Shown piece after piece: positions 1 to 62,846 of a stretch of DNA of 62,846 nucleotides (position 1 is the first letter of the stretch; each line of letters opens with the position of its first letter). Origin of the DNA: Nitrospirales bacterium (GTDB lineage Bacteria > Nitrospirota > Nitrospiria > Nitrospirales > UBA8639); the NCBI GenBank assembly GCA_021604005.1, contig BQIV01000029.1, forward strand, positions 1 to 62,846, in the 5' to 3' direction. Position numbers and translations under genes: made by a program. The notes beneath the pieces are model-generated. The model saw only the letters and a list, made by a program, of their open reading frames with translations, had not been told where the DNA came from and searched no databases.

Positions 1-192
1 ACAGAACAACGTAAACATCTCGCACATTTGGTCGTTCAATTTTGAGAAGTTCAGCCCCCCCTTTGAATGGGCCTTCCCAATCGGCAGGTCGCAATTGGTA
101 TCAGGGGCTTTGATCGTATGCGAGATACAGCCTGTTAGTAATGAGCAAGTTATAATTATTAGCACTGACCGGTTAAACAAAAAACGTTTCAT
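1..192 (-). CDS. Partial lipoprotein, N-terminal 64 residues only
   Basis: Reading leftward from an ATG whose first base is position 192, the frame stays open for 64 codons to the window edge. The product starts MKRFLFNRSVLIIITC and has a lipoprotein signal peptide: a basic n-region, a hydrophobic stretch, then the lipobox LTGC at about residues 19-22. The mature part visible here matches no family I know. It should be an inner- or outer-membrane-anchored lipoprotein whose body lies outside the window. No strong ribosome binding site is visible upstream, so the start rests on the signal peptide. The gene runs in the same direction as the carboxypeptidase at 281-1831, about 90 bases away. Confidence 0.6.
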   Translation of the reverse strand, partial: MKRFLFNRSVLIIITCSLLTGCISHTIKAPDTNCDLPIGKAHSKGGLNFSKLNDQMCEMFTLFC

Positions 193-280
193 TTCTATTG
201 CTAAAATTTTTAAAGGAAAAGGGAGCAATTCATGTGATTATTGCATGTTGAAGACCATACTATGGTCTACTTAGAAAATG

Positions 281-1831
281 TTACATCGAATTCAATTCAT
301 TGATACCATAAAGTTCTTTGAATTTCACCTCTAAATAGTTCAAAAAGGGTTCTGGACTGATGTCCTGTCCCGTCACGCGGCGAATGAGTTCTTCCGGCGG
401 GTATTGCCGTCCCCATCGATGCACATGTTGATTGAGCCACTCTTTGAGTGGGAGCATGTTGCCTTCCGCTATGCCATGTTCAAGATTGGGAATGTCCTGT
501 TTGGCCTGATCATAGAACATCGATGCGTACAGATTTCCTAAGGTATAGGTTGGGAAATACCCGAATGCTCCGAAGGACCAATGCACGTCTTGCAGGACTC
601 CGTTGGTGTCACTGTTTGGTGTAATGTCCAAATAGGCCTGCATTTTTTCATTCCAGATTTCAGGAAGGTCTTCTACATGGATGCGTCCTTCGATGAGGTC
701 AAGCTCTATCTCGAAACGCACCATGACATGCAGATTATAGGTCAATTCATCAGCTTCCACGCGGACGAGGGAGGGTTGGACGTGATTGATTGCCAAGTAA
801 AAATCATCAAATGCGACATCGCGGAGTTGTTCAGGAAATGTCTCTTGCGCAAGGGGAAAGAAATGTTTCCAAAAAGACCGAGATCGGCCGACGGCGTTTT
901 CCCACAGCCTTGACTGACTTTCATGAATGCCGAGCGACACGGCTTCACCGAGTGGCGTGCCGTAATGTTCAGGCAAAAGCCCTTGCTCATACAGGCCATG
1001 ACCACCTTCATGGATACAGCTAAACAAACAGGATTGAACGTCTTTCTCGAACACGCGTGTGGTGACGCGCACGTCGTTGGGATGAAACGAGGTGGTGAAG
1101 GGGTGGGCTGATTGATCTAATCGGCCATGATCGAATCGATACCCCATTGCTTTAAGCACCAGTTCCCCAAACTCAATCTGTTTGGTCTTGTCGAATGATT
1201 GAGTTAGAAGCGCTTGGTTGGGTTTGATCGAAGCCTCAAGCACCTGGTGCAGCAATGAGACCAGACGAGGCCGTAATGTGGAGAACTGAGGTTTCAACGT
1301 TGCGACCGTTGAGCCAGGCTCATATTCATCCAGCAGTGCGTCATACGGGGAATCTGTATATCCAAGATAGTCTGTTTCTTCGACCTTGAGAGAGACGATG
1401 GTGCGAAGATTGGGTAGGAAGGCGAAAAAGTCATTTTTCTTTCTGGCGTCAATCCAAACTTGTTGCGCCAAGGAACATTCACGTTCCAGTGTATTCACAA
1501 AGTCTGAAGGAAGTTTTTTTGCATGATGAAAGTTACGCCAGACTTCTCGGATGAGTGCTTGGGAGGAGTCCAATAACGCTGTTTGGGTCTTTTCGAGAAG
1601 GTGTCCAGTCGGGAGATCGACCCAGGCGCCCAGGAGTTTCTCGGTTTCTGAAGAGATGAGCGCATCATGTGCTAGCGTTTGGAGCGTGGCGATTTGCTCG
1701 GCCCTGGCAGATCCTCCACCGGACGGCATGTACGTTTCCTGGTCCCACGAAAGTACGGCACAGGCATCTTTGAGGTGATGAATCTTGAGTAATTGAGACT
1801 TGAGTTCGTCGAGTGACTTGTCGTCATTCAC
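281..1831 (-). CDS. Carboxypeptidase Taq family (M32) metallopeptidase
   Basis: Predicted cytoplasmic zinc carboxypeptidase of peptidase family M32, which removes C-terminal residues from peptides. The zinc-binding motif HEGGH is at about residues 274-278, followed by the downstream HESQSR signature that supplies the third ligand; both are diagnostic for M32. I chose the GTG at 1831 because AAGGAG lies 8 bases before it and it gives 516 residues, close to the family norm of about 500. An ATG at 1909 would add 26 residues with no family resemblance. The gene has no obvious operon partner: the next gene upstream is divergent (2104). There is no signal peptide. The family assignment is firm; the start is probable. 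Confidence 0.93.
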   Translation of the reverse strand: MNDDKSLDELKSQLLKIHHLKDACAVLSWDQETYMPSGGGSARAEQIATLQTLAHDALISSETEKLLGAWVDLPTGHLLEKTQTALLDSSQALIREVWRNFHHAKKLPSDFVNTLERECSLAQQVWIDARKKNDFFAFLPNLRTIVSLKVEETDYLGYTDSPYDALLDEYEPGSTVATLKPQFSTLRPRLVSLLHQVLEASIKPNQALLTQSFDKTKQIEFGELVLKAMGYRFDHGRLDQSAHPFTTSFHPNDVRVTTRVFEKDVQSCLFSCIHEGGHGLYEQGLLPEHYGTPLGEAVSLGIHESQSRLWENAVGRSRSFWKHFFPLAQETFPEQLRDVAFDDFYLAINHVQPSLVRVEADELTYNLHVMVRFEIELDLIEGRIHVEDLPEIWNEKMQAYLDITPNSDTNGVLQDVHWSFGAFGYFPTYTLGNLYASMFYDQAKQDIPNLEHGIAEGNMLPLKEWLNQHVHRWGRQYPPEELIRRVTGQDISPEPFLNYLEVKFKELYGINELNSM

Positions 1832-2103
1832 AGAACACGCTCCTTGGTTATTGTGTCCGAGTAGTGAAGAAGTTCCAGAAACTGTACGACAGGCATCGTA
1901 GTTTGGCAATGGGAAAATGGCTATAGCTGTTGGACATCCTTTTCGGAGGTTGAAGTCTATTGTGTCCGGTCAAGGGTACGGAACTCACCAATCCAAAGCC
2001 CCGCGGATGGATTCAAGATTATTTCAATCTGTCATGGACTCCAAAGAGAGCGATGGCTATGCTATGATCGTGACGGGTTGAGCTGGAGAGGAAGAATCGA
2101 TAC

Positions 2104-2751
2104 ATGAAATCTTTAGTCTTACCGGAAATTGAAGCCTATGCCGAAGCGCATTCGATGGACGAATCGGATGTGTGCAAGCGGTTGCGCGAAGAAACCTATC
2201 GGACAATGGATGTGCCGCAAATGGTGGTGGGGCCGTTGGAAGGCGCGTTTTTGAAAATGATGACGCGTGTCACGCAGGCTACACGTGTTCTCGAAATTGG
2301 GACATTTACCGGCTATAGTGCGCTTTGTTTTGCTGAAGCGTTGCCTGCTGATGGGCAGGTGGTCACCTGTGATATCGATGTCGAATCGACCGCGTTCGCT
2401 CAACGATATTTTCACGAAAGCCCGCATGGTCGGAAAATTGAGGTCAAATGTGGTCCGGCGTTGGATACGCTTCAGACCCTTTCCGGTCCATTCGACCTTA
2501 TTTTTATCGATGCCGATAAGGAGAACTATGTCCAATATTATCAACGGGCCATGGAACTGTTAACGAATCGCGGCGTGATCCTTATTGACAATGTGCTCTG
2601 GAATGGCGATGTCCTGCAAACTTCGTCAGTTGATGAGTCTACGGCGGCGATTCAAGAGTTGAACCGGGTGGTTCATGCCGACTCTCGTGTGTCCGCCGTG
2701 CTCATGACCATACGGGACGGAGTCCTTGTGATCACGCCTCAAAGCTCGTAA
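2104..2751 (+). CDS. Class I SAM-dependent O-methyltransferase
   Basis: A 215-residue methyltransferase of the caffeoyl-CoA/catechol O-methyltransferase type (Methyltransf_3). The SAM-binding motif I is VLEIGTFTGYSAL in the first third of the protein. The acidic loop after the second strand (VTCDID) and the metal-binding FIDADKENY and LIDNVLW segments follow in the usual order. These enzymes methylate a hydroxyl of a small aromatic or similar substrate using Mg2+; the substrate here cannot be read from sequence. The stop codon is about 10 bases before the start of the permease gene that follows, so the two are probably co-transcribed. Length and motif order are normal. Confidence 0.88.
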   Translation: MKSLVLPEIEAYAEAHSMDESDVCKRLREETYRTMDVPQMVVGPLEGAFLKMMTRVTQATRVLEIGTFTGYSALCFAEALPADGQVVTCDIDVESTAFAQRYFHESPHGRKIEVKCGPALDTLQTLSGPFDLIFIDADKENYVQYYQRAMELLTNRGVILIDNVLWNGDVLQTSSVDESTAAIQELNRVVHADSRVSAVLMTIRDGVLVITPQSS

Positions 2752-2761
2752 GGTGGAAGTG

Positions 2762-3445
2762 ATGGATCATGTACTACTCACGTCATTATTACTGGGGTTA
2801 GCCTTGGGGGTTGCGCATGCCCTGGATCCTGACCATCTGGTTGCTGTGGGGACGTTAGCCGCGGAATCGAAGAATCTCCGTCGTTCTGCACAGCTAGGCG
2901 TTATCTGGGGTGTTGGTCATACCTGTGCCTTGGGATTGATCGGTGGGCTCGTCTTGAGTGTAAAGTGGACGATTTCCGAACAGCTTGCAGCCGGGCTGGA
3001 GGCGGTTGTTGGGGTGATGATCCTCGCGCTTGGCGTGCACCTTCTTTGGCGATGCTGGCAACCCTGGACCGTGCATGTGCACGAGCATCATCATGATGGG
3101 GTGACTCATTCACATGTGCATCTTCATGGTCACGATCAGAACGCACACCGGCATCATATACTCGGTTCGCAAGTGAAAGCCTTAACGGTCGGGTTTATCC
3201 ATGGCATGGCCGGAAGTGCGGCTCTGAGTTTAGCGGTGATGACCACGATGCCTTCCTTGGTAATGGGAATAAGCTATATCGCCATATTCGGTCTCGGCTC
3301 GATTGGCGGCATGTTGCTTATGAGTACAGTCATCGGTCTTCCATTTGTGTGCGTTCCAGGAACATGGCATCACAATATGAAGGTCAGCGCTGCGCTTCTG
3401 GCCATCGGGTTTGGTGGGTATTTCACGTGGTCGGTTCTTGGGTAA
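2762..3445 (+). CDS. UreH/NiCoT-like nickel-cobalt permease family protein
   Basis: An integral membrane protein of about 227 residues with five to six hydrophobic segments. The first segment carries HALDPDH, the metal-binding HX4DH signature of NiCoT/UreH-type transporters. A central loop is very rich in histidine (about residues 100-135), typical of metal-handling permeases such as RcnA and UreH-like proteins. The likely role is transport of nickel or cobalt across the inner membrane, which could supply cobalt for cobalamin, needed by the class II ribonucleotide reductase at 58425-61964; that link is inference. A GTG at 2753 is possible, but the ATG at 2762 is better placed after the AGGTGG stretch. 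It follows the methyltransferase gene almost directly. Confidence 0.82.
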   Translation: MDHVLLTSLLLGLALGVAHALDPDHLVAVGTLAAESKNLRRSAQLGVIWGVGHTCALGLIGGLVLSVKWTISEQLAAGLEAVVGVMILALGVHLLWRCWQPWTVHVHEHHHDGVTHSHVHLHGHDQNAHRHHILGSQVKALTVGFIHGMAGSAALSLAVMTTMPSLVMGISYIAIFGLGSIGGMLLMSTVIGLPFVCVPGTWHHNMKVSAALLAIGFGGYFTWSVLG

Positions 3446-4118
<673 letters not shown>

Positions 4119-5126
4119 ATGATAAGTACCAAACGAGTATCTATTAGCCCCACGTCGGAGTTCGCCAAATTTCCAGAGAACAAATCCTTTATTGACGTAG
4201 CCATTGCTGCTGTCAACCGAGCGAGGCATGTTCCGTGTGCCATGCAATACTTCAGTGCTCGAGATACAAGACCCAGTGAATACTGTAAAGAGCGTGTCCG
4301 AGAGTGTGAGGTTTATGTCGGCCTGATTGGTTTTCGTTATGGTTCGCTTGTACGGGATCGTCCTGAACTATCTTATACTAAACTCGAATTTGAGGCTGCC
4401 TCGGAAGTCCCTGCAATTACACGATTAGTATTTATACTCAATGATGATGCGTCCGTACCGCAGGATACTTTCAATGACTTGATGTCTGGCAACCGTCAGA
4501 AAGCATTCCGAGAAAAATTGAAAGACTGCGGCATTATGTGCAGCCTTTTCAGGGATATACACGAACTTGAGTTGGGGATCTATCAGGCTCTGACAGAGCT
4601 TCCTGAATCGGAGATTAGCAATGAAAATTCTATCGAAGGGTTGCCTGTAGAATTGTTGACCGCCCTCATCAAAGATTGTCCCGATGGACTTTGCTCAAAA
4701 CGTTACAAATTACCAGAACTTTTAGAAATGTTCCCTAGTCACTCAAAGGAAGTGATACAGGATGCTAGTTATGATCTGAAAAGACTCGGTTTATTGGAAG
4801 TCCAAGAGGCATTTTATGTCTGGGAGATAAGGCTTCTACCAGAAGCTTATGAGCAGGTTGATCCTCAGATAATGGGATGGGATCCCAAAGAAGATGCGGT
4901 AGTGCTCGCCAAGTTGATGATAGATACGAATGAGGGGAGCGCATCTAGCCTACAAGAGCAGTTAAGGTGGGAAAGGCGTCGGTTTAATCCGGCGCAGCGG
5001 ATCATCGTGGATGAAGTTCCTTACGGCTGTGTCAGCCGTCACTGTCAACCTGATTATGTGGCCAGTTGGGTGGCTCTCACGCCAGAGTTTCTAGCTGCCT
5101 TAAAGCGTTTGGTTCAAGGTCGTTAA
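4119..5126 (+). CDS. DUF4062 domain protein with C-terminal winged-helix-like region
   Basis: A 335-residue protein. Residues 1 to about 110 match the DUF4062 pattern: a short strand with RVSISPTSEF, then a FSARDTRPSEYCKERV segment, then the hallmark CEVYVGLIGFRYGS, and finally YTKLEFEAA. DUF4062 is an alpha/beta domain often found at the N-terminus of STAND NTPases and other multi-domain proteins, where it is thought to act as an effector or signalling module. Here no NTPase follows. Residues of about 170-250 look like a small helical DNA-binding or winged-helix segment, and the rest is unrecognised. There is no signal peptide or membrane segment. It stands alone in an AT-richer patch beside a decayed toxin-antitoxin pair, suggesting acquired DNA. 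The precise function is unknown. Confidence 0.65.
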   Translation: MISTKRVSISPTSEFAKFPENKSFIDVAIAAVNRARHVPCAMQYFSARDTRPSEYCKERVRECEVYVGLIGFRYGSLVRDRPELSYTKLEFEAASEVPAITRLVFILNDDASVPQDTFNDLMSGNRQKAFREKLKDCGIMCSLFRDIHELELGIYQALTELPESEISNENSIEGLPVELLTALIKDCPDGLCSKRYKLPELLEMFPSHSKEVIQDASYDLKRLGLLEVQEAFYVWEIRLLPEAYEQVDPQIMGWDPKEDAVVLAKLMIDTNEGSASSLQEQLRWERRRFNPAQRIIVDEVPYGCVSRHCQPDYVASWVALTPEFLAALKRLVQGR

Positions 5127-5254
5127 ATTATACCTCAAATGAGGAAATATTTATGTTGAAAGTGCGAGTTTAGTTATAAATGGCTGGGAGAGATACAGCA
5201 AACATATTGAGTGGAATGCTTGTCAATCATATTGGGGTGAGGTCTCCTTCATGT

Positions 5255-5493
5255 ATGTCTAGTGAAGAATTATTAACCCGCATTACAATTGATCCTCGCC
5301 TGTGTCATGGGAAACCGTGTATTCGTGGGCTGCGGTACCCTGTAGAGTGGGTGTTAGAACTTCTGAGTATCGGCATGTCGACGGAGCAAATTTTGGCCGA
5401 CTATCCTGATTTGCAGGAAGCCGATATTCAGGCTGTTTTGCTTTTGGGGCCCGGCTTAGCCGTGTGCAACGGATTGAGCCCGTAGTTGGGTGA
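5255..5493 (+). pseudogene. DUF433 antitoxin-like gene, frameshifted near its 3' end
   Basis: The frame from the ATG at 5255 encodes a DUF433 protein: LLTRITIDPRLCHGKPCIRG, then a helix-turn-helix-like region with GMSTEQILADYPDLQEADI. After AVLL the current frame gives an unrelated tail and stops at 5485. Shifting back one base at the T4G4 run (5442-5449) restores the family-like tail FGARLSRVQRIEPVVG and ends at a TGA at 5491-5493. That TGA overlaps the GTG start of the toxin-like gene by 4 bases, the normal arrangement of DUF433/DUF5615 pairs. A one-base deletion in the run is the simplest explanation. The heptamer T TTG GGG in the reading frame is also a possible -1 slippage site. Confidence 0.72.
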
Positions 5494-5806
5494 AGTTTCT
5501 TCTTGATGCACATCTTCCACGACGTCTTGCCAAACAGTTGAATGCCGCTGGTCACAATGCTGTTCATACCATAGACCTTTCCCAGGGGAACCAAACACCC
5601 GATGACATCTGACAGCTTTGTCATTCAACGAGCAGCGTGTCATGGTGACGAAGGATACCGATTTCGTTACAACGTTTCTCTTAAAAAGAATGCCTCCGAA
5701 ACTCCTGTTAATTTCTACTAGCAACATTAATAATGATGACCTCCTTCAACTCTTTTTTCAAATTTACCGTATCTGGAGACCGCGTTACGGGAGTTTGACT
5801 TCGTAG
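5490..5806 (+). pseudogene. DUF5615 PIN-like toxin gene, frameshifted
   Basis: From the GTG at 5490 the frame gives VKFLLDAHLPRRLAKQLNAA, then GHNAVHTIDLSQGNQTPDD, and hits TGA at 5610-5612. The neighbouring frame continues the same protein: LSFNEQRVMVTKDTDFV, then PPKLLLISTSNINNDDL. Together these match the DUF5615 PIN-like ribonuclease fold, including the VTKDTDF acidic motif. One base has been lost between about 5604 and 5609. DUF5615 proteins usually pair with DUF433 proteins as toxin and antitoxin, and the remains of that partner lie directly upstream. With both genes broken, the module is probably inactive. The tail after about 5770 may be unrelated to the family. Confidence 0.72.
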
Positions 5807-6005
5807 AGTTAAGCCGCACAACGGTCACGATTCACAGTTAAAGCATTTTCTTCTATAAAAGCCTGCCAAATTACTCCCTTCATTCTTCGGTGGCCTTATC
5901 GTTGTTTAACTTTTTTCAATACATTTTTGCATCACTCCTGCAGGCTCTAGCCGTCCCAATATAGTTTTTAAACTTTTCATTAAGACCTATTTTTCTGGAA
6001 AGTGC

Positions 6006-6217
6006 TATAGTCGTTTCAGTTATACCGAAACGATCAAGAGTCACCGTGTACACGTTTGCCATCCAATACGTGAGAAGAAACGTCAAGCATGGTCAATCAA
6101 CCCAAGCGGGTATAATCTTTCGATGTTTAGCGCTTGATACCAAGTTGAATAACTAGACCGAATTGAGCTTTGCTATCGTTGTATGTTCCTATTTAGAACG
6201 TATGTGGATTCGCTATA
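6006..6217. repeat. MITE-like element, divergent copy D
   Basis: The element starts TATAGTCGTTTCAGTTAT and ends GTATGTGGATTCGCTATA, the same ends as the copies at 55837, 57360 and 20906 (this copy is in the orientation of 57360). The 212-base interior is only weakly similar to those copies, for example around GCGGGTATAAT. It has no coding capacity, which fits a non-autonomous miniature element. Confidence 0.65.
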
Positions 6218-6300
6218 GTGCGGAGGAGCTTTTGCTTAAGAACATGGCGCCTTCTCATTCCCTCATTGATCGTATGCCTTTCTTATCGTCCTAGGTTTTT

Positions 6301-6520
6301 GCTCTCTGCCGGGGTTCGTCCCGGCGACCGAGGCCCTTTTGTTTCGGCAAAAGGACCCAAAACCATGAACGCCCAGGCCAGGCTCATTTGATGAGATGAA
6401 CACCATTTGGTGGGGCGGGCTAACTCGCTGCGCTCAAACAAGCCCGCCCAGTATGAGAGGCGTTCACTCAACGGACTGGCCTGCAGGCGTCAGAGCATAG
6501 GTACTAAGGAAAAGTTAAAA
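6301..6520 (-). repeat. Dispersed repeat R2 with GC-rich palindrome, copy a
   Basis: On the minus strand this copy shares long blocks with 12443-13036 and 62636-62846: the GACGCCTGCAGGC block, the GGCGGGCT...AGCCCGCC stem-loop with GTTTGAGCGCAGCGAG in the loop, and a GCCGGGACGAACCCCGGC palindrome. It lies in the gap between 5807 and 6623, which otherwise shows only the MITE-like copy at 6006-6217 and no gene. The stem-loop resembles REP sequences. No transposase is attached. Confidence 0.75.
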
Positions 6521-6623
6521 AGCTATACCTTCTGTATAAATAAACCGCAATTCAACCGAATGTGCTATTTCGAAATAAAAAAAACTTGAAGGAGGGGTAA
6601 GAATTGATGGACTGGAGTCGCCA

Positions 6624-8573
6624 TTAATCCACAACAGGAAGAACAAGGTGTGAAGAATATGGCGGAGCACGATGAATCGTCAAGCTGGGATTTTTCCCTG
6701 GCAGGATGGCAAAGTGATCTTTGTCAGCCCCGGCAATCGCCAGGCGGATTCGATGGCCTTGTTGAAATTGATAGGATGTCGGAAGAAGGTCGAATGTCAG
6801 TTCGGTGACTTTGCCGGGTACGAGTGGCGATGCGTGTTGGCGAGTGAACGTTCTATATGGAATACCATTGGGATAGTCTTTGGGAGAGGTCAGGATTTTT
6901 CTATGCAGCGCTCGTAGCTGTCCTTCTGTGACGTAGGTTGCAGTTCCGGTTTCATTGATATCTTCAAGATAGGCAAAGACGGTGGCATCAGTTGTATCTG
7001 CGCTCAGATACACTGTCACGAGTGGATGCCCTGTGACTTCCATGGCGCGTTCCAGCGGCCTCGACGTGTAGAATAGCATATGGTTGGAGTTGTGGTGGCG
7101 GTCGGCATAGGGCGTGTCTAGAGGTTTCCCAATCAATGCATCCCAACGGCTGTTGCGTCCGGTTCCGACCGATGCGTTCACGACATAGAGATCCGTGGCC
7201 GTATCTTTTTCCGGGTGACGTGTCGTGAGTTGATGATCGGATCCTAAATAATAGTGGAAATTTGGCGTTGCAGGCGGCCACGTCTCACTTGCGTTCCACT
7301 GTTCTTTGCCCATGGTAAAGTAATGGATCGGTGCTTCTTCCTGTATGCCCGTGTCGATGTCTTGAAGATGATAGTCAAAAAACTTCAAAAGCTCTCCTTG
7401 GTGATCGAATGCAGATGGTCCACTATTGAATGGACTGATATTTCGCTTTCCACCGTGATCCCACGGTCCTACAATGAGTTTGTTGCCGGCTGCGTTGTGT
7501 CGAAGGTGCCGTTTGATTGCGGCCAATTGATAGCCTCCATCAAACCACCCGCTATAGCTATAGATAGCGGCGCCGGAGTCGGCAATTTCATTGGCGTAGG
7601 TTTGCGTACTCAAATGGTCGATGCTGGGTATGGCCTTTGATAGGGGAGTATCATCGCGAAAGGTGAGTCCGAGTGCTTGGGTGTGTGGGCTCCAGTTTGC
7701 TTGATGTTCCGTGAGCGCAGAGGCCAGAAGTAAGTGGCCACCGTCCTTATCCACAGGGCTCACACCATGTACAAACATTCGTGTAATCCAGCTACTGAAC
7801 GGGAGTTGATTGTGGTCAAGCTGATTATTGATATACGTCCAAGTTTTGGTAAACCAACTCAGGTGAATGCCGCCGGGAAAGGCAATTTCCGGGTACAAAT
7901 CATATCCAGAAAACAGTGGGGCCACGGCCTTCACCGCTGAGTGTTTGTTGACGAGCAGCATTTCCGCGGCGGCTCCGCCATAGGAAACTCCGAGTGCTCC
8001 GACTCGTCCATTCGACCACGGTTGCCGTATGATCCACTCGACAATGTCGGCGCCGTCGTGAATTTCGTTTGGCGTATAGGCATAGGGCCGCGATCCGAAC
8101 GACGCCCCCGAGCCTCGTACGTCCACATCGATCCATACATATCCATTGGCAAGAAAGCGGGTTGCATAGACTCCCATTAACCCGCGCGGCTTTTTAGCTA
8201 TAAAGAGCGACAGGGGCCACCGGTAGTCAATTGATCGCCAGTAACGCGTTTGGTGCAGAATGGTGGGGTTGCGGGTGCTTTGGGTTCTCTTGCTGGGTTG
8301 ATAGATCGTGATCGCTATGTCAACGCCATCCGACATGGTGAGATAACGGGAAGTCCGCGTGTACTCGGGGTGTTCTGACAATGCCTGGCCATGATAGGGA
8401 CGAGGAATCGACTGTGCGGCGTCGGTAAGTGCGGAAGCTGGAGAGAAACTGCCTGACCAGAGAATCACACAGGCAAGGGTCAGAGAAGAAACTTTGGGGT
8501 CCCACAATCGGAGTGCCCGTGATATGGTAACGACAGTGTTGTGGAACACGATCATTGTTGAACGTTGGACCAT
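6624..8573 (-). CDS. CocE/NonD family hydrolase (peptidase S15-like), exported
   Basis: A 649-residue serine hydrolase of the X-Pro dipeptidyl-peptidase/CocE group. The nucleophile motif GVSYGG places the catalytic serine near residue 197. DVRGSGAS just before it forms the oxyanion region; WFDGGY and GPWDHGG supply the acid and histidine. A C-terminal jelly-roll domain (PGKVTELTFDLLP region) is typical of the family. A hydrophobic segment at residues 30-49 ending near ASA suggests secretion to the periplasm after a longish n-region. These enzymes hydrolyse peptides, esters or amides of acyl compounds; the substrate is not predictable here. It is divergent from the HAD gene at 8789, with a shared promoter region of about 215 bases. 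Confidence 0.88.
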   Translation of the reverse strand: MVQRSTMIVFHNTVVTISRALRLWDPKVSSLTLACVILWSGSFSPASALTDAAQSIPRPYHGQALSEHPEYTRTSRYLTMSDGVDIAITIYQPSKRTQSTRNPTILHQTRYWRSIDYRWPLSLFIAKKPRGLMGVYATRFLANGYVWIDVDVRGSGASFGSRPYAYTPNEIHDGADIVEWIIRQPWSNGRVGALGVSYGGAAAEMLLVNKHSAVKAVAPLFSGYDLYPEIAFPGGIHLSWFTKTWTYINNQLDHNQLPFSSWITRMFVHGVSPVDKDGGHLLLASALTEHQANWSPHTQALGLTFRDDTPLSKAIPSIDHLSTQTYANEIADSGAAIYSYSGWFDGGYQLAAIKRHLRHNAAGNKLIVGPWDHGGKRNISPFNSGPSAFDHQGELLKFFDYHLQDIDTGIQEEAPIHYFTMGKEQWNASETWPPATPNFHYYLGSDHQLTTRHPEKDTATDLYVVNASVGTGRNSRWDALIGKPLDTPYADRHHNSNHMLFYTSRPLERAMEVTGHPLVTVYLSADTTDATVFAYLEDINETGTATYVTEGQLRALHRKILTSPKDYPNGIPYRTFTRQHASPLVPGKVTELTFDLLPTSYQFQQGHRIRLAIAGADKDHFAILPGKNPSLTIHRAPPYSSHLVLPVVD

Positions 8574-8788
8574 CAGATAACGATACGAAGGCTGGCAGCC
8601 AGTATGCTGCTGCCGGCGGCATCTTGAATGCGCGCGAATGTGAGACCGCTATCGTTTGAGGTGTAAAGAATGTATGTATCATACAGGCAATACGTGTTCT
8701 GAGCTACTCTTCCTGGATGTTGTTTTGGTCGTCAGGCATTGTTTGTTCATCTGAATGGTCTGTATCTGACACGTAAAGGGGGGTCTGA

Positions 8789-9475
8789 ATGGAGAGTCAT
8801 CATCATTCGCCGGCAATTGAAGCCGTCGCGTTTGACCTTGATGGGTTGATGGTGAATACGGAAGAACTCTACACCGAAGTTGGTGGAGTGCTATTGGCAC
8901 GGCGCGGTCAGCAGGTGACTCGCGAGTTACTTGATAAGATGATGGGACGTCAAAGTTCCGTGGCCTTACAAGTGATGATTGATTGGCATCAGCTCGATGC
9001 CACCGTTGCGCAGCTACAAGAAGAATCGGATGAAATTTTTTCCAGATTATTAGAGGATCGGTTAGCTCCAATGCCGGGGTTGTTCTCGTTATTCACAAAG
9101 TTAGAGACGTACAAGATTCCGAAAGCCGTGACAACCAGCAGCCGACGGAAGTTTGTCACGCGTGTACTCGATCTGCTCGGTGCCGCGGACCGCTTCCAAT
9201 TTCTCTTGACGGCAGAAGATATAATCCATGGCAAGCCGGATCCGGAAATTTATCGAAAAGCCGCGCAACGGTTTCAAGTTGATCCGGCGCGTATGCTGGT
9301 GCTGGAAGACAGTGAAATCGGTTGCCGCGCGGCGATGGCGGCCGGCGCTTATACAGTTGCCGTTCCGGGCAAACATAGTCAAAATCATTGTTTCTCCGGT
9401 GTGAACCTCATAGCAACGAGTTTGTCAGATCCGGTGATTGATCGCGCATTACCGTTTGAAGTCCATTCACGGTGA
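8789..9475 (+). CDS. HAD-superfamily phosphatase/phosphomutase (beta-PGM-like)
   Basis: A 228-residue haloacid dehalogenase-family enzyme of subfamily IA. Motif I is FDLDGLMVNTE (nucleophile Asp16, Asp18). A helical cap follows, then motif II in TTSSRR, the lysine motif HGKPDPEIY, and motif IV in VLEDSEIGCRAA. The order and DG[LV]xxxTE pattern match the beta-phosphoglucomutase/phosphatase group (YcjU, YniC-like). It dephosphorylates or isomerises a small sugar phosphate in the cytoplasm; the substrate is unknown. The membrane hydrolase gene at 9529 follows about 50 bases on in the same direction and may share its transcript. Confidence 0.88.
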   Translation: MESHHHSPAIEAVAFDLDGLMVNTEELYTEVGGVLLARRGQQVTRELLDKMMGRQSSVALQVMIDWHQLDATVAQLQEESDEIFSRLLEDRLAPMPGLFSLFTKLETYKIPKAVTTSSRRKFVTRVLDLLGAADRFQFLLTAEDIIHGKPDPEIYRKAAQRFQVDPARMLVLEDSEIGCRAAMAAGAYTVAVPGKHSQNHCFSGVNLIATSLSDPVIDRALPFEVHSR

Positions 9476-9528
9476 GGCGACGCCGATGAAAGACCGATTG
9501 TATCGCGAACCGTGGCTGCACGGATTAC

Positions 9529-10110
9529 GTGTCTATGGCCTCTGCATTTTCCCATGCGCTGGTGGCGTACGCCATCGGACAGTCCCACCGATGGACGGTT
9601 GACCCGCAACGTTTTTGGTTCCTGACGATCGCCTGCTCCATTCTTCCCGATCTTGATGTGCTTGCGTTTGCCGTCGGCATTCCCTACCGGCACGTCTTGG
9701 GACACCGGGGCCTGACACATTCTCTGGTGTTTGCCGTGGTTATTGGAATAGCCGTTGTACGATTTGGATTTCCGCACCTCGGCCTACGCTCTCGGCATGG
9801 ATGGATGCTCGTTGCGCATTTTACCCTTGTGACGGCGTCCCACGGTTTCTTAGATGCACTGACCGATGGAGGCCTTGGTGTTGCGTTTTTCGTTCCGTTT
9901 GATGATGAACGGTATTTTTTCCCATGGACACCTGTAAAGGTATCTCCTATTGGCGTGAGTCGTTTTATCAGCGAACGAGGGCTGCACGTGTTGGGCAGCG
10001 AGTTGCTATGGATTGGCATCCCGGTTGGTATCTGGTTGGCAGGAATGTGGGCAACACGCAGGTGTTCTCGCAACAAGGAAGACCAGGGGTCGGTCGAACG
10101 GCTCCAATAA
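9529..10110 (+). CDS. YdjM-type membrane-bound metal-dependent hydrolase (DUF457)
   Basis: A 193-residue multi-pass inner-membrane protein. Family landmarks are visible in order: SHALVAYAIG near the start, ILPDLDVLAF, then GHRGLTHSLVF (the conserved HRGxTHS), ASHGFLDALTDGG, and FPFDDERYFFPWTP-like aromatic residues. This is the LexA-binding, inner-membrane-associated putative hydrolase family (YdjM); the conserved His and Asp residues suggest a metal site, but the reaction is not known. The start is either GTG at 9529 or ATG at 9535, two codons apart. It follows the HAD phosphatase gene in the same direction. Confidence 0.85.
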   Translation: MSMASAFSHALVAYAIGQSHRWTVDPQRFWFLTIACSILPDLDVLAFAVGIPYRHVLGHRGLTHSLVFAVVIGIAVVRFGFPHLGLRSRHGWMLVAHFTLVTASHGFLDALTDGGLGVAFFVPFDDERYFFPWTPVKVSPIGVSRFISERGLHVLGSELLWIGIPVGIWLAGMWATRRCSRNKEDQGSVERLQ

Positions 10111-10275
10111 TGGCCTTTTTTTTCTCAATAACCGTCTGAAACACTCAAAGCTCGAGTAGAATATTCGAGGGAAAAAAAGAGAGGGGGTGTGCGGCATCAA
10201 CGGCTATCCGTCTTTCCCTGAGAAGAGACGAAAGATCTTAAGAACAAAAAGGAGTAGCAGCAAAAATTAACGTAC

Positions 10276-10436
10276 CTACCTTTTTACCTGGGCATTGACA
10301 TTGGAGTTGCCAGACAGAATTGGTAGTTGAAAGTCTAAGAGTTTTCGCAGTTCGAACTCCGCTCCTTCGCGAACCCTTTTTGTCGCCCCTTTGTAAAGAT
10401 CGTGGAGTTTTTGTCGATACCGGCTTGTGTTGCCAT
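10276..10436 (-). pseudogene. Possible small gene with frameshift
   Basis: On the minus strand an ATG at 10436 is preceded by a full-length Shine-Dalgarno sequence (TAAGGAGGT, 5 bases before it). Its frame reads MATQAGIDKN and then ends after 33 codons at 10335. The adjacent frame carries a far more protein-like tail, KLHDLYKGATKRVREGAEF followed by ELRKLLDFQLP, which runs to 10276. A one-base loss in the A-run near 10405-10410 would explain this. I do not recognise the family. The remaining sequence between 10111 and 10606 shows no other gene. Confidence 0.35.
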
Positions 10437-10606
10437 GACAGACCTCCTTACGTGTACGGTGTTTCTTCTCAGCATGGAAGACCTTCACGCCATGGAGTGA
10501 AACACGAGAGTTCACAGTAAACACGGATGATGCCGGAAAAAACCGCAATAGGTATGGGTAGGACAGAACTCAGCGTACAATACTTCGTATGCTTAAGTAA
10601 AGTATT

Positions 10607-11191
10607 TTAGGGTTTTTGTTTGAGCTGGATAGTGACGGAAATTTCCGCATGCCGAAAGCAGTCGGTCGTATGGTCATTGACCATGCCGGTTGCTTGCATA
10701 AAGGCATAGCAAATTGTCGACCCCACAAACGAAAAGCCCCGCTGTTTGAGGTCCTGACTCATGGCATCTGAAATTGCCGAACGGCAAGGAACCGTTTGAT
10801 GATCGGCCCATCGATTTTGAATGGGTGTTCCGTCCACAAATTGCCAAATGTACTGATCGAAACTTGCAAAGGATTTTTGAATATGCAGATAGGATTTGGC
10901 ATTGTTTACGGTGGCTGCTATTTTACGCGTGTTGCGAATGATCGCGGCATTGCCTAAAAGTTGTTGGATCTTTCTTGGGCCGTATCGAGACATTTTTTGT
11001 GCGTCGAAATGATCGAAGGCCACACGCAAGGCCATGCGTTTTTGTAGGATCGTGTGCCAGCTTAAGCCGGCCTGCATGCCTTCGAGAATCAGGAATTCAA
11101 AGAGTTGCCGATCATCATGAAGGGGAACGCCCCATTCTTGGTCGTGGTATGTGATGTCTAAAGCCTTTGTGGCCCATGCACAACGTGTCAT
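10607..11191 (-). CDS. tag: DNA-3-methyladenine glycosylase I
   Basis: A 194-residue base-excision repair enzyme that removes N3-methyladenine from alkylated DNA. The N-terminus MTRCAWATKALDITYHDQEW is characteristic: Cys4 and the His in TYHDQEWG are two of the four zinc ligands, and the His and Cys near the C-terminus (NDHTTDCFRH) supply the other two. EGMQAGLSWHTILQKR and the helix-hairpin-helix region follow in the expected order. Length is normal (about 190). It is divergent from the metal exporter gene to its right; the 11192-11277 region would hold both promoters. Confidence 0.95.
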   Translation of the reverse strand: MTRCAWATKALDITYHDQEWGVPLHDDRQLFEFLILEGMQAGLSWHTILQKRMALRVAFDHFDAQKMSRYGPRKIQQLLGNAAIIRNTRKIAATVNNAKSYLHIQKSFASFDQYIWQFVDGTPIQNRWADHQTVPCRSAISDAMSQDLKQRGFSFVGSTICYAFMQATGMVNDHTTDCFRHAEISVTIQLKQKP

Positions 11192-11277
11192 ATGAAGTTG
11201 TCCACTTATGCGCCAATCCGTGTTGCAGGCTCGCTGCGGGAGTCAGCGTGTCATCTTATCATGAATCGAAGAGGTGT

Positions 11278-12237
11278 ATGCGTCCTATGGCCGCTGGTTC
11301 GAAAAAAGTCATTTATGCCGCGTTAATCGGCAATGCGTTAATTGCCGTCACGAAGTTTGCCGCATCGGTCTTGACAGGAAGTTCGGCCATGCTGGCCGAA
11401 GGTATTCATTCATTGGTTGATACCGGGAATCAAGGCCTGCTGCTGTATGGGCTACATAAAGCCAAAAAGCCGGCCAATGAACAATTTCCCTTTGGTCATG
11501 GCAAGGAAGTGTATTTTTGGAGTTTTGTCGTTGCCATTCTCATTTTTGCGTTAGGAGCCGGGATTTCACTCTATGAGGGAGTCTTGCATATCTTTCACCC
11601 CGAACCGGTCGACAATCCTCTGATTAATTACATCGTGCTCAGTCTGGCGTTGGTGTTTGAGGGAGGGGCATGGTATTTCGCCTACAAAGAATTTTCGCAA
11701 GCAAAAGGCACGTGGTCGTACATGCAAGCCGTACAGCGGGGAAAAGACCCAACAATCTTTATGGTCTTGTTTGAAGATACGGCTGCGGTGCTTGGTCTTA
11801 TTGTTGCGTTCGTGGGGATTTGGTTGGGACAGGTGACGGGACTAGCGTATCTCGATGGAGCAGCCACGGTCTTGATTGGGTTGATTCTGGGGGGCACGGC
11901 AGTCTGGCTGGCCTACGAAACCAAAGGTCTGTTAATTGGTGAAAGTGCAAATCATGAAGTAGTGCAAAGCATTCGGCAGATTGCCGGAGGGTGTTCTGAA
12001 ATAACACATGTGAATGAAGTGCTCACGATGCATATGGGGCCTGAATTTATTCTCGTGAATGTGAGTGTGGCGTTTTCCGATGGATTATCTTCCGAGGAAG
12101 TGGAAGCCACGATTGAGACGATGGATCGGCAAATCAAAGAAGCGCATCCCCGTGTCAAACGTATTTTTGTCGAGGCGGAAAAACGAAAAAAGAAAAATCC
12201 GGAAGAACGGGTAGGTCGTTCTATGGATGGCACATAA
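11278..12237 (+). CDS. Cation diffusion facilitator (CDF) metal exporter
   Basis: An inner-membrane proton-coupled exporter of divalent metals such as zinc, iron or manganese. About 319 residues with several membrane segments; AEGIHSLVDTGNQ carries the conserved His and Asp of the transport site in the second segment, and FGHGKEVYFWS is the typical loop before the third. The C-terminal ~90 residues form the cytoplasmic dimerisation domain. I prefer the ATG at 11278 (or 11287) over an upstream start at 11167, which would overlap the divergent tag gene and add a non-homologous tail. The C-terminus ends in a lysine-rich stretch. Metal specificity is not decidable from sequence. Confidence 0.88.
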   Translation: MRPMAAGSKKVIYAALIGNALIAVTKFAASVLTGSSAMLAEGIHSLVDTGNQGLLLYGLHKAKKPANEQFPFGHGKEVYFWSFVVAILIFALGAGISLYEGVLHIFHPEPVDNPLINYIVLSLALVFEGGAWYFAYKEFSQAKGTWSYMQAVQRGKDPTIFMVLFEDTAAVLGLIVAFVGIWLGQVTGLAYLDGAATVLIGLILGGTAVWLAYETKGLLIGESANHEVVQSIRQIAGGCSEITHVNEVLTMHMGPEFILVNVSVAFSDGLSSEEVEATIETMDRQIKEAHPRVKRIFVEAEKRKKKNPEERVGRSMDGT

Positions 12238-12442
12238 CCTCTGTGCGTGAACGTGAACAATCCGTTTTTGTGAAGGCTGAAAGTTCAAAGTCTAAAGTCT
12301 AATGCTCAAAGTCCATCAATGACACTTTAACCTTGTAGCCGTTTCAAATAGCTTCCGCTATTGCCGATTCCATGAACTTCCGTATCTTGAAGTCCTTCAT
12401 ACCGAGGGGAAAGTCAACGTGGCACAACTGGAATGCATTATA

Positions 12443-13036
12443 GTATTTTAACTTTTTCGCAGTACCTATGACCTGACGCCTGCAGGCCAGTTCGTTGAGG
12501 GAACGCCTCTCATACTGGGCGGGGCTTGTGTGAGATTCTATGGTTTATGTCAAGCCTCGTGTGAGGCGGGCCGGGTTAAACGTGGTCTGATAGCGGTGAA
12601 TGGACCAAGCCGCTCGGGCAATTTTCCGCGCGAGAATCACTAAGGTGGCCGTTGAACTCCACCCGTGGATGCGCTACGAGTCATCGAGGGGTTTCCAGAC
12701 TTTGGGTTTGACGGCGGACATGGCGGCATTCAAGAGTAACCGGCGCAATTCGGCCGGGCCTCGTTTAGACAAGCGCCGGCATCCGCTCTTCTGCCCTGAG
12801 TCCTTGGCTCGGGGGCCTAATCCGGTAAAGGCGACAACGGCATCGGCATTGCGGAACGGCACCCGCTCTCAGGTATTGGGGAGGCTCATCCCCACCAACC
12901 GGGGTTCAGCTCATCCGATGAGCCTGGCCTGGGCGTTCATGGTTTTGGGTCCTTTGGTCTTCACAACAAAGGGTGCGCCCTGTGGGACGCACTCAGCGAC
13001 ATACTCGGCCGCCGGGACGAACCCCGGCAGGGAGTC
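12443..13036 (+). repeat. Dispersed repeat R2, copy b, interrupted
   Basis: Left block 12443-12535 matches the left part of the copies at 62636 and (reverse) 6301-6520: an A/T-rich TTTTAACTTTTTC start, GACGCCTGCAGGC and a GGGCGGG stem arm. Right block about 12897-13036 matches the rest: GAGCCTGGCCTGGGCGTTC and GCCGGGACGAACCCCGGC. The two blocks are separated by an IS110 transposase remnant. Nothing recognisable lies in the flanks at 12238-12442 or 13037-13344. Confidence 0.7.
12545..12862 (-). pseudogene. IS110-family transposase, C-terminal remnant
   Basis: The minus strand encodes the C-terminal Transposase_20 part of an IS110-type enzyme: FRNADAVVAFTGLGPRAKDS, GQKSG, LSKRGPAELRRLLLNAAMSA, then an in-frame TAG, then TLVILARKIARAAWS and a typical end NPARLTRGLT. 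Full-length IS110 transposases are about 340 residues; only about the last 105 codons remain, with the N-terminal DEDD domain gone and one internal stop. It is inactive. It sits inside an R2 repeat copy. Confidence 0.8.
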
Positions 13037-13344
13037 AAAACTGAGACGAGAAAGAAAATAGGCAATAAACAGTGGAGTGAGCCGTGGGCTCGAGCAACAT
13101 GGCCTCTGACGCAATCGCATCCCCAAAGGCTATCGCAGAACCATATAGCTTCCAGCCGAATCACCCCCACTCACACAGCGCGAGGACACACTTCGTACAG
13201 ACGGAAGGGCATAGCACGGCTATACGTCTTAATTTAATGAAAAGTTAAAAACCATAGGGTTCGTTATAAGTCTTTCAACTTTAGACTCGTGAGATTCGTA
13301 TCGGGGACGAGTTTTCTTTCGACAGAGCCGGAACGATGTGCAGG

Positions 13345-14685
13345 CTAATCGTGATCTCGATTGGTGATCTCAACAACGACTGGACAATGATCGGACAATC
13401 GTCGATAGGCGGCAGGGTAGTCGCCTTTAATTCTTTGGCATTTGGCGGCACCGCAATACCCTGTCACGCGGGCTTTGGTGTCTTTGACTTCTTTCATGCC
13501 TTTTGTCACGAGTACATGATCAAGCCACCCGCCACGGCCGCGGAAGTATTGTGAGCACTGCGGTGTGAGCGTGAGGTCGTCAAACCCCGGACTTTCGTTT
13601 CCAACTTTCCGGCGAACATGTTTTAATTCGGATGTCTGCGATTGACGGTCTCCGGCACCCATCGTATTGAAATCACCAAGGATCACGACGTCCTGATCTT
13701 GTTTGAGCAACGGAGCCACGGTACGGTCAATACGATTTAAGGCCTTGTGACGTTCCTCGACGGCAAAAACGGTTGGACCCGATTTGAGGTGAAGTCCAAT
13801 GAGATGAAAGTCAGCGCCATGCGTTGTGCGAGACTTGACATGAACATATTGTCCGGGCCGGAGTCCATACGTACAGGCTTTTTTCGGGGAATCGGCTTTT
13901 GAATTAAATTGCCACAGGCTTTCAAATTGAGAAAGCTTAACGTGAGAATCATTCCACAATAGGCCAATATGATGGTCGTTCGGCCGGCCACAGGGTTGTC
14001 GGTACCATTTCCACTTCCCACCTGTTTTCTTGGCAAGTATTCTGGTGAGTGTGTTCCAGGCATTATCTGCGAGAGATGTTGCGAGACTTTCTTGGACGGT
14101 TAAGATGTCAAGTTGCATCCACACAAGCGTGCAGATCAGCCAATCAATATCAGTGGGTTTGGCGGATGAATGCTGTTGGTCCTTGGGTTGCCCGATGGGA
14201 AACCATCGAAGATTCCAAGTGGCAAGGCGTATGGTCTTTTCTGAAGCGTGAGCCATCCGTCCTCCTTCCCGCACCACATGTTCGCATCCTTCACGTGAAT
14301 GCCAAACCTTGGCTTCGTCTTTCTTGGATGATGGTGCGCGGGAGGCTGATTGGGCCTGAATATGTTTGGTGTCTTTCGACGTGCGTGCTGGGGGTGACGT
14401 ATTGGCTCGAATATATTTGATGCTGACCCAGGCCTGTTCCCCTGTGGGCAGGCGAACGCTGAGCCACTGTCCGTCAGGTGCGATGTCTTCGAGCGTGACT
14501 TGGGTTCGTGTTGGGACATGTTTCCAGTAGTTGGGGGGATGTTCTTGATGCAGTGGGACGCCGACAGGTTTTGTCGCTTGAAGGATGATGGGTTTGCCGA
14601 CTTCGAATTCTTGTGCAAACACTGACGTTGTGCCCGCACAATGTATCATTGCCACAGAGAAGAGGAGTCGAATGATCAGTGCCAT
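13345..14685 (-). CDS. Exported endonuclease/exonuclease/phosphatase-fold protein with SH3-like domain
   Basis: A 446-residue secreted protein. Residues 1-24 are a signal peptide ending near VFA. Residues of about 30-95 look like a bacterial SH3-type domain (PDGQWLSVRLPTGEQAWVSI). From about 150 on there is a DNase I-like EEP domain: ATWNLRWF, ILTVQES, GLLWN, LIGLHLKSG, VILGDFNTM, and the final SDHCPVVVE catalytic His. These metal-dependent enzymes cleave phosphodiester bonds; a periplasmic or extracellular nuclease is the simplest role. The linker between the domains is Ser/Thr/Lys-rich and low in complexity. The gene is monocistronic and divergent from fhs. Confidence 0.85.
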   Translation of the reverse strand: MALIIRLLFSVAMIHCAGTTSVFAQEFEVGKPIILQATKPVGVPLHQEHPPNYWKHVPTRTQVTLEDIAPDGQWLSVRLPTGEQAWVSIKYIRANTSPPARTSKDTKHIQAQSASRAPSSKKDEAKVWHSREGCEHVVREGGRMAHASEKTIRLATWNLRWFPIGQPKDQQHSSAKPTDIDWLICTLVWMQLDILTVQESLATSLADNAWNTLTRILAKKTGGKWKWYRQPCGRPNDHHIGLLWNDSHVKLSQFESLWQFNSKADSPKKACTYGLRPGQYVHVKSRTTHGADFHLIGLHLKSGPTVFAVEERHKALNRIDRTVAPLLKQDQDVVILGDFNTMGAGDRQSQTSELKHVRRKVGNESPGFDDLTLTPQCSQYFRGRGGWLDHVLVTKGMKEVKDTKARVTGYCGAAKCQRIKGDYPAAYRRLSDHCPVVVEITNRDHD

Positions 14686-14953
14686 AGCCCTCCGTTTCAG
14701 GTGAGATGTCCACCGTTTTCAACACGTAGAGAAGCAAGGGGCAATTCTTGCGTTGGGAGTTCGTCGTTGCTTGGCGAGACAGTAAAATGGCTCGCAACCG
14801 GCATGCTCCCAGTATGAGTTATCCTAAGATGGCTCATAGGTAATGTCTAGCATGGGAGACGAAATACGTATCGATTACGATAACCGGATCCCATGGTTTT
14901 GCGAAGGTCTTCGTTGGTAAGATCAGTTTTTTCACCTTGAACTGTTGGAGAAG

Positions 14954-16633
14954 ATGATGGCACACAGCAATATTAAGATTGCCAACCAGGCCGTGTTGGA
15001 ACCGATTCAGGATCTTGCCAAAAAACGTTTGGGGCTCGTTCCGGAGCAACTCGAACCCTATGGGCGTTATAAGGCCAAGATTCCTCTTTCTGTTCTTGAA
15101 TCATTTCCCGATCGTCCCAATGGTAAGTTAATTTTGATGACGGCTATGTCCCCAACAACAGCGGGAGAAGGAAAGACGACGACAGCGGTTGGCCTGGTCG
15201 ATGGATTGAATACGATTGGGAAGAATGCTCTTGTGGCCATTCGTGAGCCGAGTGTCGGTCCGTGCTTTGGCATGAAGGGCGGTGCATGTGGTGGCGGATA
15301 TGCGCAGGTTGTCCCAATGACGGATATTAATTTGCATTTTACGGGAGACTTTCATGCCATTACCGCAGCGCATAACCTCTTGGCGGCAATGACGGATAAC
15401 CATCTCTATTGGGGGCATGAACCCCGGCTGGATGCCAGGCGTATCAGCTGGCGACGGGTCATGGATATGAATGATCGATCATTGCGCATTGTCGCCACAG
15501 GGCTTGGGGGAGTGACCAATGGGTTTGTGCGTGAAGCACGATTCGATATTACGGCTGCTTCCGAAGTAATGGCCATTCTTGGGTTAGCGACCGACCTCAA
15601 TGATCTGCAGCGGCGGTTAGGCAATATTAAGATTGGGCGCACCGCGAACAAAGATCTGGTGTTTGCGAAAGACGTACATGCGGAAGGCGCTATGACGGCA
15701 TTGTTACGAGATGCACTCAATCCCAATGTGGTTCAAACGCTGGAGCGAAATCCCGCATTGGTTCATGGTGGACCGTTTGGAAATATCGCGCATGGGTGTA
15801 ATTCGGTTGTCGCGACCAAAACGGCATTGAAATTAGCCGATTATGTGGTGACAGAAGCGGGGTTTGGTGCAGATCTCGGTGCGGAAAAGTTTTTTAATAT
15901 TAAGTGCCGCCGTTCAGGATTGCGGCCGGACTGCGCAGTTGTCGTGGCGACGATCAAGGCGTTGAAACTTCATGGAGGAGCCGATCCAAAGCGGCTTGAG
16001 CAGGAAGATCTCTCTACACTGCATCAGGGCATTCCTAATCTATTACGGCATTTGGAAAATGTGAAAAAATTCGGAGTGCCGACTCTCGTGGCTATTAACC
16101 AGTTTACCTCCGACACGAAGGCTGAAATTGAATTGGTCAAGAAGGACTGTGCAGCCCTTGGGGTGAAGGTTGTGCTTGCCGAACATTGGGCTAAAGGTGG
16201 AGAAGGGGCTGTAGAGTTAGCGGAGGAAGTGGTGCATCTGCTTGATCACACACAAGCGGATTTTCATGTTCTCTATCCCGACGACGTATCATTGGCCGAT
16301 AAAGTTCGAATTATTGCGCAAGAAGTGTACAGAGCCGATGGTGTCGATTTTCCCAAGCAGGTCTTAGATCGATTTGCCGAACTCGAACGGTCTGGGTACG
16401 GGCATTTCCCGGTGTGCATTGCCAAAACCCAATATAGCTTTTCAACAGATCCCTCTCTAAAAGGCGCCCCGACAGGATTTACGATCCCGGTTCGAGAAAT
16501 TCGCCTCTCCCTTGGTGCGGAATTTATTGTGGTCTTGACGGGTGATATCATGACCATGCCTGGGCTTCCTCGTGTCCCTTCGGCGAATGCCATTGGAGTG
16601 AGCGCGAACGGCGAAATTTCAGGTTTGTTTTGA
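14954..16633 (+). CDS. fhs: Formate--tetrahydrofolate ligase
   Basis: Cytoplasmic enzyme that makes 10-formyl-tetrahydrofolate from formate, THF and ATP, feeding one-carbon metabolism. About 559 residues, the usual length. The nucleotide-binding loop is in [16 protein letters not shown] (about residues 65-80). [20 protein letters not shown] and the C-terminal [18 protein letters not shown] are family signatures. A GGAG sequence sits just before two adjacent ATG codons at 14954 and 14957, so an upstream TTG at 14945 is unlikely. The gene stands alone. In an autotroph it may link formate to C1 metabolism, but that is inference. Confidence 0.96.
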
Positions 16634-16846
16634 CGTGGAGGACAACGGGAGGAAAAGCCGAAACAATATGTCTCGTGTACGGCAATCTGTCAAAATTGGT
16701 TTCTGAGGTTTGAGCTGTTTGTTCACGAAGGCTTCACGCGCGACGTCGTAGGAACTCGATAGCCGGTTCGAACAACATCTCATCAATGACGTTTGCAATT
16801 TTGTTGTACATGCTCACATCATTATTGCATGGCACGTACGTGGCCG

Positions 16847-17520
16847 CTATGGCGTTCGTCGTATGTGCGCAGGCGCTCTTCGTCTTTTGATCAATCCATA
16901 GGCAATGAAGCCTAACAATCCGGTGGGGAAAAGCGGAAGAGACGATGGGATAGGATTGGCAATCGTTGTGGCGGATTGGGCCATCAAGGTTGAATTTCCG
17001 TGAAAAGTCGTATGCGTGGACCAGATAAGGTTTGTCGACTGCGTGAGAAGAGTGCCATGTAAAGATAGGCCTTGCCGAGTACTGCTCACGAATCCGAACC
17101 CATGACTGGTTAATGTTTTATTCTGATGATCGTAGTCTCCACTGACCCATAGTTGTCCGCCGGATGATCCGGCTGTTCCCCCTGTCAGGAATGTGTTGGT
17201 GTGTGTATCGAAATTGAAATTAAACGCAGTCTCTTGTCCTAATTGTCTGGCCTCGGCAAGATCACACCGTCCAAGAGAACCGAGAGGCCCAAATCCTTCT
17301 ATGTCCAGATTTTCGACATGAGGTTCGTCGACAATTCCAGACGCAGAATCTGAAAGTGTGAACGATCCGGTCATTGAATTGAATAGCCATTCTGTCTTTC
17401 CCAGGTAACGTCATACAAGGCAGCGTCACTCGACTCGAGCAGTATTGTTCCGGAAAGACTGAACAGGAAAAGCAGTCCGATGTAGAGCGAAGACTTCCAT
17501 GTTCGCCTTACGAAACACAC
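16847..17520 (-). pseudogene. PEP-CTERM protein gene broken by a 5-bp duplication
   Basis: Two frames together make one protein. The first, from a GTG at 17520, encodes a signal peptide (SLYIGLLFLFSLSG) and YDVTWERQNGYS, then stops. The second, from 17374, starts with MTGSFTLSDSASG and runs to 16847. The paralogue at 17608-18234 has YDITWEGADGYSMSGQF at the same place, so the frames should be joined. A direct duplication TGAAT-TGAAT at 17375-17384 adds five bases and breaks the frame. The C-terminus NPIPSSLPLFPTGLLGF plus an Arg-rich tail is a PEP-CTERM-like sorting signal. Expected role: exported surface protein processed by an exosortase. Confidence 0.7.
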
Positions 17521-17522
17521 CA

Positions 17523-17548
17523 GCCCGATCACGCTGATGTGATCGGGC
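17523..17548 (-). terminator. Hairpin downstream of the PEP-CTERM gene
   Basis: CCCGATCAC and GTGATCGGG form a perfect 9-base stem around a short loop, 60 bases after the stop of the gene at 17608. It lacks a clear T-run, so it may be a weak or Rho-assisted terminator. Confidence 0.5.
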
Positions 17549-17607
17549 CGGTATTGGAGATCTCTTGAGAGGCTCGTGCGGTCAGGGAATTTCGACCGTC
17601 TGCGGCA

Positions 17608-18234
17608 TTAGGGCTTTGCTGTTCGTTGTTTTCGGAGACGATAGGCCAGCAATCCTCCAAAGCCGGTGCCGAAGAGCAAGATTGTCGAAGGCTCCGGATT
17701 GACGACGGTCCCGCCTGGCGGGGAGGTGGGAGGCGCCGAAACGAGCGTGGCTTGCAAGGTTGATGTGTCAAGGCCAACGGTGGTCACCGTCGACCCGATA
17801 ATAAGTTGCGATGAGGCTACGTGGGAGCCATTAACGTAGAGACCTTGCGAGCTATTCCCGCTGAAGAATCCGAACCCATCTCCGGTCGGGACGTTCCACA
17901 GTTGGCCCGTCGGCGTATCGCTTCGTCCTCTTGTGAGAAACATACCTCTGTTTGTGTCAAAGTTGAAATTAAAAGAAGTGCCAGCTTGACCTGCCTGTAG
18001 ATTCCAGCTGCCCACGAATGTTCCGTTTTGGAAGCCTTCAATGGAAAAGCTGTCGACCTGTGTGCCGGTGATGGTGCCGGTCAGGGAGTCTGCATGTGAA
18101 AATTGTCCAGACATGGAGTAGCCATCCGCGCCTTCCCATGTGATATCGTACGAAGCGGCGAAGGTGAATGACGTAACAGTTGCGAGGCATAGCACACTGC
18201 CAAGAATCACCCCGCCGAACAAAGAATGTTTCAT
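17608..18234 (-). CDS. PEP-CTERM sorting domain protein
   Basis: A 208-residue exported protein. Residues 1-27 are a signal peptide ending near FAA. The body is a beta-rich domain shared with the broken paralogue downstream (YDITWEGADGYS, FNFNFDTNRGMFLT, LWNVPTGDGFGF). The C-terminus has NPEPSTILLFGTGFGGLLAY followed by Arg/Lys, a canonical PEP-CTERM signal: PEP motif, membrane helix, basic tail. Exosortase cleaves such proteins and they go to the surface or extracellular matrix. No exosortase is in the window. The body domain has no function I can name. It is divergent from uvrB. Confidence 0.8.
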   Translation of the reverse strand: MKHSLFGGVILGSVLCLATVTSFTFAASYDITWEGADGYSMSGQFSHADSLTGTITGTQVDSFSIEGFQNGTFVGSWNLQAGQAGTSFNFNFDTNRGMFLTRGRSDTPTGQLWNVPTGDGFGFFSGNSSQGLYVNGSHVASSQLIIGSTVTTVGLDTSTLQATLVSAPPTSPPGGTVVNPEPSTILLFGTGFGGLLAYRLRKQRTAKP

Positions 18235-18440
18235 CGTGAATATCTCCTATTATGAAGAGTAAGATGATACGCATCATGTCCGACAAGAGGGCGGCCGGAT
18301 ATGGAATTGTAAATTTTGGGCTCAGTATAGCAAAGTCACACATACAAGCAAATGTCGTGAACATGTTGGAGACCATGCTCCTAGAGAGATTTTCGATGAC
18401 GAGGCCGAAGCGCCTCGACGACTTATGGTAGGGTAACGCG

Positions 18441-20447
18441 ATGAGTCCAGATCAGTTATTTTCATTGCAATCGGACTATTCCCCTAAGGGTGATCAAGAA
18501 AAGGCGATTGCGTCGCTTTCTCAAGGCATTCAGCACGGGCTGCCCCATCAAGTCTTGCTTGGGGTCACCGGGTCCGGCAAGACCTTTACGATGGCCAATG
18601 TCATCGTGAATGTACAACGTCCCACCTTAGTGGTTGTCCATAACAAAACCTTGGCGGCACAGCTGTATCAAGAATTTAAAGGCTTTTTTCCGGAAAATGC
18701 CGTTGAATATTTTGTGAGTTATTACGACTACTATCAGCCGGAGGCGTATATTCCGACCACCGATACCTATATCGCCAAAGACGCGTCGATCAACGATACC
18801 ATTGATCAAATGCGGCATGCCGCCACCACGGCACTCTTAGAGCGCAACGACATTATTATTATTGCGTCTGTGTCGTGTATCTACGGCCTGGGTTCACCGG
18901 AGATTTATCATGGCATGGTGTTGTATTTGGAAGAAGGCATGGAGATTCGACGCGATGCCATATTGGCGAAACTGGTGGAAATTCAATATTCCAGGAACGA
19001 TACGGAATTGCAGCGTGGCACGTTCCGGGCTCGTGGCGATGTTGTGGAGATTTTTCCTGCTGCATCGGATTCCAACACCATTCGCATTGAAATGTTTGGC
19101 GATGAAATTGAGGCTATGTATGAAATTGACCCGCTCACGGGACAGTCGCTGCGACGCATTCCAAAGATTCCTATTTATCCCAAAACCCATTATGTCATCG
19201 CGCCGGATCGGCATGAACGCGCCATTAAAGGTATCGAAGAGGAACTCGAAGAACGGGTTGCCTATTTTCAGCGCAACAATCAACTGTTGGAAGCGCAACG
19301 GATCGAACAACGGACGAAGTTCGACCTGGAAATGATTCGCGTCATGGGCTATTGCCATGGAATTGAGAACTATTCCCGGCATTTGAGCGGCCGCGCGCCA
19401 GGAGAGCCGCCGCCTACATTACTGGATTATTTCCCCAAGGATTACCTCCTCATCGTCGATGAGTCACACGTGACCATTCCTCAATTTGGTGGCATGTATG
19501 AAGGCGATCGTTCGCGTAAGCAAAATCTCGTCGATTATGGGTTTCGTCTGCCGTCTGCGCTGGATAACCGGCCTTTACAGTTTCCGGAGTTTGAACGCTG
19601 CATGCATCAAGTAGTGTATGTCTCGGCCACGCCCGGTTCGTACGAAATGAAGCATGCAGGGAAATCTGTGGTCGAGCAGATTATCCGACCGACTGGGTTG
19701 ATGGATCCGGTCATGGAGGTGAAGCCGGCCAAGGGGCAAGTCGAAGGTTTGCTGAAAGAAATTCGGGGTGTCATCGACAAGGGAGACCGCGTGCTCGTGA
19801 CCACGTTGACGAAGCGGATGGCCGAAGACCTGACGGAATATTACCACGACGTGGGGCTGAAAGTTCGGTATCTTCACTCCGATATCAAAACCCTTGAACG
19901 CGCGGAGATTATTCGTGATCTTCGACGAGGAGTCTTTGATGTGCTTGTTGGCATTAACTTGCTGCGGGAAGGGTTGGACCTTCCCGAAGTGAGTCTGGTG
20001 GCCGTGCTGGATGCCGATAAAGAAGGATTTTTGCGGGGACAGCGTGCGCTGATTCAGACGGCGGGGCGTGCGGCTCGCAATAGTCACGGAAAAGTTATTC
20101 TCTATGGTGATCGTGTCACAGACTCCATGCACGTAGCGCTGAACGAAACGGCGCGGCGACGAGAGATTCAGTCTGCGTATAATGATGAGCATGGCATTAT
20201 CCCGGAAACGATCAGTAAACGAATTCATGATTTGGAACATCAAATCGCCGAAGCGGATTATCTCGAACTCTCGCTTGCTGCTGAAGAGGAAGCCGTGTAT
20301 CACACCGAAGGGGGCATTGAGAAAGCCATTGATACGCTAGAAAGAGAAATGAAAGCGGCGGCCAAAGCGTTAGAATTTGAAAAAGCGGCAAAGTTGCGTG
20401 ACAAAATCCGGAGTCTACGGCAGAAGGAATTGCAAATAGGGAGTTAG
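18441..20447 (+). CDS. uvrB: UvrABC system protein B (excinuclease subunit)
   Basis: Nucleotide-excision repair helicase-like subunit that, with UvrA, verifies damage and loads UvrC. 668 residues, the normal length. Walker A is [10 protein letters not shown] near residue 35. The beta-hairpin [12 protein letters not shown] that clamps damaged DNA follows, then [31 protein letters not shown]-like motif V (here [19 protein letters not shown]) and QTAGRAARN motif VI. The C-terminal UVR domain ([22 protein letters not shown]) binds UvrC. It stands alone, divergent from the PEP-CTERM gene and convergent with the DUF4321 gene. Confidence 0.98.
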
Positions 20448-20561
20448 GGGGGGATTGCAGGTTTCCTCGAACACGATAGTTCCGTGACTGCGAGCGATTG
20501 AAGGATGCTTATTGTTGAGGCATCAGCCAGCGTATTGAGATAGTAATTATAGGTGTTCGAG

Positions 20562-20822
20562 TCACAAATTCTTGTATAGGTAGAAGCCGAGGATTGCGCC
20601 TACGAAGGTAAAGAAGTTCATTTTGAGTAGGAAGCCAATGGTGACCTTGATGAGCACCAAGTCTATCGTCACTGGTGGGTCAAGGCCGGGTGATATGGCT
20701 TGGGCAAAAATGTTTTGTACCGTGCCGGGCGGGGTCGCGACTCGAAAAATTTCGCCTAATATGCCGCCGAACAGTCCACCGACAAGCACGAACATGAAGA
20801 GTGTCCAGCCTGTTTTTTTCAT
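20562..20822 (-). CDS. DUF4321 small membrane protein
   Basis: An 86-residue protein with two membrane segments, at about residues 7-28 and 62-83. The layout GGLFGGILGEIFR, then PPVTIDLVLIKVTIGFLLKMN and a final Gly-rich helix ending YLYKNL matches DUF4321, a small family of unknown function found in several bacterial phyla. No function can be assigned. It converges with uvrB. Confidence 0.7.
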   Translation of the reverse strand: MKKTGWTLFMFVLVGGLFGGILGEIFRVATPPGTVQNIFAQAISPGLDPPVTIDLVLIKVTIGFLLKMNFFTFVGAILGFYLYKNL

Positions 20823-20905
20823 TTAGCGTAGCTCCTCATATCGCTCCCTGAGATGAGGCGATGTCTTGGCTTCAAGCAATATGCAATTGACTGATTTGTC
20901 AGGTG

Positions 20906-21075
20906 TATAGCGAATCCCCATACGTTCCAAACACGAACATACCACGAACTCCGCGGGGTATAACGTGAACATGAGGAAGGTTATGCCCGTCTGGATGACC
21001 TGCAGACGATTGACGGTTCACGAACGAAGGGTCAATCAGCATTCAGTTGGTCGACGTGTCACTGATTCGGCTATA
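20906..21075 (+). repeat. MITE-like element, copy A
   Basis: Starts TATAGCGAATCC and ends GGCTATA, like the copy at 55837-56021, and shares with it ATGAGGAAGGTTATGCCCG, TTGACGGTTCACGAACGAAG and CATTCAGTTGGTCGACGTGT. It is about 15 bases shorter because the ATAACTGAAAC segment near the right end is missing. It has no coding capacity. The rest of the 20823-21190 gap shows no gene. Confidence 0.85.
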
Positions 21076-21190
21076 TGCTGAAAATATGCTTAGGGTAAAC
21101 TGCTCATCACGATACTAAAACCCCTATGACCTGTCAAGCCTGACCTTGTGGCGTTGATCGTTGTGTGCTGGACCTGGTGCCGTCGTGTGG

Positions 21191-21853
21191 TTACCGCGTT
21201 GAGGGCGCAGCCACTGAAAATCTCATCGTTCCCATCATGTTGATGGGGTTCACCTCGAACCCTACATAGATTTCCACCCGATAGTCGCCGACTGGCCACT
21301 GTTTGCCTGGACGATCAAATTGCAAGTATCCGCCATCATCTTCTGTGGCGAGGTAAATGGCGTCTTCTTCTATCAGGGCCGTTGACGTTTCTCCATTGAC
21401 CTTCTCCGGGTAGAGCCGTCCAATGACCTGATATGGAGCATAATGTTGATGAACGTGAAACACCAGAAATACAAATGGACTCTCGGGAGTGAAAACCGTC
21501 GTCGGCTCCACGGAAACAATCGTATGTCCTTTTCGTATGCCTTGAGCCTCTTCAAAGCCTTTGGCAAATTCGATGCGGTAAAAGAGTCCTCCGGGCGGCT
21601 GGTTGAGTGCGTCATCCAGGTCTCCGCTTGGCTCTTGAAGTGGAAGAGGGTCAGGTGAGGATGGGGGGTGATAAGGGATGCTTTCGTATTGAGAAAACCC
21701 ATGTTGTGTTTCGTCAGGTTGAAAAACGGGGGGAGGTGACGGGGGCGATGGTTCAGCATAGAGGAAGCTGGGTGTGGTTGTCGTCACACAGAGCCACCCT
21801 AGAGCGAACGCGACGAGCGAAAACTTTGTAAATGGTTGAAGATGAAACCGCAT
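21191..21853 (-). CDS. Exported hypothetical protein, proline-rich N-terminus
   Basis: About 220 residues from the ATG at 21853: a signal peptide (MRFHLQPFTKFSLVAFALGW, cleavage near YAEP), a Pro/Ser-rich linker of about 60 residues, and a C-terminal domain of about 130 residues with strands such as FVFLVFHVHQHYAPYQVIGR and a DYRVEIYV ending. The C-terminal part resembles a beta-sandwich of the kind found in periplasmic proteins, but I do not recognise the family. An upstream ATG at 22018 would place the signal peptide internally, so it is less likely. It runs opposite to the methyltransferase gene at 22051. Confidence 0.65.
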   Translation of the reverse strand: MRFHLQPFTKFSLVAFALGWLCVTTTTPSFLYAEPSPPSPPPVFQPDETQHGFSQYESIPYHPPSSPDPLPLQEPSGDLDDALNQPPGGLFYRIEFAKGFEEAQGIRKGHTIVSVEPTTVFTPESPFVFLVFHVHQHYAPYQVIGRLYPEKVNGETSTALIEEDAIYLATEDDGGYLQFDRPGKQWPVGDYRVEIYVGFEVNPINMMGTMRFSVAAPSTR

Positions 21854-22050
21854 GAATGACCGTCTGGGCGTTGAGTGGCAGAGTGATCGCTGGATGCAGC
21901 AGCATGACGGCTGTTTCGTAACCTCTACTCTTTGTCGTGCGAATCTGTCAAGAATCGTGCGATGTATCTTGCAGGGGTTCTGATGGTCTGTTAGAATCGC
22001 TTTCCCTATAAAATTCAACCACTTGTGTGATGTGAAGGAATGGTATTGTT

Positions 22051-23463
22051 ATGGCTGAGCACTCGACATTTGATCCCGATGCCCTCCCACAAATTATTGG
22101 GGACTTTCATCCAGTTGACTCATGGCAAATGCATATCAATGACGTATTTTATGGTCTTCGTGCTTCACGGCTTCGCGAGTTTTACCAAACCTTTGCGTCG
22201 GCCGATTACCGTCTCGCCTATGCATTAGCGGAAGATTATTATCGTCGTGCATGCCGGCGCGCAAAGAGTACGCCCGTGATTGTCATGGAGTGGGGATGTG
22301 GAAACGGAAATCTGGCGGCCTGCTTTTTAGACCGCCTGCAAGCCTTGGATACTGATGGTGTGGTCTATCCGCGTGTGCACTATCATCTCATTGATAAGAA
22401 CGAAGCCGTACTTCAAGAGGCAAAGGAGAATCCGGACCTGCTTCGCCATCAGGACCGGTTCACAGCCACGTGCGGGGATGTGACCGATTTGACCTCATTC
22501 CAGGATGGGACGGTGGATCGGATTATCTGTAATGAATTGTGGAGTGAACTGCCAACGAAACTGATGTTTCGAAAAGCCAGTCAATTGCATGAAGAACATC
22601 TTCGCCCAAACGTCAGTGAGTCGAAACTTGCAGAAATCGAAGATTGGTCAGGGTTTGTCCATGCATTCGATCAAAAAGATATTGAAGGATTACAGGCGTT
22701 TCCTGATTTTTTAGAAGACTTAGTGTGGGAACGGGAATATCACGAAATTGAAGCTAAGTCGTTAGCCTTTCGTCGGACGATCGCAGATTTTTTGAAAAAC
22801 ATTGATGAAGAAGTGCTCGTGCCGGTTAACACGGGCGCGGCTGCGACGATCAAGGAGGCGATGCGCCTATTGGCGCCAGACGCCATTGGATTGAGTAGTT
22901 TTGATGCAGGAACATATGATTCGCATGTGTTGAATGATCCAGAAAAACCCTGCTATTCGGTTCATGGGGGGCAGTTCAGCTTCATGGTGAATTTTGCCTT
23001 ATTAGAAGAGATTGGCCGCCACCTTGGTGCGAAGAGCTTGGTCCTTGAGTCACAACGGGAATTTATCGGGAACAGTATAGGGGCCAATGTGTTAACGCTG
23101 ATGGACTTATTGGTTGCTCACCCCAATCTACCCAATTCGAGCTCCTGGGAATTCGATGCGCATGTGGTTCGGACGCTTGAAGCCATCAATACAGGCTATG
23201 CTAGTCCCTATACGCGACGGATAGAATTTCCTCTTCGCGACGCCATGCCGTCGGATGAAAAAGGCGCCCTGCATGATATTTTGTCTCATCTAAAGCCGAA
23301 CGGCCTTCCTGATATGATCGCCTATGTGACCGAAGCGGAACTACGCGAGGCACAGCCGGCGCTCGAGAAGCTGGGCTATGAGCGCGAGGACATCAACATG
23401 ATTCTGCAGTCACCTCCTCAATTAGTCGACTATACGCACTTGTATCTCACCGCCACGCCGTAG
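22051..23463 (+). CDS. MidA-type SAM-dependent methyltransferase
   Basis: A 470-residue cytoplasmic protein of the MidA/NDUFAF7-like methyltransferase family (Methyltransf_28). The SAM-binding motif is VIVMEWGCGNGNLAACFL at about residues 77-94. YHLIDKNEAVLQEAKE gives the acidic residue of motif II. VDRIICNELWSELPT corresponds to the family's NELxDALP segment. A late HGGQFSFMVNFALLEEIGR block replaces the usual DITAHVDF segment. NDUFAF7 methylates a complex I subunit; bacterial targets are unknown. The protein is longer than many homologues and has an extra central insertion (about residues 185-255). It has no operon partner. Confidence 0.75.
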   Translation: MAEHSTFDPDALPQIIGDFHPVDSWQMHINDVFYGLRASRLREFYQTFASADYRLAYALAEDYYRRACRRAKSTPVIVMEWGCGNGNLAACFLDRLQALDTDGVVYPRVHYHLIDKNEAVLQEAKENPDLLRHQDRFTATCGDVTDLTSFQDGTVDRIICNELWSELPTKLMFRKASQLHEEHLRPNVSESKLAEIEDWSGFVHAFDQKDIEGLQAFPDFLEDLVWEREYHEIEAKSLAFRRTIADFLKNIDEEVLVPVNTGAAATIKEAMRLLAPDAIGLSSFDAGTYDSHVLNDPEKPCYSVHGGQFSFMVNFALLEEIGRHLGAKSLVLESQREFIGNSIGANVLTLMDLLVAHPNLPNSSSWEFDAHVVRTLEAINTGYASPYTRRIEFPLRDAMPSDEKGALHDILSHLKPNGLPDMIAYVTEAELREAQPALEKLGYEREDINMILQSPPQLVDYTHLYLTATP

Positions 23464-23669
23464 GCTCCACTGTGGGAAAGTGTAGATTTTTCTCTGTTGC
23501 TCTTGTATACTAAACCGCATTCACATACGTCGCAGTTGAACTCATGAAGACTTTCAATACGGCATCCAATGCTCCGAAGGATATGGACGTTCATGCGAAT
23601 CGGCTCTAAACGGACACGAATGAACGATCTCAGGTTTATGAAACAGCGTGTGCAACGAAAGGTTTTTTT

Positions 23670-23987
23670 ATGATTGGGTCATTTGGCTGGATGGAATTGC
23701 TGCTTATTCTCATCATCGTTCTCATTGTATTCGGCGCAGGGAAAATTCCACAGCTCGGGGAAGGCTTAGGCAAGGCGATTAAGGGCTTTAAAAAGTCCGT
23801 GAATGAAGCCGACGCGTTAGATGTGACGCCAAACCCGGATCAGCCCAACATGGCTCAAGACGTTCCGCCGCAACCGGAACAAGTTGCTGCGCAACAAACC
23901 GCTCAAGCTCAACCCGTTCCGCCGGCACCACAGCCTGAGACCGTTGCTCCACCCCAACCCCAACCAGAACAAGCCAGGCAAGGATGA
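23670..23987 (+). CDS. tatA: Twin-arginine translocase TatA/TatE family subunit
   Basis: A 105-residue Tat translocase subunit that polymerises to make the protein-conducting patch in the inner membrane for folded proteins. The N-terminal membrane helix (MELLLILIIVLIVFGAGKIP), the FGxxKLP-like hinge, and the amphipathic helix LGEGLGKAIKGFKKSV are all present. The C-terminal half is Pro/Gln/Ala-rich and disordered. A second TatA-type gene follows 60 bases on; tatC is not in the window. Confidence 0.92.
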   Translation: MIGSFGWMELLLILIIVLIVFGAGKIPQLGEGLGKAIKGFKKSVNEADALDVTPNPDQPNMAQDVPPQPEQVAAQQTAQAQPVPPAPQPETVAPPQPQPEQARQG

Positions 23988-24049
23988 TAGACGTGAAGCA
24001 TGAGGCGGATCATGTGAGCCTCACGTCTCACGCTTAACGAGAGGTCATT

Positions 24050-24340
24050 ATGTTTGGTCTTGGAGCCATGGAGATTCTGATCATTCTCGTGATCGCGTTT
24101 CTCCTCTTTGGTCCGAAAGAACTGCCGGAAATTGGAAAGCAAGTCGGCAAAGCCGTGAAAGGCTTTAAGGAAACGACTGAAGATCTTCGTCAATCGGTTG
24201 AACCTGAAATCAATATGATCCAGCAAGAGTTCAAAGCTGTTGAGCAAGACTTAGAAGCATCGGTCAAAGAAGCCGAGGAACAAATCAAGGGGGCAACGGA
24301 TTCAGCGACAGAGACGCAAGGGGGGAATTCGCTAGTATAA
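24050..24340 (+). CDS. Twin-arginine translocase TatA/TatB-type subunit
   Basis: A 96-residue paralogue of the gene at 23670, with MEILIILVIAFLLFGPKELP as membrane helix and hinge and GKQVGKAVKGFKETTEDLRQ as amphipathic helix. The C-terminal half is acidic and Gln/Glu-rich, quite unlike the Pro-rich tail of its neighbour. The FGPKELP hinge is seen in both TatA and TatB, so the role could be either; a paired TatA/TatB function is an attractive but unproven reading. Between the two genes is a hairpin-forming sequence (AGACGTGA ... TCACGTCT). Confidence 0.88.
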   Translation: MFGLGAMEILIILVIAFLLFGPKELPEIGKQVGKAVKGFKETTEDLRQSVEPEINMIQQEFKAVEQDLEASVKEAEEQIKGATDSATETQGGNSLV

Positions 24341-24853
24341 GAATTGGAGAGGGAGAGCCAGGCGTATACTTTGCTATCATAAAATTACCGTTATCATTTA
24401 TCGTACTTCCTTCTGCAGGGCCGCCTCCATTCCTAGTCAATTCAACGTTCGCGCGTAACGCACGCAAGCTGTGCGTAGCATCTTCCCATCCTCTAGTTGT
24501 TGTGTTTTTGCAACGTCCCGTCTCTTTATTGAAATACTTTCACGTGACTAATTACGCATATTGAATGTGAAGTTCGCATAACTATCAACAAGTTATACGA
24601 AATTTACGGTAATGGTATGTTTTTAGCAGGGGCGTAACATTTGGCGGATGTACTTTCATCCATTGTCCAAACTGCCTTGTGACTAATGAAACCGTAATCT
24701 CACAACCGTTCATATATATTTTTTACGTTCGTACGTTTCGTAGAGGGTAAGAGGAAGAAGTCATTTTTGTTCGCATGGAGGAGATGGGTTCTTCATGCAA
24801 GCAACTGTTCGTCCCTGATCCATTAAGGGGACTCAACTAACAGGAGGAGTGCA
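24341..24853. other. Long leader region upstream of the porin gene
   Basis: This 510-base AT-rich region holds no gene. It must carry the promoter of the downstream porin; an AGGAGG ribosome binding site lies directly before the ATG at 24854. I see no riboswitch consensus in it. Confidence 0.5.
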
Positions 24854-26371
24854 ATGAGCGATTTTTCTCGTGCTTCCAAGTGGTTCACGGCTGGATGCTT
24901 AATCGCATCCATGTCGGTTGTCCCGGCTTTTGCGGCCAAGACGACACCGGCAACAGACAAAAACACGAATGTGCCGGCGGTACCCAGGGCGATTCCGGAT
25001 CTGGAGCCATATCATGCCTTTGATCCGCCTCAAAGTCCGGCATTCGATTTCAAGAATCTGACGATTTCCGGTGACATGCGCGTCCGTCCAGAGTTTCGAA
25101 CCAATTCTGGATTTGGCACGAATGCTACAGGAGCAGCAAACAAAGACAACCGTTTCTTCACACAACAGTTGATCCGTTTCGGATTAAATTATGATCTTTC
25201 CCCGGATGTGGTGTTTTTCGTGCAGCCACAAATATCAAATAATTTTGGTGCGGCTTCAATTAGTGGCACCAATCCTGGAGGGGGAGCAGCATCCGGGACG
25301 AACACGCGACTCTTTCTTCGTCAAGGGTATATGTTGATTAGGAATTTCATTGCACCGAACCTGACATTGAAAGCCGGACGTCAACTTGTGGTTTGGGGTA
25401 ACCATCGTATTTTTGGTCACTTTGACTGGAACAACGTCGGATTTGCGTTTGATGGTGTCACGCTTCGGTATAACCACGCCAAAGTTCCTGTGGAATTAGG
25501 ATGGTTACAAGTAGCAGAAGGAAACTGTACCGTTAGTAATTCAGGAGGTTGCGGAGCGTCTGCGAATGGTGGAGGTTATGGTGGAGATGCTAATGTGATA
25601 TTCCTTCGTGTCCCGATGAAAGTGTCCGGCATCGCAATCGAACCTGCCTGGATTTATGAAGCAGGCGGAAATGGTGCAGGGCCAGGGGGAACTGGCGCGA
25701 ATCTTCAACCACTTGGAGGCGGACAACAAGGAAACCAGGATCGACACACCATTGGTGCTAGAATTGCTGGCAACGCTGGTATTCTTGATGCCACGGTTGA
25801 AGGGTATTATCAGTTCGGTGACGTTGGTGCAACAGGGCTGGCTAGTTCTACAGACATCAGTGCCTATGCCGTCCATGCTGATGCTGGGGTAACACTGCCA
25901 GTTCCAATGCAACCTCGTATTGGAGCCGAATTCAACTATGGTTCTGGTGACGATAATCCAAATGACGGGGATCAAGAAACCTTTAGTCAATTGTTTCCAA
26001 CCAACCATATCCACTTTGGTTATATGGATTTAATGGCTTGGCAGAACATGATGACGTTTGGAGGAAATCTACAACTCCGTCCCACTAAAAATAGCCACTT
26101 CGAAATCGGCGGACATTACATGCGGTTGGCAGAAGAATCAGATAACTGGTATGGAGCCAATCAAAATGTCTTCAAGCAGACCCCAGCCGGTAACAATGAG
26201 AAATCATTGGGTGGTGAAATCGACGTGGTCTATACCCTGTTCTTCCAAAACAACAAGGTTGGATGGCAATTGGGTTACGGTCACTTCTTCACCGGTGATT
26301 ACAACAAGAAGAATGGTTTTGGAACTGCCGATCAGAATTGGGGCTACACCCAGCTCTGGATCAACTTCTAA
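24854..26371 (+). CDS. Alginate-export-family outer-membrane porin
   Basis: A 505-residue outer-membrane beta-barrel. Residues 1-27 are a signal peptide ending FAA. The barrel starts with FKNLTISGDMRVRPEFRTNS, and NLTLKAGRQLVVWGNHRIFG is the usual strand-turn of the Alginate_exp family. Amphipathic strands with Gly-rich turns follow, and the chain ends in an aromatic residue (QLWINF) as barrels need for BAM insertion. A glycine/asparagine-rich loop region at about 215-300 is probably surface exposed. The family name does not prove alginate export; a general diffusion porin is likely. The gene has a strong AGGAGG site and a strong terminator, so it looks highly expressed. Confidence 0.8.
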   Translation: MSDFSRASKWFTAGCLIASMSVVPAFAAKTTPATDKNTNVPAVPRAIPDLEPYHAFDPPQSPAFDFKNLTISGDMRVRPEFRTNSGFGTNATGAANKDNRFFTQQLIRFGLNYDLSPDVVFFVQPQISNNFGAASISGTNPGGGAASGTNTRLFLRQGYMLIRNFIAPNLTLKAGRQLVVWGNHRIFGHFDWNNVGFAFDGVTLRYNHAKVPVELGWLQVAEGNCTVSNSGGCGASANGGGYGGDANVIFLRVPMKVSGIAIEPAWIYEAGGNGAGPGGTGANLQPLGGGQQGNQDRHTIGARIAGNAGILDATVEGYYQFGDVGATGLASSTDISAYAVHADAGVTLPVPMQPRIGAEFNYGSGDDNPNDGDQETFSQLFPTNHIHFGYMDLMAWQNMMTFGGNLQLRPTKNSHFEIGGHYMRLAEESDNWYGANQNVFKQTPAGNNEKSLGGEIDVVYTLFFQNNKVGWQLGYGHFFTGDYNKKNGFGTADQNWGYTQLWINF

Positions 26372-26419
26372 TATTTAACCACAAAAGGGGAGATCCACTT
26401 CTTCCCCGTTATCCTGAAT

Positions 26420-26452
26420 CCCTGCCGGACTTGGTCCGGCAGGGATTTTTTA
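26420..26452 (+). terminator. Rho-independent terminator of the porin gene
   Basis: CCCTGCCGGAC and GTCCGGCAGGG form a perfect 11-base GC-rich stem with a 3-base loop, followed by A and six T. It lies 48 bases after the porin stop. Confidence 0.95.
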
Positions 26453-26645
26453 TTACCTCTTAGGGGTCAGACATGATTTTTGATTTTATTGGTCTAATTC
26501 AGAGCAATTATCAGTTGCACTACGTTGCAAGATGGCCTTGTTCTCAAATGCTGGCTTGAGGACTATGTTCAACAGATATGAGTCGGATGTAGAGCCGAAT
26601 GCCCGTGTTTCTTGTTAGCTTTCCCATGATACCGTTCTGACGATC

Positions 26646-27542
26646 TTATCCATTTGTCTTGCCTGCCGTATATTTCGGTTCTTGTTTCTCGTCAAAATAC
26701 GAAGCGAGAATTGAAGCTCCGACTTCCGGATTTTTGAAGGTCCAGATTTGATCTTTGACCCCTTCTAGGATTAATCCGTACACCGCCAGTTCGATGGCTT
26801 CCCGTACCGCCATTTGAGGGGCTTCATTGCTGGCAATGCCGGCTTCGATTTCCAAGAGTCGTAACGGATCTACGAAGCGGAACAAGCCCCCTTCTAATTT
26901 GGCGGAAAGGATAGTTTTTCGTGTTTGCAGCGTATTGAGAATTGTGCCGCGTTTGACGGAGACCGCTCGCAAGTCCACGGTGACGGTGTCACGACGAAAT
27001 TCTGTGAACCCGCCAGCTCCGAAGTACCTGGCGCCCATCCCGCCGCTTAAGAGATTGGATTCATAGGCCACAATGCCTCCGTCAAGCAATATGGGGGCAT
27101 AGAGTAAGGGAGGAAGTGGCGGGAGCTTCTCGCCGCCATTGATATATTGTTTGCGGGTTTGGCGAATGATCTTGCGTTCATTGAGAAGATTGGACAGTCC
27201 TTCGCGTTCCAGAACCGTAAACCATTTTCCGTTACCGGTATCCATGAGTGCTTTTATTAAGAGGGAGGTTGCGCCCTGGGTGACGGCAGTGGAGTACTGC
27301 AAGACGGTATCGCTGGATTTATACTGTCCGGTATGGTCACGAAATTTATATACCACGACGACAATGGGTTCTTTCGGCGGCGGAAGGGAGACTAATTGTT
27401 GAAAAACCTGTGATTCATATCCGACCTTGGCTTTTCCGCTGGTAAGCGGTTGGACAAATGTCGAGCAGGCATTCAAGCAGAGGCTGCCGACACAGAGTAG
27501 AAGCAAGGTCCTTCCTGAAAAACGATGGCGTTTCATGAGCAC
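26646..27542 (-). CDS. csgG: Curli secretion channel lipoprotein CsgG
   Basis: Outer-membrane lipoprotein that forms the nonameric curli export channel. 298 residues. The signal peptide ends in the lipobox LNAC with Cys26. Residues of about 55-120 (IVVVVYKFRDHTGQYKSSDT, TVLEREGLSNLLNERKIIRQ) and YAPILLDGGIVAYESNLLSG are textbook CsgG. The DLRAVSVKRGTILNT strand and ELAVYGLILEGVKDQIW helix follow in order. It is the last gene of the curli operon, 15 bases after csgF. Start: GTG at 27542 or ATG two codons later, both behind GAGGAG. Assignment firm. Confidence 0.95.
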   Translation of the reverse strand: MLMKRHRFSGRTLLLLCVGSLCLNACSTFVQPLTSGKAKVGYESQVFQQLVSLPPPKEPIVVVVYKFRDHTGQYKSSDTVLQYSTAVTQGATSLLIKALMDTGNGKWFTVLEREGLSNLLNERKIIRQTRKQYINGGEKLPPLPPLLYAPILLDGGIVAYESNLLSGGMGARYFGAGGFTEFRRDTVTVDLRAVSVKRGTILNTLQTRKTILSAKLEGGLFRFVDPLRLLEIEAGIASNEAPQMAVREAIELAVYGLILEGVKDQIWTFKNPEVGASILASYFDEKQEPKYTAGKTNG

Positions 27543-27557
27543 GGTTCTCCTCTCGTA

Positions 27558-27980
27558 TTAAAAAAATGGGACTTGGATATTGGTGGTATCGCCCGTGAGC
27601 GTGTCGACGATACCAATCGCGACACCATCCACGTCTTCCGATATTTGAACGTCAAAATTTCCCGTACTAAACGATCCGGTGGATAAATCGCTGTCTTCTC
27701 CGAACACTTCTGCGACGACTTCTCGCGAAAGCCGGTTCAGGATGGCTCGGTCGAGTCTCGATTGAAAATCTTGTAGGACTGTAGTGTCATTGGTTTCTCC
27801 GCCTTCAAAGTCATTCTGCAACACCGCCGAGTTTAACAACGGTTGTGCATTAAATGGATTGCCGCCAAAATTGGGATTCACGAATTGATGACGAAGTTCA
27901 GAGGCCATGACTGGCGCACCTATCCATGTAAGGCCTGCCAGTTGAAGGGAAATAATGGTGAATATCATCGTTCGTAACAT
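27558..27980 (-). CDS. csgF: Curli assembly factor CsgF
   Basis: A 140-residue exported protein that plugs the CsgG pore and tethers the nucleator at the surface. Signal peptide 1-26 ending VMA, then the mature N-terminus ELRHQFVNPNFGGNPFNA, which is the conserved CsgG-binding segment of CsgF. The rest is acidic, with QSRLDRAILNRLSREVV and a C-terminal IGIVDTLTGDTTNIQVP strand pair. AAGGAG lies 9 bases before the ATG. It sits between csgE and csgG, the usual order E-F-G. Confidence 0.93.
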   Translation of the reverse strand: MLRTMIFTIISLQLAGLTWIGAPVMASELRHQFVNPNFGGNPFNAQPLLNSAVLQNDFEGGETNDTTVLQDFQSRLDRAILNRLSREVVAEVFGEDSDLSTGSFSTGNFDVQISEDVDGVAIGIVDTLTGDTTNIQVPFF

Positions 27981-28001
27981 GATCGCACTCTCCTTGTTCT
28001 G

Positions 28002-28460
28002 TTAGTACATATCCAGTTCTTGTTGAACGCGTTCCTGATCAGTCAGCGATTGGCGGAGGTTGTGTATCGCCATGTCCACGGCTTCTTCCAGATCTCCTAA
28101 TCGAGGTGGCAAGAGCCGTCGAAACACGATATGCTCTCCAATTTGTACGGAAATGATGCTACCGAATCGCGGGTCGGCCAATTCGCTAATGATAATATTT
28201 TGAGTGGGTGACGAAAAATTTGACCATTGTGCCGTAAAAGCCTCATAAAAATTTCGGCCGACCACGGTTCGAGTTTCATCAACAATCAATCCGGAAATAC
28301 CCAGGAACGTTTCCTCGGATTCTTCCGGCGCGGCCTGAGCAATTTCGAGATGTGTATGAGAAATCATAAGAGGTCCACCACACAGTATCAGCACGAAACT
28401 CCATGCAAGGTATTGCAGGCTTGAGGGTTGACCGTGTTTGATGATGTCCATGAGGATCAT
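28002..28460 (-). CDS. csgE: Curli assembly factor CsgE
   Basis: A 152-residue periplasmic chaperone that caps CsgG and delivers curlin subunits. After a signal peptide (residues 1 to about 43), the mature domain has ISGLIVDETRTVVGRNFYEA, then IIISELADPRFGSIISVQIG and VFRRLLPPR, the hallmarks of CsgE. The start ATG overlaps the stop of the curlin-repeat gene before it by 4 bases, indicating translational coupling. The n-region is longer than usual, so an internal start is possible. Confidence 0.92.
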   Translation of the reverse strand: MILMDIIKHGQPSSLQYLAWSFVLILCGGPLMISHTHLEIAQAAPEESEETFLGISGLIVDETRTVVGRNFYEAFTAQWSNFSSPTQNIIISELADPRFGSIISVQIGEHIVFRRLLPPRLGDLEEAVDMAIHNLRQSLTDQERVQQELDMY

Positions 28461-28843
28461 TTTCTTGGGCTTCGTTGAATAATCGTGGCCCGATTGCCGG
28501 AACCCTGTTGGCGAATACGGCTGGTATTCTTGTCGCCTCGTTGAACTGACGTGGCCGTGTTGTCTGTTCCATCCTGTTGAAGATCTGAGGCGTTTCGATC
28601 CCCGTACTGTTCTAATCTCAAATTCAGATGCGCGCCGCGCTGTCTAATGGTTTTGGCGTTGTGTGCACCGTGTTGAATGATGGTTTGACGGTTGGTGGTC
28701 ATCTTTGTGTCCTCATGTGTTGTATCCGGTGGAACATGTGTCGCTTCTGCAAGGGTGACGGACAAGCAAAGCCAGAGTCCCAAAGCGAGCGCCCACCCCA
28801 CGGGGTAGGCGCTCCATCTCCAGTTCTGCCGCGTGTTTGTCAT
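28457..28843 (-). CDS. Short basic curlin-repeat protein, CsgB-like
   Basis: A 128-residue exported curlin-repeat protein. After a long signal peptide (residues 1 to about 34) come about six repeats of the QxGxxN type at 11- to 12-residue spacing: IIQHGAHN, IRQRGAHLN, LEQYGDRN, LQQDGTDN, VQRGDKN, IRQQGSGN. The repeats are rich in Arg and Lys, opposite in charge to the long acidic subunit encoded next to it. A short, basic repeat protein coupled to csgE fits a surface nucleator like CsgB; this role is inference. Its stop overlaps csgE by 4 bases. Confidence 0.82.
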   Translation of the reverse strand: MTNTRQNWRWSAYPVGWALALGLWLCLSVTLAEATHVPPDTTHEDTKMTTNRQTIIQHGAHNAKTIRQRGAHLNLRLEQYGDRNASDLQQDGTDNTATSVQRGDKNTSRIRQQGSGNRATIIQRSPRK

Positions 28844-28869
28844 CGTCTGAAGCCTTTGGGCAGGGATGA

Positions 28870-29886
28870 TTACGGATTGTATTGCGCGACGTTTCCGTTT
28901 CCAGATTGCATCACCGATACGGCATCATATTCATGACCAACCATATTCACGAAGGCCAGGTTTCCGTCGCCGGATTGACCCACGCTGGCCACATTGTCCA
29001 TACTTTCGTTTTGAAGAATGGTTGCAGAGTTATAATCACCACTTTGATTCACCGTGGCTTCATTGTATTGCGCATAGTCATTCTGGAAAATTTCAGCTGA
29101 ATTATCGTTTCCGCTCTGGTCGACCGTCGCAACGTTGTCAGCTGAATCATAATTCTGTTCGATGGTCGCGTAGTTGTAATCTCCACTCTGGTTCACCGAG
29201 GCTTGGTTGTAGAATGAATGGTAGTATTGAGAAACCATCGCTGAGTTGCCATCACCACTTTGATCGATCGTGGCATTGTTGCTATCGGAATCTTCCAACT
29301 GGGTGACGGTGGCATAGTTGGAGTGCCCGCTTTGGTCGACATAAGCCGCATTATAGAGGCTGCCGTCCTGTGAAATGTACGCCGTGTTATCGTCTCCGCT
29401 CTGGTTCACTGTGGCGTAATTATATTCAGCCCCGTAGCTTTGAGACACGTCGGCTATGTTGCCATACCCGCTTTGATCCACCGAGGCATAATTGCCTTCA
29501 GAGTTATCGGTCTGATACACCGATGCGGTGTTATAGTCCCCGCTCTGGTCCACTGTGGCGTGATTGTATACCGACTCCCAGCTTTGAGAAATATCGGCTG
29601 AATTCCCATCGCCACTTTGATCAATTGATGCGATGTTATAGGCCGATTGCTCGCTCTGCATAATGGACGCGCTATTATAATCGCCGGCCTGATTGATAGA
29701 GGCTTCTAAGCGGATGCCATCGGGATCCGGCGCCTGGACAATCGTTGCCACATTGTCATCCCCATCTTGAATCATGTCGGCTGTGTTATTTGGCACCGAG
29801 GCCCAGGCACCCGTCGTGAGCAACGCAAAGAGTACGGCCGTTGTGATGGCGGAAAATGGTGTGTATCTGTTGAACGTGCGTGACAT
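28870..29886 (-). CDS. Long acidic curlin-repeat protein, probable major fibre subunit
   Basis: A 338-residue exported protein. The signal peptide ends near AWA (residue 29). The rest is built of about 12-13 repeats of roughly 23 residues with the core [VI][DN]QSGDxNxAxxxQ, such as DQSGDGNSADISQ and NQSGDYNSATILQ. The second half of each repeat (for example SWESVYNHAT) is more variable and ends in Asn. Gln and Asn stacks at fixed positions are what curlin amyloids use. Aspartate is very abundant. A strong AAGGAGGG site precedes the ATG. By size and repeat number it is the best candidate for the main fibre subunit (CsgA role). Confidence 0.85.
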   Translation of the reverse strand: MSRTFNRYTPFSAITTAVLFALLTTGAWASVPNNTADMIQDGDDNVATIVQAPDPDGIRLEASINQAGDYNSASIMQSEQSAYNIASIDQSGDGNSADISQSWESVYNHATVDQSGDYNTASVYQTDNSEGNYASVDQSGYGNIADVSQSYGAEYNYATVNQSGDDNTAYISQDGSLYNAAYVDQSGHSNYATVTQLEDSDSNNATIDQSGDGNSAMVSQYYHSFYNQASVNQSGDYNYATIEQNYDSADNVATVDQSGNDNSAEIFQNDYAQYNEATVNQSGDYNSATILQNESMDNVASVGQSGDGNLAFVNMVGHEYDAVSVMQSGNGNVAQYNP

Positions 29887-29986
29887 AAAACCCTCCTTGA
29901 TGAATATAGATGAATCGTTAAAGTGACATGGGAATCATTGTTCCCGCCCTGCGCGCCGGACGGGCCGCACCCGTTCCCTTGGAGTG

Positions 29987-30868
29987 CTAAGGACTGATCG
30001 CGACTGTTCCCGTCGAATCTTGTGTGACGGTAATTGCCAGCCCTTGCCCTTCTTGTATGATGGAATACGCTAACCCATCACCAATTTGCATATGAGTAAT
30101 TGAATTGTCTTGTCCGAACTGTTCGGCGTCGGCCGTATTGTTCTGTCCTACCTGTGTTTGCGATATCGTATTCCCGGATCCATGCTGCCGGGCGGACGCC
30201 TGATTTCCGGTTCCGGTTTGTTCTTGTGCAATGTAATTGTCGTCACCCAATTGAGAGGCTGCGAGCATGTTGGCGTAGCCTTCTTGATGTTGTGCGATCG
30301 TATTAAGCGAGCCGTCCTGGTAGACAGACGTCACATGAGCCGTCCCGAATTGGCCAAGCGTTGCACGACTGTCATGTGAGAATGCACCTTGTCGGACATC
30401 GGCTTGATGTGCATCGCCGCCTTGATTCACGGTGATCTGATTGGTCGTTCCCTCTTGCAAGAGCGTGGTGGCGTGCCCATCTCCAATTTGTACAATGTCG
30501 GCAATGTGATGAGCCCCATGTTGCTGAACCGTTGCCGTCTGAGCATTTCCGACTTGTTCGATTCGAGTGTCATTCGCCTGTCCGCGCTGCGAAAGTAAGG
30601 CTTGGTGTTGGTTGCCCATATGCGTGATGGTCCCTCTTTGTACGTCACCTGATTGGGTGAACAGGGCGTCGTTGGTTGCACCAAGCACGCTCGGGCAGAG
30701 ACAAAGAGAGCACAGCACACATATGAGCAATCTTGCGTTCATTGCGATGCCGTCACGAAAAAGAGAGGGGAGTCGACGCGAGCTGCCGACGGATTGATTT
30801 TCGGACTCGTGGAAAAGATGTCTGTGACATTGCTGAAGATATGTTTGAAAAAACGTATGCGTTATCAT
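29987..30868 (-). CDS. Curlin-repeat protein with dense single-strand repeats
   Basis: First gene of the curli operon, about 293 residues. The C-terminal 230 residues hold roughly 18 QxGxxN-type repeats at 11- to 12-residue spacing (QVGNAQTATVQQHGAHHIAD, then IVQIGDGHA, and so on), half the period of the acidic subunit. A good AAGGAG lies 7 bases before the ATG at 30868 and a sigma-54-type promoter lies upstream, so I take that start. It leaves 42 residues ahead of the hydrophobic MNARLLICVLCSLCLCPSVL signal segment, which is unusual; an internal ATG at 30742 would give a standard signal peptide but lacks a good binding site. It may be a minor subunit. Confidence 0.75.
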   Translation of the reverse strand: MITHTFFQTYLQQCHRHLFHESENQSVGSSRRLPSLFRDGIAMNARLLICVLCSLCLCPSVLGATNDALFTQSGDVQRGTITHMGNQHQALLSQRGQANDTRIEQVGNAQTATVQQHGAHHIADIVQIGDGHATTLLQEGTTNQITVNQGGDAHQADVRQGAFSHDSRATLGQFGTAHVTSVYQDGSLNTIAQHQEGYANMLAASQLGDDNYIAQEQTGTGNQASARQHGSGNTISQTQVGQNNTADAEQFGQDNSITHMQIGDGLAYSIIQEGQGLAITVTQDSTGTVAISP

Positions 30869-30915
30869 GCCTGGACTCCTTGAATGAATGAAGACTGTCA
30901 CTGAAATAGTGATGA

Positions 30916-30931
30916 AGCAGAATTAATGCCA
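30916..30931 (-). promoter_or_regulatory. Candidate sigma-54 promoter of the curli operon
   Basis: On the minus strand TGGCATTAATTCTGCT has the invariant GG and GC of the -24/-12 promoter at exactly the right distance (12 bases apart). It would start transcription near 30905, leaving a leader of about 35 bases before the ATG at 30868. The rest of the 30869-31140 gap shows no gene. Confidence 0.5.
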
Positions 30932-31140
30932 GGCATGCATGGAAAGTTCACACAAACGGAAAACACAACGAAAATAATGGGTGTTTCCTATGAAATTGGC
31001 CTATAGGAAATGTGGACAAACGGGAGAGTGGGAACAAGAAGCGCGGAGTGGATATTCATTCCACACGATACATTCAGTATCTATTCAGATAAATTTTTGT
31101 AAGAACCTGAAAACTGGACGATAGAAGTGGAGGGAGGCCG

Positions 31141-33000
31141 TTATTGAGCCAGCGGAATGTTGAGGTGAGATGTTGTTTGTGCGTCGGGGGCCACAATATC
31201 AGCTGTGCCTTCCAGGCTTTTAAGGAATTCTCCAAGCGTGACGGTTCCATCTCGATTCCGGTCCGCGTTACCTTGTAAACCGGATAAGAATTGCACGGGT
31301 TCCTGCTTGGCATTCTTTTCTTGAAGGCGGCGAATTTGAATAAGGTGGGAACGGGTGTTCTTCATCGATGGGATTGCTGCACGCCAATTGGCTGGAGCCG
31401 ATCCGTTGAGTCCTACCGTGCTTCCCGTGTCATCCAAATATTGCGCGACGGGCGTATCGAGGAATAAGAGCGAAAGTTTCACCTTGAGCTTGCCTAGCAC
31501 CCGTTGAAGGCTTCGGAGCGATATGAGTTGTTTTTTGGAGGTGGTGAGCGATCCCTCGTATGGAACCAGGTAGACTTCTCCTTTTACCGGATCAACGAGA
31601 GTATGCCCTGCAAAATACAACAAGAAGATAGTATCGGAGGTCAATTGCTTTTTGGCCCATGAGAACAAGGTTCTTTCAATGTCGGTGCGGGTGGCAAGGC
31701 TGCCATTCAGAATTTTGATACGGTCTTGAGAAAAGGATTGTGTTGATCCAAGTGTACTGGCTACCCGTTGTATCTGTTGCGTGGGTACCTGGTGAGCTTG
31801 GGGCCATGGATCTTGGTACTCATTGAGTCCAATCACGAGGGCGTAATTGGGGGGCTCTGTTTGTGGTGAGGTCTTGTCCAAAGTGTCCCCGTTCCTGTCG
31901 CTGGGAAGTGTATTCATCTTTTTGTGTAATACCGGCTTGGAGGAGGAAGGGCCAGGTTGAATAGCCGCAAGAATCGTATGCGCACCGGGCGGAATGCCCT
32001 GGGAGAGTGAAATGGATACGACTAATTCCCCCTTTTCGTGTTCCACGGTGGCTGGCATGCGGCCGCGTACTTCTGTGGTTTTACTTTCTCCAGGCTGTAG
32101 TGCTCCAATTGGAATTGGTAATGTTGTGACTGCGGCAAACGCATCAACGATGGCTTGGCTGCCACGTAATTCAATATAGGCCGAGGGTAGTGAGGTTGAA
32201 CTGGAATTTGTTGTTTCAATTTGGAGAATGACATTCTCCCCTCCCTCTAGCACCAGGTTGTCATTGGCGTCCTGGAGCTTCGTTCTGAAGGAAAGTGAGG
32301 CTTGTGGTGCGGTTGTGCCTGGGGAAGGCTGTGGTGCGACATGATTCGTTCCGCTCACTCCAGGTTGAGGCTGCCTTGAGAGTCCATAGAGACGCGGGAG
32401 CGCATTGGCCATGTCATTCGCTAATGTTTCGGCGGCTTTTTCGACCACGGCGTCAAACTGTCCGGTTGCACACGACTGTGATTGAGCCGTAAGCGCAGGA
32501 GTCCACATGTTGACCTTGTCTGCATAGGAAAGCGGGGTCTGAGCCAACGCCTTGCCCTGTGAGTCGTGATACACCGCTTGGAGTTGGAGCTCCACATTCG
32601 CATGATATCGATCTTCTTCGCCCGACCGGCCGATTGGCTCGAAATTCATCTGAACGAACGTTAAGTCAACGGTGACTTCGTTTGAGGCGCCGGGAGTTGC
32701 GTCAGCTGTAGGGGTGGGTTGGGTGCTGACCGAGGCAAAATGGTCTTGCCCCACATGAAGAAATGTCTCGGTAATGATTTCCCCAGAATTGACCGTATAG
32801 GGCAGGCCGCAGGCATCCACGACTTGTGTATGTTGAACAAGTGTTGGGTCAAATCGGTAGACGACGGAGATGGGGAGCTTGGCTTTGGGTTTTTCATCAA
32901 ACGAAAGACGGGGAATGGAGATCTTCTCGCATGCGGCAAGAGAACTCACGAAACAGACCCCCACAAATAGATGCAACCATTTCGCTGTTAGCTTCGACAT
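31141..33000 (-). CDS. Lipoprotein with inactive caspase-like domain and EF-hand
   Basis: A 619-residue lipoprotein (lipobox LAAC, Cys24). Residues 40 to about 200 form an unknown lipoprotein domain. Residues 235-350 look like an immunoglobulin-type beta domain. Residues 385-560 match the peptidase C14 caspase fold: YALVIGLNEY, then DTIFLLYFAGHT with the catalytic His at 466. Where the catalytic Cys should be (family LDxC), the protein has FLDTPV, with Pro517, so it cannot cleave. Residues 580-591 are a canonical Ca2+-binding loop, DRNRDGTVTLGE. It likely acts as a binding or scaffold protein at the envelope. It lies upstream of the curli operon in the same direction and divergent from two lipoprotein genes. 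Confidence 0.75.
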   Translation of the reverse strand: MSKLTAKWLHLFVGVCFVSSLAACEKISIPRLSFDEKPKAKLPISVVYRFDPTLVQHTQVVDACGLPYTVNSGEIITETFLHVGQDHFASVSTQPTPTADATPGASNEVTVDLTFVQMNFEPIGRSGEEDRYHANVELQLQAVYHDSQGKALAQTPLSYADKVNMWTPALTAQSQSCATGQFDAVVEKAAETLANDMANALPRLYGLSRQPQPGVSGTNHVAPQPSPGTTAPQASLSFRTKLQDANDNLVLEGGENVILQIETTNSSSTSLPSAYIELRGSQAIVDAFAAVTTLPIPIGALQPGESKTTEVRGRMPATVEHEKGELVVSISLSQGIPPGAHTILAAIQPGPSSSKPVLHKKMNTLPSDRNGDTLDKTSPQTEPPNYALVIGLNEYQDPWPQAHQVPTQQIQRVASTLGSTQSFSQDRIKILNGSLATRTDIERTLFSWAKKQLTSDTIFLLYFAGHTLVDPVKGEVYLVPYEGSLTTSKKQLISLRSLQRVLGKLKVKLSLLFLDTPVAQYLDDTGSTVGLNGSAPANWRAAIPSMKNTRSHLIQIRRLQEKNAKQEPVQFLSGLQGNADRNRDGTVTLGEFLKSLEGTADIVAPDAQTTSHLNIPLAQ

Positions 33001-33150
33001 ACTGGTAACCTACCCGATGACCTCGGGAGATGCAATATACTCGAGGGCTGTCTGGTGAACTTTCTTGACGGCATTTGGATGTGGAGGTGGACAATATTCC
33101 CGATTCACCCGTACTAAGGGTCCGATTCATCCATATAAAGGAGAGCGCGT

Positions 33151-33912
33151 ATGAAATCTCTATCAATCGCCAGTGTGGCTGTGAGTGTTTTGATCGTCAG
33201 TAGTTGTGCGACTCAATCGTTACCGGAACGACTACCGGTGTATTGGGGGATGAGTAGTGAAAGGTGGGCGCAGGCTCCATCGAATGTGATTCCCCAAGCA
33301 GAGGGACAAGCAGGGCTGTTAGTCATCAATGATACGACGGCTTCTCAATCGGCTCCCGCACTTTCCGAGAAGGCCTTCAAAGGGTTTGCCCACCGTTTGC
33401 AAGTGGCTCTTGGTGAGCAATTCCCGTTGCTCGTTGTGAAGGTGCTTGACAGCAATTCCGTGTCGCATGAACGGGGTGGCGAGCAATTTGTTCATGTTGC
33501 CCAGCAGGAAGGCCTGGATTATTTGCTGTTTGCTGTTCTCTCAAGCACTGAAAGAGAAGTTTCTGATCGTTTCCCGTTACAGGGTACGCAGCAGGGTGTA
33601 GGGGCTCGGGGAGGGCTACTTGTTGGTGTTCGTGCTGAAAACTATGCGCTGGTAGAGTTAGCCTTCGTCGATGGGAAGACCGGTCTTCCTGTCGTTCATG
33701 CGAATGGGTCGGCTTGGTCTGTGCTGGAACGCCTCAACGTACCGCTAGCGTCCAATGTCTATCCCGTTGTTCGACGTGATCTCACACAGCCGCCTATCTA
33801 TCCGACAGAGGAAACCGCCTATGACACGCTTCGTGTTGTGTCCGCGAATGATGCCATGAAGCAAGCCCTTATGCATTTTCAGACCGAATGGGGAAAGGAC
33901 TCATCTCCATGA
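33151..33912 (+). CDS. Hypothetical lipoprotein, paralogue of the next gene
   Basis: A 253-residue exported lipoprotein with signal peptide MKSLSIASVAVSVLIVSSC (lipobox VSSC). The body has an alpha/beta pattern: GLLVINDTTASQSAPALSEK, then a helix with AHRLQVALGEQFPLLVV, then LDYLLFAVLSSTEREVS and NYALVELAFVDGKTGLPV. This resembles the CsgG/LpoB/TolB-N-like fold in outline, but no family is certain. AAAGGAG lies before the ATG. Its stop overlaps the start of the next lipoprotein gene by 4 bases, and the two share LNVP and ALVELA motifs near their ends, so they are paralogues and probably act together. Confidence 0.68.
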   Translation: MKSLSIASVAVSVLIVSSCATQSLPERLPVYWGMSSERWAQAPSNVIPQAEGQAGLLVINDTTASQSAPALSEKAFKGFAHRLQVALGEQFPLLVVKVLDSNSVSHERGGEQFVHVAQQEGLDYLLFAVLSSTEREVSDRFPLQGTQQGVGARGGLLVGVRAENYALVELAFVDGKTGLPVVHANGSAWSVLERLNVPLASNVYPVVRRDLTQPPIYPTEETAYDTLRVVSANDAMKQALMHFQTEWGKDSSP

Positions 33913-34613
33913 ACATGTTACTGCGACAGCTGGGAGTTGGATGCCTCACCGGTTTTCTGATGCTGAGCGTGAGCGGGTGTGTCTCGCCTGTCAGTCCGAG
34001 AATGCCGGCGGTTCTCGGCCTTTCGGAAGAGCTCATGGATGTGACTTCGAATCCCTCGGATCACTGGGCCAAGTATCGGACGTTTGGTTTGGTGACTGTG
34101 TCTGATGCCACGGGCCCGGAAGCCGCCCCAGCCGTTTCATCGACTCTGCTATTAACGTTGACGCGGAGAGTAGAGGCCTATTTCGAACACCAATGTGGGG
34201 GCATTGCATTGAAACGCTTTCCCATGCCGGATTTTCATGCAGGGAAAGGGCTGATTTCCCTACGTCATGTTGCTCGTCAGCATGATGTTGAAGCGGTCAT
34301 TATTGTGATATTTTCCAGTACGGAATCGATGGAAGCGGCCACGTTTGGTGAAGCACGGATGATGACGCAGATGCCGGGAACGACGACATACAATACGGCA
34401 TTGGTCGAGCTTGCGTTGCTTGATGTCGCGGAGGGGCGTCTTGCGCTTCGCATCGTACAGACCGCAGTCGAACGGTTGGACCGACTGAATGTTCCCATAG
34501 GCTCTGATCAAGGCACGCGAGAGGAGGCGTTGGATATACTTCGCGCTCAGGCAGGACAACAAGCGTTAGATCGAGGTCTTGAAGGCTTGACCCATGGCTG
34601 TCCCTCGGCCTGA
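33909..34613 (+). CDS. Hypothetical lipoprotein, paralogue of the previous gene
   Basis: About 234 residues from the ATG at 33909, which overlaps the previous stop (ATGA). The signal peptide has lipobox VSGC. The body parallels the preceding protein: GLVTVSDATGPEAAPAVSST, RRVEAYFEHQCGG, DVEAVIIVIFSSTESME, YNTALVELALLDVAEGRLAL, and LDRLNVPIGSDQG. The upstream in-frame start at 33888 would bury the signal peptide. Tight coupling suggests a two-subunit lipoprotein complex at the envelope. No catalytic residues are apparent and I can name no function. Confidence 0.68.
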   Translation: MNMLLRQLGVGCLTGFLMLSVSGCVSPVSPRMPAVLGLSEELMDVTSNPSDHWAKYRTFGLVTVSDATGPEAAPAVSSTLLLTLTRRVEAYFEHQCGGIALKRFPMPDFHAGKGLISLRHVARQHDVEAVIIVIFSSTESMEAATFGEARMMTQMPGTTTYNTALVELALLDVAEGRLALRIVQTAVERLDRLNVPIGSDQGTREEALDILRAQAGQQALDRGLEGLTHGCPSA

Positions 34614-34637
34614 CGGCTCATTGTGACTGGGAGGCGT

Positions 34638-35135
34638 TTATCGGTAATTTTCAAACGTGAGATCAATGTCAAAGTCGCCTTGTTTCAGAAAGCTCATCAC
34701 CGCCTGAAGTTCGTCTTTACTCTTGCTTTGCACACGTATCTGATCCCCTTGAATTTGGGCTTGGGCCTTTAACTTCTGTTCTTTGATAGCTTTGGTGATG
34801 ATTTTGGCCTTGTCATCGGGTATGCCGCTTTGAATCCCGATTTTTTGACGAACCGTACTTCCCAACGCATCTTCCATTTTTCCAAAGGTAAGACCTTTTA
34901 AGGAAATATTTCTCTTGATGCATTTGCCTTTCAATATATCAATCACCGCGTTGAGTTTGTATTCGTCATCGGAAACGATTTCGAGTTCCCGTTCCTTCTC
35001 TTTCAGGGTTAATTCCGTTTTTGATCCTTTAAAATCAAATCGCTGACTGATTTCTTTGTTTGTCTGATCAACCGCATTTTTCATTTCCTGCATGTCAATT
35101 TTTGAGACAACGTCAAATGAATATTGATTCGCCAT
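34638..35135 (-). CDS. yajQ: YajQ family nucleotide-binding protein
   Basis: A 165-residue cytoplasmic protein of the YajQ/DUF520 family, with two ferredoxin-like RNA/nucleotide-binding domains. MANQYSFDVVSKIDMQEMKN, the FDFKGSKTEL turn, and GLTFGKMEDALGSTVRQK are characteristic. Some members bind cyclic di-GMP and act with a transcription factor, but this is not universal. Length is normal (about 163). It has no operon partner; it converges with the lipoprotein pair and has repeat-rich DNA upstream. Confidence 0.93.
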   Translation of the reverse strand: MANQYSFDVVSKIDMQEMKNAVDQTNKEISQRFDFKGSKTELTLKEKERELEIVSDDEYKLNAVIDILKGKCIKRNISLKGLTFGKMEDALGSTVRQKIGIQSGIPDDKAKIITKAIKEQKLKAQAQIQGDQIRVQSKSKDELQAVMSFLKQGDFDIDLTFENYR

Positions 35136-35188
35136 TACGCTCCTTTCCGGAAACCTTTACCAATTCATTTGTGAATAGTCGCTTGTTG

Positions 35189-35335
35189 TTCGTGAAGCGT
35201 ATCTCGTCGCGGAGGAAGAACGTATTTCGTTGCTCGTATTCCGCATCTCGTATAAAGAGTTTTTGGGTTATTACGAGATACGCTTCACGAACGACGAGAT
35301 ACGTTTTTTCCCCTCGTGCGACGAGATACGTTCTT
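35189..35335. repeat. Inverted repeat and GAGATACG words
   Basis: A perfect 19-base inverted repeat: left arm TTCGTGAAGCGTATCTCGT (35189-35207), right arm ACGAGATACGCTTCACGAA (35273-35291), with a 65-base spacer. Two further ACGAGATACG words follow to about 35330. The same words occur at 3500-3628. It could form a large hairpin in the intergenic RNA between cstA and yajQ. Confidence 0.8.
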
Positions 35336-35348
35336 TTCCTTCCATCGT

Positions 35349-37298
35349 TCAACAACAGGGGCCAGCCGGAATCTGAATGCCTTTACCCTCAATCACCTCA
35401 CTGTTCGTATAGGGCCGTTTTAATACGAGGTATCCATACCACTTTATGAGACTATCAATAAGTACGACGACGGCCAATGTTGCGACCACTCCAACTAAAA
35501 CGGTATTGACCCACATGGTGAAAGCCTGAGCGGCCGGGCCGGTCAACGCACGTTGGAGGAAGAGGTGAAACAGTTCATAGCATCCTGCCAACGTAATGAT
35601 GCCTACAAAGATCATTGGCACGACGGTGACCCAGAGGTATTTGGCTTTATTCATTTTGATTAAGACCGTTGTGGCAATACATAGGGCGAGCATGCCCAGT
35701 AGCTGATTGGCCGCTCCAAACATCGGCCAAATAGTGGCGATGGATCCTGTTCCGATTAAATAGCCCCACGCGCCGACGACGAGCCCGCTACATCCGACCA
35801 CTCCCGGCCACCAATTTATGTGCTTGAGTGGTTCGTAGGCATGGCCGCCAAGTTCTTGTACAAGATATCGTGCGACTCTAGTTCCCGCATCAATCGTCGT
35901 TAAGATAAATAAGGCCTCAAACAAGAGGGCAAACTGATACCAATAGGCCATGAGACCCGACATACCTGGAAGAGCTGAGAAGATTGAAGCCATGCCCACG
36001 GCAAGCGAGACGGCGCCACCAGGCCTTCCGGATACATCAACTTCCACCATTTGAGAAAGTTCGTGAATGTGTGAGATAGGAAATCCCATCGAAGCGAGTG
36101 TGTCAATGGAAAGTTGTGTATTGATAGCGAAGTAATCTCCTGGGACAAGGAGGCAGGCAGCAATCAGCGCGACGACCCCAACAAAACTTTCCAATAACAT
36201 CGCACCATATCCCACGATGGCTTGAGATTCTTGACTGATGAGTTTCGGCGTGGTTCCGGACGAGACTAAGGAATGAAATCCGGATATCGCCCCGCAGGCA
36301 ATCGTGATGAACAGAAATGGAAAGAGCGTGCCTGGGATAATGGGGCCGTTTCCATAAATGAATTCAGTCGTGGGTGGCATTTCAATGACTGGCGCAAGCA
36401 CGATGATCCCGACTCCGAGCAGGGCGACGACTCCAAGCTTCATAAACGTCGATAGATAGTCCCGAGGCACGAGAAGCATCCAGACGGGAAGTACCGAGGC
36501 AAAAAACCCATAAAGCGCCAAGCCCCATACTAACGTTGGTCGGTCGAGAAGAAACCATTCAGCCCATTCGGACTGAGCCACCGTTCGTCCGACAATGATT
36601 GCGGCCGTCAATAAGGCAACCCCGATGAGCGACATTTCGCCGATTTGACCTGGGCGAATTTTCTGTAAGTAGATGCCCATCACAAAGGCAATCGGGATGG
36701 TCATGACAATGGTAAACACTCCCCAAGCGTTTTGATGGAGCGCATTCACGACGGCAAGTCCTAGGCCAGCTAATGCCACAATCACGATGAAGAGCACGGC
36801 AATGGCTGTCGCCATTCCGGTGACTGAACCGATTTCGGCATGTGCAATCTCTGGAAGCGAGCGGCCGTTTCGCCGCATGGAGGCTACGAGGATCACAAAG
36901 TCCTGGACCGCGCCAGCAAGTACGGCGCCCACGACAATCCAAAGAAACCCTGGAAGGTACCCGAATTGCGACGCCAAGACTGGTCCGAGAAGTGGGCCGG
37001 CCCCGGCAATGGCGGCGAAGTGATGACCAAAGAGAATATATTTGTTAGCCGGGTAGAAGTTGGTGCCGTCTTCCAGTCTGTGAGCCGGTGTGCGCCGCTG
37101 ATTGTCCAGATTCATGACACGCCGGGCCAAGAACCGCCCATAAAACCGGTAGGCCAAGATATAAAAACACGAGGCGGCCACGACGAGCCACAAGCCATTG
37201 ACTTTTTCGGCAGGGTTGACGATGCCGACCACGTGCCCAAAGGCAAAGGCACAGAGGATGGCAAGGCCAATCCAGCCGGCTGTATGGAACCTTGGCAT
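35349..37298 (-). CDS. cstA: Carbon starvation protein A (peptide/pyruvate transporter family)
   Basis: A 649-residue inner-membrane transporter with about 16-18 helices. The N-terminus and the block PANKYILFGHHFAAIAGAGP, the QDFVILVASMRRNGRSLPEI motif and the GFHSLVSSGTTPKLI motif identify CstA. The family imports peptides or pyruvate, often under starvation. I chose the ATG at 37298 (MPRFHTAGWIG), which gives the normal start; the longer open frame up to 37808 is only the shadow of the small membrane protein gene on the same strand. It is preceded by that gene, 88 bases away, and may share its transcript. Confidence 0.93.
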   Translation of the reverse strand: MPRFHTAGWIGLAILCAFAFGHVVGIVNPAEKVNGLWLVVAASCFYILAYRFYGRFLARRVMNLDNQRRTPAHRLEDGTNFYPANKYILFGHHFAAIAGAGPLLGPVLASQFGYLPGFLWIVVGAVLAGAVQDFVILVASMRRNGRSLPEIAHAEIGSVTGMATAIAVLFIVIVALAGLGLAVVNALHQNAWGVFTIVMTIPIAFVMGIYLQKIRPGQIGEMSLIGVALLTAAIIVGRTVAQSEWAEWFLLDRPTLVWGLALYGFFASVLPVWMLLVPRDYLSTFMKLGVVALLGVGIIVLAPVIEMPPTTEFIYGNGPIIPGTLFPFLFITIACGAISGFHSLVSSGTTPKLISQESQAIVGYGAMLLESFVGVVALIAACLLVPGDYFAINTQLSIDTLASMGFPISHIHELSQMVEVDVSGRPGGAVSLAVGMASIFSALPGMSGLMAYWYQFALLFEALFILTTIDAGTRVARYLVQELGGHAYEPLKHINWWPGVVGCSGLVVGAWGYLIGTGSIATIWPMFGAANQLLGMLALCIATTVLIKMNKAKYLWVTVVPMIFVGIITLAGCYELFHLFLQRALTGPAAQAFTMWVNTVLVGVVATLAVVVLIDSLIKWYGYLVLKRPYTNSEVIEGKGIQIPAGPCC

Positions 37299-37386
37299 AG
37301 GCCATGATCCTAGCAACGGAATGGTTCGGAGTAAATCATGGAGGTGAATATTTTGCGATCTGACGCGGTACTCAAACCCCGAGTGG

Positions 37387-37812
37387 CTACTCGAAGGTAA
37401 ATGGGGGTTTACCGGCCTTTTCCCTGAGTGCATTGATGGTTTTGAGAATGCTTGGATGTTGAATGAGCTTTTTTTCCAGTCGATGTTTGCCGGGGAAATC
37501 GATGAAGAGAATGCCCAGCAGCATGGTGAGCAACCCTTGTCCCGGCAGCACCAGCATGAGAATGCCTGCGAGAAGAAAAATGATTCCCATAATATTTTTG
37601 ATGGCCAGACCCAGTATGCGCACAATGGGATGATGATTGGCGAACCAGGGTTTGTGGTGATGATTCTGGAAGTAATCCGGCGGCAACCGAATGAGGATAG
37701 CGGGAATGGCAAGCAGTGTGCCCACGAAGGCGACGACAGAAAACGCGATGAGGCCGATCCAGGCTTCTTTGGAAATCCATGACTCGGCAAGTTGAACCAG
37801 TTGATCAATCAT
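37387..37812 (-). CDS. Small membrane protein with PGPGW/PGQG-type motif
   Basis: A 141-residue protein with two or three membrane helices (residues 18-38 and 83-110). The segment IFLLAGILMLVLPGQGLLTM followed by LLGILFIDFPGKHRLEKK is the conserved PGQG-LL-DFPGK layout of a family of unknown bacterial membrane proteins (PGPGW-type). The loop between helices is His-rich (NHHHKPWFANHHP), which could bind a metal. It lies directly upstream of cstA in the same direction. No function is known. Confidence 0.65.
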   Translation of the reverse strand: MIDQLVQLAESWISKEAWIGLIAFSVVAFVGTLLAIPAILIRLPPDYFQNHHHKPWFANHHPIVRILGLAIKNIMGIIFLLAGILMLVLPGQGLLTMLLGILFIDFPGKHRLEKKLIQHPSILKTINALREKAGKPPFTFE

Positions 37813-37959
37813 GAATGGCCCTTGAATTGAGGGAGGCGGTGCATGTTGTTTGTATTGTGATTGTATTCCTCACAATGGACATCCTATAATTTGCCGGGCA
37901 TATTTCCACGTTCAGGCCAATTCCTTTCAATCCAGTTTTTACAGAAAGTCAACACCAGC

Positions 37960-38430
37960 ATGTCACAATATTGGCTTTTAAAGTCCGAACCGAAGACCTT
38001 TTCTATCGATGATCTGGCAGCGTCTCCACGTCAAACGACCTGTTGGGAAGGCGTCCGAAATTACCAAGCTCGAAATTTTCTCTGCGCCATGAAGCGTGGC
38101 GATCAAGCCTTTTTCTATCACAGCAATGCCGACCCTCCTGCTATTGTGGGGGTTGTTGAGGTTGTGAAAGCGTCCTATCCCGATCATTATGCCTTTGATT
38201 CGAACAGCCGGTACTACGATTCAAAAAGTACGCCTGAGGCGTCCAGGTGGTTTATGGTTGATGTGAAATATGTCAGGAAATTTACGGCTGATCTCACACT
38301 GTCCGCCTTGCGAAGCGTTTCGGAATTGCATGAGATGGAACTCCTTCGGAAAGGCTCTCGTCTTTCGGTTCAACCCGTGCGTGTTCATGAATGGAAGGCT
38401 ATTCTGCGACTTGCCAGAAACGCATCATGA
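37960..38430 (+). CDS. EVE domain protein
   Basis: A 156-residue EVE-domain protein (PUA-like fold) that binds modified bases in RNA or DNA. MSQYWLLKSEPKTFSIDDL, WEGVRNYQARNFLCAMKRGD and FFYHSNADPPAIVG are diagnostic, and FMVDVKYVRKF follows. The ATG at 37960 gives the classical start; an upstream start at 37861 adds an unrelated tail. EVE proteins occur as stand-alone housekeeping proteins and as parts of modified-base restriction systems; no restriction genes are near, so a housekeeping role is more likely. Confidence 0.9.
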   Translation: MSQYWLLKSEPKTFSIDDLAASPRQTTCWEGVRNYQARNFLCAMKRGDQAFFYHSNADPPAIVGVVEVVKASYPDHYAFDSNSRYYDSKSTPEASRWFMVDVKYVRKFTADLTLSALRSVSELHEMELLRKGSRLSVQPVRVHEWKAILRLARNAS

Positions 38431-38490
38431 GCGAGTGGGAGTCGTGGGTAAATATTGTCCCTACCGTGGCTGGTTCATGACAAGGACGGA

Positions 38491-38778
38491 CTAGGCGTCA
38501 GATGATGTGTCGGGCAGGACTTGTGTGAACGGATGTATCTCCACATCTTGAAAGACGCCGTGTATCGTATATGGATCTTCACGGGCAAAGGTTTCGGCTT
38601 CTGTCTGCGAGTCGACGTCGATAATGACGAGACTTCCCGATTGATCGGCAAAAGGGCCGGCAAGGACTAGGCGTCCTTGCGAGGCTAACGCCTTGAGTCG
38701 CTCTAAGTGGGCAGGTCGGTGAAGGGGACGCTTTGCGGAGCCTTCAGGGCTATCATGCCCAATAATGACAAATTTCAT
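38491..38778 (-). CDS. YciI family protein
   Basis: A 95-residue small ferredoxin-like protein of the YCII family: MKFVIIGHDSPEG, RPAHLERLKALASQGRLVLA with the usual His and Arg, GPFADQSGSLVIIDVDS and YTIHGVFQDVEIHPF. Some members degrade chlorinated or quinone compounds, but the reaction of most is unknown. It converges with the EVE gene. Confidence 0.85.
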   Translation of the reverse strand: MKFVIIGHDSPEGSAKRPLHRPAHLERLKALASQGRLVLAGPFADQSGSLVIIDVDSQTEAETFAREDPYTIHGVFQDVEIHPFTQVLPDTSSDA

Positions 38779-38876
38779 AATTGTGCCGGTTTGTAGCTGT
38801 GATGCTTTCGGAACGTCATAAAGCCGTTGTGTGTGTCGCAGGGAGGGGCGTGATGAATCCGGGATGCCGACTTTCT

Positions 38877-39293
38877 TTAACTCGTACTTTCCGGTAAGAC
38901 CTGTCGGCCGGAGTACCCACTACTGACTTCGTGCCACCATGAAATCTTGTCTTCACCAAGTTTCCAGCAGAGGTAGACGATTTTCCCGTCGAGAAGGTAG
39001 GGGAAGTCGCATAGCCCGAGATCGACGTCTTTGACGATCACTCCTAATTCGTGAATTGTATGCAAACTTTCGTTAATATCTTTGAGCGCTTGAATATATT
39101 TGGGGCCGGCAAGGCTCCCTCCTCCTAAATGCGCGTTTGCACTTGCCTTTTTAATTTCGTCTCGCGTTTGAATGAGAATGGTTTTCCCCTGTTTAATCAG
39201 CGTCCACAGGTGTTCAAGCTGTGGAATAAGCTCATTGGCTTCGTTAAGGGTGAAAATACGTTCGTTTTCTTGAGGGTCTTCGTGATGGTGCAT
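38877..39293 (-). CDS. DUF2203 family protein
   Basis: A 138-residue cytoplasmic protein from the ATG at 39293, with RIFTLNEANELIPQLEHLWT, a helix pair, and DFPYLLDGKIVYLCWKLGED followed by WWHEVSSGYSGRQ, the conserved DUF2203 pattern (ferritin-like helices and a C-terminal W-H pair). Function unknown. A GTG at 39347 would add 18 residues and is possible. It reads away from the rho promoter region. Confidence 0.8.
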   Translation of the reverse strand: MHHHEDPQENERIFTLNEANELIPQLEHLWTLIKQGKTILIQTRDEIKKASANAHLGGGSLAGPKYIQALKDINESLHTIHELGVIVKDVDLGLCDFPYLLDGKIVYLCWKLGEDKISWWHEVSSGYSGRQVLPESTS

Positions 39294-39871
39294 GATGAAA
39301 AAGACGTTGAACGGGCTCAAGTTAAGCTCTAGCTCTTCATTTATCACAACCTGTACTTGGGCGCAATCATGCCGGGAATCTTTCTCGATATATTTGTTAC
39401 GCTGAGGTGAGACACTGAATACGACGCTTGCCCGTAACTGTTTGTATCTTCTTTATTTTTCCCGTTGCCGTTATTTTGATTTAAGTTAAAGACCGAATTT
39501 GCCGAGAAAGACTATTGACAATATGATCATCCGTAAGATACAAAATTGAATACACCTTCCCGACTCTTTGGAAATCATTTCTGCCTGCGTAGCTTCCCGG
39601 ATCTACCAACGTTTATTCAAAGCTCTGGGCTGAAAAACGAGTTCTTAGTCAGGATTCAGATTGTGGCCTCTCAGTTTCTCTAATTAGTCTTCCAATACAC
39701 CTAGACATTAAGTAACCAGAAGAATTGATCCCAATACGTTTCCTTTTTTCTGTTGTATTGTCCGCCCTATGACATATCGTTTTCATATTTTTCTCAATCA
39801 TGTGAATGCAAGCAAATGGGATAGTCTGATTCTAAGGATGTCCAGAAAATTGACCCTCAATGGAGAATATT
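39294..39871. other. Region upstream of rho; weak sigma-70 promoter candidate
   Basis: About 580 AT-rich bases without a gene. Near 39510, TTGACA is followed at about 17 bases by an A/T-rich ATACAA, which may be a weak promoter for rho. No conserved RNA structure was recognised. Confidence 0.3.
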
Positions 39872-41122
39872 ATGCACTTGGCTGAACTGAAGCAAAAATC
39901 GATTGGTGAACTCAATGATCTTGCTCGCGAACTGAAAATTGATGGGGCGCCGAATCTTCGAAAGCAAGAGCTCATCTTCTCCATCCTTCAAGGACAAACT
40001 GAAAAGAATGGGGTCATTTTCGGAGAGGGTGTGCTTGAAACGCTGTCTGATGGGTTTGGATTTCTTCGCGCACCGGACTCGAACTACTTGCCGGGTCCCG
40101 ATGATATCTATATCTCGCCATCTCAAATCCGCCGATTTAATTTACGCACCGGCGATATAGTTTCAGGCCAGATCCGGCCGCCGAAGGAAGGCGAGCGCTA
40201 CTTTGCCCTGCTGAAGGTCGAGAAGATTAATTATGACGATCCTGAGGTTCAACGGGATAAGATTCTCTTTGATAACTTAACGCCCCTCTATCCGGAAGAA
40301 CGCATTAATCTTGAGTTTGATCAAGAAGAATATTGCACGCGAGTCTTAGAGTTGACGACGCCTATTGGAAAAGGGCAACGCGGGTTGATTGTCGCCGCTC
40401 CCAGAACCGGAAAAACCATGTTGCTACAAGCCATGGCCCGGGCAATCTTGAGCAATCACTCCGAAATTACGCTCATTGTGTTGCTGATAGATGAGCGTCC
40501 GGAGGAAGTCACGGATTGGCAACGGCAAGTGAAGTCTGCCGAAGTGATCAGCTCTACCTTTGATGAGCCGGCTCAACGTCATGCGCAGGTTGCAGAAATT
40601 GTAATGGAAAAGGCGAAGCGACTGGTTGAACATAAACGCGATGTGGTGATTCTTCTTGATAGCATCACGCGGCTGGCGCGGGCCTACAATACGATTGCGC
40701 CTCCCAGTGGGAAGGTCTTGTCCGGGGGCTTAGATTCCAATGCGCTTCAACGTCCGAAGCGATTTTTCGGTGCCGCGCGGAATATTGAACATGGTGGAAG
40801 TCTGACGATTTTGGCCACGTCGCTGGTGGATACGGGCAGTCGTATGGACGATGTAATTTTCGAGGAGTTCAAAGGAACTGGAAATATGGAGGTCCATCTT
40901 GATCGCCGGCTTGCCGATAAACGTCTATTTCCGGCTATTGATATTAATCAATCTGGTACGCGGAAAGAGGAATTGTTGGTGGATCGGGATCGTCTCAATA
41001 AGATGTGGATTCTTCGAAAGGTGCTGAGTCCGCTGGGGACGATGGAAGCCATGGAATTCTTAATGGATAAAATCGGAGGTACCAAAAATAATCAAGAGTT
41101 TTTGCAGTCGATGAACCGGTAA
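39872..41122 (+). CDS. rho: Transcription termination factor Rho
   Basis: Hexameric RNA helicase that terminates transcription. About 416 residues. The N-terminal Rho domain ([20 protein letters not shown]) and the cold-shock-like RNA-binding domain ([20 protein letters not shown]) precede the ATPase core. The Walker A is AAPRTGKT (about residues 175-182; more often APPKAGKT). [21 protein letters not shown] and the C-terminal [13 protein letters not shown] are all conserved. I take the ATG at 39872 because GGAG lies 6 bases before it; the ATG at 39860 is an alternative. It leads a run with rpmE and prfA but is separated from rpmE by duplicated repeats. Confidence 0.97.
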
Positions 41123-41180
41123 GATGTTCAAACACGCCATTGTCAGGTATTGAATCCAAGCCTTCAACTCTTGCATACTA

Positions 41181-41495
41181 GTACACCTGTAATGGCAACA
41201 TAGTATGCTAGAGCCCTTATCCAAAAAATGAGCCATAATCAAAGGGTAATTGAACCTGGAATTATCGTGTACTAGAGCAATTCTACATACGTGCCAAACG
41301 GGAACACATAACTGACTTAGCGCGGTAGCATGTTTGAAACAGCGGAAGTTCTGTGGAATGGATGTACACCTGTAATGGCAACGTAGTATGCTAGAGCCCT
41401 TATCCAAAAAATGAGCCATAATCAAAGGCAAATGAAACTAGAATGACCGTATACTAGAGCGAATCCACATATCGTTCCAAACGGGAAAACACAAC
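41181..41495 (+). repeat. Direct duplication of about 130 bp between rho and rpmE
   Basis: Unit 1 (41181-41313) and unit 2 (41364-41495) both start GTACACCTGTAATGGCAAC, contain the block AGAGCCCTTATCCAAAAAAT plus GAGCCATAATCAAAGG, and end with a MITE-like end (for example GCGAATCCACATATCG and CCAAACGGGAA). Divergence is higher in the middle. A 17-base relative of the unit start (GTACACCTGCTATGGCA) sits at the prfA start codon. Confidence 0.8.
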
Positions 41496-41517
41496 ATCAG
41501 ATTAATCGGAGGATACC

Positions 41518-41742
41518 GTGAAAAAAGATATTCACCCTACGTATGAAATGGCTACCGTGAGTTGTGCCTGTGGCATGAAGTTTGAGACCCGGACGACGGT
41601 GGGAGATTTGAAAGTTGACATTTGCTCAAGCTGTCACCCATTTTTTACCGGAACCCAGAAAATTGTGGATGCCGAAGGCCGGGTTGAACGGTTCAAGAAA
41701 AAATATGCGCGCAATACAAAGACGACGAAACCAAAGTCGTAA
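41518..41742 (+). CDS. rpmE: 50S ribosomal protein L31, zinc-binding type
   Basis: A 74-residue ribosomal protein of the large subunit. [19 protein letters not shown] and [17 protein letters not shown] are diagnostic. The Cys residues (CxC and CxxC) mark the zinc-containing C+ form. The start is a GTG with CGGAGGA 5-8 bases before it. It sits between rho and prfA, a common arrangement. Confidence 0.97.
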
Positions 41743-41814
41743 TAGTTAAGCCGAGACGTACGGTGACATCAGTATAAAGGCAAACGTGTTGGTGCATGTA
41801 GAAGTACACCTGCT

Positions 41815-42894
41815 ATGGCAGAACAAGGAAAATCGGATACGTCCGAAGGGGCGTTCTTCACAAAATGGGAAGCGATTGCCAATCGATATGAAACGCTGAA
41901 CGATCAATTTGCCGACCCTGCCGTTCTCAATCAACCCTCATTGCTTGTTTCCCTCAATAAAGAACGATCTGAAATTGAGGAAGCCGCACAGTTATATCTT
42001 GCCTATCAATCGGTTCTTCAAGACATAACCAATACGCAGCGAATGCTGGAGGAGGTTGACCAGGATGTCGACTTTCGCGCTCTCGCTGAAGAAGAATTAA
42101 CGGTCCTGCAAGCGCGTCGTGAGGATATGGAACGACAGGCGCAGGAGTTGATGCGTCCGCATGATGCCGGAGCCGACAAAAATACATTTATTGAAATTCG
42201 TGCAGGAGCGGGAGGTAGTGAGGCGGCATTGTTCGCCGGCGAACTGCTCAGGATGTATGTCAAATTTGCTGAAGCCAAAGGATTGCATGCTGAATTGGTC
42301 GAGTCTCACGAGACCGGTATTGGCGGGTACAAAGATGCCTCGCTGTTGGTCGAGGGGAAAGGGGCGTATGGATGCTTTCAATATGAAAGCGGGGTCCATC
42401 GAGTCCAACGCGTGCCGACAACGGAAGCCAACGGTCGAATTCATACCTCAACGGCGACGGTGGCGGTGATGCCTGAAGTCGAAGAAGTGGAGGTTCAGAT
42501 CGATCCAAAAGACTTGCGTATTGACACATATTGTTCCTCCGGAGCTGGTGGGCAAAGCGTGAATACGACCTATTCCGCCATACGTATCACGCATATTCCT
42601 ACCGGCGTGGTCGTCACCTGTCAGGATGAACGGTCGCAACTCAAAAATCGCAATAAGGCGATGCGAACGCTTCGGACGCGTATCGCCGATGCCGAACGAG
42701 AGAAGCAGGATGCATCAATTGCCGAAAATCGTCGCTCGCAAGTTGGAACAGGCGATCGGAGTGAAAAAATTCGAACCTACAACTTTCCGCAAAATCGAGT
42801 GACCGACCATCGTATCGGTCTGTCTCTTCACAAGCTCGAACGTGTGCTTGAAGGAGAGCTTGATGATCTCATTGACGCGCTACGCGTTCAGTAA
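41815..42894 (+). CDS. prfA: Peptide chain release factor 1
   Basis: Translation release factor for UAA and UAG. 359 residues, normal length. The codon-recognition tripeptide region is [17 protein letters not shown] (PTT in the PxT position), and the peptidyl-tRNA hydrolysis motif is [10 protein letters not shown]. The N-terminal coiled-coil domain starts around residue 20. It is followed 105 bases later by prmC, whose product methylates the GGQ glutamine of this protein, a classic functional pair. Confidence 0.97.
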
Positions 42895-42999
42895 GCATGA
42901 GCGCATTCGCGTGACGACTCCCCTCACCCGATAGACGGTGATTGAATCCATTGTTCGTGTGTTCATAAATCCTGATTGTTGTCGTTTGTGAGTCGACGC

Positions 43000-43863
43000 A
43001 TGTCTTATTCGCAGTTGTACCGAGAGGCCATCCGAACGCTGTCGGCTTGGGGTGTGACCAATGCTGCCAATGAAGCTGCGTGGATTCTCGAACAGACGGT
43101 CGGTCTCACACGTTTGATGATTCATGCATCACCGGATCGTTGTGTGCCGGATGACGATCAGCGCCGAGCGTTGGGCTGTATCAAGCGCCGAGCAAGCGGG
43201 GAGCCACTTCAATATATCCTAGGAACGCAAGAGTTTTGGGGAATGGAATTTGTGGTTTCCAGTCATGTGCTGATTCCGAGACCAGAGTCGGAGTTGTTAG
43301 TCAAAGCGGTCATGTCGCGGCTCGAGTCTTTTTCTAGCCCGGTAATCGTGGATGTTGGAACCGGGTCCGGGTGCCTGGCCATTGCCCTGAGCGTGGAACG
43401 CCCAGATGCGATGATTGTGGCTATGGATCGCTCTGTTCACGCTCTGCGTGTTGCGGTAGGGAATGCCAAGTCTCATGGCCAATATGACCGGGTAAAGTTT
43501 TGCGTTGGCGATCTTGTGTCCCCCTTGTCATCAGCTAGCTTCCTAGGTAAAGTGACGGCAATCGTGGCCAATCTCCCCTATGTTCCAGAACGGGAGCTTG
43601 CCTCCCTTTCCCGAGATGTTCGTGACTTTGAGCCGACACTTGCCTTAGATGGGGGGGCTGATGGCCTGGCTGTCTATCGGCGCTTGCTTCCTGAAGCTGA
43701 AGGAATCTTACAGCCTCATGGGCACGTAATTGTTGAAGTCGGTCGAGGCCAAGCCGATAGTTTGTGTGACGAAGTCTGCCGCGGTGGAAGCTTTCGTGTA
43801 CATGAAATTATTCATGATTCGCTGGGCATTCAGCGAGTCGTCTGTTTAGAGCGAACAGGGTAA
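43000..43863 (+). CDS. prmC: Release factor glutamine methyltransferase (HemK)
   Basis: A 287-residue SAM-dependent methyltransferase that methylates the GGQ glutamine of release factors. The N-terminal helical domain is followed by QYILGTQEFWGMEFVVSSHV, the conserved RPESELLV, SAM motif I IVDVGTGSGCLAIALS, and the substrate-binding motif. That motif is normally NPPY; here it is NLPYVPERE, a conservative variant also seen in some bacteria. The ATG at 43000 gives the usual start; a longer one at 42976 is possible. It lies between prfA and murA. Confidence 0.94.
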   Translation: MSYSQLYREAIRTLSAWGVTNAANEAAWILEQTVGLTRLMIHASPDRCVPDDDQRRALGCIKRRASGEPLQYILGTQEFWGMEFVVSSHVLIPRPESELLVKAVMSRLESFSSPVIVDVGTGSGCLAIALSVERPDAMIVAMDRSVHALRVAVGNAKSHGQYDRVKFCVGDLVSPLSSASFLGKVTAIVANLPYVPERELASLSRDVRDFEPTLALDGGADGLAVYRRLLPEAEGILQPHGHVIVEVGRGQADSLCDEVCRGGSFRVHEIIHDSLGIQRVVCLERTG

Positions 43864-43880
43864 CGCCGTTCGTCATACAA

Positions 43881-45137
43881 TTGGATCAAGTCGTAATTTC
43901 AGGCGGACATTGTTTGAAGGGAGAGGTCGCCATTGGCGGCGCAAAAAATGCTGCCCTTCCTATCCTCGCTTCTACGTTATTAGGCGGTGGCGATTGCGTT
44001 GTCTCGAATCTTCCGCAAGTACGAGACGTGTCGACGATGGTGAAGCTTCTTCACCTTCTTGGCGTCGCGTATCACTTGGATGGGTCCTGTGTGACCCTCA
44101 ACGCATCGGATATCCATGCGACCGAGGCTCCCTATGATTTGGTGAAAACCATGCGGGCCTCCGTGCTGGTGTTAGGCCCGTTGCTTGCGAGATTTGGCGA
44201 GGCGACCGTGTCGCTGCCTGGTGGCTGTGCCATTGGCACCAGGCCGGTCAATCTGCATTTAAAGGGTTTGGTGACATTGGGGGCGGATGTATATGTCGAA
44301 CATGGGTATATTCATGCGAAGGCCTCAAAGCTCAAAGGCGGGCGTATTGAATTGGATTTTCCGACTGTCACAGGTACGGAAAATCTCTTGATGGCCGCAT
44401 GTCTTGCCGATGGCACGACGGTGCTTCACAATGCAGCCAAGGAACCGGAGATTGTTGATTTAGCTGATTTTCTGGTGAAGCGTGGCGCCAAAATTTTTGG
44501 CGCTGGCACCGATACGATTACGATTGACGGTGTCAGTGAGTTGCATGGTGCGGAATATTCAGTCATTCCTGATCGTGTCGAAGCCGGAACGTATTTAATG
44601 GCCGGTGCGGTGACGCAGGGCGATGTGCTGGTGAATCATTGTATCCCCGGGCACTTAAGTGCCGTGCTCAGTAAATTGGAAGAAGCTGGATGTGATGTGT
44701 ATGAAGAACAACATGGGGTACGGCTCACTGCGCCGCAACGATTGCGGCCGTTAGAAATCAAAACGTTGGTGTATCCAGGGTTCCCCACCGATTTGCAGGC
44801 GCAGGTCATGGCGTTAATGTGTGTGTCCAGTGGAACGAGTGTTGTATCCGAGACGGTGTTTGAAGGGCGGTTTTTGCATGTTCCGGAATTACATCGTATG
44901 GGGGCGACGATTGAAGTTGATGGACATCATGCGGTCATTCAAGGGACGTCGGTGCTGACCGGCGCGCCGGTGATGGCCTCGGATCTTCGAGCCAGTGCTG
45001 GGTTGATCCTTGCCGGGTTGGCGGCTGAAGGAGAGACTGCCGTTTCACGCGTCTATCATTTAGATCGAGGCTATGAGCGATTTGAGGAAAAGCTGCATGA
45101 GCTCGGGGCCAATGTTCAACGACTATCGGGAGCATGA
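43881..45137 (+). CDS. murA: UDP-N-acetylglucosamine 1-carboxyvinyltransferase
   Basis: First committed step of peptidoglycan synthesis: adds enolpyruvate from PEP to UDP-GlcNAc. 418 residues, normal length. GGAKNAALPILASTLL with the catalytic Lys and Asn is at 19-34; the active-site Cys is 116 in SLPGGCAIGTRPVN, so the enzyme should be fosfomycin-sensitive; GEIxxD-type DLRASAGLILAGL is near the end. The start is a TTG 15 bases after the prmC stop. The stop overlaps hisG by 4 bases, so cell-wall and histidine genes are co-transcribed here. Confidence 0.95.
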   Translation: MDQVVISGGHCLKGEVAIGGAKNAALPILASTLLGGGDCVVSNLPQVRDVSTMVKLLHLLGVAYHLDGSCVTLNASDIHATEAPYDLVKTMRASVLVLGPLLARFGEATVSLPGGCAIGTRPVNLHLKGLVTLGADVYVEHGYIHAKASKLKGGRIELDFPTVTGTENLLMAACLADGTTVLHNAAKEPEIVDLADFLVKRGAKIFGAGTDTITIDGVSELHGAEYSVIPDRVEAGTYLMAGAVTQGDVLVNHCIPGHLSAVLSKLEEAGCDVYEEQHGVRLTAPQRLRPLEIKTLVYPGFPTDLQAQVMALMCVSSGTSVVSETVFEGRFLHVPELHRMGATIEVDGHHAVIQGTSVLTGAPVMASDLRASAGLILAGLAAEGETAVSRVYHLDRGYERFEEKLHELGANVQRLSGA

Positions 45138-45772
45138 TGAGCGATACGGTTACAATCGCCCTGTCTAAGGGAACGTTGCTGAACCCAACGTTAGACCTCT
45201 TTCGTCAAGCTGGGTATAAGGGACACGATCGAAATATTGATGAACGTCGTTTGGTCTGGGACTGTCCGGAAGATGGTCATACCTTGCTGATTGTCAGGCC
45301 CAGCGATGTTCCGACCTATGTGGAATATGGGGCTGCCGACGTTGGAGTGGTGGGAAAAGACGTGTTGCTGGAGCAAAAGCCGGATGTATATGAACCGCTG
45401 GATTTACGGATGGGGACCTGCAAGCTTGTGGTGGCCATGCCTAAAGGTAAGACCTTTCCGAATCGCCTATCCTCAAAGCTTCGCGTCGCAACCAAGTACC
45501 CCAATATTACGGAAAAGCATTTCAATCAACTGGGAATTCCAATTGAAATTATTAAGCTCTATGGCTCTATTGAATTAGCCCCGCTTGTCGGGTTGACCGA
45601 ACGGATTGTCGATTTGGTGTCAACCGGCCGTACGCTGAGAGCGCATAATCTTGTCGAGACGGAAGTCATTGCCTGGTCGTCTGCACGGGTCATCGTGAAC
45701 CGGGCAAGTCTCAAGATGAAGCATGCGGCCATCACTGAGTTGATCGAGCGACTCAAAAAAAGCCGACCATAG
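45134..45772 (+). CDS. hisG: ATP phosphoribosyltransferase, short form
   Basis: Catalyses the first step of histidine synthesis (ATP + PRPP). 212 residues, the short HisG_S form, without the C-terminal regulatory domain. TVTIALSKGTLLNPTLDLF, RPSDVPTYVEYGAADVGVVG and GSIELAPLVGLTERIVDLVSTGRTL (the PRPP-binding region) are diagnostic. Short HisG needs the HisZ subunit for activity and feedback control; hisZ is not in the window. Its ATG overlaps the murA stop. Confidence 0.95.
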   Translation: MMSDTVTIALSKGTLLNPTLDLFRQAGYKGHDRNIDERRLVWDCPEDGHTLLIVRPSDVPTYVEYGAADVGVVGKDVLLEQKPDVYEPLDLRMGTCKLVVAMPKGKTFPNRLSSKLRVATKYPNITEKHFNQLGIPIEIIKLYGSIELAPLVGLTERIVDLVSTGRTLRAHNLVETEVIAWSSARVIVNRASLKMKHAAITELIERLKKSRP

Positions 45773-45880
45773 CGTCCGCGATACTCCGCAGTCTCATGAT
45801 GTCGAAAAAAAAACTATAGCTTGGCCTCAGGAATACCATCTGTTCTGTTGGAGAGTCACGTCATACAGATTCAACGTCAT

Positions 45881-47170
45881 ATGAACATGAAGATTATTTC
45901 ACATCAAGACCAAAAGTTTTCTCGCCTTGTCCAACGCGTCATTCACCGTTCTGTTCAACAGAATGAGCGGGTAGAAACGTCAGTCAAAGGTATATTGCAG
46001 TCGATCAAAAAAGGTGGCGATGCAGCCATCGTTCGCTACGTCCAACAGTTTGATCACTTGAATCTTCAGCCCAAGCAATTCCGCGTCACACGCACAGAAA
46101 TTCGAAAAGCTCATGCGCAGATTGGGAAAGAGGAAACGGAGGCTCTTCAATTTGCAGCGAATCGAATTCGAGAATTTCATGAGTGTCAACGGACGTCGAC
46201 CTGGACGTACAATAAAGGAGGTGTGCGACTGGGGCAGTTGGTGACGCCGCTTGATGCTGTCGGTCTGTATGTGCCTGGCGGAAAAGCTCTCTATCCCTCG
46301 TCGGTGATGATGAATGCCATTCCTGCAAAGGTTGCTGGTGTGAAGCGGATTGTGATGTGTACGCCAACGTCAACGGGAGAGATTCATCCGTACCTGCTCG
46401 TCGCTGCCGACATCGCGGGAGTCGATGAAATCTATCGAGTGGGTGGTGTGCAAGCGATTGGCGGGATGGCCTTTGGAACGAACACGATTCAGCCTGTGGA
46501 TAAAATCGTTGGGCCGGGGAATCTCTATGTTGCGACGGCAAAGCGATTAGTCTACGGGCAAGTGGATATTGATATGGTGGCAGGTCCCAGTGAGTTATTG
46601 GTGATTGCCGATGGAACGAGTAATCCAGCCCATGTGGTGGCGGATCTCTTATGTGAGGCTGAGCATGATGAAGAGGCGCGTGTCTACCTCGTCACAACGT
46701 CCAAGAAGCTTGCGCAAAACGTGGTGGCCATGATTGATCGGCAGCTTGCCCAATTGGGACGGAGAAAAATTGCCACGACATCCATTCGGAAATATGCATA
46801 TGCGTTCGTGGTGCCGAGTGTCGCGAAAGCCTTTGTGCTCTCGAATCAAATTGCGCCGGAACATTTGTCGGTCAATCTTGACCGGCCGGAGGCCTACCTT
46901 CCACATATTCGACATGCCGGAGCGATCTTTCTGGGCCGTTATACGCCTCCAGCCGTCGCGGACTATGTGGCCGGACCCAATCATGTTCTGCCGACCGGGG
47001 GAAGTGCGCGGTTTTTTTCAAGCTTATCGCTAGATGATTATGTAAAAAAAAGCAATCTTGTGACCTATTCACGGAAAGAACTCAAAGCTGTTCACAAACA
47101 CGTTGTGCGTTTGTCTCATATGGAAGGGCTTGATGCGCATGGCAAATCTATGGAGAGTCGCTGGCAATGA
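45881..47170 (+). CDS. hisD: Histidinol dehydrogenase
   Basis: Catalyses the last two steps of histidine synthesis, oxidising histidinol to histidine with NAD+. About 429 residues. [43 protein letters not shown] and [19 protein letters not shown] (zinc-binding) are in order; EHLSVNL and the conserved His/Glu pair follow. The TTG at 45821 would add 20 unmatched residues; I prefer the ATG at 45881 (or 45887). Its stop overlaps hisB by 4 bases. Confidence 0.95.
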
Positions 47171-47769
47171 GTAAGGAAAAAGACCGTCGAAGTGCGTCAA
47201 CGAAACGAACCACTGCGGAAACGTCGATTCACGCATCCTGGACACTTGATGGGACAGGAACAAGCGATATACAGACAACGATTCCGTTTCTTGATCATAT
47301 GCTGACGCTCTTGGCCAAGCACGGGTTTTTCGACCTGACCGTCAACGCCAAGGGAGATACGGATATTGATGATCATCATACGATTGAAGATATTGGGATC
47401 GTTCTCGGGTCTCTCTTGCACTCGGCGTTGGGGGGGAAAGAAGGCATTGTGCGTTTTGGATGGGCGAGTGTTCCGTTAGATGAAACCTTGGCTCAAGTGA
47501 CCGTCGATCTGAGCGGACGCCCCTATTTGGTCTATAATGTTGATCTTCCATCCCATATGATTAAAACGTTAGACCTTGGCCTTTTTGAGGATTTCTTTCA
47601 AGCCTTTGTCAGTCAGGGTGGGCTCAATTTGCACATCAATTTGATGTATGGGCGAAACCCTCATCACAAGATGGAGGCAATCTTTAAAGCGCTCGCAAAA
47701 GCCTTGGCTCAAGCGGTCAGTCGCGATCAACGGGTTGTTGGCGTTTTGTCGACGAAAGGCACGTTATAA
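47167..47769 (+). CDS. hisB: Imidazoleglycerol-phosphate dehydratase
   Basis: Converts imidazole glycerol phosphate to imidazole acetol phosphate. 200 residues, the single-domain form without the histidinol phosphatase domain. [33 protein letters not shown] (manganese-binding) and SGRPYLVYN, then the second [17 protein letters not shown], match the family. The start overlaps the hisD stop (ATGA). Normal. Confidence 0.96.
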
Positions 47770-47812
47770 ATGTGTGGAGCCTGCTCTCTACACTCACACG
47801 CATGAAATCACC

Positions 47813-48433
47813 ATGATTGCGATTATTGACTATGATATGGGAAATCTTCGTAGCGTCCAAAAGGCGTTTGAAGCCGTTGGTCACCAGGCCGTGGTTACGC
47901 GTGATCCAGCCACAATATCGGATGCTAGCCATGTTGTCCTTCCAGGGGTTGGCGCCTTTGGGAACTGCATGGAGAATCTCAAGCGGTATGAGTTAGAGAT
48001 GCCGGTTCGTCAGGCCATTGCTAGCGGAAAACCATTTCTGGGTATTTGCTTGGGTCTTCAATTGCTGTTCAGCAAGAGCGAAGAGTATGGCACGCATCAG
48101 GGCTTGGGAATTTTCCCCGGAATCGTCAAACGATTTCCTGCTGATTCCCTGGCGATGAGAGGGTTGAAGATTCCTCATATGGGTTGGAACACGATCAACA
48201 TTCAACAATCTTCACCACTGCTTGCACATATGGCTCCGGAGAATCATATGTATTTTGTCCATTCGTACTATGTCGAACCGGAAGATCAGCAGGTCATTTG
48301 CACAACGACCGACTATGGTTTCCCATTTGTCTCGAGTGTGTGGAAGGATAATATTTTTGCGGCCCAATTTCATCCAGAAAAAAGCCAACAGATCGGACTA
48401 CAACTCTTTCATAACTTTGGAAATTGGCACTGA
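47813..48433 (+). CDS. hisH: Imidazole glycerol phosphate synthase glutaminase subunit
   Basis: Type I glutamine amidotransferase that supplies ammonia to HisF. 206 residues from the ATG at 47813. IAIIDYDMGNLRSVQKAF, LPGVGAFGNCM, the nucleophile motif PFLGICLGLQLLF (Cys79), and AAQFHPEKSQQIGLQLFHNF (catalytic His, Glu) are present. The longer open frame from 47648 overlaps hisB and is rejected. Its stop shares bases with the next start (TGATG). Confidence 0.96.
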   Translation: MIAIIDYDMGNLRSVQKAFEAVGHQAVVTRDPATISDASHVVLPGVGAFGNCMENLKRYELEMPVRQAIASGKPFLGICLGLQLLFSKSEEYGTHQGLGIFPGIVKRFPADSLAMRGLKIPHMGWNTINIQQSSPLLAHMAPENHMYFVHSYYVEPEDQQVICTTTDYGFPFVSSVWKDNIFAAQFHPEKSQQIGLQLFHNFGNWH

Positions 48434-49203
48434 TGCATATCGTCGCTGCTCGGTCGTATGAGTGGAATCGGGCCAAGTATGGGAGGTGGACGTTTGTGTT
48501 GCTGAGTAGTCTGATTGGCGTGGTGGCCTGCGTGCCGCCAAAGGTGACGGTCCACTCATCTCCAAACTTTCAACCGGCCAGGATTCGCACGCTTGCTGTT
48601 CTGCCTTTTCAAACCCTTTCGACTCCGCAACGGCATGTGTCCCGTCCGTCTCAAGGCCTGGTGAATTCTCCAGAGATTCGTTCTCAATTTCAGCTTCCAT
48701 CTGCGCAATCGGAGCGAGGGCTACTCACGAGTGCCGAGCCACGCAAGGTATCTCACCTTGCGGCCCAACGTATTACAAAGATGGTATATGAGTCGCTTGA
48801 ACATCGAGCGGGCGTTCGTCTTGTCCCATCGGTCGCTGTGAATACGGCGCTGACTTCATATAGCTCACAAGAGTTGACTGCCGACTGGAAAGGCACGGTC
48901 AAAGATATCGGAACGCGTTTAGAGGTCGATGCCGTGGTCATGGGTCTTGTCCGAACCTATCGAGAACGTGTCGGCACAAAGATCGGGGCCACGCCTGCCG
49001 TCGTGGGGTTTGAAGTGCACCTTGTGGATCCGCTTAGTGGAACGATTCATTGGACTGGAGAGTATTATGAAGAACAAAAACCCATGAATGAGGATCTTAT
49101 GGGATTTATTGAACGGCGAGGGGCCTTTGTGACGGCTGCCGAATTGGCGCAATATGGTGTTCAGAATATGATGGAGCAATTTCCTGTTGGTGGTGAGTCA
49201 TGA
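48433..49203 (+). CDS. Lipoprotein of CsgG/TolB-N-like fold inside the his operon
   Basis: A 256-residue lipoprotein: signal peptide with lipobox VVAC, then a Ser/Pro/Arg-rich linker, then an alpha/beta domain, with IRTLAVLPFQTLSTPQ, VYESLEHRAGVRLVPSVAV, EVDAVVMGLVRTYRERVG and GFEVHLVDPLSGTIHWTGEY. The pattern strand AVLPF, helix with Leu, then VDAVVxG strand and LVDxxTGxxxW is what TolB-N/LpoB/CsgG-like lipoproteins show. No histidine-pathway role is known for such a protein. It overlaps hisH (TGATG) and is followed by hisA 54 bases on, so it is co-transcribed. Function unknown. Confidence 0.68.
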   Translation: MHIVAARSYEWNRAKYGRWTFVLLSSLIGVVACVPPKVTVHSSPNFQPARIRTLAVLPFQTLSTPQRHVSRPSQGLVNSPEIRSQFQLPSAQSERGLLTSAEPRKVSHLAAQRITKMVYESLEHRAGVRLVPSVAVNTALTSYSSQELTADWKGTVKDIGTRLEVDAVVMGLVRTYRERVGTKIGATPAVVGFEVHLVDPLSGTIHWTGEYYEEQKPMNEDLMGFIERRGAFVTAAELAQYGVQNMMEQFPVGGES

Positions 49204-49257
49204 TTCGGCTCACTCGTGCGAAATGACAAAATTGATCGACAGACATAGGGATCTAGC

Positions 49258-50004
49258 ATGAAAATTTTTCCGGCAATCGATCTCAAGGGCGGGCGGTGTG
49301 TGCGTTTGCGGCAAGGAGATATGGCTCAAGAGACTCGTTATTCCGAGGATCCCCCGGCAATGGCGAAGCAATGGCAGTCCTTGGGAGCTGAATATCTCCA
49401 TGTTGTCGACTTAGATGGCGCTGTCGAAGGCGCACCCAAGCATGTGACGGATATTGAAGCCATCGTCAAACATGTCTCGATCCCGATTCAGGTTGGCGGG
49501 GGTATTCGCACATTAGAATCCATCCGTCGGTATATGTCGATAGGCGTCGCTCGTGTCGTGTTGGGAACGGCTGCGCTTGAACAGCCTGAACTCCTTGCCA
49601 GAAGTTGTGAGGAGTTTCCAGCAAAAATCCTTGTAGGCATTGATATTAAACAGGGAGAAATTGCGCTTCGAGGGTGGATTGATGGTTCCGGGAAAAAACC
49701 GGAGAATGTTGTGCCATCGCTTGCACAGTATTCACTTGGCGGAATTATTTTTACAGATATTTCACGAGATGGCATGTTGGAGGGGCCAAATCTTCAGGCT
49801 CTTGAACATATGGCGACGTTAACGTCCCATCCGTTAATCGCTTCAGGAGGAGTCACGAATATTTCAGATATATTTGCGATAAAGGCTATTAACCCACACG
49901 TGTCCAGTGTGATTATCGGCAAGGCGCTGTATGAAGGGACAATCGAGTTCGCGGCGGCACGTCATGCGGCATCACGATCGGCTTCCGAAGGAGCACAGTG
50001 TTAG
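49258..50004 (+). CDS. hisA: Phosphoribosylformimino-AICAR ribotide isomerase
   Basis: A 248-residue (beta/alpha)8 isomerase of histidine synthesis. [18 protein letters not shown] with the catalytic Asp, [42 protein letters not shown] with the second Asp, and [11 protein letters not shown] are in order. It starts at an ATG with a spaced AGG-type binding site. Its stop overlaps the hisF start by several bases. Confidence 0.96.
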
Positions 50005-50804
50005 CGAAACGCATTATTCCATGTTTGGATGTGAAGGATGGCCGTGTCGTGAAAGGCGTGTCCTTTGTGGATCTTCGTGATGCGGGAGATCCGGTCGCCG
50101 TTGCCAAGGAATATGACAAGGCTGGGGCCGATGAACTCTGCTTTTTGGATATCACCGCTTCGCATGAAAACCGTGACACCCTTCTTGATGTGGTGGCGCG
50201 TACAGCCGAACAGGCGTTTATGCCCCTGACGGTTGGCGGCGGGATTCGGAAGGTCGAGGACGTGCGTCGCCTTCTTGTGGCAGGAGCCGATAAAGTCAGC
50301 ATTAATACGTCCGCCGTCCAAGATCCGGAACTCGTCAAGGCGGCGGCAAGACGGTTCGGGGCACAATGTATCGTCGTCGCAATTGACGCAAAGTCAAGGC
50401 CGAGGCACGGTCAAATGCAGAGTCGAGACGCCTGGGAAGTCTTTACCCATGGAGGTCGCCGTGCAACGGGGCTTGACGTGGTTGAATGGGCAAAACGAAT
50501 GGCGAACGATGGTGCTGGGGAAATATTGTTGACCAGCATGGATCAAGATGGGCAGAAAGATGGATATGATTTATCCTTAACCGCTGCCGTTTCGGAAGCC
50601 GTGTCGATCCCGGTCATTGCGTCGGGTGGCGCAGGCACTCTTCAGCACCTGTATGACGCCTTGGCTATTGGCAAGGCCGATGCGGTATTAGCCGCTTCAA
50701 TTTTCCACTTCAAGACGTATTCCATTGCAGAGGCGAAGGCTCATTTGGCACAGCAGGGGATTCCGGTCAGAATGGTTGAAGCCTGTTCGGTGTCATCGAC
50801 ATGA
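49998..50804 (+). CDS. hisF: Imidazole glycerol phosphate synthase cyclase subunit
   Basis: A 268-residue (beta/alpha)8 cyclase that joins with HisH and uses its ammonia to form imidazole glycerol phosphate and [25 protein letters not shown] carries the catalytic Asp11. [28 protein letters not shown] and [16 protein letters not shown] with the second catalytic Asp, then [15 protein letters not shown], follow. The start is GTG, inside the end of hisA. Its stop overlaps the hisIE start by 4 bases. Confidence 0.97.
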
Positions 50805-51490
50805 AGAGTATGCGACAGGCAGGTCAGATTCAATTTGGAGAGAACGGCTTAGTGCCGGCTGTTGTTCAAGATTGGCTTGATGGAACGGTCTTGATGGTCG
50901 GGTTTATGAACGACGAGGCGCTGCATGCCACCAAGGAGACGCAGCGAGTGCACTTTTGGAGCCGCTCGCGACAACAACTATGGAAAAAAGGCGAAACCTC
51001 AGGTCATGAGCTGATTCTCAAACAACTTTTTATCGATTGCGATTACGACACGGTGTTAGTGAAAGCTGAGCCTGTCGGTCCTACATGTCACACCGGCAAT
51101 CGAACCTGTTTTTATTCAGAGATAGATCCTGGCCATGATAGAGCCATTGAGGATGGACCGACGAATGCAGCGTGGGGAGGCATTCTCGAACGACTCTATA
51201 ACATGGTGTTGTCACGTAAGCAGGAGCCTCAAAGTGGTTCCTATGTTTCCAAACTACTCGACGGAGGACTCGATCGTATCCTGAAAAAAGTCATCGAAGA
51301 ATCTGGTGAAGTGGCCTTGGCTGCCAAAAATCGGGATCGAGATGAGATTGTCTATGAGGTGGCCGATTTATGGTTTCATACCCTTGTGATGCTCGGAGAG
51401 GCTGAAATCCCCCCTAAAGAAATCTTTCAGGAGCTTGGTAAGCGGTTTGGGAAATCAGGCCTGCGAGCGGAAACGGACAAAACGCAATGA
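50801..51490 (+). CDS. hisIE: Bifunctional phosphoribosyl-AMP cyclohydrolase / phosphoribosyl-ATP pyrophosphatase
   Basis: A 229-residue fusion doing steps 2 and 3 of histidine synthesis. Residues 1-115 are the HisI cyclohydrolase, with [36 protein letters not shown], and the Zn/Mg site [20 protein letters not shown]. Residues 130-225 are the HisE pyrophosphatase, with [20 protein letters not shown] and [13 protein letters not shown]. The start overlaps hisF and the stop overlaps the HIT gene. Normal fusion order. Confidence 0.96.
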
Positions 51491-51831
51491 GCGACTGCAT
51501 TTTTTGCGGGATCGTCGATAGTTCGATTCCTTCGACGACAGTATATGAAGACGATGAGTGTTTGGCCTTTGAGGACCTGAATCCTCAGGCTCCGGTACAT
51601 GTGCTCGTGATTCCGAAACGGCATGTTATCGCCTTGTCTGATGTGCAAGAGAGTGACCGGAACCTGCTAGGTCAGGTCATGCTAGCCTGTTCCCGCGTCG
51701 CGCAACAAAAAGGTCTTCCTGAACATGGGTACCGGGTTGTGACGAATATTGGAAAAGAGGCTGGCCAAACCGTATTTCATCTTCACTTTCATGTGCTGGG
51801 AGGTCGACGATTGACTTGGCCTCCGGGCTAA
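51487..51831 (+). CDS. HIT family protein, HinT-like
   Basis: A 114-residue histidine-triad nucleotide-binding protein that hydrolyses purine nucleoside phosphoramidates. CIFCGIVDSSIPSTTVYED, HVLVIPKRHVIAL, GYRVVTNIGKEAGQTVFHLH and the triad HLHFHVLGGR are diagnostic. Two N-terminal Cys (CxxC) may bind zinc. The ATG overlaps hisIE by 4 bases; co-transcribed with the his genes. Length normal. Confidence 0.95.
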   Translation: MSDCIFCGIVDSSIPSTTVYEDDECLAFEDLNPQAPVHVLVIPKRHVIALSDVQESDRNLLGQVMLACSRVAQQKGLPEHGYRVVTNIGKEAGQTVFHLHFHVLGGRRLTWPPG

Positions 51832-52103
51832 TGACTGTCTGATACGTTGAGGAACTAGGCAAGCCCGTTATTCCTTTCTGCGAAGGAGTTGCTGTTGACC
51901 TTGCTACTGCCCAATATGAGAAGAGGGCACCTCCAAAAACCGTCCTTTTCCGCGATTGTGGCGTCAGTCGCGTGCTCAAATCCTCATGTATGTCTCTATA
52001 CACTGCGGTTTTGCGCGCGCGACTTCCTTGCACTCACATAAAAATCCTGGTTTTTAGAGGTGTCCAAGAATCTCAATTTGTAACCGAGGAGGAACGTCGA
52101 GTC

Positions 52104-53927
52104 GTGGGTGGGAAAGGTATTCCTCCGGAAACGCTCCAGCACATTCGTGATCGCATCGACGTGATCGATGTGATTTCCCGCTATGTGACCCTTACGAAAA
52201 CGGGTCAAAACTATAAGGGTCTGTGCCCCTTCCATTCCGAAAAAAGCCCATCATTTTCCGTGAGCCCGAGCCGGCAGATGTTTCACTGTTTTGGATGTGG
52301 TGTTGGCGGTGATGCCATCACATTTCTCATAAAACGGGAAGGTCTTGGGTTTATGGAGGCAGTTCAGGAACTGGCCAAGCTTGCAGGCGTGCCGTTGGTT
52401 CTGGATTCCAGAGGGGGACGAGACGATCAGGCGGCTTCAAGGCGAGAACGCTACCAACACATTCATACCGTGGCGGCCGAGTGGTTCCATGCCAATTTGA
52501 TGAATAGCGAACGAGGGAAGAATGCCCGCCGTTATCTGGAACGGCGTGGCATGTCTGCGGAGACCCTCGAGACGTTTTGTGTGGGCTACGCTCCAGCCGG
52601 ATGGACGGGGCTTCTCGACAAGCTGGAAAAGACGGGAGTGAGTCGAGACGACATGTTTCAGTCGGGATTGGTTATTAAAAAAGAAGAGCGTTTGCATGAG
52701 GGAAAAAGCGGGGGACAGGGATATGATCGTTTTCGGGATAGAATCATGTTTCCGATTTCGAATCATCGAGGGCAGGTGATAGCCTTTGGTGGGCGTGGGC
52801 TCACGGACGAGCAGATGCCGAAATATCTGAATTCACCAGAAACGGCAATGTTTGCGAAGGGGCAGACCTTGTATGGTTTTCATAAGACACGGGAAGCGGC
52901 GAGTCGATTGAATCGACTCATGCTGGTTGAAGGCTATTTTGATGTCTTGACCCTCTATCAAGCCGGGGTTCAACATGTGGCTGCACCGCTCGGTACGGCA
53001 CTTACTGCAGATCACGTACACACCATTCGGCGAATCGTCAACACGGTGTTATTGTTTTTCGATGGAGATGCGGCAGGTATTCGCGCGGCGCTTCGAACCC
53101 TTGATCTGTTTCTCAATACAGGGTTGACGGTGAAGGTGATGGAGCTTTCGCCTGGGGATGACCCTGATACCTATATACGATCACAGGGGATTGATGCATT
53201 GACGCAGCTTGAGGCGCACGCCCCGACACTCTTGGATTTCGCTATCCACGCCTCGCTGAAAGAGCACAACGGTGCATCTATCGAAGAACGGGTACGATGC
53301 GTCGATGAGGTTCTCCGCATCCTGCAAAAAACGAACAATCCTATCGAAAAAGAAGAGCGTATTCAGTTGGTGGCCGAGCGGTTGGGGATTCGCGAGCAAA
53401 CATTGATAGACCGGTATCCCATGTTACGCACGAAACCCGGCCGTTCACCAGAACGGACCAGCAAGGCTCCGGTCAAACCCGCATCGTCTCAACGGTTGCC
53501 GAAGGGCAGCCCTGAAGAACGAGACGTTGCTGTCCTTGCGTTACAAGGTATGCTGAGTGCCCAACATCTTCAGCAGCTTCGTATTGATATGTTTCGGGTC
53601 CCGCAGTATCGAAGGGTGATGGAATTGGTTTTTGAACATGTCACGGCAGAGGGGCAGATTGACATGGAGTCCGTGTGTGCAGATGCGCTCCAAGATGATG
53701 AGTTCGGCCCCATTGTCACACAGCTGACGTTACGTGACTCGCATTTCGATGATCCTGTCAGCCATTTTCAAGAATGTGTTGCCTCGTTGGAGCGTCAACA
53801 CATTCAACACACACTCAATGAACTGATTACGCAGCTGCGGGTTGCGGAGCAGGGGCACAGGGCTGAGGAAATTCAAGAATTAATAGAGCAAATTAATGAT
53901 CTGCGTGGGAAAAAAGCTGCATTATAG
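52104..53927 (+). CDS. dnaG: DNA primase
   Basis: Synthesises RNA primers at the replication fork. About 607 residues from the GTG at 52104, behind GAGGAGG. The zinc-binding domain (CPFH...CFGC) has Cys/His at about 41, 44, 62 and 65, in agreement with the E. coli spacing and supporting this start. The RNAP-core region and TOPRIM domain follow (LMLVEGYFDVLTLYQAG, then LLFFDGDAAGIRAA). The C-terminal part (SLERQHIQHTLNELITQ) is the helicase-interacting domain. rpoD, which often follows dnaG, is absent. The stop codon lies inside a solo MITE end. Confidence 0.96.
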   Translation: MGGKGIPPETLQHIRDRIDVIDVISRYVTLTKTGQNYKGLCPFHSEKSPSFSVSPSRQMFHCFGCGVGGDAITFLIKREGLGFMEAVQELAKLAGVPLVLDSRGGRDDQAASRRERYQHIHTVAAEWFHANLMNSERGKNARRYLERRGMSAETLETFCVGYAPAGWTGLLDKLEKTGVSRDDMFQSGLVIKKEERLHEGKSGGQGYDRFRDRIMFPISNHRGQVIAFGGRGLTDEQMPKYLNSPETAMFAKGQTLYGFHKTREAASRLNRLMLVEGYFDVLTLYQAGVQHVAAPLGTALTADHVHTIRRIVNTVLLFFDGDAAGIRAALRTLDLFLNTGLTVKVMELSPGDDPDTYIRSQGIDALTQLEAHAPTLLDFAIHASLKEHNGASIEERVRCVDEVLRILQKTNNPIEKEERIQLVAERLGIREQTLIDRYPMLRTKPGRSPERTSKAPVKPASSQRLPKGSPEERDVAVLALQGMLSAQHLQQLRIDMFRVPQYRRVMELVFEHVTAEGQIDMESVCADALQDDEFGPIVTQLTLRDSHFDDPVSHFQECVASLERQHIQHTLNELITQLRVAEQGHRAEEIQELIEQINDLRGKKAAL

Positions 53928-53938
53928 CGAATCCACAT
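53923..53938 (+). repeat. Solo MITE end overlapping the dnaG stop
   Basis: TATAGCGAATCCACAT, identical to the left end of the copy at 55837. The TAG stop of dnaG is part of it. The rest of the element is not present. The remainder of the gap to 54197 shows no gene. Confidence 0.6.
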
Positions 53939-54197
53939 GTACATCAATATGTTTGGACACGGTATATGCAAAACCTTAGGCGTCTCACAGACATTCAACA
54001 TCGTCACTCAATTCTCTAACTGATCTGTGGTAGGTGTGTGACGTATTGTTTCTGAAAGGCAGCTGATGCTGGGATCAGGTTGCTGCCGCCATGGCCCTCA
54101 AAGTAAAAAACTGTGTAAATTTTCATGCAAGAGGAGAAAAAAGTTGCTGAGATCTCCTCTTGTCGTTTAAAGTGGGAGCCATGATGGGTTACATCTT

Positions 54198-54274
54198 GGG
54201 CCCATAGCTCAGGTGGTTAGAGCGGCTGACTCATAATCAGCTGGTCCTAGGTTCAAGTCCTAGTGGGCCCACCA
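54198..54274 (+). tRNA. tRNA-Ile, anticodon CAT (AUA-decoding, lysidine type)
   Basis: A 77-base tRNA with the CCA end encoded. The 7-base acceptor stem GGGCCCA/TGGGCCC is perfect. The anticodon stem GCTGA/TCAGC encloses CTCATAA with anticodon CAT. The overall sequence resembles E. coli ileX rather than the methionine tRNAs, so C34 should be converted to lysidine by TilS and read AUA. Confidence 0.93.
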
Positions 54275-54357
54275 TGTTAGAATGAATTGAACGCTCCTTG
54301 ATTCCTGGACTGAATTGAGGTCTCGATTATTTTTTTGTCTTTTCATCAGAGGTTCCA

Positions 54358-55128
54358 TTGAATTCTCAACTGCAATTTCTCATTGAACTGCAACGGTTTG
54401 ATCTACGTATTTTTGAAATTCTCGACCATAAGAAAAAACTTCCGGAGCTGATTCACATGGCCAAAGCTCCAGTATTGGAAGTGAGTAAACAACTCGAAAT
54501 TCTTCAACAAGCGGGAGAAACGTTAACCAAACAACGGCGTGACGGTGAACAAGAACTTTCGCTTCAGGAAGAACATATCCAAAAGATTCGTGGTCGATTG
54601 AATGATTTGAAAACGAATAAAGAATATCAAGCGCATTTATTTGAAATTGAATTGGCAAGAAAAAAGAAAGATGCGCTGGAAGAGTCGGTGCTTGAAGTCC
54701 TTGAGCAGGTTGAGAAAAACCAAACTGAGCAACAGGAACTTCACGTGCGTATGGGAGAGGTTGAACAGGCGTTTGCCAAAGCGAAAGAGCAATTGGAGTC
54801 GGAACGTCTTGCACTCGAACAGGAATTATCGACACTTGAACGGCAGCATGGGGAATTAACCGTTCAAGTGGATCATGGACTGCTCGCACGCTATACCAAG
54901 CTCAAGTCACTGCGGAAGGGGTTTGCGATTGCGAAAGTAGCGGATGGCGCATGTTCTGGATGTCGGTTGCAATTGCCGCCTCAACTTGTTGCTGAAGTGA
55001 AGCGTGCCGATGAATTATTAAATTGTTCGTATTGCCATCGAATCTTGTATTGGGAGCCAATGCCTGACACGCTGATTGATGCCCAAGCTCAAGCTCCTGA
55101 GTCTGAGAATATCCAGGAACTTCGGTAA
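54358..55128 (+). CDS. Coiled-coil protein with C4 zinc ribbon (DUF164/CT398-like)
   Basis: A 256-residue cytoplasmic protein. Residues 20-175 form a long antiparallel coiled coil (EVSKQLEILQQAGETLTKQR onward). The C-terminus has two CxxC pairs, CSGCRLQLPP and CSYCHRILYW, a C4 zinc ribbon. This is the DUF164/zf-RING_7 family (CT398-like in Chlamydia), found next to tRNA and RNase P RNA genes in several phyla. Its function is not settled. The start is TTG at 54358, behind AGAGG. It lies between tRNA-Ile and rnpB. Confidence 0.88.
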   Translation: MNSQLQFLIELQRFDLRIFEILDHKKKLPELIHMAKAPVLEVSKQLEILQQAGETLTKQRRDGEQELSLQEEHIQKIRGRLNDLKTNKEYQAHLFEIELARKKKDALEESVLEVLEQVEKNQTEQQELHVRMGEVEQAFAKAKEQLESERLALEQELSTLERQHGELTVQVDHGLLARYTKLKSLRKGFAIAKVADGACSGCRLQLPPQLVAEVKRADELLNCSYCHRILYWEPMPDTLIDAQAQAPESENIQELR

Positions 55129-55298
55129 CGAGTGTGGGGCTATAGGTGAACGAAGCCTTCTCAGGTAGGCGTAAATGGTTACCGGTGATACTTCCCGGGT
55201 CCTCGTGTGTCGCTTTCACTTCGTGCCAGGAGTTCGTGACCTGAATGTGGCTTGTTGCATTCCATTCTCCGAGCACCCTATGATGAACGTGGCGTGAT

Positions 55299-55738
55299 GG
55301 GAGTGGACTGAGTGATCGCTTACCCTCGCAGGTAAGAGGAAAGTCCGGACTCCAAAGGGCAGGGTGCTGGGTAACACCCAGGCGGAGCGATTCGACACCG
55401 GCGCCACAGAAAACAAACCGCCGATGAAAAGGGATTCTCATCGATGACCTTTTCAGGTAAGGGTGAAACGGTGGGGTAAGAGCCTACCGCGCCTGTGGTA
55501 ACACAGGTGGCAGGGCAAGCGTCACCTGGAGCAAGACCAAATAGGGGAACGATTCAGTCTGTTACCTTTTAGGCCCAGCAATGGAAACCGAAAGAGTAAG
55601 AGAGTGTTCAAGATTGGCCCGATCTAGGTTCCCGGGTAGGTCGCTAGAGGCTTAGAGTGATCTAAGTCCCAGAGAAATGATCACTACCGATTGAGGTCAC
55701 ACTCAATCGGAACAGAATCCGGCTTACAGGTCCACTCC
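55299..55738 (+). ncRNA. rnpB: RNase P RNA, bacterial type A
   Basis: The catalytic RNA of ribonuclease P, which matures tRNA 5' ends. P1 pairs GGAGTGGAC with GTCCACTCC at the two ends. The conserved core GAGGAAAGTCCGGACTCC lies about 40 bases in, and the 3' conserved CAGAATCCGGCTTACAGG near the end pairs to form P4. Total about 440 bases, toward the long end of type A. Open frames in this region are shadows. Confidence 0.95.
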
Positions 55739-55836
55739 ATCGCCATTTATATCCAGGGTTGGCGTGTCTGTGTTTGACTCGAATTTTTTGCATTGCTATA
55801 CTGACCGGTCTGTGTGGATGTGCTGTTCTTGAGGAA

Positions 55837-56021
55837 TATAGCGAATCCACATACGTTCCATACAGGAAAATACACCTAACTTCTCGCGGTACAATGCGAA
55901 CATGAGGAAGGTTATGCCCGCCTGGATGCCCTGCAGACAATTGACGGTTCACGAACGAAGGGTCAAGCAGCATTCAGTTGGTCGACGTGTAACTGATTCG
56001 GCATAACTGAAACGGCTATAT
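55837..56021 (+). repeat. MITE-like element, copy B
   Basis: 185 bases starting TATAGCGAATCCACATACG and ending CTGAAACGGCTATA. Short terminal inverted repeat TATAGC(C/G). Nearly identical, inverted, to 57360-57542. No coding capacity. Flanking TA dinucleotides are compatible with TA target insertion. The rest of 55739-56142 shows no gene. Confidence 0.88.
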
Positions 56022-56142
56022 CTCTTGAATGGCGTGAGTCAAGTATACGGGCTACTGAGCCTTATTTGTGTGTTTCTTGCCCACGTTCTGTATTCTGCAC
56101 GTACCTTCTAGATACGAAATTGATCTTAGCACGACGACGTAT

Positions 56143-56220
56143 GTCCCCATCGTCTAGCCTGGCCTAGGACACCAGCCTTTCACGCTGGTAACACGGGTTC
56201 AAATCCCGTTGGGGACGCCA
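56143..56220 (+). tRNA. tRNA-Glu, anticodon TTC
   Basis: 78 bases including an encoded CCA. Acceptor stem GTCCCCA/TGGGGAC; anticodon stem CCAGC/GCTGG encloses CTTTCAC with anticodon TTC; the T-arm has GTTCAAATC. It is bracketed by two inverted MITE copies. Confidence 0.95.
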
Positions 56221-56223
56221 TTC

Positions 56224-56257
56224 AAGCCGCTAGAGGAGGTACTCTTCTAGCGGCTTT
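56224..56257 (+). terminator. Hairpin terminator after tRNA-Glu
   Basis: AAGCCGCTAGA pairs with TCTAGCGGCTT around a short loop, ending in TTT. It starts four bases after the CCA end of tRNA-Glu. Confidence 0.75.
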
Positions 56258-56410
56258 CTAATGCTTGAAGAAGATTGGTAAGATTTATCACAGTGCAGGC
56301 GGCGAAAGGCCGGTCAGCCGGTCTAGCAGCCTGATCATTTGTTATTCTGAAGCTGCAGAACGCTATAGTCTCAAATCAATCATATTACTTGCCATTTTGT
56401 AGGGGATATC

Positions 56411-57298
56411 ATGAAATTTACTCCAATGTTCGTTGTGGCGGGTGTGTTGTTTGTGTCATCAATGTTTCTCACAACTGCGACGTGGGCTGAGATGGATGGG
56501 GCTGAGTCGGAAGACGGTGGGTCAGACGTTGAGCATGCATTCGGGTCGATGATTCTGATTCCGGCTGGAGAGTTTACGATGGGCGATAACGATCATCATG
56601 GGAACGAACAGCCGGAGCATCAAGTTTGGCTAGATGACTATTATATCGATCGTTTTGAAGTGACGATGTCGGACTATCAGAAATTCTTGGATGACAACAT
56701 GAAGCTTGAGCCTCCGCCACTTTGGGATGACGGACTGGCTGTTAATGAAGCGGCTGATCGTCCTGCCGTTGGTGTGACATGGGAGGCGGCCAATAAATAC
56801 TGCGAATGGGTGGGAAAGCGATTGCCCACTGAAGCCGAATGGGAGAAAGCGGCGCGGGGAACCGATGGACGCCGGTATCCGTGGGGGCATATGCAACCCT
56901 TTGTCGATATAGCTCGGTATAATCTCGGTATTACCGGATGGGTTAGCTATACCTTGACCCTGGCCTCGGTGCGAAGCGGGGTGAAAGGGATGAGTATACG
57001 TCATGGGCTGAAGACTGGTGGGAAAAGTCCCTATGGTCTCTACCACATGTCTGGGAATGCGGCCGAATGGGTATCCGATTGGTATGATCGTTACTACTAT
57101 GAAGATAGCCCGGAGAAAAATCCGCAAGGGCCTGAAACGGGAACTCGGAAGGTCTTGCGTGGTGGGTCGTGGGAAGATGAGCCGAGGAATATTCGAGTAA
57201 CGGCACGGTCGAAAGCTGAGCCAGAATTCACCGATTTGACGATTGGCTTTCGGTGTGCCAAGGATGCCTCAAAAACAAAGTCGGCCAGTAAGTCGTAA
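56411..57298 (+). CDS. Periplasmic SUMF1 (formylglycine-generating-enzyme-like) domain protein
   Basis: A 295-residue exported protein. Signal peptide 1-27 (cleavage near TWA). The SUMF1 domain starts with MILIPAGEFTMGDNDHHGNE, then YYIDRFEVTMSDYQKFLDD, GVTWEAANKYCEWVGKRLPT and EAEWEKAARGTDGRRYPWG, SPYGLYHMSGNAAEWVSDWY, and ends RGGSWEDEPRNIRVTARSKA plus IGFRCAKD. This is the C-type-lectin-like fold used by formylglycine-generating enzyme and by many non-catalytic periplasmic proteins. The paired catalytic Cys of FGE are not evident, so a binding or structural role is more likely. Bracketed by inverted MITE copies. Confidence 0.88.
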   Translation: MKFTPMFVVAGVLFVSSMFLTTATWAEMDGAESEDGGSDVEHAFGSMILIPAGEFTMGDNDHHGNEQPEHQVWLDDYYIDRFEVTMSDYQKFLDDNMKLEPPPLWDDGLAVNEAADRPAVGVTWEAANKYCEWVGKRLPTEAEWEKAARGTDGRRYPWGHMQPFVDIARYNLGITGWVSYTLTLASVRSGVKGMSIRHGLKTGGKSPYGLYHMSGNAAEWVSDWYDRYYYEDSPEKNPQGPETGTRKVLRGGSWEDEPRNIRVTARSKAEPEFTDLTIGFRCAKDASKTKSASKS

Positions 57299-57359
57299 GG
57301 TATGTTTCTCTGTAGATTCGCTCTGGACGACTTGGCTACTCTCGTATCCAAGAAGATCT

Positions 57360-57542
57360 TATAGCCGTTTCAGTTATGCCGAATCAGTTACACGTCGACC
57401 AACTGAATGCTGCTTGACCCTTCGTTCGTGAACCGTCAATTGTCTGCAGGGCATCCAGGCGGGCATAACCTTCCTCATGTTCGTGCTGTAGCGCGAGAAG
57501 TTAGGTGTATTTTCCTGTATGGAACGTATGTGGATTCGCTAG
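57360..57542 (-). repeat. MITE-like element, copy C, inverted
   Basis: Reverse complement of the copy at 55837-56021 with only a handful of differences (near GGTACAATGCG and in the outer TATA/TCTA). It is followed at 57554-57570 by a second, solo end (TTTGGATTCGCTAGAG). Confidence 0.88.
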
Positions 57543-57550
57543 AGTCGTAA

Positions 57551-57877
57551 CTATTTGGATTCGCTAGAGTTGTAGGTCACGCTTGTGTTGCGCTTCTGGC
57601 CGTAAAGCCATCGAGCAGTTTTCCCGCCAATATTTCGAATCGTGTGTTGAGTATTTGCTGGAATGTGGACTTCTTCTCCTACCTCCGGCTGAACTCGCTT
57701 TCCCTCTATTGCTAATTCAAGTTTGCCGGATAAAAGCATAAATAACTCTTCGGTTTTATTATGTGTGCCGTTCCAGGTTCGGCCGGCATGATCGATCCAG
57801 AGCCCACAGGTAAAGCCACGCGCATGCCAATCTTTGGCAACCTCCGACCGTTCAGGTGCGATTCCCGTGGTCTTCAT
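57551..57877 (-). CDS. Cupin domain protein
   Basis: A 108-residue single-domain cupin: NKTEELFMLLSGKLELAIEG and VQPEVGEEVHIPANTQHTIR hold the two cupin motifs with the His/Glu metal residues (HNKTEE..., HIPANTQH). GLWIDHAGRTWNGT precedes. The role is unknown; small cupins bind metals and act as isomerases, dioxygenases or sensors. The last five codons and the stop (SSESK-stop) are encoded by a MITE end, so the original C-terminus was replaced or extended by the insertion. Confidence 0.85.
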   Translation of the reverse strand: MKTTGIAPERSEVAKDWHARGFTCGLWIDHAGRTWNGTHNKTEELFMLLSGKLELAIEGKRVQPEVGEEVHIPANTQHTIRNIGGKTARWLYGQKRNTSVTYNSSESK

Positions 57878-58424
57878 GAGACGGTTCTCCGAGATGTGAG
57901 AAGAGATGTTGTCATATTCTTACTGTCATTTCTTTGACGAATGGTCTGCCTCGATAGTTTGTAGAATAATCACCAAAATGTATTGAATGTCTGTCGGACT
58001 CTAGGGCTCATTGAAGCCGTACCGCTAAGGAGGTTCCTACGTACTAGACATTCCAAAAAGTCTGTACCTCTGCTGATATGGGAGGGCCATGTAACAGAGC
58101 AAGAGTAGGACCATCACTCTGATATTTATTTAACCTTTATATTGACTTGATGAAATCATGTCAATGCCATATCAGTGTGGAAAACGTGTGAAATGCAGTG
58201 GACAACTTTCGTGGTAATGGACAATATCTTCTGGAGGTAGGAGTTTCTTAGCGAATGGGTTGGGGATACTGTTGAAGAAATTTTTTCTATTATTTTAAAG
58301 AGAAAGTAAGGTGGGTAAAATGACTTGGGGTTGTCCTTCATAACGCGTGTTATCTAGAACAACCCCCTTGAGTTTGTGTTCCTATTGTAATGTCTATTCG
58401 TGAGCCACGATTGTCTTTCTCTCG
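57878..58424. other. Intergenic region between nrdJ and the cupin gene
   Basis: About 550 AT-rich bases. A TAAGGAGG sequence near 58025 is not followed by a useful open frame, and the 61-codon minus-strand frame at 58156-58341 has no coding features. No RNA gene was recognised. Confidence 0.4.
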
Positions 58425-61400
58425 TTACGAACACCCATTGGTTGCGCCGCAGTTATCGCATTTCAGACACATGCCGTTTCGCACCATCTTGAACTGTTTA
58501 CATTCCTGGCACGGATCGCCTTCGTAGCCTTTGAGTCGGGCGATTTGCACTTCGGTGTATGTCATGGTTTCACGTTTGACTTCAACTTGATGTGCAATGC
58601 GCCCACCGTTGCTTTTGTCATAATGGTTTCCCCCATTTCGTGCTTGACGTCTGGCAGGAAAGACGCCTGGATTGATCGAGGTGGAGGCTAAGGTTTTCGG
58701 ATCAACAAATTCCTGGTCATCGTCGTCATCATCGGCGTCATGTCTGACCGAGTCGGCACGTAAGTCTTCTGGTGCGACTTGTTCGAGGTCATGACGATCT
58801 AAATAGGTTATGGCTAATTCGCGGAAAATGTAGTCGATAATAGATGTGGACATTTTAATACGGTCATTGAGTTTAACGGGACCATTTGGCTCAAATCGCG
58901 TAAAGAGAAAGGCGTCCACAAATTCTTCGAGAGGAACGCCATGTTGCAATCCCAATGAAATGGCAATGGCAAAGCAGTTCATCAGGCTTCGAAACGCCGC
59001 GCCTTCCTTATGCATATCCAGGAAGATTTCACCTAATGTGCCGTCTTTATAATCACCGGTTCTCAGGTAAATCTTGTGCCCACCTACAACAGCTTTTTGC
59101 GTATATCCGCCTCGACGGGTTGGCAGGGGACGGCGCTTTGCAAGGTACCGGACTAAGACTTGTGTGGCGTTTTGTTGAGCCGTAGCCATTATGTGGTCGG
59201 TACGTCCGTTGGATTTTTCTGCGTCCACCGATGCGTTCAAGGGTTGACTGAGTTTTGAGCCGTCCCGGTAGAGGGCCACGGCTTTCAGCATCGATTGCCA
59301 TCCCATGAGATAGGCATCTTTCACATTGTCGACGGAGGAGTCTGCCGGCATATTGATGGTTTTGCTAATGGCGCCGCTAATAAACGGTTGTGAACTGGCC
59401 ATCATGCGAATGTGTGCCTGTGTGGCAATGTATCGTTGCCCAGTACGTCCGCACCGGTTGGCACAATCGAATACCGGCAAATGTTCGGCCTTGAGGTGTG
59501 GGGCGCCTTCGACAGTCATCGTGCCGCAGCAGTAGTCCGTGGCCGCTAACATTTCTTCTTGCGTAAATCCAAGCGTCTTCAACATATTGAATTGTGGGTC
59601 ATTGAGTTGAGTGTCCGTGAGCCCTAAGGTGTCGCGACAAAACTCTTCGCCCAAGTTCCATTTGTTAAAGACGAATTGAATGTCGAAGGCCCCGTCAAGC
59701 GTGGCCTCAATTCGATCAATGACTTCGCGATTAAAGCCCTTCGATTGCAGGCTTTCGTGGTTAATGAAGGGAGCCCCTTTCAGCGTACGGGTTCCTGAGA
59801 CATAGGAGATAATGTCCTGGATTTCTGATTGGGTGTATCCCAGTGTCTGTAACGCAGGAGGAAGGCTTTGATTGATAATTTTAAAATACCCTCCGCCCGC
59901 AAGTTTTTTAAACTTGACGATGGCAAAGTCCGGTTCAATCCCGGTCGTATCACAATCCATGACCAAGCCAATCGTGCCGGTTGGCGCAATGACCGTGGAC
60001 TGTGCGTTTCGGAATCCATGTTGTTGGCCGAGATCAAGCGCTCGATCCCAGGCTGTCCGTGCGGCATCCAGAAGAGTGTCCGGGCATTGCTCGCTATCGA
60101 TGCCATGGGGAAGAATTGACAAGCCTTCGTATTCATCCTCTTTGGCCGTATTGTATGCGGCTCGCCGGTGGTTTCTAATGACGCGAAGCATCGACTCTCT
60201 GTTTCGCGGGTACGCTTTAAATGGTCCAAGTTCTGCGGCCATCTCTGCTGATGTGGCATAGGACTCTCCTGTCATGATGGCGGTCATGGCCCCGCAGATC
60301 GCCAAGGCTTTTGGCGAATCATACGGGATTCCCCATCGCATGAGGACTGACCCAAGATTGGCATATCCCAGTCCAAGCGTACGGTAGATAAAACTTTTTT
60401 CGGCAATGGCCCGGCTGGGGAACCCGGCCATCAGCACGCTGATTTCCAGGACAACCGTCCAGAGTCGGACAGCATGACGGAAGCCCTCTAAATCGAATTC
60501 GCCTTCTTGAGATGTAAAGCGGCCTAAGTTTAAGGAGGCTAAATTGCAAGCCGTATCGTCGAGGAACATATATTCGCTGCAGGGATTCGACGCATTGATG
60601 CGTCCATCCTGCGGACAGGTGTGCCATTCGTTAATGGTTGTATCATATTGAATGCCAGGGTCTGCACAGGTCCAGGCCGCCCACGAGATACGATCCCACA
60701 GGTCGCGGGCGGGAATGACCTTGCTTGTGGCGCCATTGGTTCGTTGGGTCAGCGTCCATTCGCTATCCTGCTTCATGGCTTCAAAAAACCCATTCGGGAC
60801 TCGGATGCTGTTGTTCGAATTTTGGCCCGACACGGTTTGATAGGCTTTGCTATCCCAATTGGTGTCATATTCGTGGAACACGAAGTGTGTGAACCCTTGT
60901 TTGGCATAGGAGAACATGCGTTGGGTATACGCTTCAGGGACCATGGCATCGCGAGCGGCTTGAATAGCCTCTTTCAAGCCGGGATTCATCTGCACGTCCG
61001 TTTCGACGTAGGATGATCCGTCTGTTTTGGTCAGGTGACAGGCCGAAAGAACGGCATTGAGCCGTTGGGCGCAGATTTTTGATCCGGTCACCATCGCAGC
61101 GACCTTTTGTTCTTCGATGACTTTCCAGTCAATAAATTCTTCAATGTCCGGGTGGTCGAGATCCAGGCAGACCATTTTGGCTGCCCGCCGGGTCGTGCCT
61201 CCGGATTTAATGGCCCCGGCAGCCCGGTCCCCGATTTTCAGAAACGACATGAGCCCGGATGAGCGCCCGCCGCCGGACAGTGGCTCCCGGTCCCCACGTA
61301 ACTTGGAAAAATTGGTCCCGGTTCCCGATCCATATTTAAAAAGCCGGGCTTCTCGAACCCACAGGTCCATAATGCCGCCGTCATTCACCAAATCGTCGGA

Positions 61401-61964
61401 AATTGATTGAATAAAACAGGCATGAACCTGCGGGCGTTCATACGCGTCTTTAGCCTGTTTTACGCGTTGGGTTTTGGGGTCGACATAGTAATGGCCTTGC
61501 GCCGGACCGGAGAGCCCGTACGCAAAGTGTAGGCCTGTGTTAAACCATTGAGGCGAATTTGGTGCGGCCATTTGTTGGGCCAGCATAAAACAAATTTCAT
61601 CATAAAACGTATCGGCGTCTTCAGATGAGTCGAAGTAATGATGAGTTGTACCCCAGTGCGTCCAGCAGCCCGCTAGGCGGTGAAACACTTGACGGGCATC
61701 CCGTTCTCCACCGGTGACGGGGTTGCCGCTTTCGTCATAGATGGGATGTCCTGCATCATTAACTTGAGGAACACCGGCTTTTCGAAAGTATTTCTGCGCT
61801 AAAATGTCAACGGCGAGTTGCGTCCAGTGACTTGGTGCTTGAATGTCCTCTAGTTGAAACACCAGGGACCCGTCAGGGTTCCGAATTTCTGACGAGCGTG
61901 TAGAAAACGGGATAGTCTCATAGGGGCTTTTTCCGGCGTGCGTGAATCGACGTTCAATTTTCAC
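58425..61964 (-). CDS. nrdJ: Adenosylcobalamin-dependent (class II) ribonucleotide reductase
   Basis: Reduces ribonucleotides to deoxyribonucleotides with an adenosylcobalamin-derived radical, independent of oxygen. 1179 residues. The barrel has [17 protein letters not shown], the active-site region [20 protein letters not shown], and [25 protein letters not shown] domain follows at about 970-1070 ([20 protein letters not shown]). The C-terminus [18 protein letters not shown] with DNCGATNGC supplies the redox/zinc Cys cluster. An acidic run (DDDDDDQE) links them. It needs cobalt for B12, which the NiCoT-like gene at 2762 might supply. No cobalamin riboswitch was found upstream. Confidence 0.97.
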
Positions 61965-62450
61965 AAGGCTTCTCCTTTCCAGTTCACGAAGACGTGAAGC
62001 AACTTGTTTGTCCCCCAGTATTTAAGAGGAGAAATGGGCCATTCTCGATCCTCTTACATCGTAAAAATAAGAGCGGATACGACATTAATACAGAGGCTCA
62101 ACAATACGTTATCTCAGATACTGTGTTGAGCAGGCCTATGACTCTGTATAAAAGCAGGATGATGTAGTTGTTGAAACTGGGTTGGTATAAATAAATTTAG
62201 AAGAATGCAACAGTTTCACGTTAAGAATTGCCCAAAAAGTAGTCAATGTGGATCGGTGAGTCATATTCAACATAAGGTATAAGATACCCAATGTATAGCG
62301 GTAAGCGTGAAATGTCAATACTAAATATTGTGTTTTAGCTGTGGTTTGTGTGGATACACGTGAATATCTTGTGTGTAGAAGAAAAGCTCTTGTATTTTAA
62401 GCATTTGCTCTAATATCCTGACAAGTTATCAACAGGGTGAAAGTACCTAT

Positions 62451-62564
62451 ATGTCAAAGAAGGCTTCAATTTTCAGCCACAATGACTATGAACGGAAAGT
62501 TCAATTGTCACGTTGTGACAATTGTGGAGGTCGATTGTTCACGAGAGGAAAAAGTGTGTCATGA
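62451..62564 (+). CDS. Possible 37-residue zinc-ribbon-like microprotein
   Basis: ATG at 62451, stop at 62562-62564. The product MSKKASIFSHNDYERKVQLS continues RCDNCGGRLF and ends in a short basic tail. The single CxxC resembles half of a zinc ribbon. A weak AGGGTGA lies 12 bases before the ATG. It may be a fragment or chance frame. Confidence 0.25.
   Translation: MSKKASIFSHNDYERKVQLSRCDNCGGRLFTRGKSVS
62502..62524. promoter_or_regulatory. Perfect 10-bp inverted repeat
   Basis: CAATTGTCAC and GTGACAATTG separated by 3 bases. The shape fits a dimeric repressor operator. It is about 540 bases upstream of nrdJ and lies inside the small frame above. Confidence 0.4.
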
Positions 62565-62635
62565 ATTATGAGCAACGTGTACACGTGTTATCGTGTGCTA
62601 CCGCGTTGAACCTCCGGTTCACTAAGTCGTATTGT

Positions 62636-62846
62636 ATTTTAACTTTTTCTCAGTACCTATGCTCTGACGCCTGCAGGCTCTAACCGTGCCACGACTCTTT
62701 CATACGGTTGACGTGTGTTCTTGCGTTCGACCGGGCATGTGTATTCCGTGAGAAGGGATGAGGTTTCGCTAGAGTCCGTTGAGTGAACGCCTCGCATACT
62801 GGGCGGGCTTGTTTGAGCGCAGCGAGTTAGCCCGCCCCACCAACCA
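62636..62846 (+). repeat. Dispersed repeat R2, copy c, cut by the window end
   Basis: Starts with TATTTTAACTTTTTC, contains GACGCCTGCAGGC and the stem-loop GGCGGGCTT...AGCCCGCC with GTTTGAGCGCAGCGAG in the loop, as in the copies at 6301-6520 and 12443-13036. A stretch of about 80 bases in the middle (62675-62765) is not shared with the other copies and holds a TCGCTAGAG word like the MITE ends. Confidence 0.75.

Follow-up and report, generated by a model that had tools for sequence, protein, structure and literature searches.

The window analysed here—62,846 nucleotides of contig BQIV01000029.1 (assembly GCA_021604005.1) from a Nitrospirales bacterium—encodes an envelope-lipoprotein version of the otherwise known pseudo-orthocaspases, and it is this version that is new. 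Pseudo-orthocaspases have so far been discussed mostly in cyanobacteria. In the protein described here, which belongs to Nitrospira-type, nitrite-oxidizing bacteria, a caspase fold without its catalytic dyad is joined to a putative lipid anchor, an N-terminal domain and an Ig-like domain, and it carries an EF-hand-type Ca2+ loop. A caspase that is dead across a whole order and sits on an envelope lipoprotein offers a clean case of what the caspase fold does other than cutting; its Ca2+-loop ligands stay invariant while both catalytic residues drift. The features of the gene and its surroundings are as follows.

31141..33000 (stop codon included), minus strand: whole gene, 619-aa lipoprotein pseudo-caspase (ORF, PF00656, relatives)
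32929..33000, minus strand: signal peptide and lipobox, residues 1-24 (SSLAAC sequence, Cys24, model helix 3-24)
32383..32928, minus strand: N-terminal alpha/beta domain, residues 25-206 (alignments, model)
31951..32304, minus strand: Ig-like (CARDB-type) beta domain, residues 233-350 (weak CARDB/NEW3 matches, model, dN/dS)
31144..31851, minus strand: pseudo-caspase domain, residues 384-619 (PF00656, pLDDT mostly >90, MALT1 match)
31603..31605, minus strand: His466 (YFAGH), catalytic His column (alignment; Gln in most orthologues)
31450..31452, minus strand: Pro517 (LDTPV), catalytic Cys column (alignment; never Cys in orthologues)
31228..31263, minus strand: EF-hand-type Ca2+ loop DRNRDGTVTLGE, residues 580-591, p10-like half (alignment, model)
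33151..33912, plus strand: lipA, divergent putative lipoprotein and conserved neighbour (ORF, locus comparison)
33888..34613, plus strand: lipB, second lipoprotein, distant relative of lipA at 29% identity (locus comparison)
26646..30901, minus strand: curli cluster of csgG, csgF, csgE and three curlin-repeat proteins (profiles; judged outside the module)

Protein layout and caspase fold

The open reading frame begins with ATG, and its product reads, from the N-terminus, signal peptide and lipobox, N-domain, CARDB-like Ig domain and caspase fold. As in bacterial lipoproteins, the signal peptide runs into a lipobox with a terminal cysteine (SLAAC, residues 20-24); the Cys24 column is almost invariant in the alignment of relatives, and this residue is the predicted site of lipidation. 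The N-domain is without a Pfam match. Two of its cysteines, the invariant Cys177 and the near-invariant Cys64, probably form a disulfide. For the Ig-like region, profile searches with relatives returned weak CARDB and NEW3 matches. FlgT and Campylobacter Cj1090c are among the Foldseek matches of the whole model; either the N-domain or the Ig domain may be the source of these two matches.

The caspase part is recognised by profile and by structure. PF00656 (caspase) covers residues 386-516 with an E value of 2.8e-5 and 24.4 bits against a cut-off of 21.4, and NCBIfam NF047832 reaches 1.6e-7 yet stays under its own cut-off. Among 39 family members, 20 are matched by PF00656 at E values up to 0.1. 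A PF00656 scan of the window's own genome misses the gene, which a query with the protein recovers; the sensitivity of that family scan for this gene is therefore limited. The structure is an alignment-based model built from 39 sequences, replacing a single-sequence prediction that reached only pLDDT 37.7. Its mean pLDDT is 81.7, with most of the caspase part above 90, while a pTM of 0.46 leaves the relative placement of the domains uncertain. Among PDB structures, MALT1 fits the caspase part best (Z 18.1, rmsd 2.5, 187 residues), and the bacterial GSU0716 also matches (Z 16.4); with the PF00656 score above gathering, these matches identify the p20-type alpha/beta fold of Peptidase_C14. Although the Pfam match extends only to profile position 126 of 233, just short of the catalytic Cys position, the p10-like elements alpha4, alpha5 and beta6 are present in the model. 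The sequence-only reading had described the gene as a lipoprotein pseudo-caspase, and the open frame, the lipobox Cys24, the PF00656 match and the lost dyad bear this out.

Lost catalysis and a retained loop

The residue at the catalytic Cys position is indeed Pro517, and none of 58 aligned full-length orthologous rows has a cysteine in that column (Pro 25, Met 11, Thr 7, Ser 5, Ala 5, others)—a search for orthologues with an intact Cys, which could have overturned the initial description, came back empty. The only cysteines of the window protein are residues 16, 24, 64 and 177, none of them in the caspase domain; with no Cys after residue 177, the caspase part is excluded as a cysteine protease. 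Nor is the partner column conserved: it holds Gln in 41 of the 58 rows and His in 12, which makes His466 the state of one lineage rather than a conserved feature. The catalytic His that had been reported as kept is thus present in the window, but it has little meaning for the family. Among 221 columns, ranked for conservation after removal of one badly aligned row, the His column stands 70th and the Cys column 145th. The His-Cys dyad of active orthocaspases and metacaspases is absent, and on the sequence alone we regard it as close to certain that cysteine-protease catalysis is absent too; the idea of a non-cleaving, membrane-anchored caspase-like protein gains support from both the Cys column and the cysteine-free domain.

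The loop DRNRDGTVTLGE has the residues of an EF-hand loop (D1, N/D3, D/N5, G6, a hydrophobic residue at 8, and E12) and the two helices, and the earlier description of a perfect loop holds. The 12-residue pattern is present in 54 of the 58 orthologous rows, and D580 (position 1) and E591 (position 12) are invariant in 57 rows, one badly aligned row having been removed; a chance origin is excluded by these counts. In the model the loop is flanked by helices 568-576 and 589-595 (alpha4-alpha5) and lies ahead of the last strand, 616-618 (beta6), and hence is part of the p10-like half of the fold; it does not follow the fold, as had been supposed. The protein has one loop only, without the pairing of EF-hands, and the EF-hand_1 profile scores 11.9 bits, below its cut-off of 25.4. 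The loop D580-E591 likely binds Ca2+; as a lone EF-type loop without a paired partner, it may do so weakly.

Caspases with an intact dyad share this loop. Among sampled caspases of the phylum, motif patterns gave approximate counts of ~15 with the loop in ~44 with GHG and D-x-C; the loop lies at +118 to +127 from the His motif in these proteins and at +115 in the window protein. Such a shared position marks the loop as an older, optional bacterial caspase element that the dead family has retained. Being part of the fold and common to intact-dyad caspases, it is not to be read as an acquired sensor, and a joint origin of EF-hand and Cys loss—the co-occurrence that the sequence-only reading had put forward for checking—was rejected. 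A bound ion is more likely to be structural than a signal; Ca2+ sensing is possible but not favoured; structural binding would fit the same data. Sequence queries of the PDB did not identify a solved structure with the loop: one intact-dyad Nitrospirota caspase (L177) returned ankyrin repeats and another (L090) only yeast metacaspase.

Distribution, neighbourhood and proposed role

A match to the gene was found in 55 of the 59 Nitrospirales relatives searched, some of the weaker matches being other caspase-type proteins and not orthologues. Identity is ~74% in Nitrospirales bacterium NPIRA01 and NPIRA04 and ~27% in the Nitrospira moscoviensis match. Against three congeners the caspase domain has a dN/dS of 0.10-0.18 (saturated for the fourth), the N-domain 0.11-0.13 and the linkers 0.25-0.47 where computable; the Ig-like domain, at 0.05-0.10, is under the strongest constraint in the protein. 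The caspase domain is maintained under purifying selection. It has also disappeared on at least two occasions from proteins that kept the N and Ig domains: the gene stops behind the Ig-like domain in a 12-row clade, sister to the window's genus, and likewise in a pair of Nitrospira rows, with no caspase piece found near the domain-less genes in either group. Repeated loss of this domain alone implies that it is optional, attached to a lipoprotein that is itself more conserved, and not essential to the core function of that protein.

The gene's conserved neighbour is lipA. It lies divergent and upstream in all 20 loci of the window's family and in 13 of 26 other Nitrospirales loci; six genomes of another family each have one copy of lipA, 0.2-6.2 kb away from the gene in every case, and around the gene in many other Nitrospirales that do not belong to the window's family no homologue of lipA was detected. 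The divergent lipoprotein pair that had been remarked on in the window is real, and its lipA neighbourhood is conserved. Within the window's family the genes stand in a conserved order: pseudo-caspase, lipA (lipB), yajQ and cstA, with rho and prfA further along; outside the family yajQ is absent from the neighbourhood. Chance is a poor explanation for such a linkage to lipA, and LipA is accordingly the strongest candidate for a partner. Profile comparisons of LipA or the N-domain with CsgG (five sequences on the CsgG side), and of LipA with the N-domain, gave no support for a relationship, and promoter and terminator scans did no better than shuffles. A plasmid search gave no match, and a mobile plasmid origin was rejected. 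One locus from a genome of another family (L040, G037) takes a tree position with the window's family and has lipA ~220 bp away and an alginate-export-type gene nearby; its arrangement suggests horizontal transfer or a retained ancestral order. Between rho and prfA, a short ORF (41060-41431, minus strand) encodes the peptide PLIMAHFLDKGSSIL twice, which points to a direct repeat in the DNA on the downstream side of rho.

We consider it probable that the protein is a lipid-anchored envelope lipoprotein whose Ca2+-stiffened pseudo-caspase serves as a non-catalytic binding module, probably for LipA-type partners, with curli an incidental neighbour. The anchored protein would face the periplasm or the outer surface, and the N-terminal and Ig-like domains would form its core. 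One Ca2+ ion in the alpha4-alpha5 loop would stiffen the caspase fold, which in turn may act as a protein-binding module; from the gene linkage, its partners would most likely be envelope proteins such as LipA. A variant in which the domain is an optional adaptor, Ca2+ in the alpha4-alpha5 loop switching LipA binding and so regulating the conserved lipoprotein core, strikes us as possible but unlikely. Slightly more doubtful is a true Ca2+ sensor, whose fold would change shape on Ca2+ and signal to LipA/LipB, either within the envelope or across it: the chelating residues are invariant and the partner gene is conserved, but no signalling gene is linked to the locus, a single loop within a folded domain speaks for structural binding, and the intact-dyad caspases that share the loop need not signal there. 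Some proteolysis might survive with another nucleophile, or the old active-site groove might capture substrates, and both the fold and the segment from the His to the Cys column (GEVYLVPYEGS...ISLRTLQRVL) are conserved; however, with Pro, Met, Thr, Ser, Ala and others in the Cys column, mostly Gln in the His column and no other conserved nucleophile seen, we find this improbable.

The remaining two explanations turn on distribution and selection. That the caspase domain is a functionless remnant on its way out would agree with its repeated loss and with its faster evolution relative to the Ig domain, but its dN/dS where computable, the invariant positions (loop ligands included) and frames that are open across the entire order make this very improbable; a pseudogene was rejected on dN/dS and the conserved open frames. 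Least credible of all is a curli accessory factor that would act, together with the adjacent csg genes, as a scaffold for curli secretion or assembly. The csg genes are found downstream in the same orientation and adjoin the gene in four of the five genomes of the window's genus, but nowhere else among the 59 genomes, and the fifth congener has the gene and its remaining neighbours but no curli. Strong CsgG matches (E <1e-40) occur in only four of the relatives searched, all from the window's genus, so that the gene, with its 55 of 59, does not co-occur with csg as a curli component should; at least ~240 bp also separate it from the first curlin gene (the curlin-repeat proteins have 128, 338 and 304 aa). 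A curli role was rejected on this distribution. Of the suggested link to curli, the adjacency in the window stands and the functional connection does not—the csg genes are a lineage-specific, incidental neighbour.

Relation to known caspases

The class of pseudo-orthocaspases is already established: dyad substitutions are found in 858 of 9,994 bacterial orthocaspases, and EF-hand motifs occur in seven archaeal orthocaspases (PMC6426788). The family described here fits the definition of this class (PMC6426788), a caspase p20 fold that lacks the His-Cys dyad, and it shares with its members, including Synechocystis SyOC (PMC7889975), a bacterial origin, the loss of the dyad and a presumed lack of proteolysis. 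It differs in the residues that replace the dyad—Pro, Met, Thr, Ser or Ala in the Cys column and Gln or His in the His column, where Tyr-Ser is common but not obligatory in the known class—and in being a lipoprotein of the non-photosynthetic Nitrospirales that combines an Ig-like domain with a Ca2+-type loop.

The same kind of catalytic loss is on record for the phylum, where only 57% of Nitrospirae metacaspases were reported to have an intact dyad (PMC3501461); the relevant passages of that survey name no lipoprotein family, and an EF-hand is absent from its text, whereas here one orthologous family is uniformly inactive. The intact Nitrospirota caspases with a DxNxDGxIxxxE loop (for example L177, L090 and L188) place it at a similar distance after the His motif, but they retain both GHG and D-x-C, and their N-terminal parts are different. 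MALT1, a paracaspase, is the closest solved fold of the caspase part and also has Ig-like domains in the same protein; unlike the window protein it is an active Cys protease, its Ig domains are canonical and it has a death domain part as well, and sequence identity is ~14%. With weak CARDB/NEW3 matches in place of a PF00047-type Ig domain, and without a dyad, the window protein is not a paracaspase. Our search of the open-access literature found no description of a lipoprotein family with an Ig-like domain, uniform dyad loss and order-wide invariant Ca2+ ligands.

Other caspase-type genes came to light in the relatives. A second apparently inactive family in Nitrospira (L037, L099, L102, L104 and L179) consists of a secreted protein that keeps GHAG, has the Cys column replaced in LDAPV, IDAGV or LDSAV, carries the Ca2+-type loop DLDGNGWLMASE and has a C-terminal part resembling TPR repeats; at L037 its gene lies convergent, on the minus strand, directly downstream of the orthologue of the window gene. 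One genome (G055, loci L170-L181) holds an unusual expansion of ~15 caspase-domain genes; most of them have an intact dyad, and ankyrin repeats occur in at least one.
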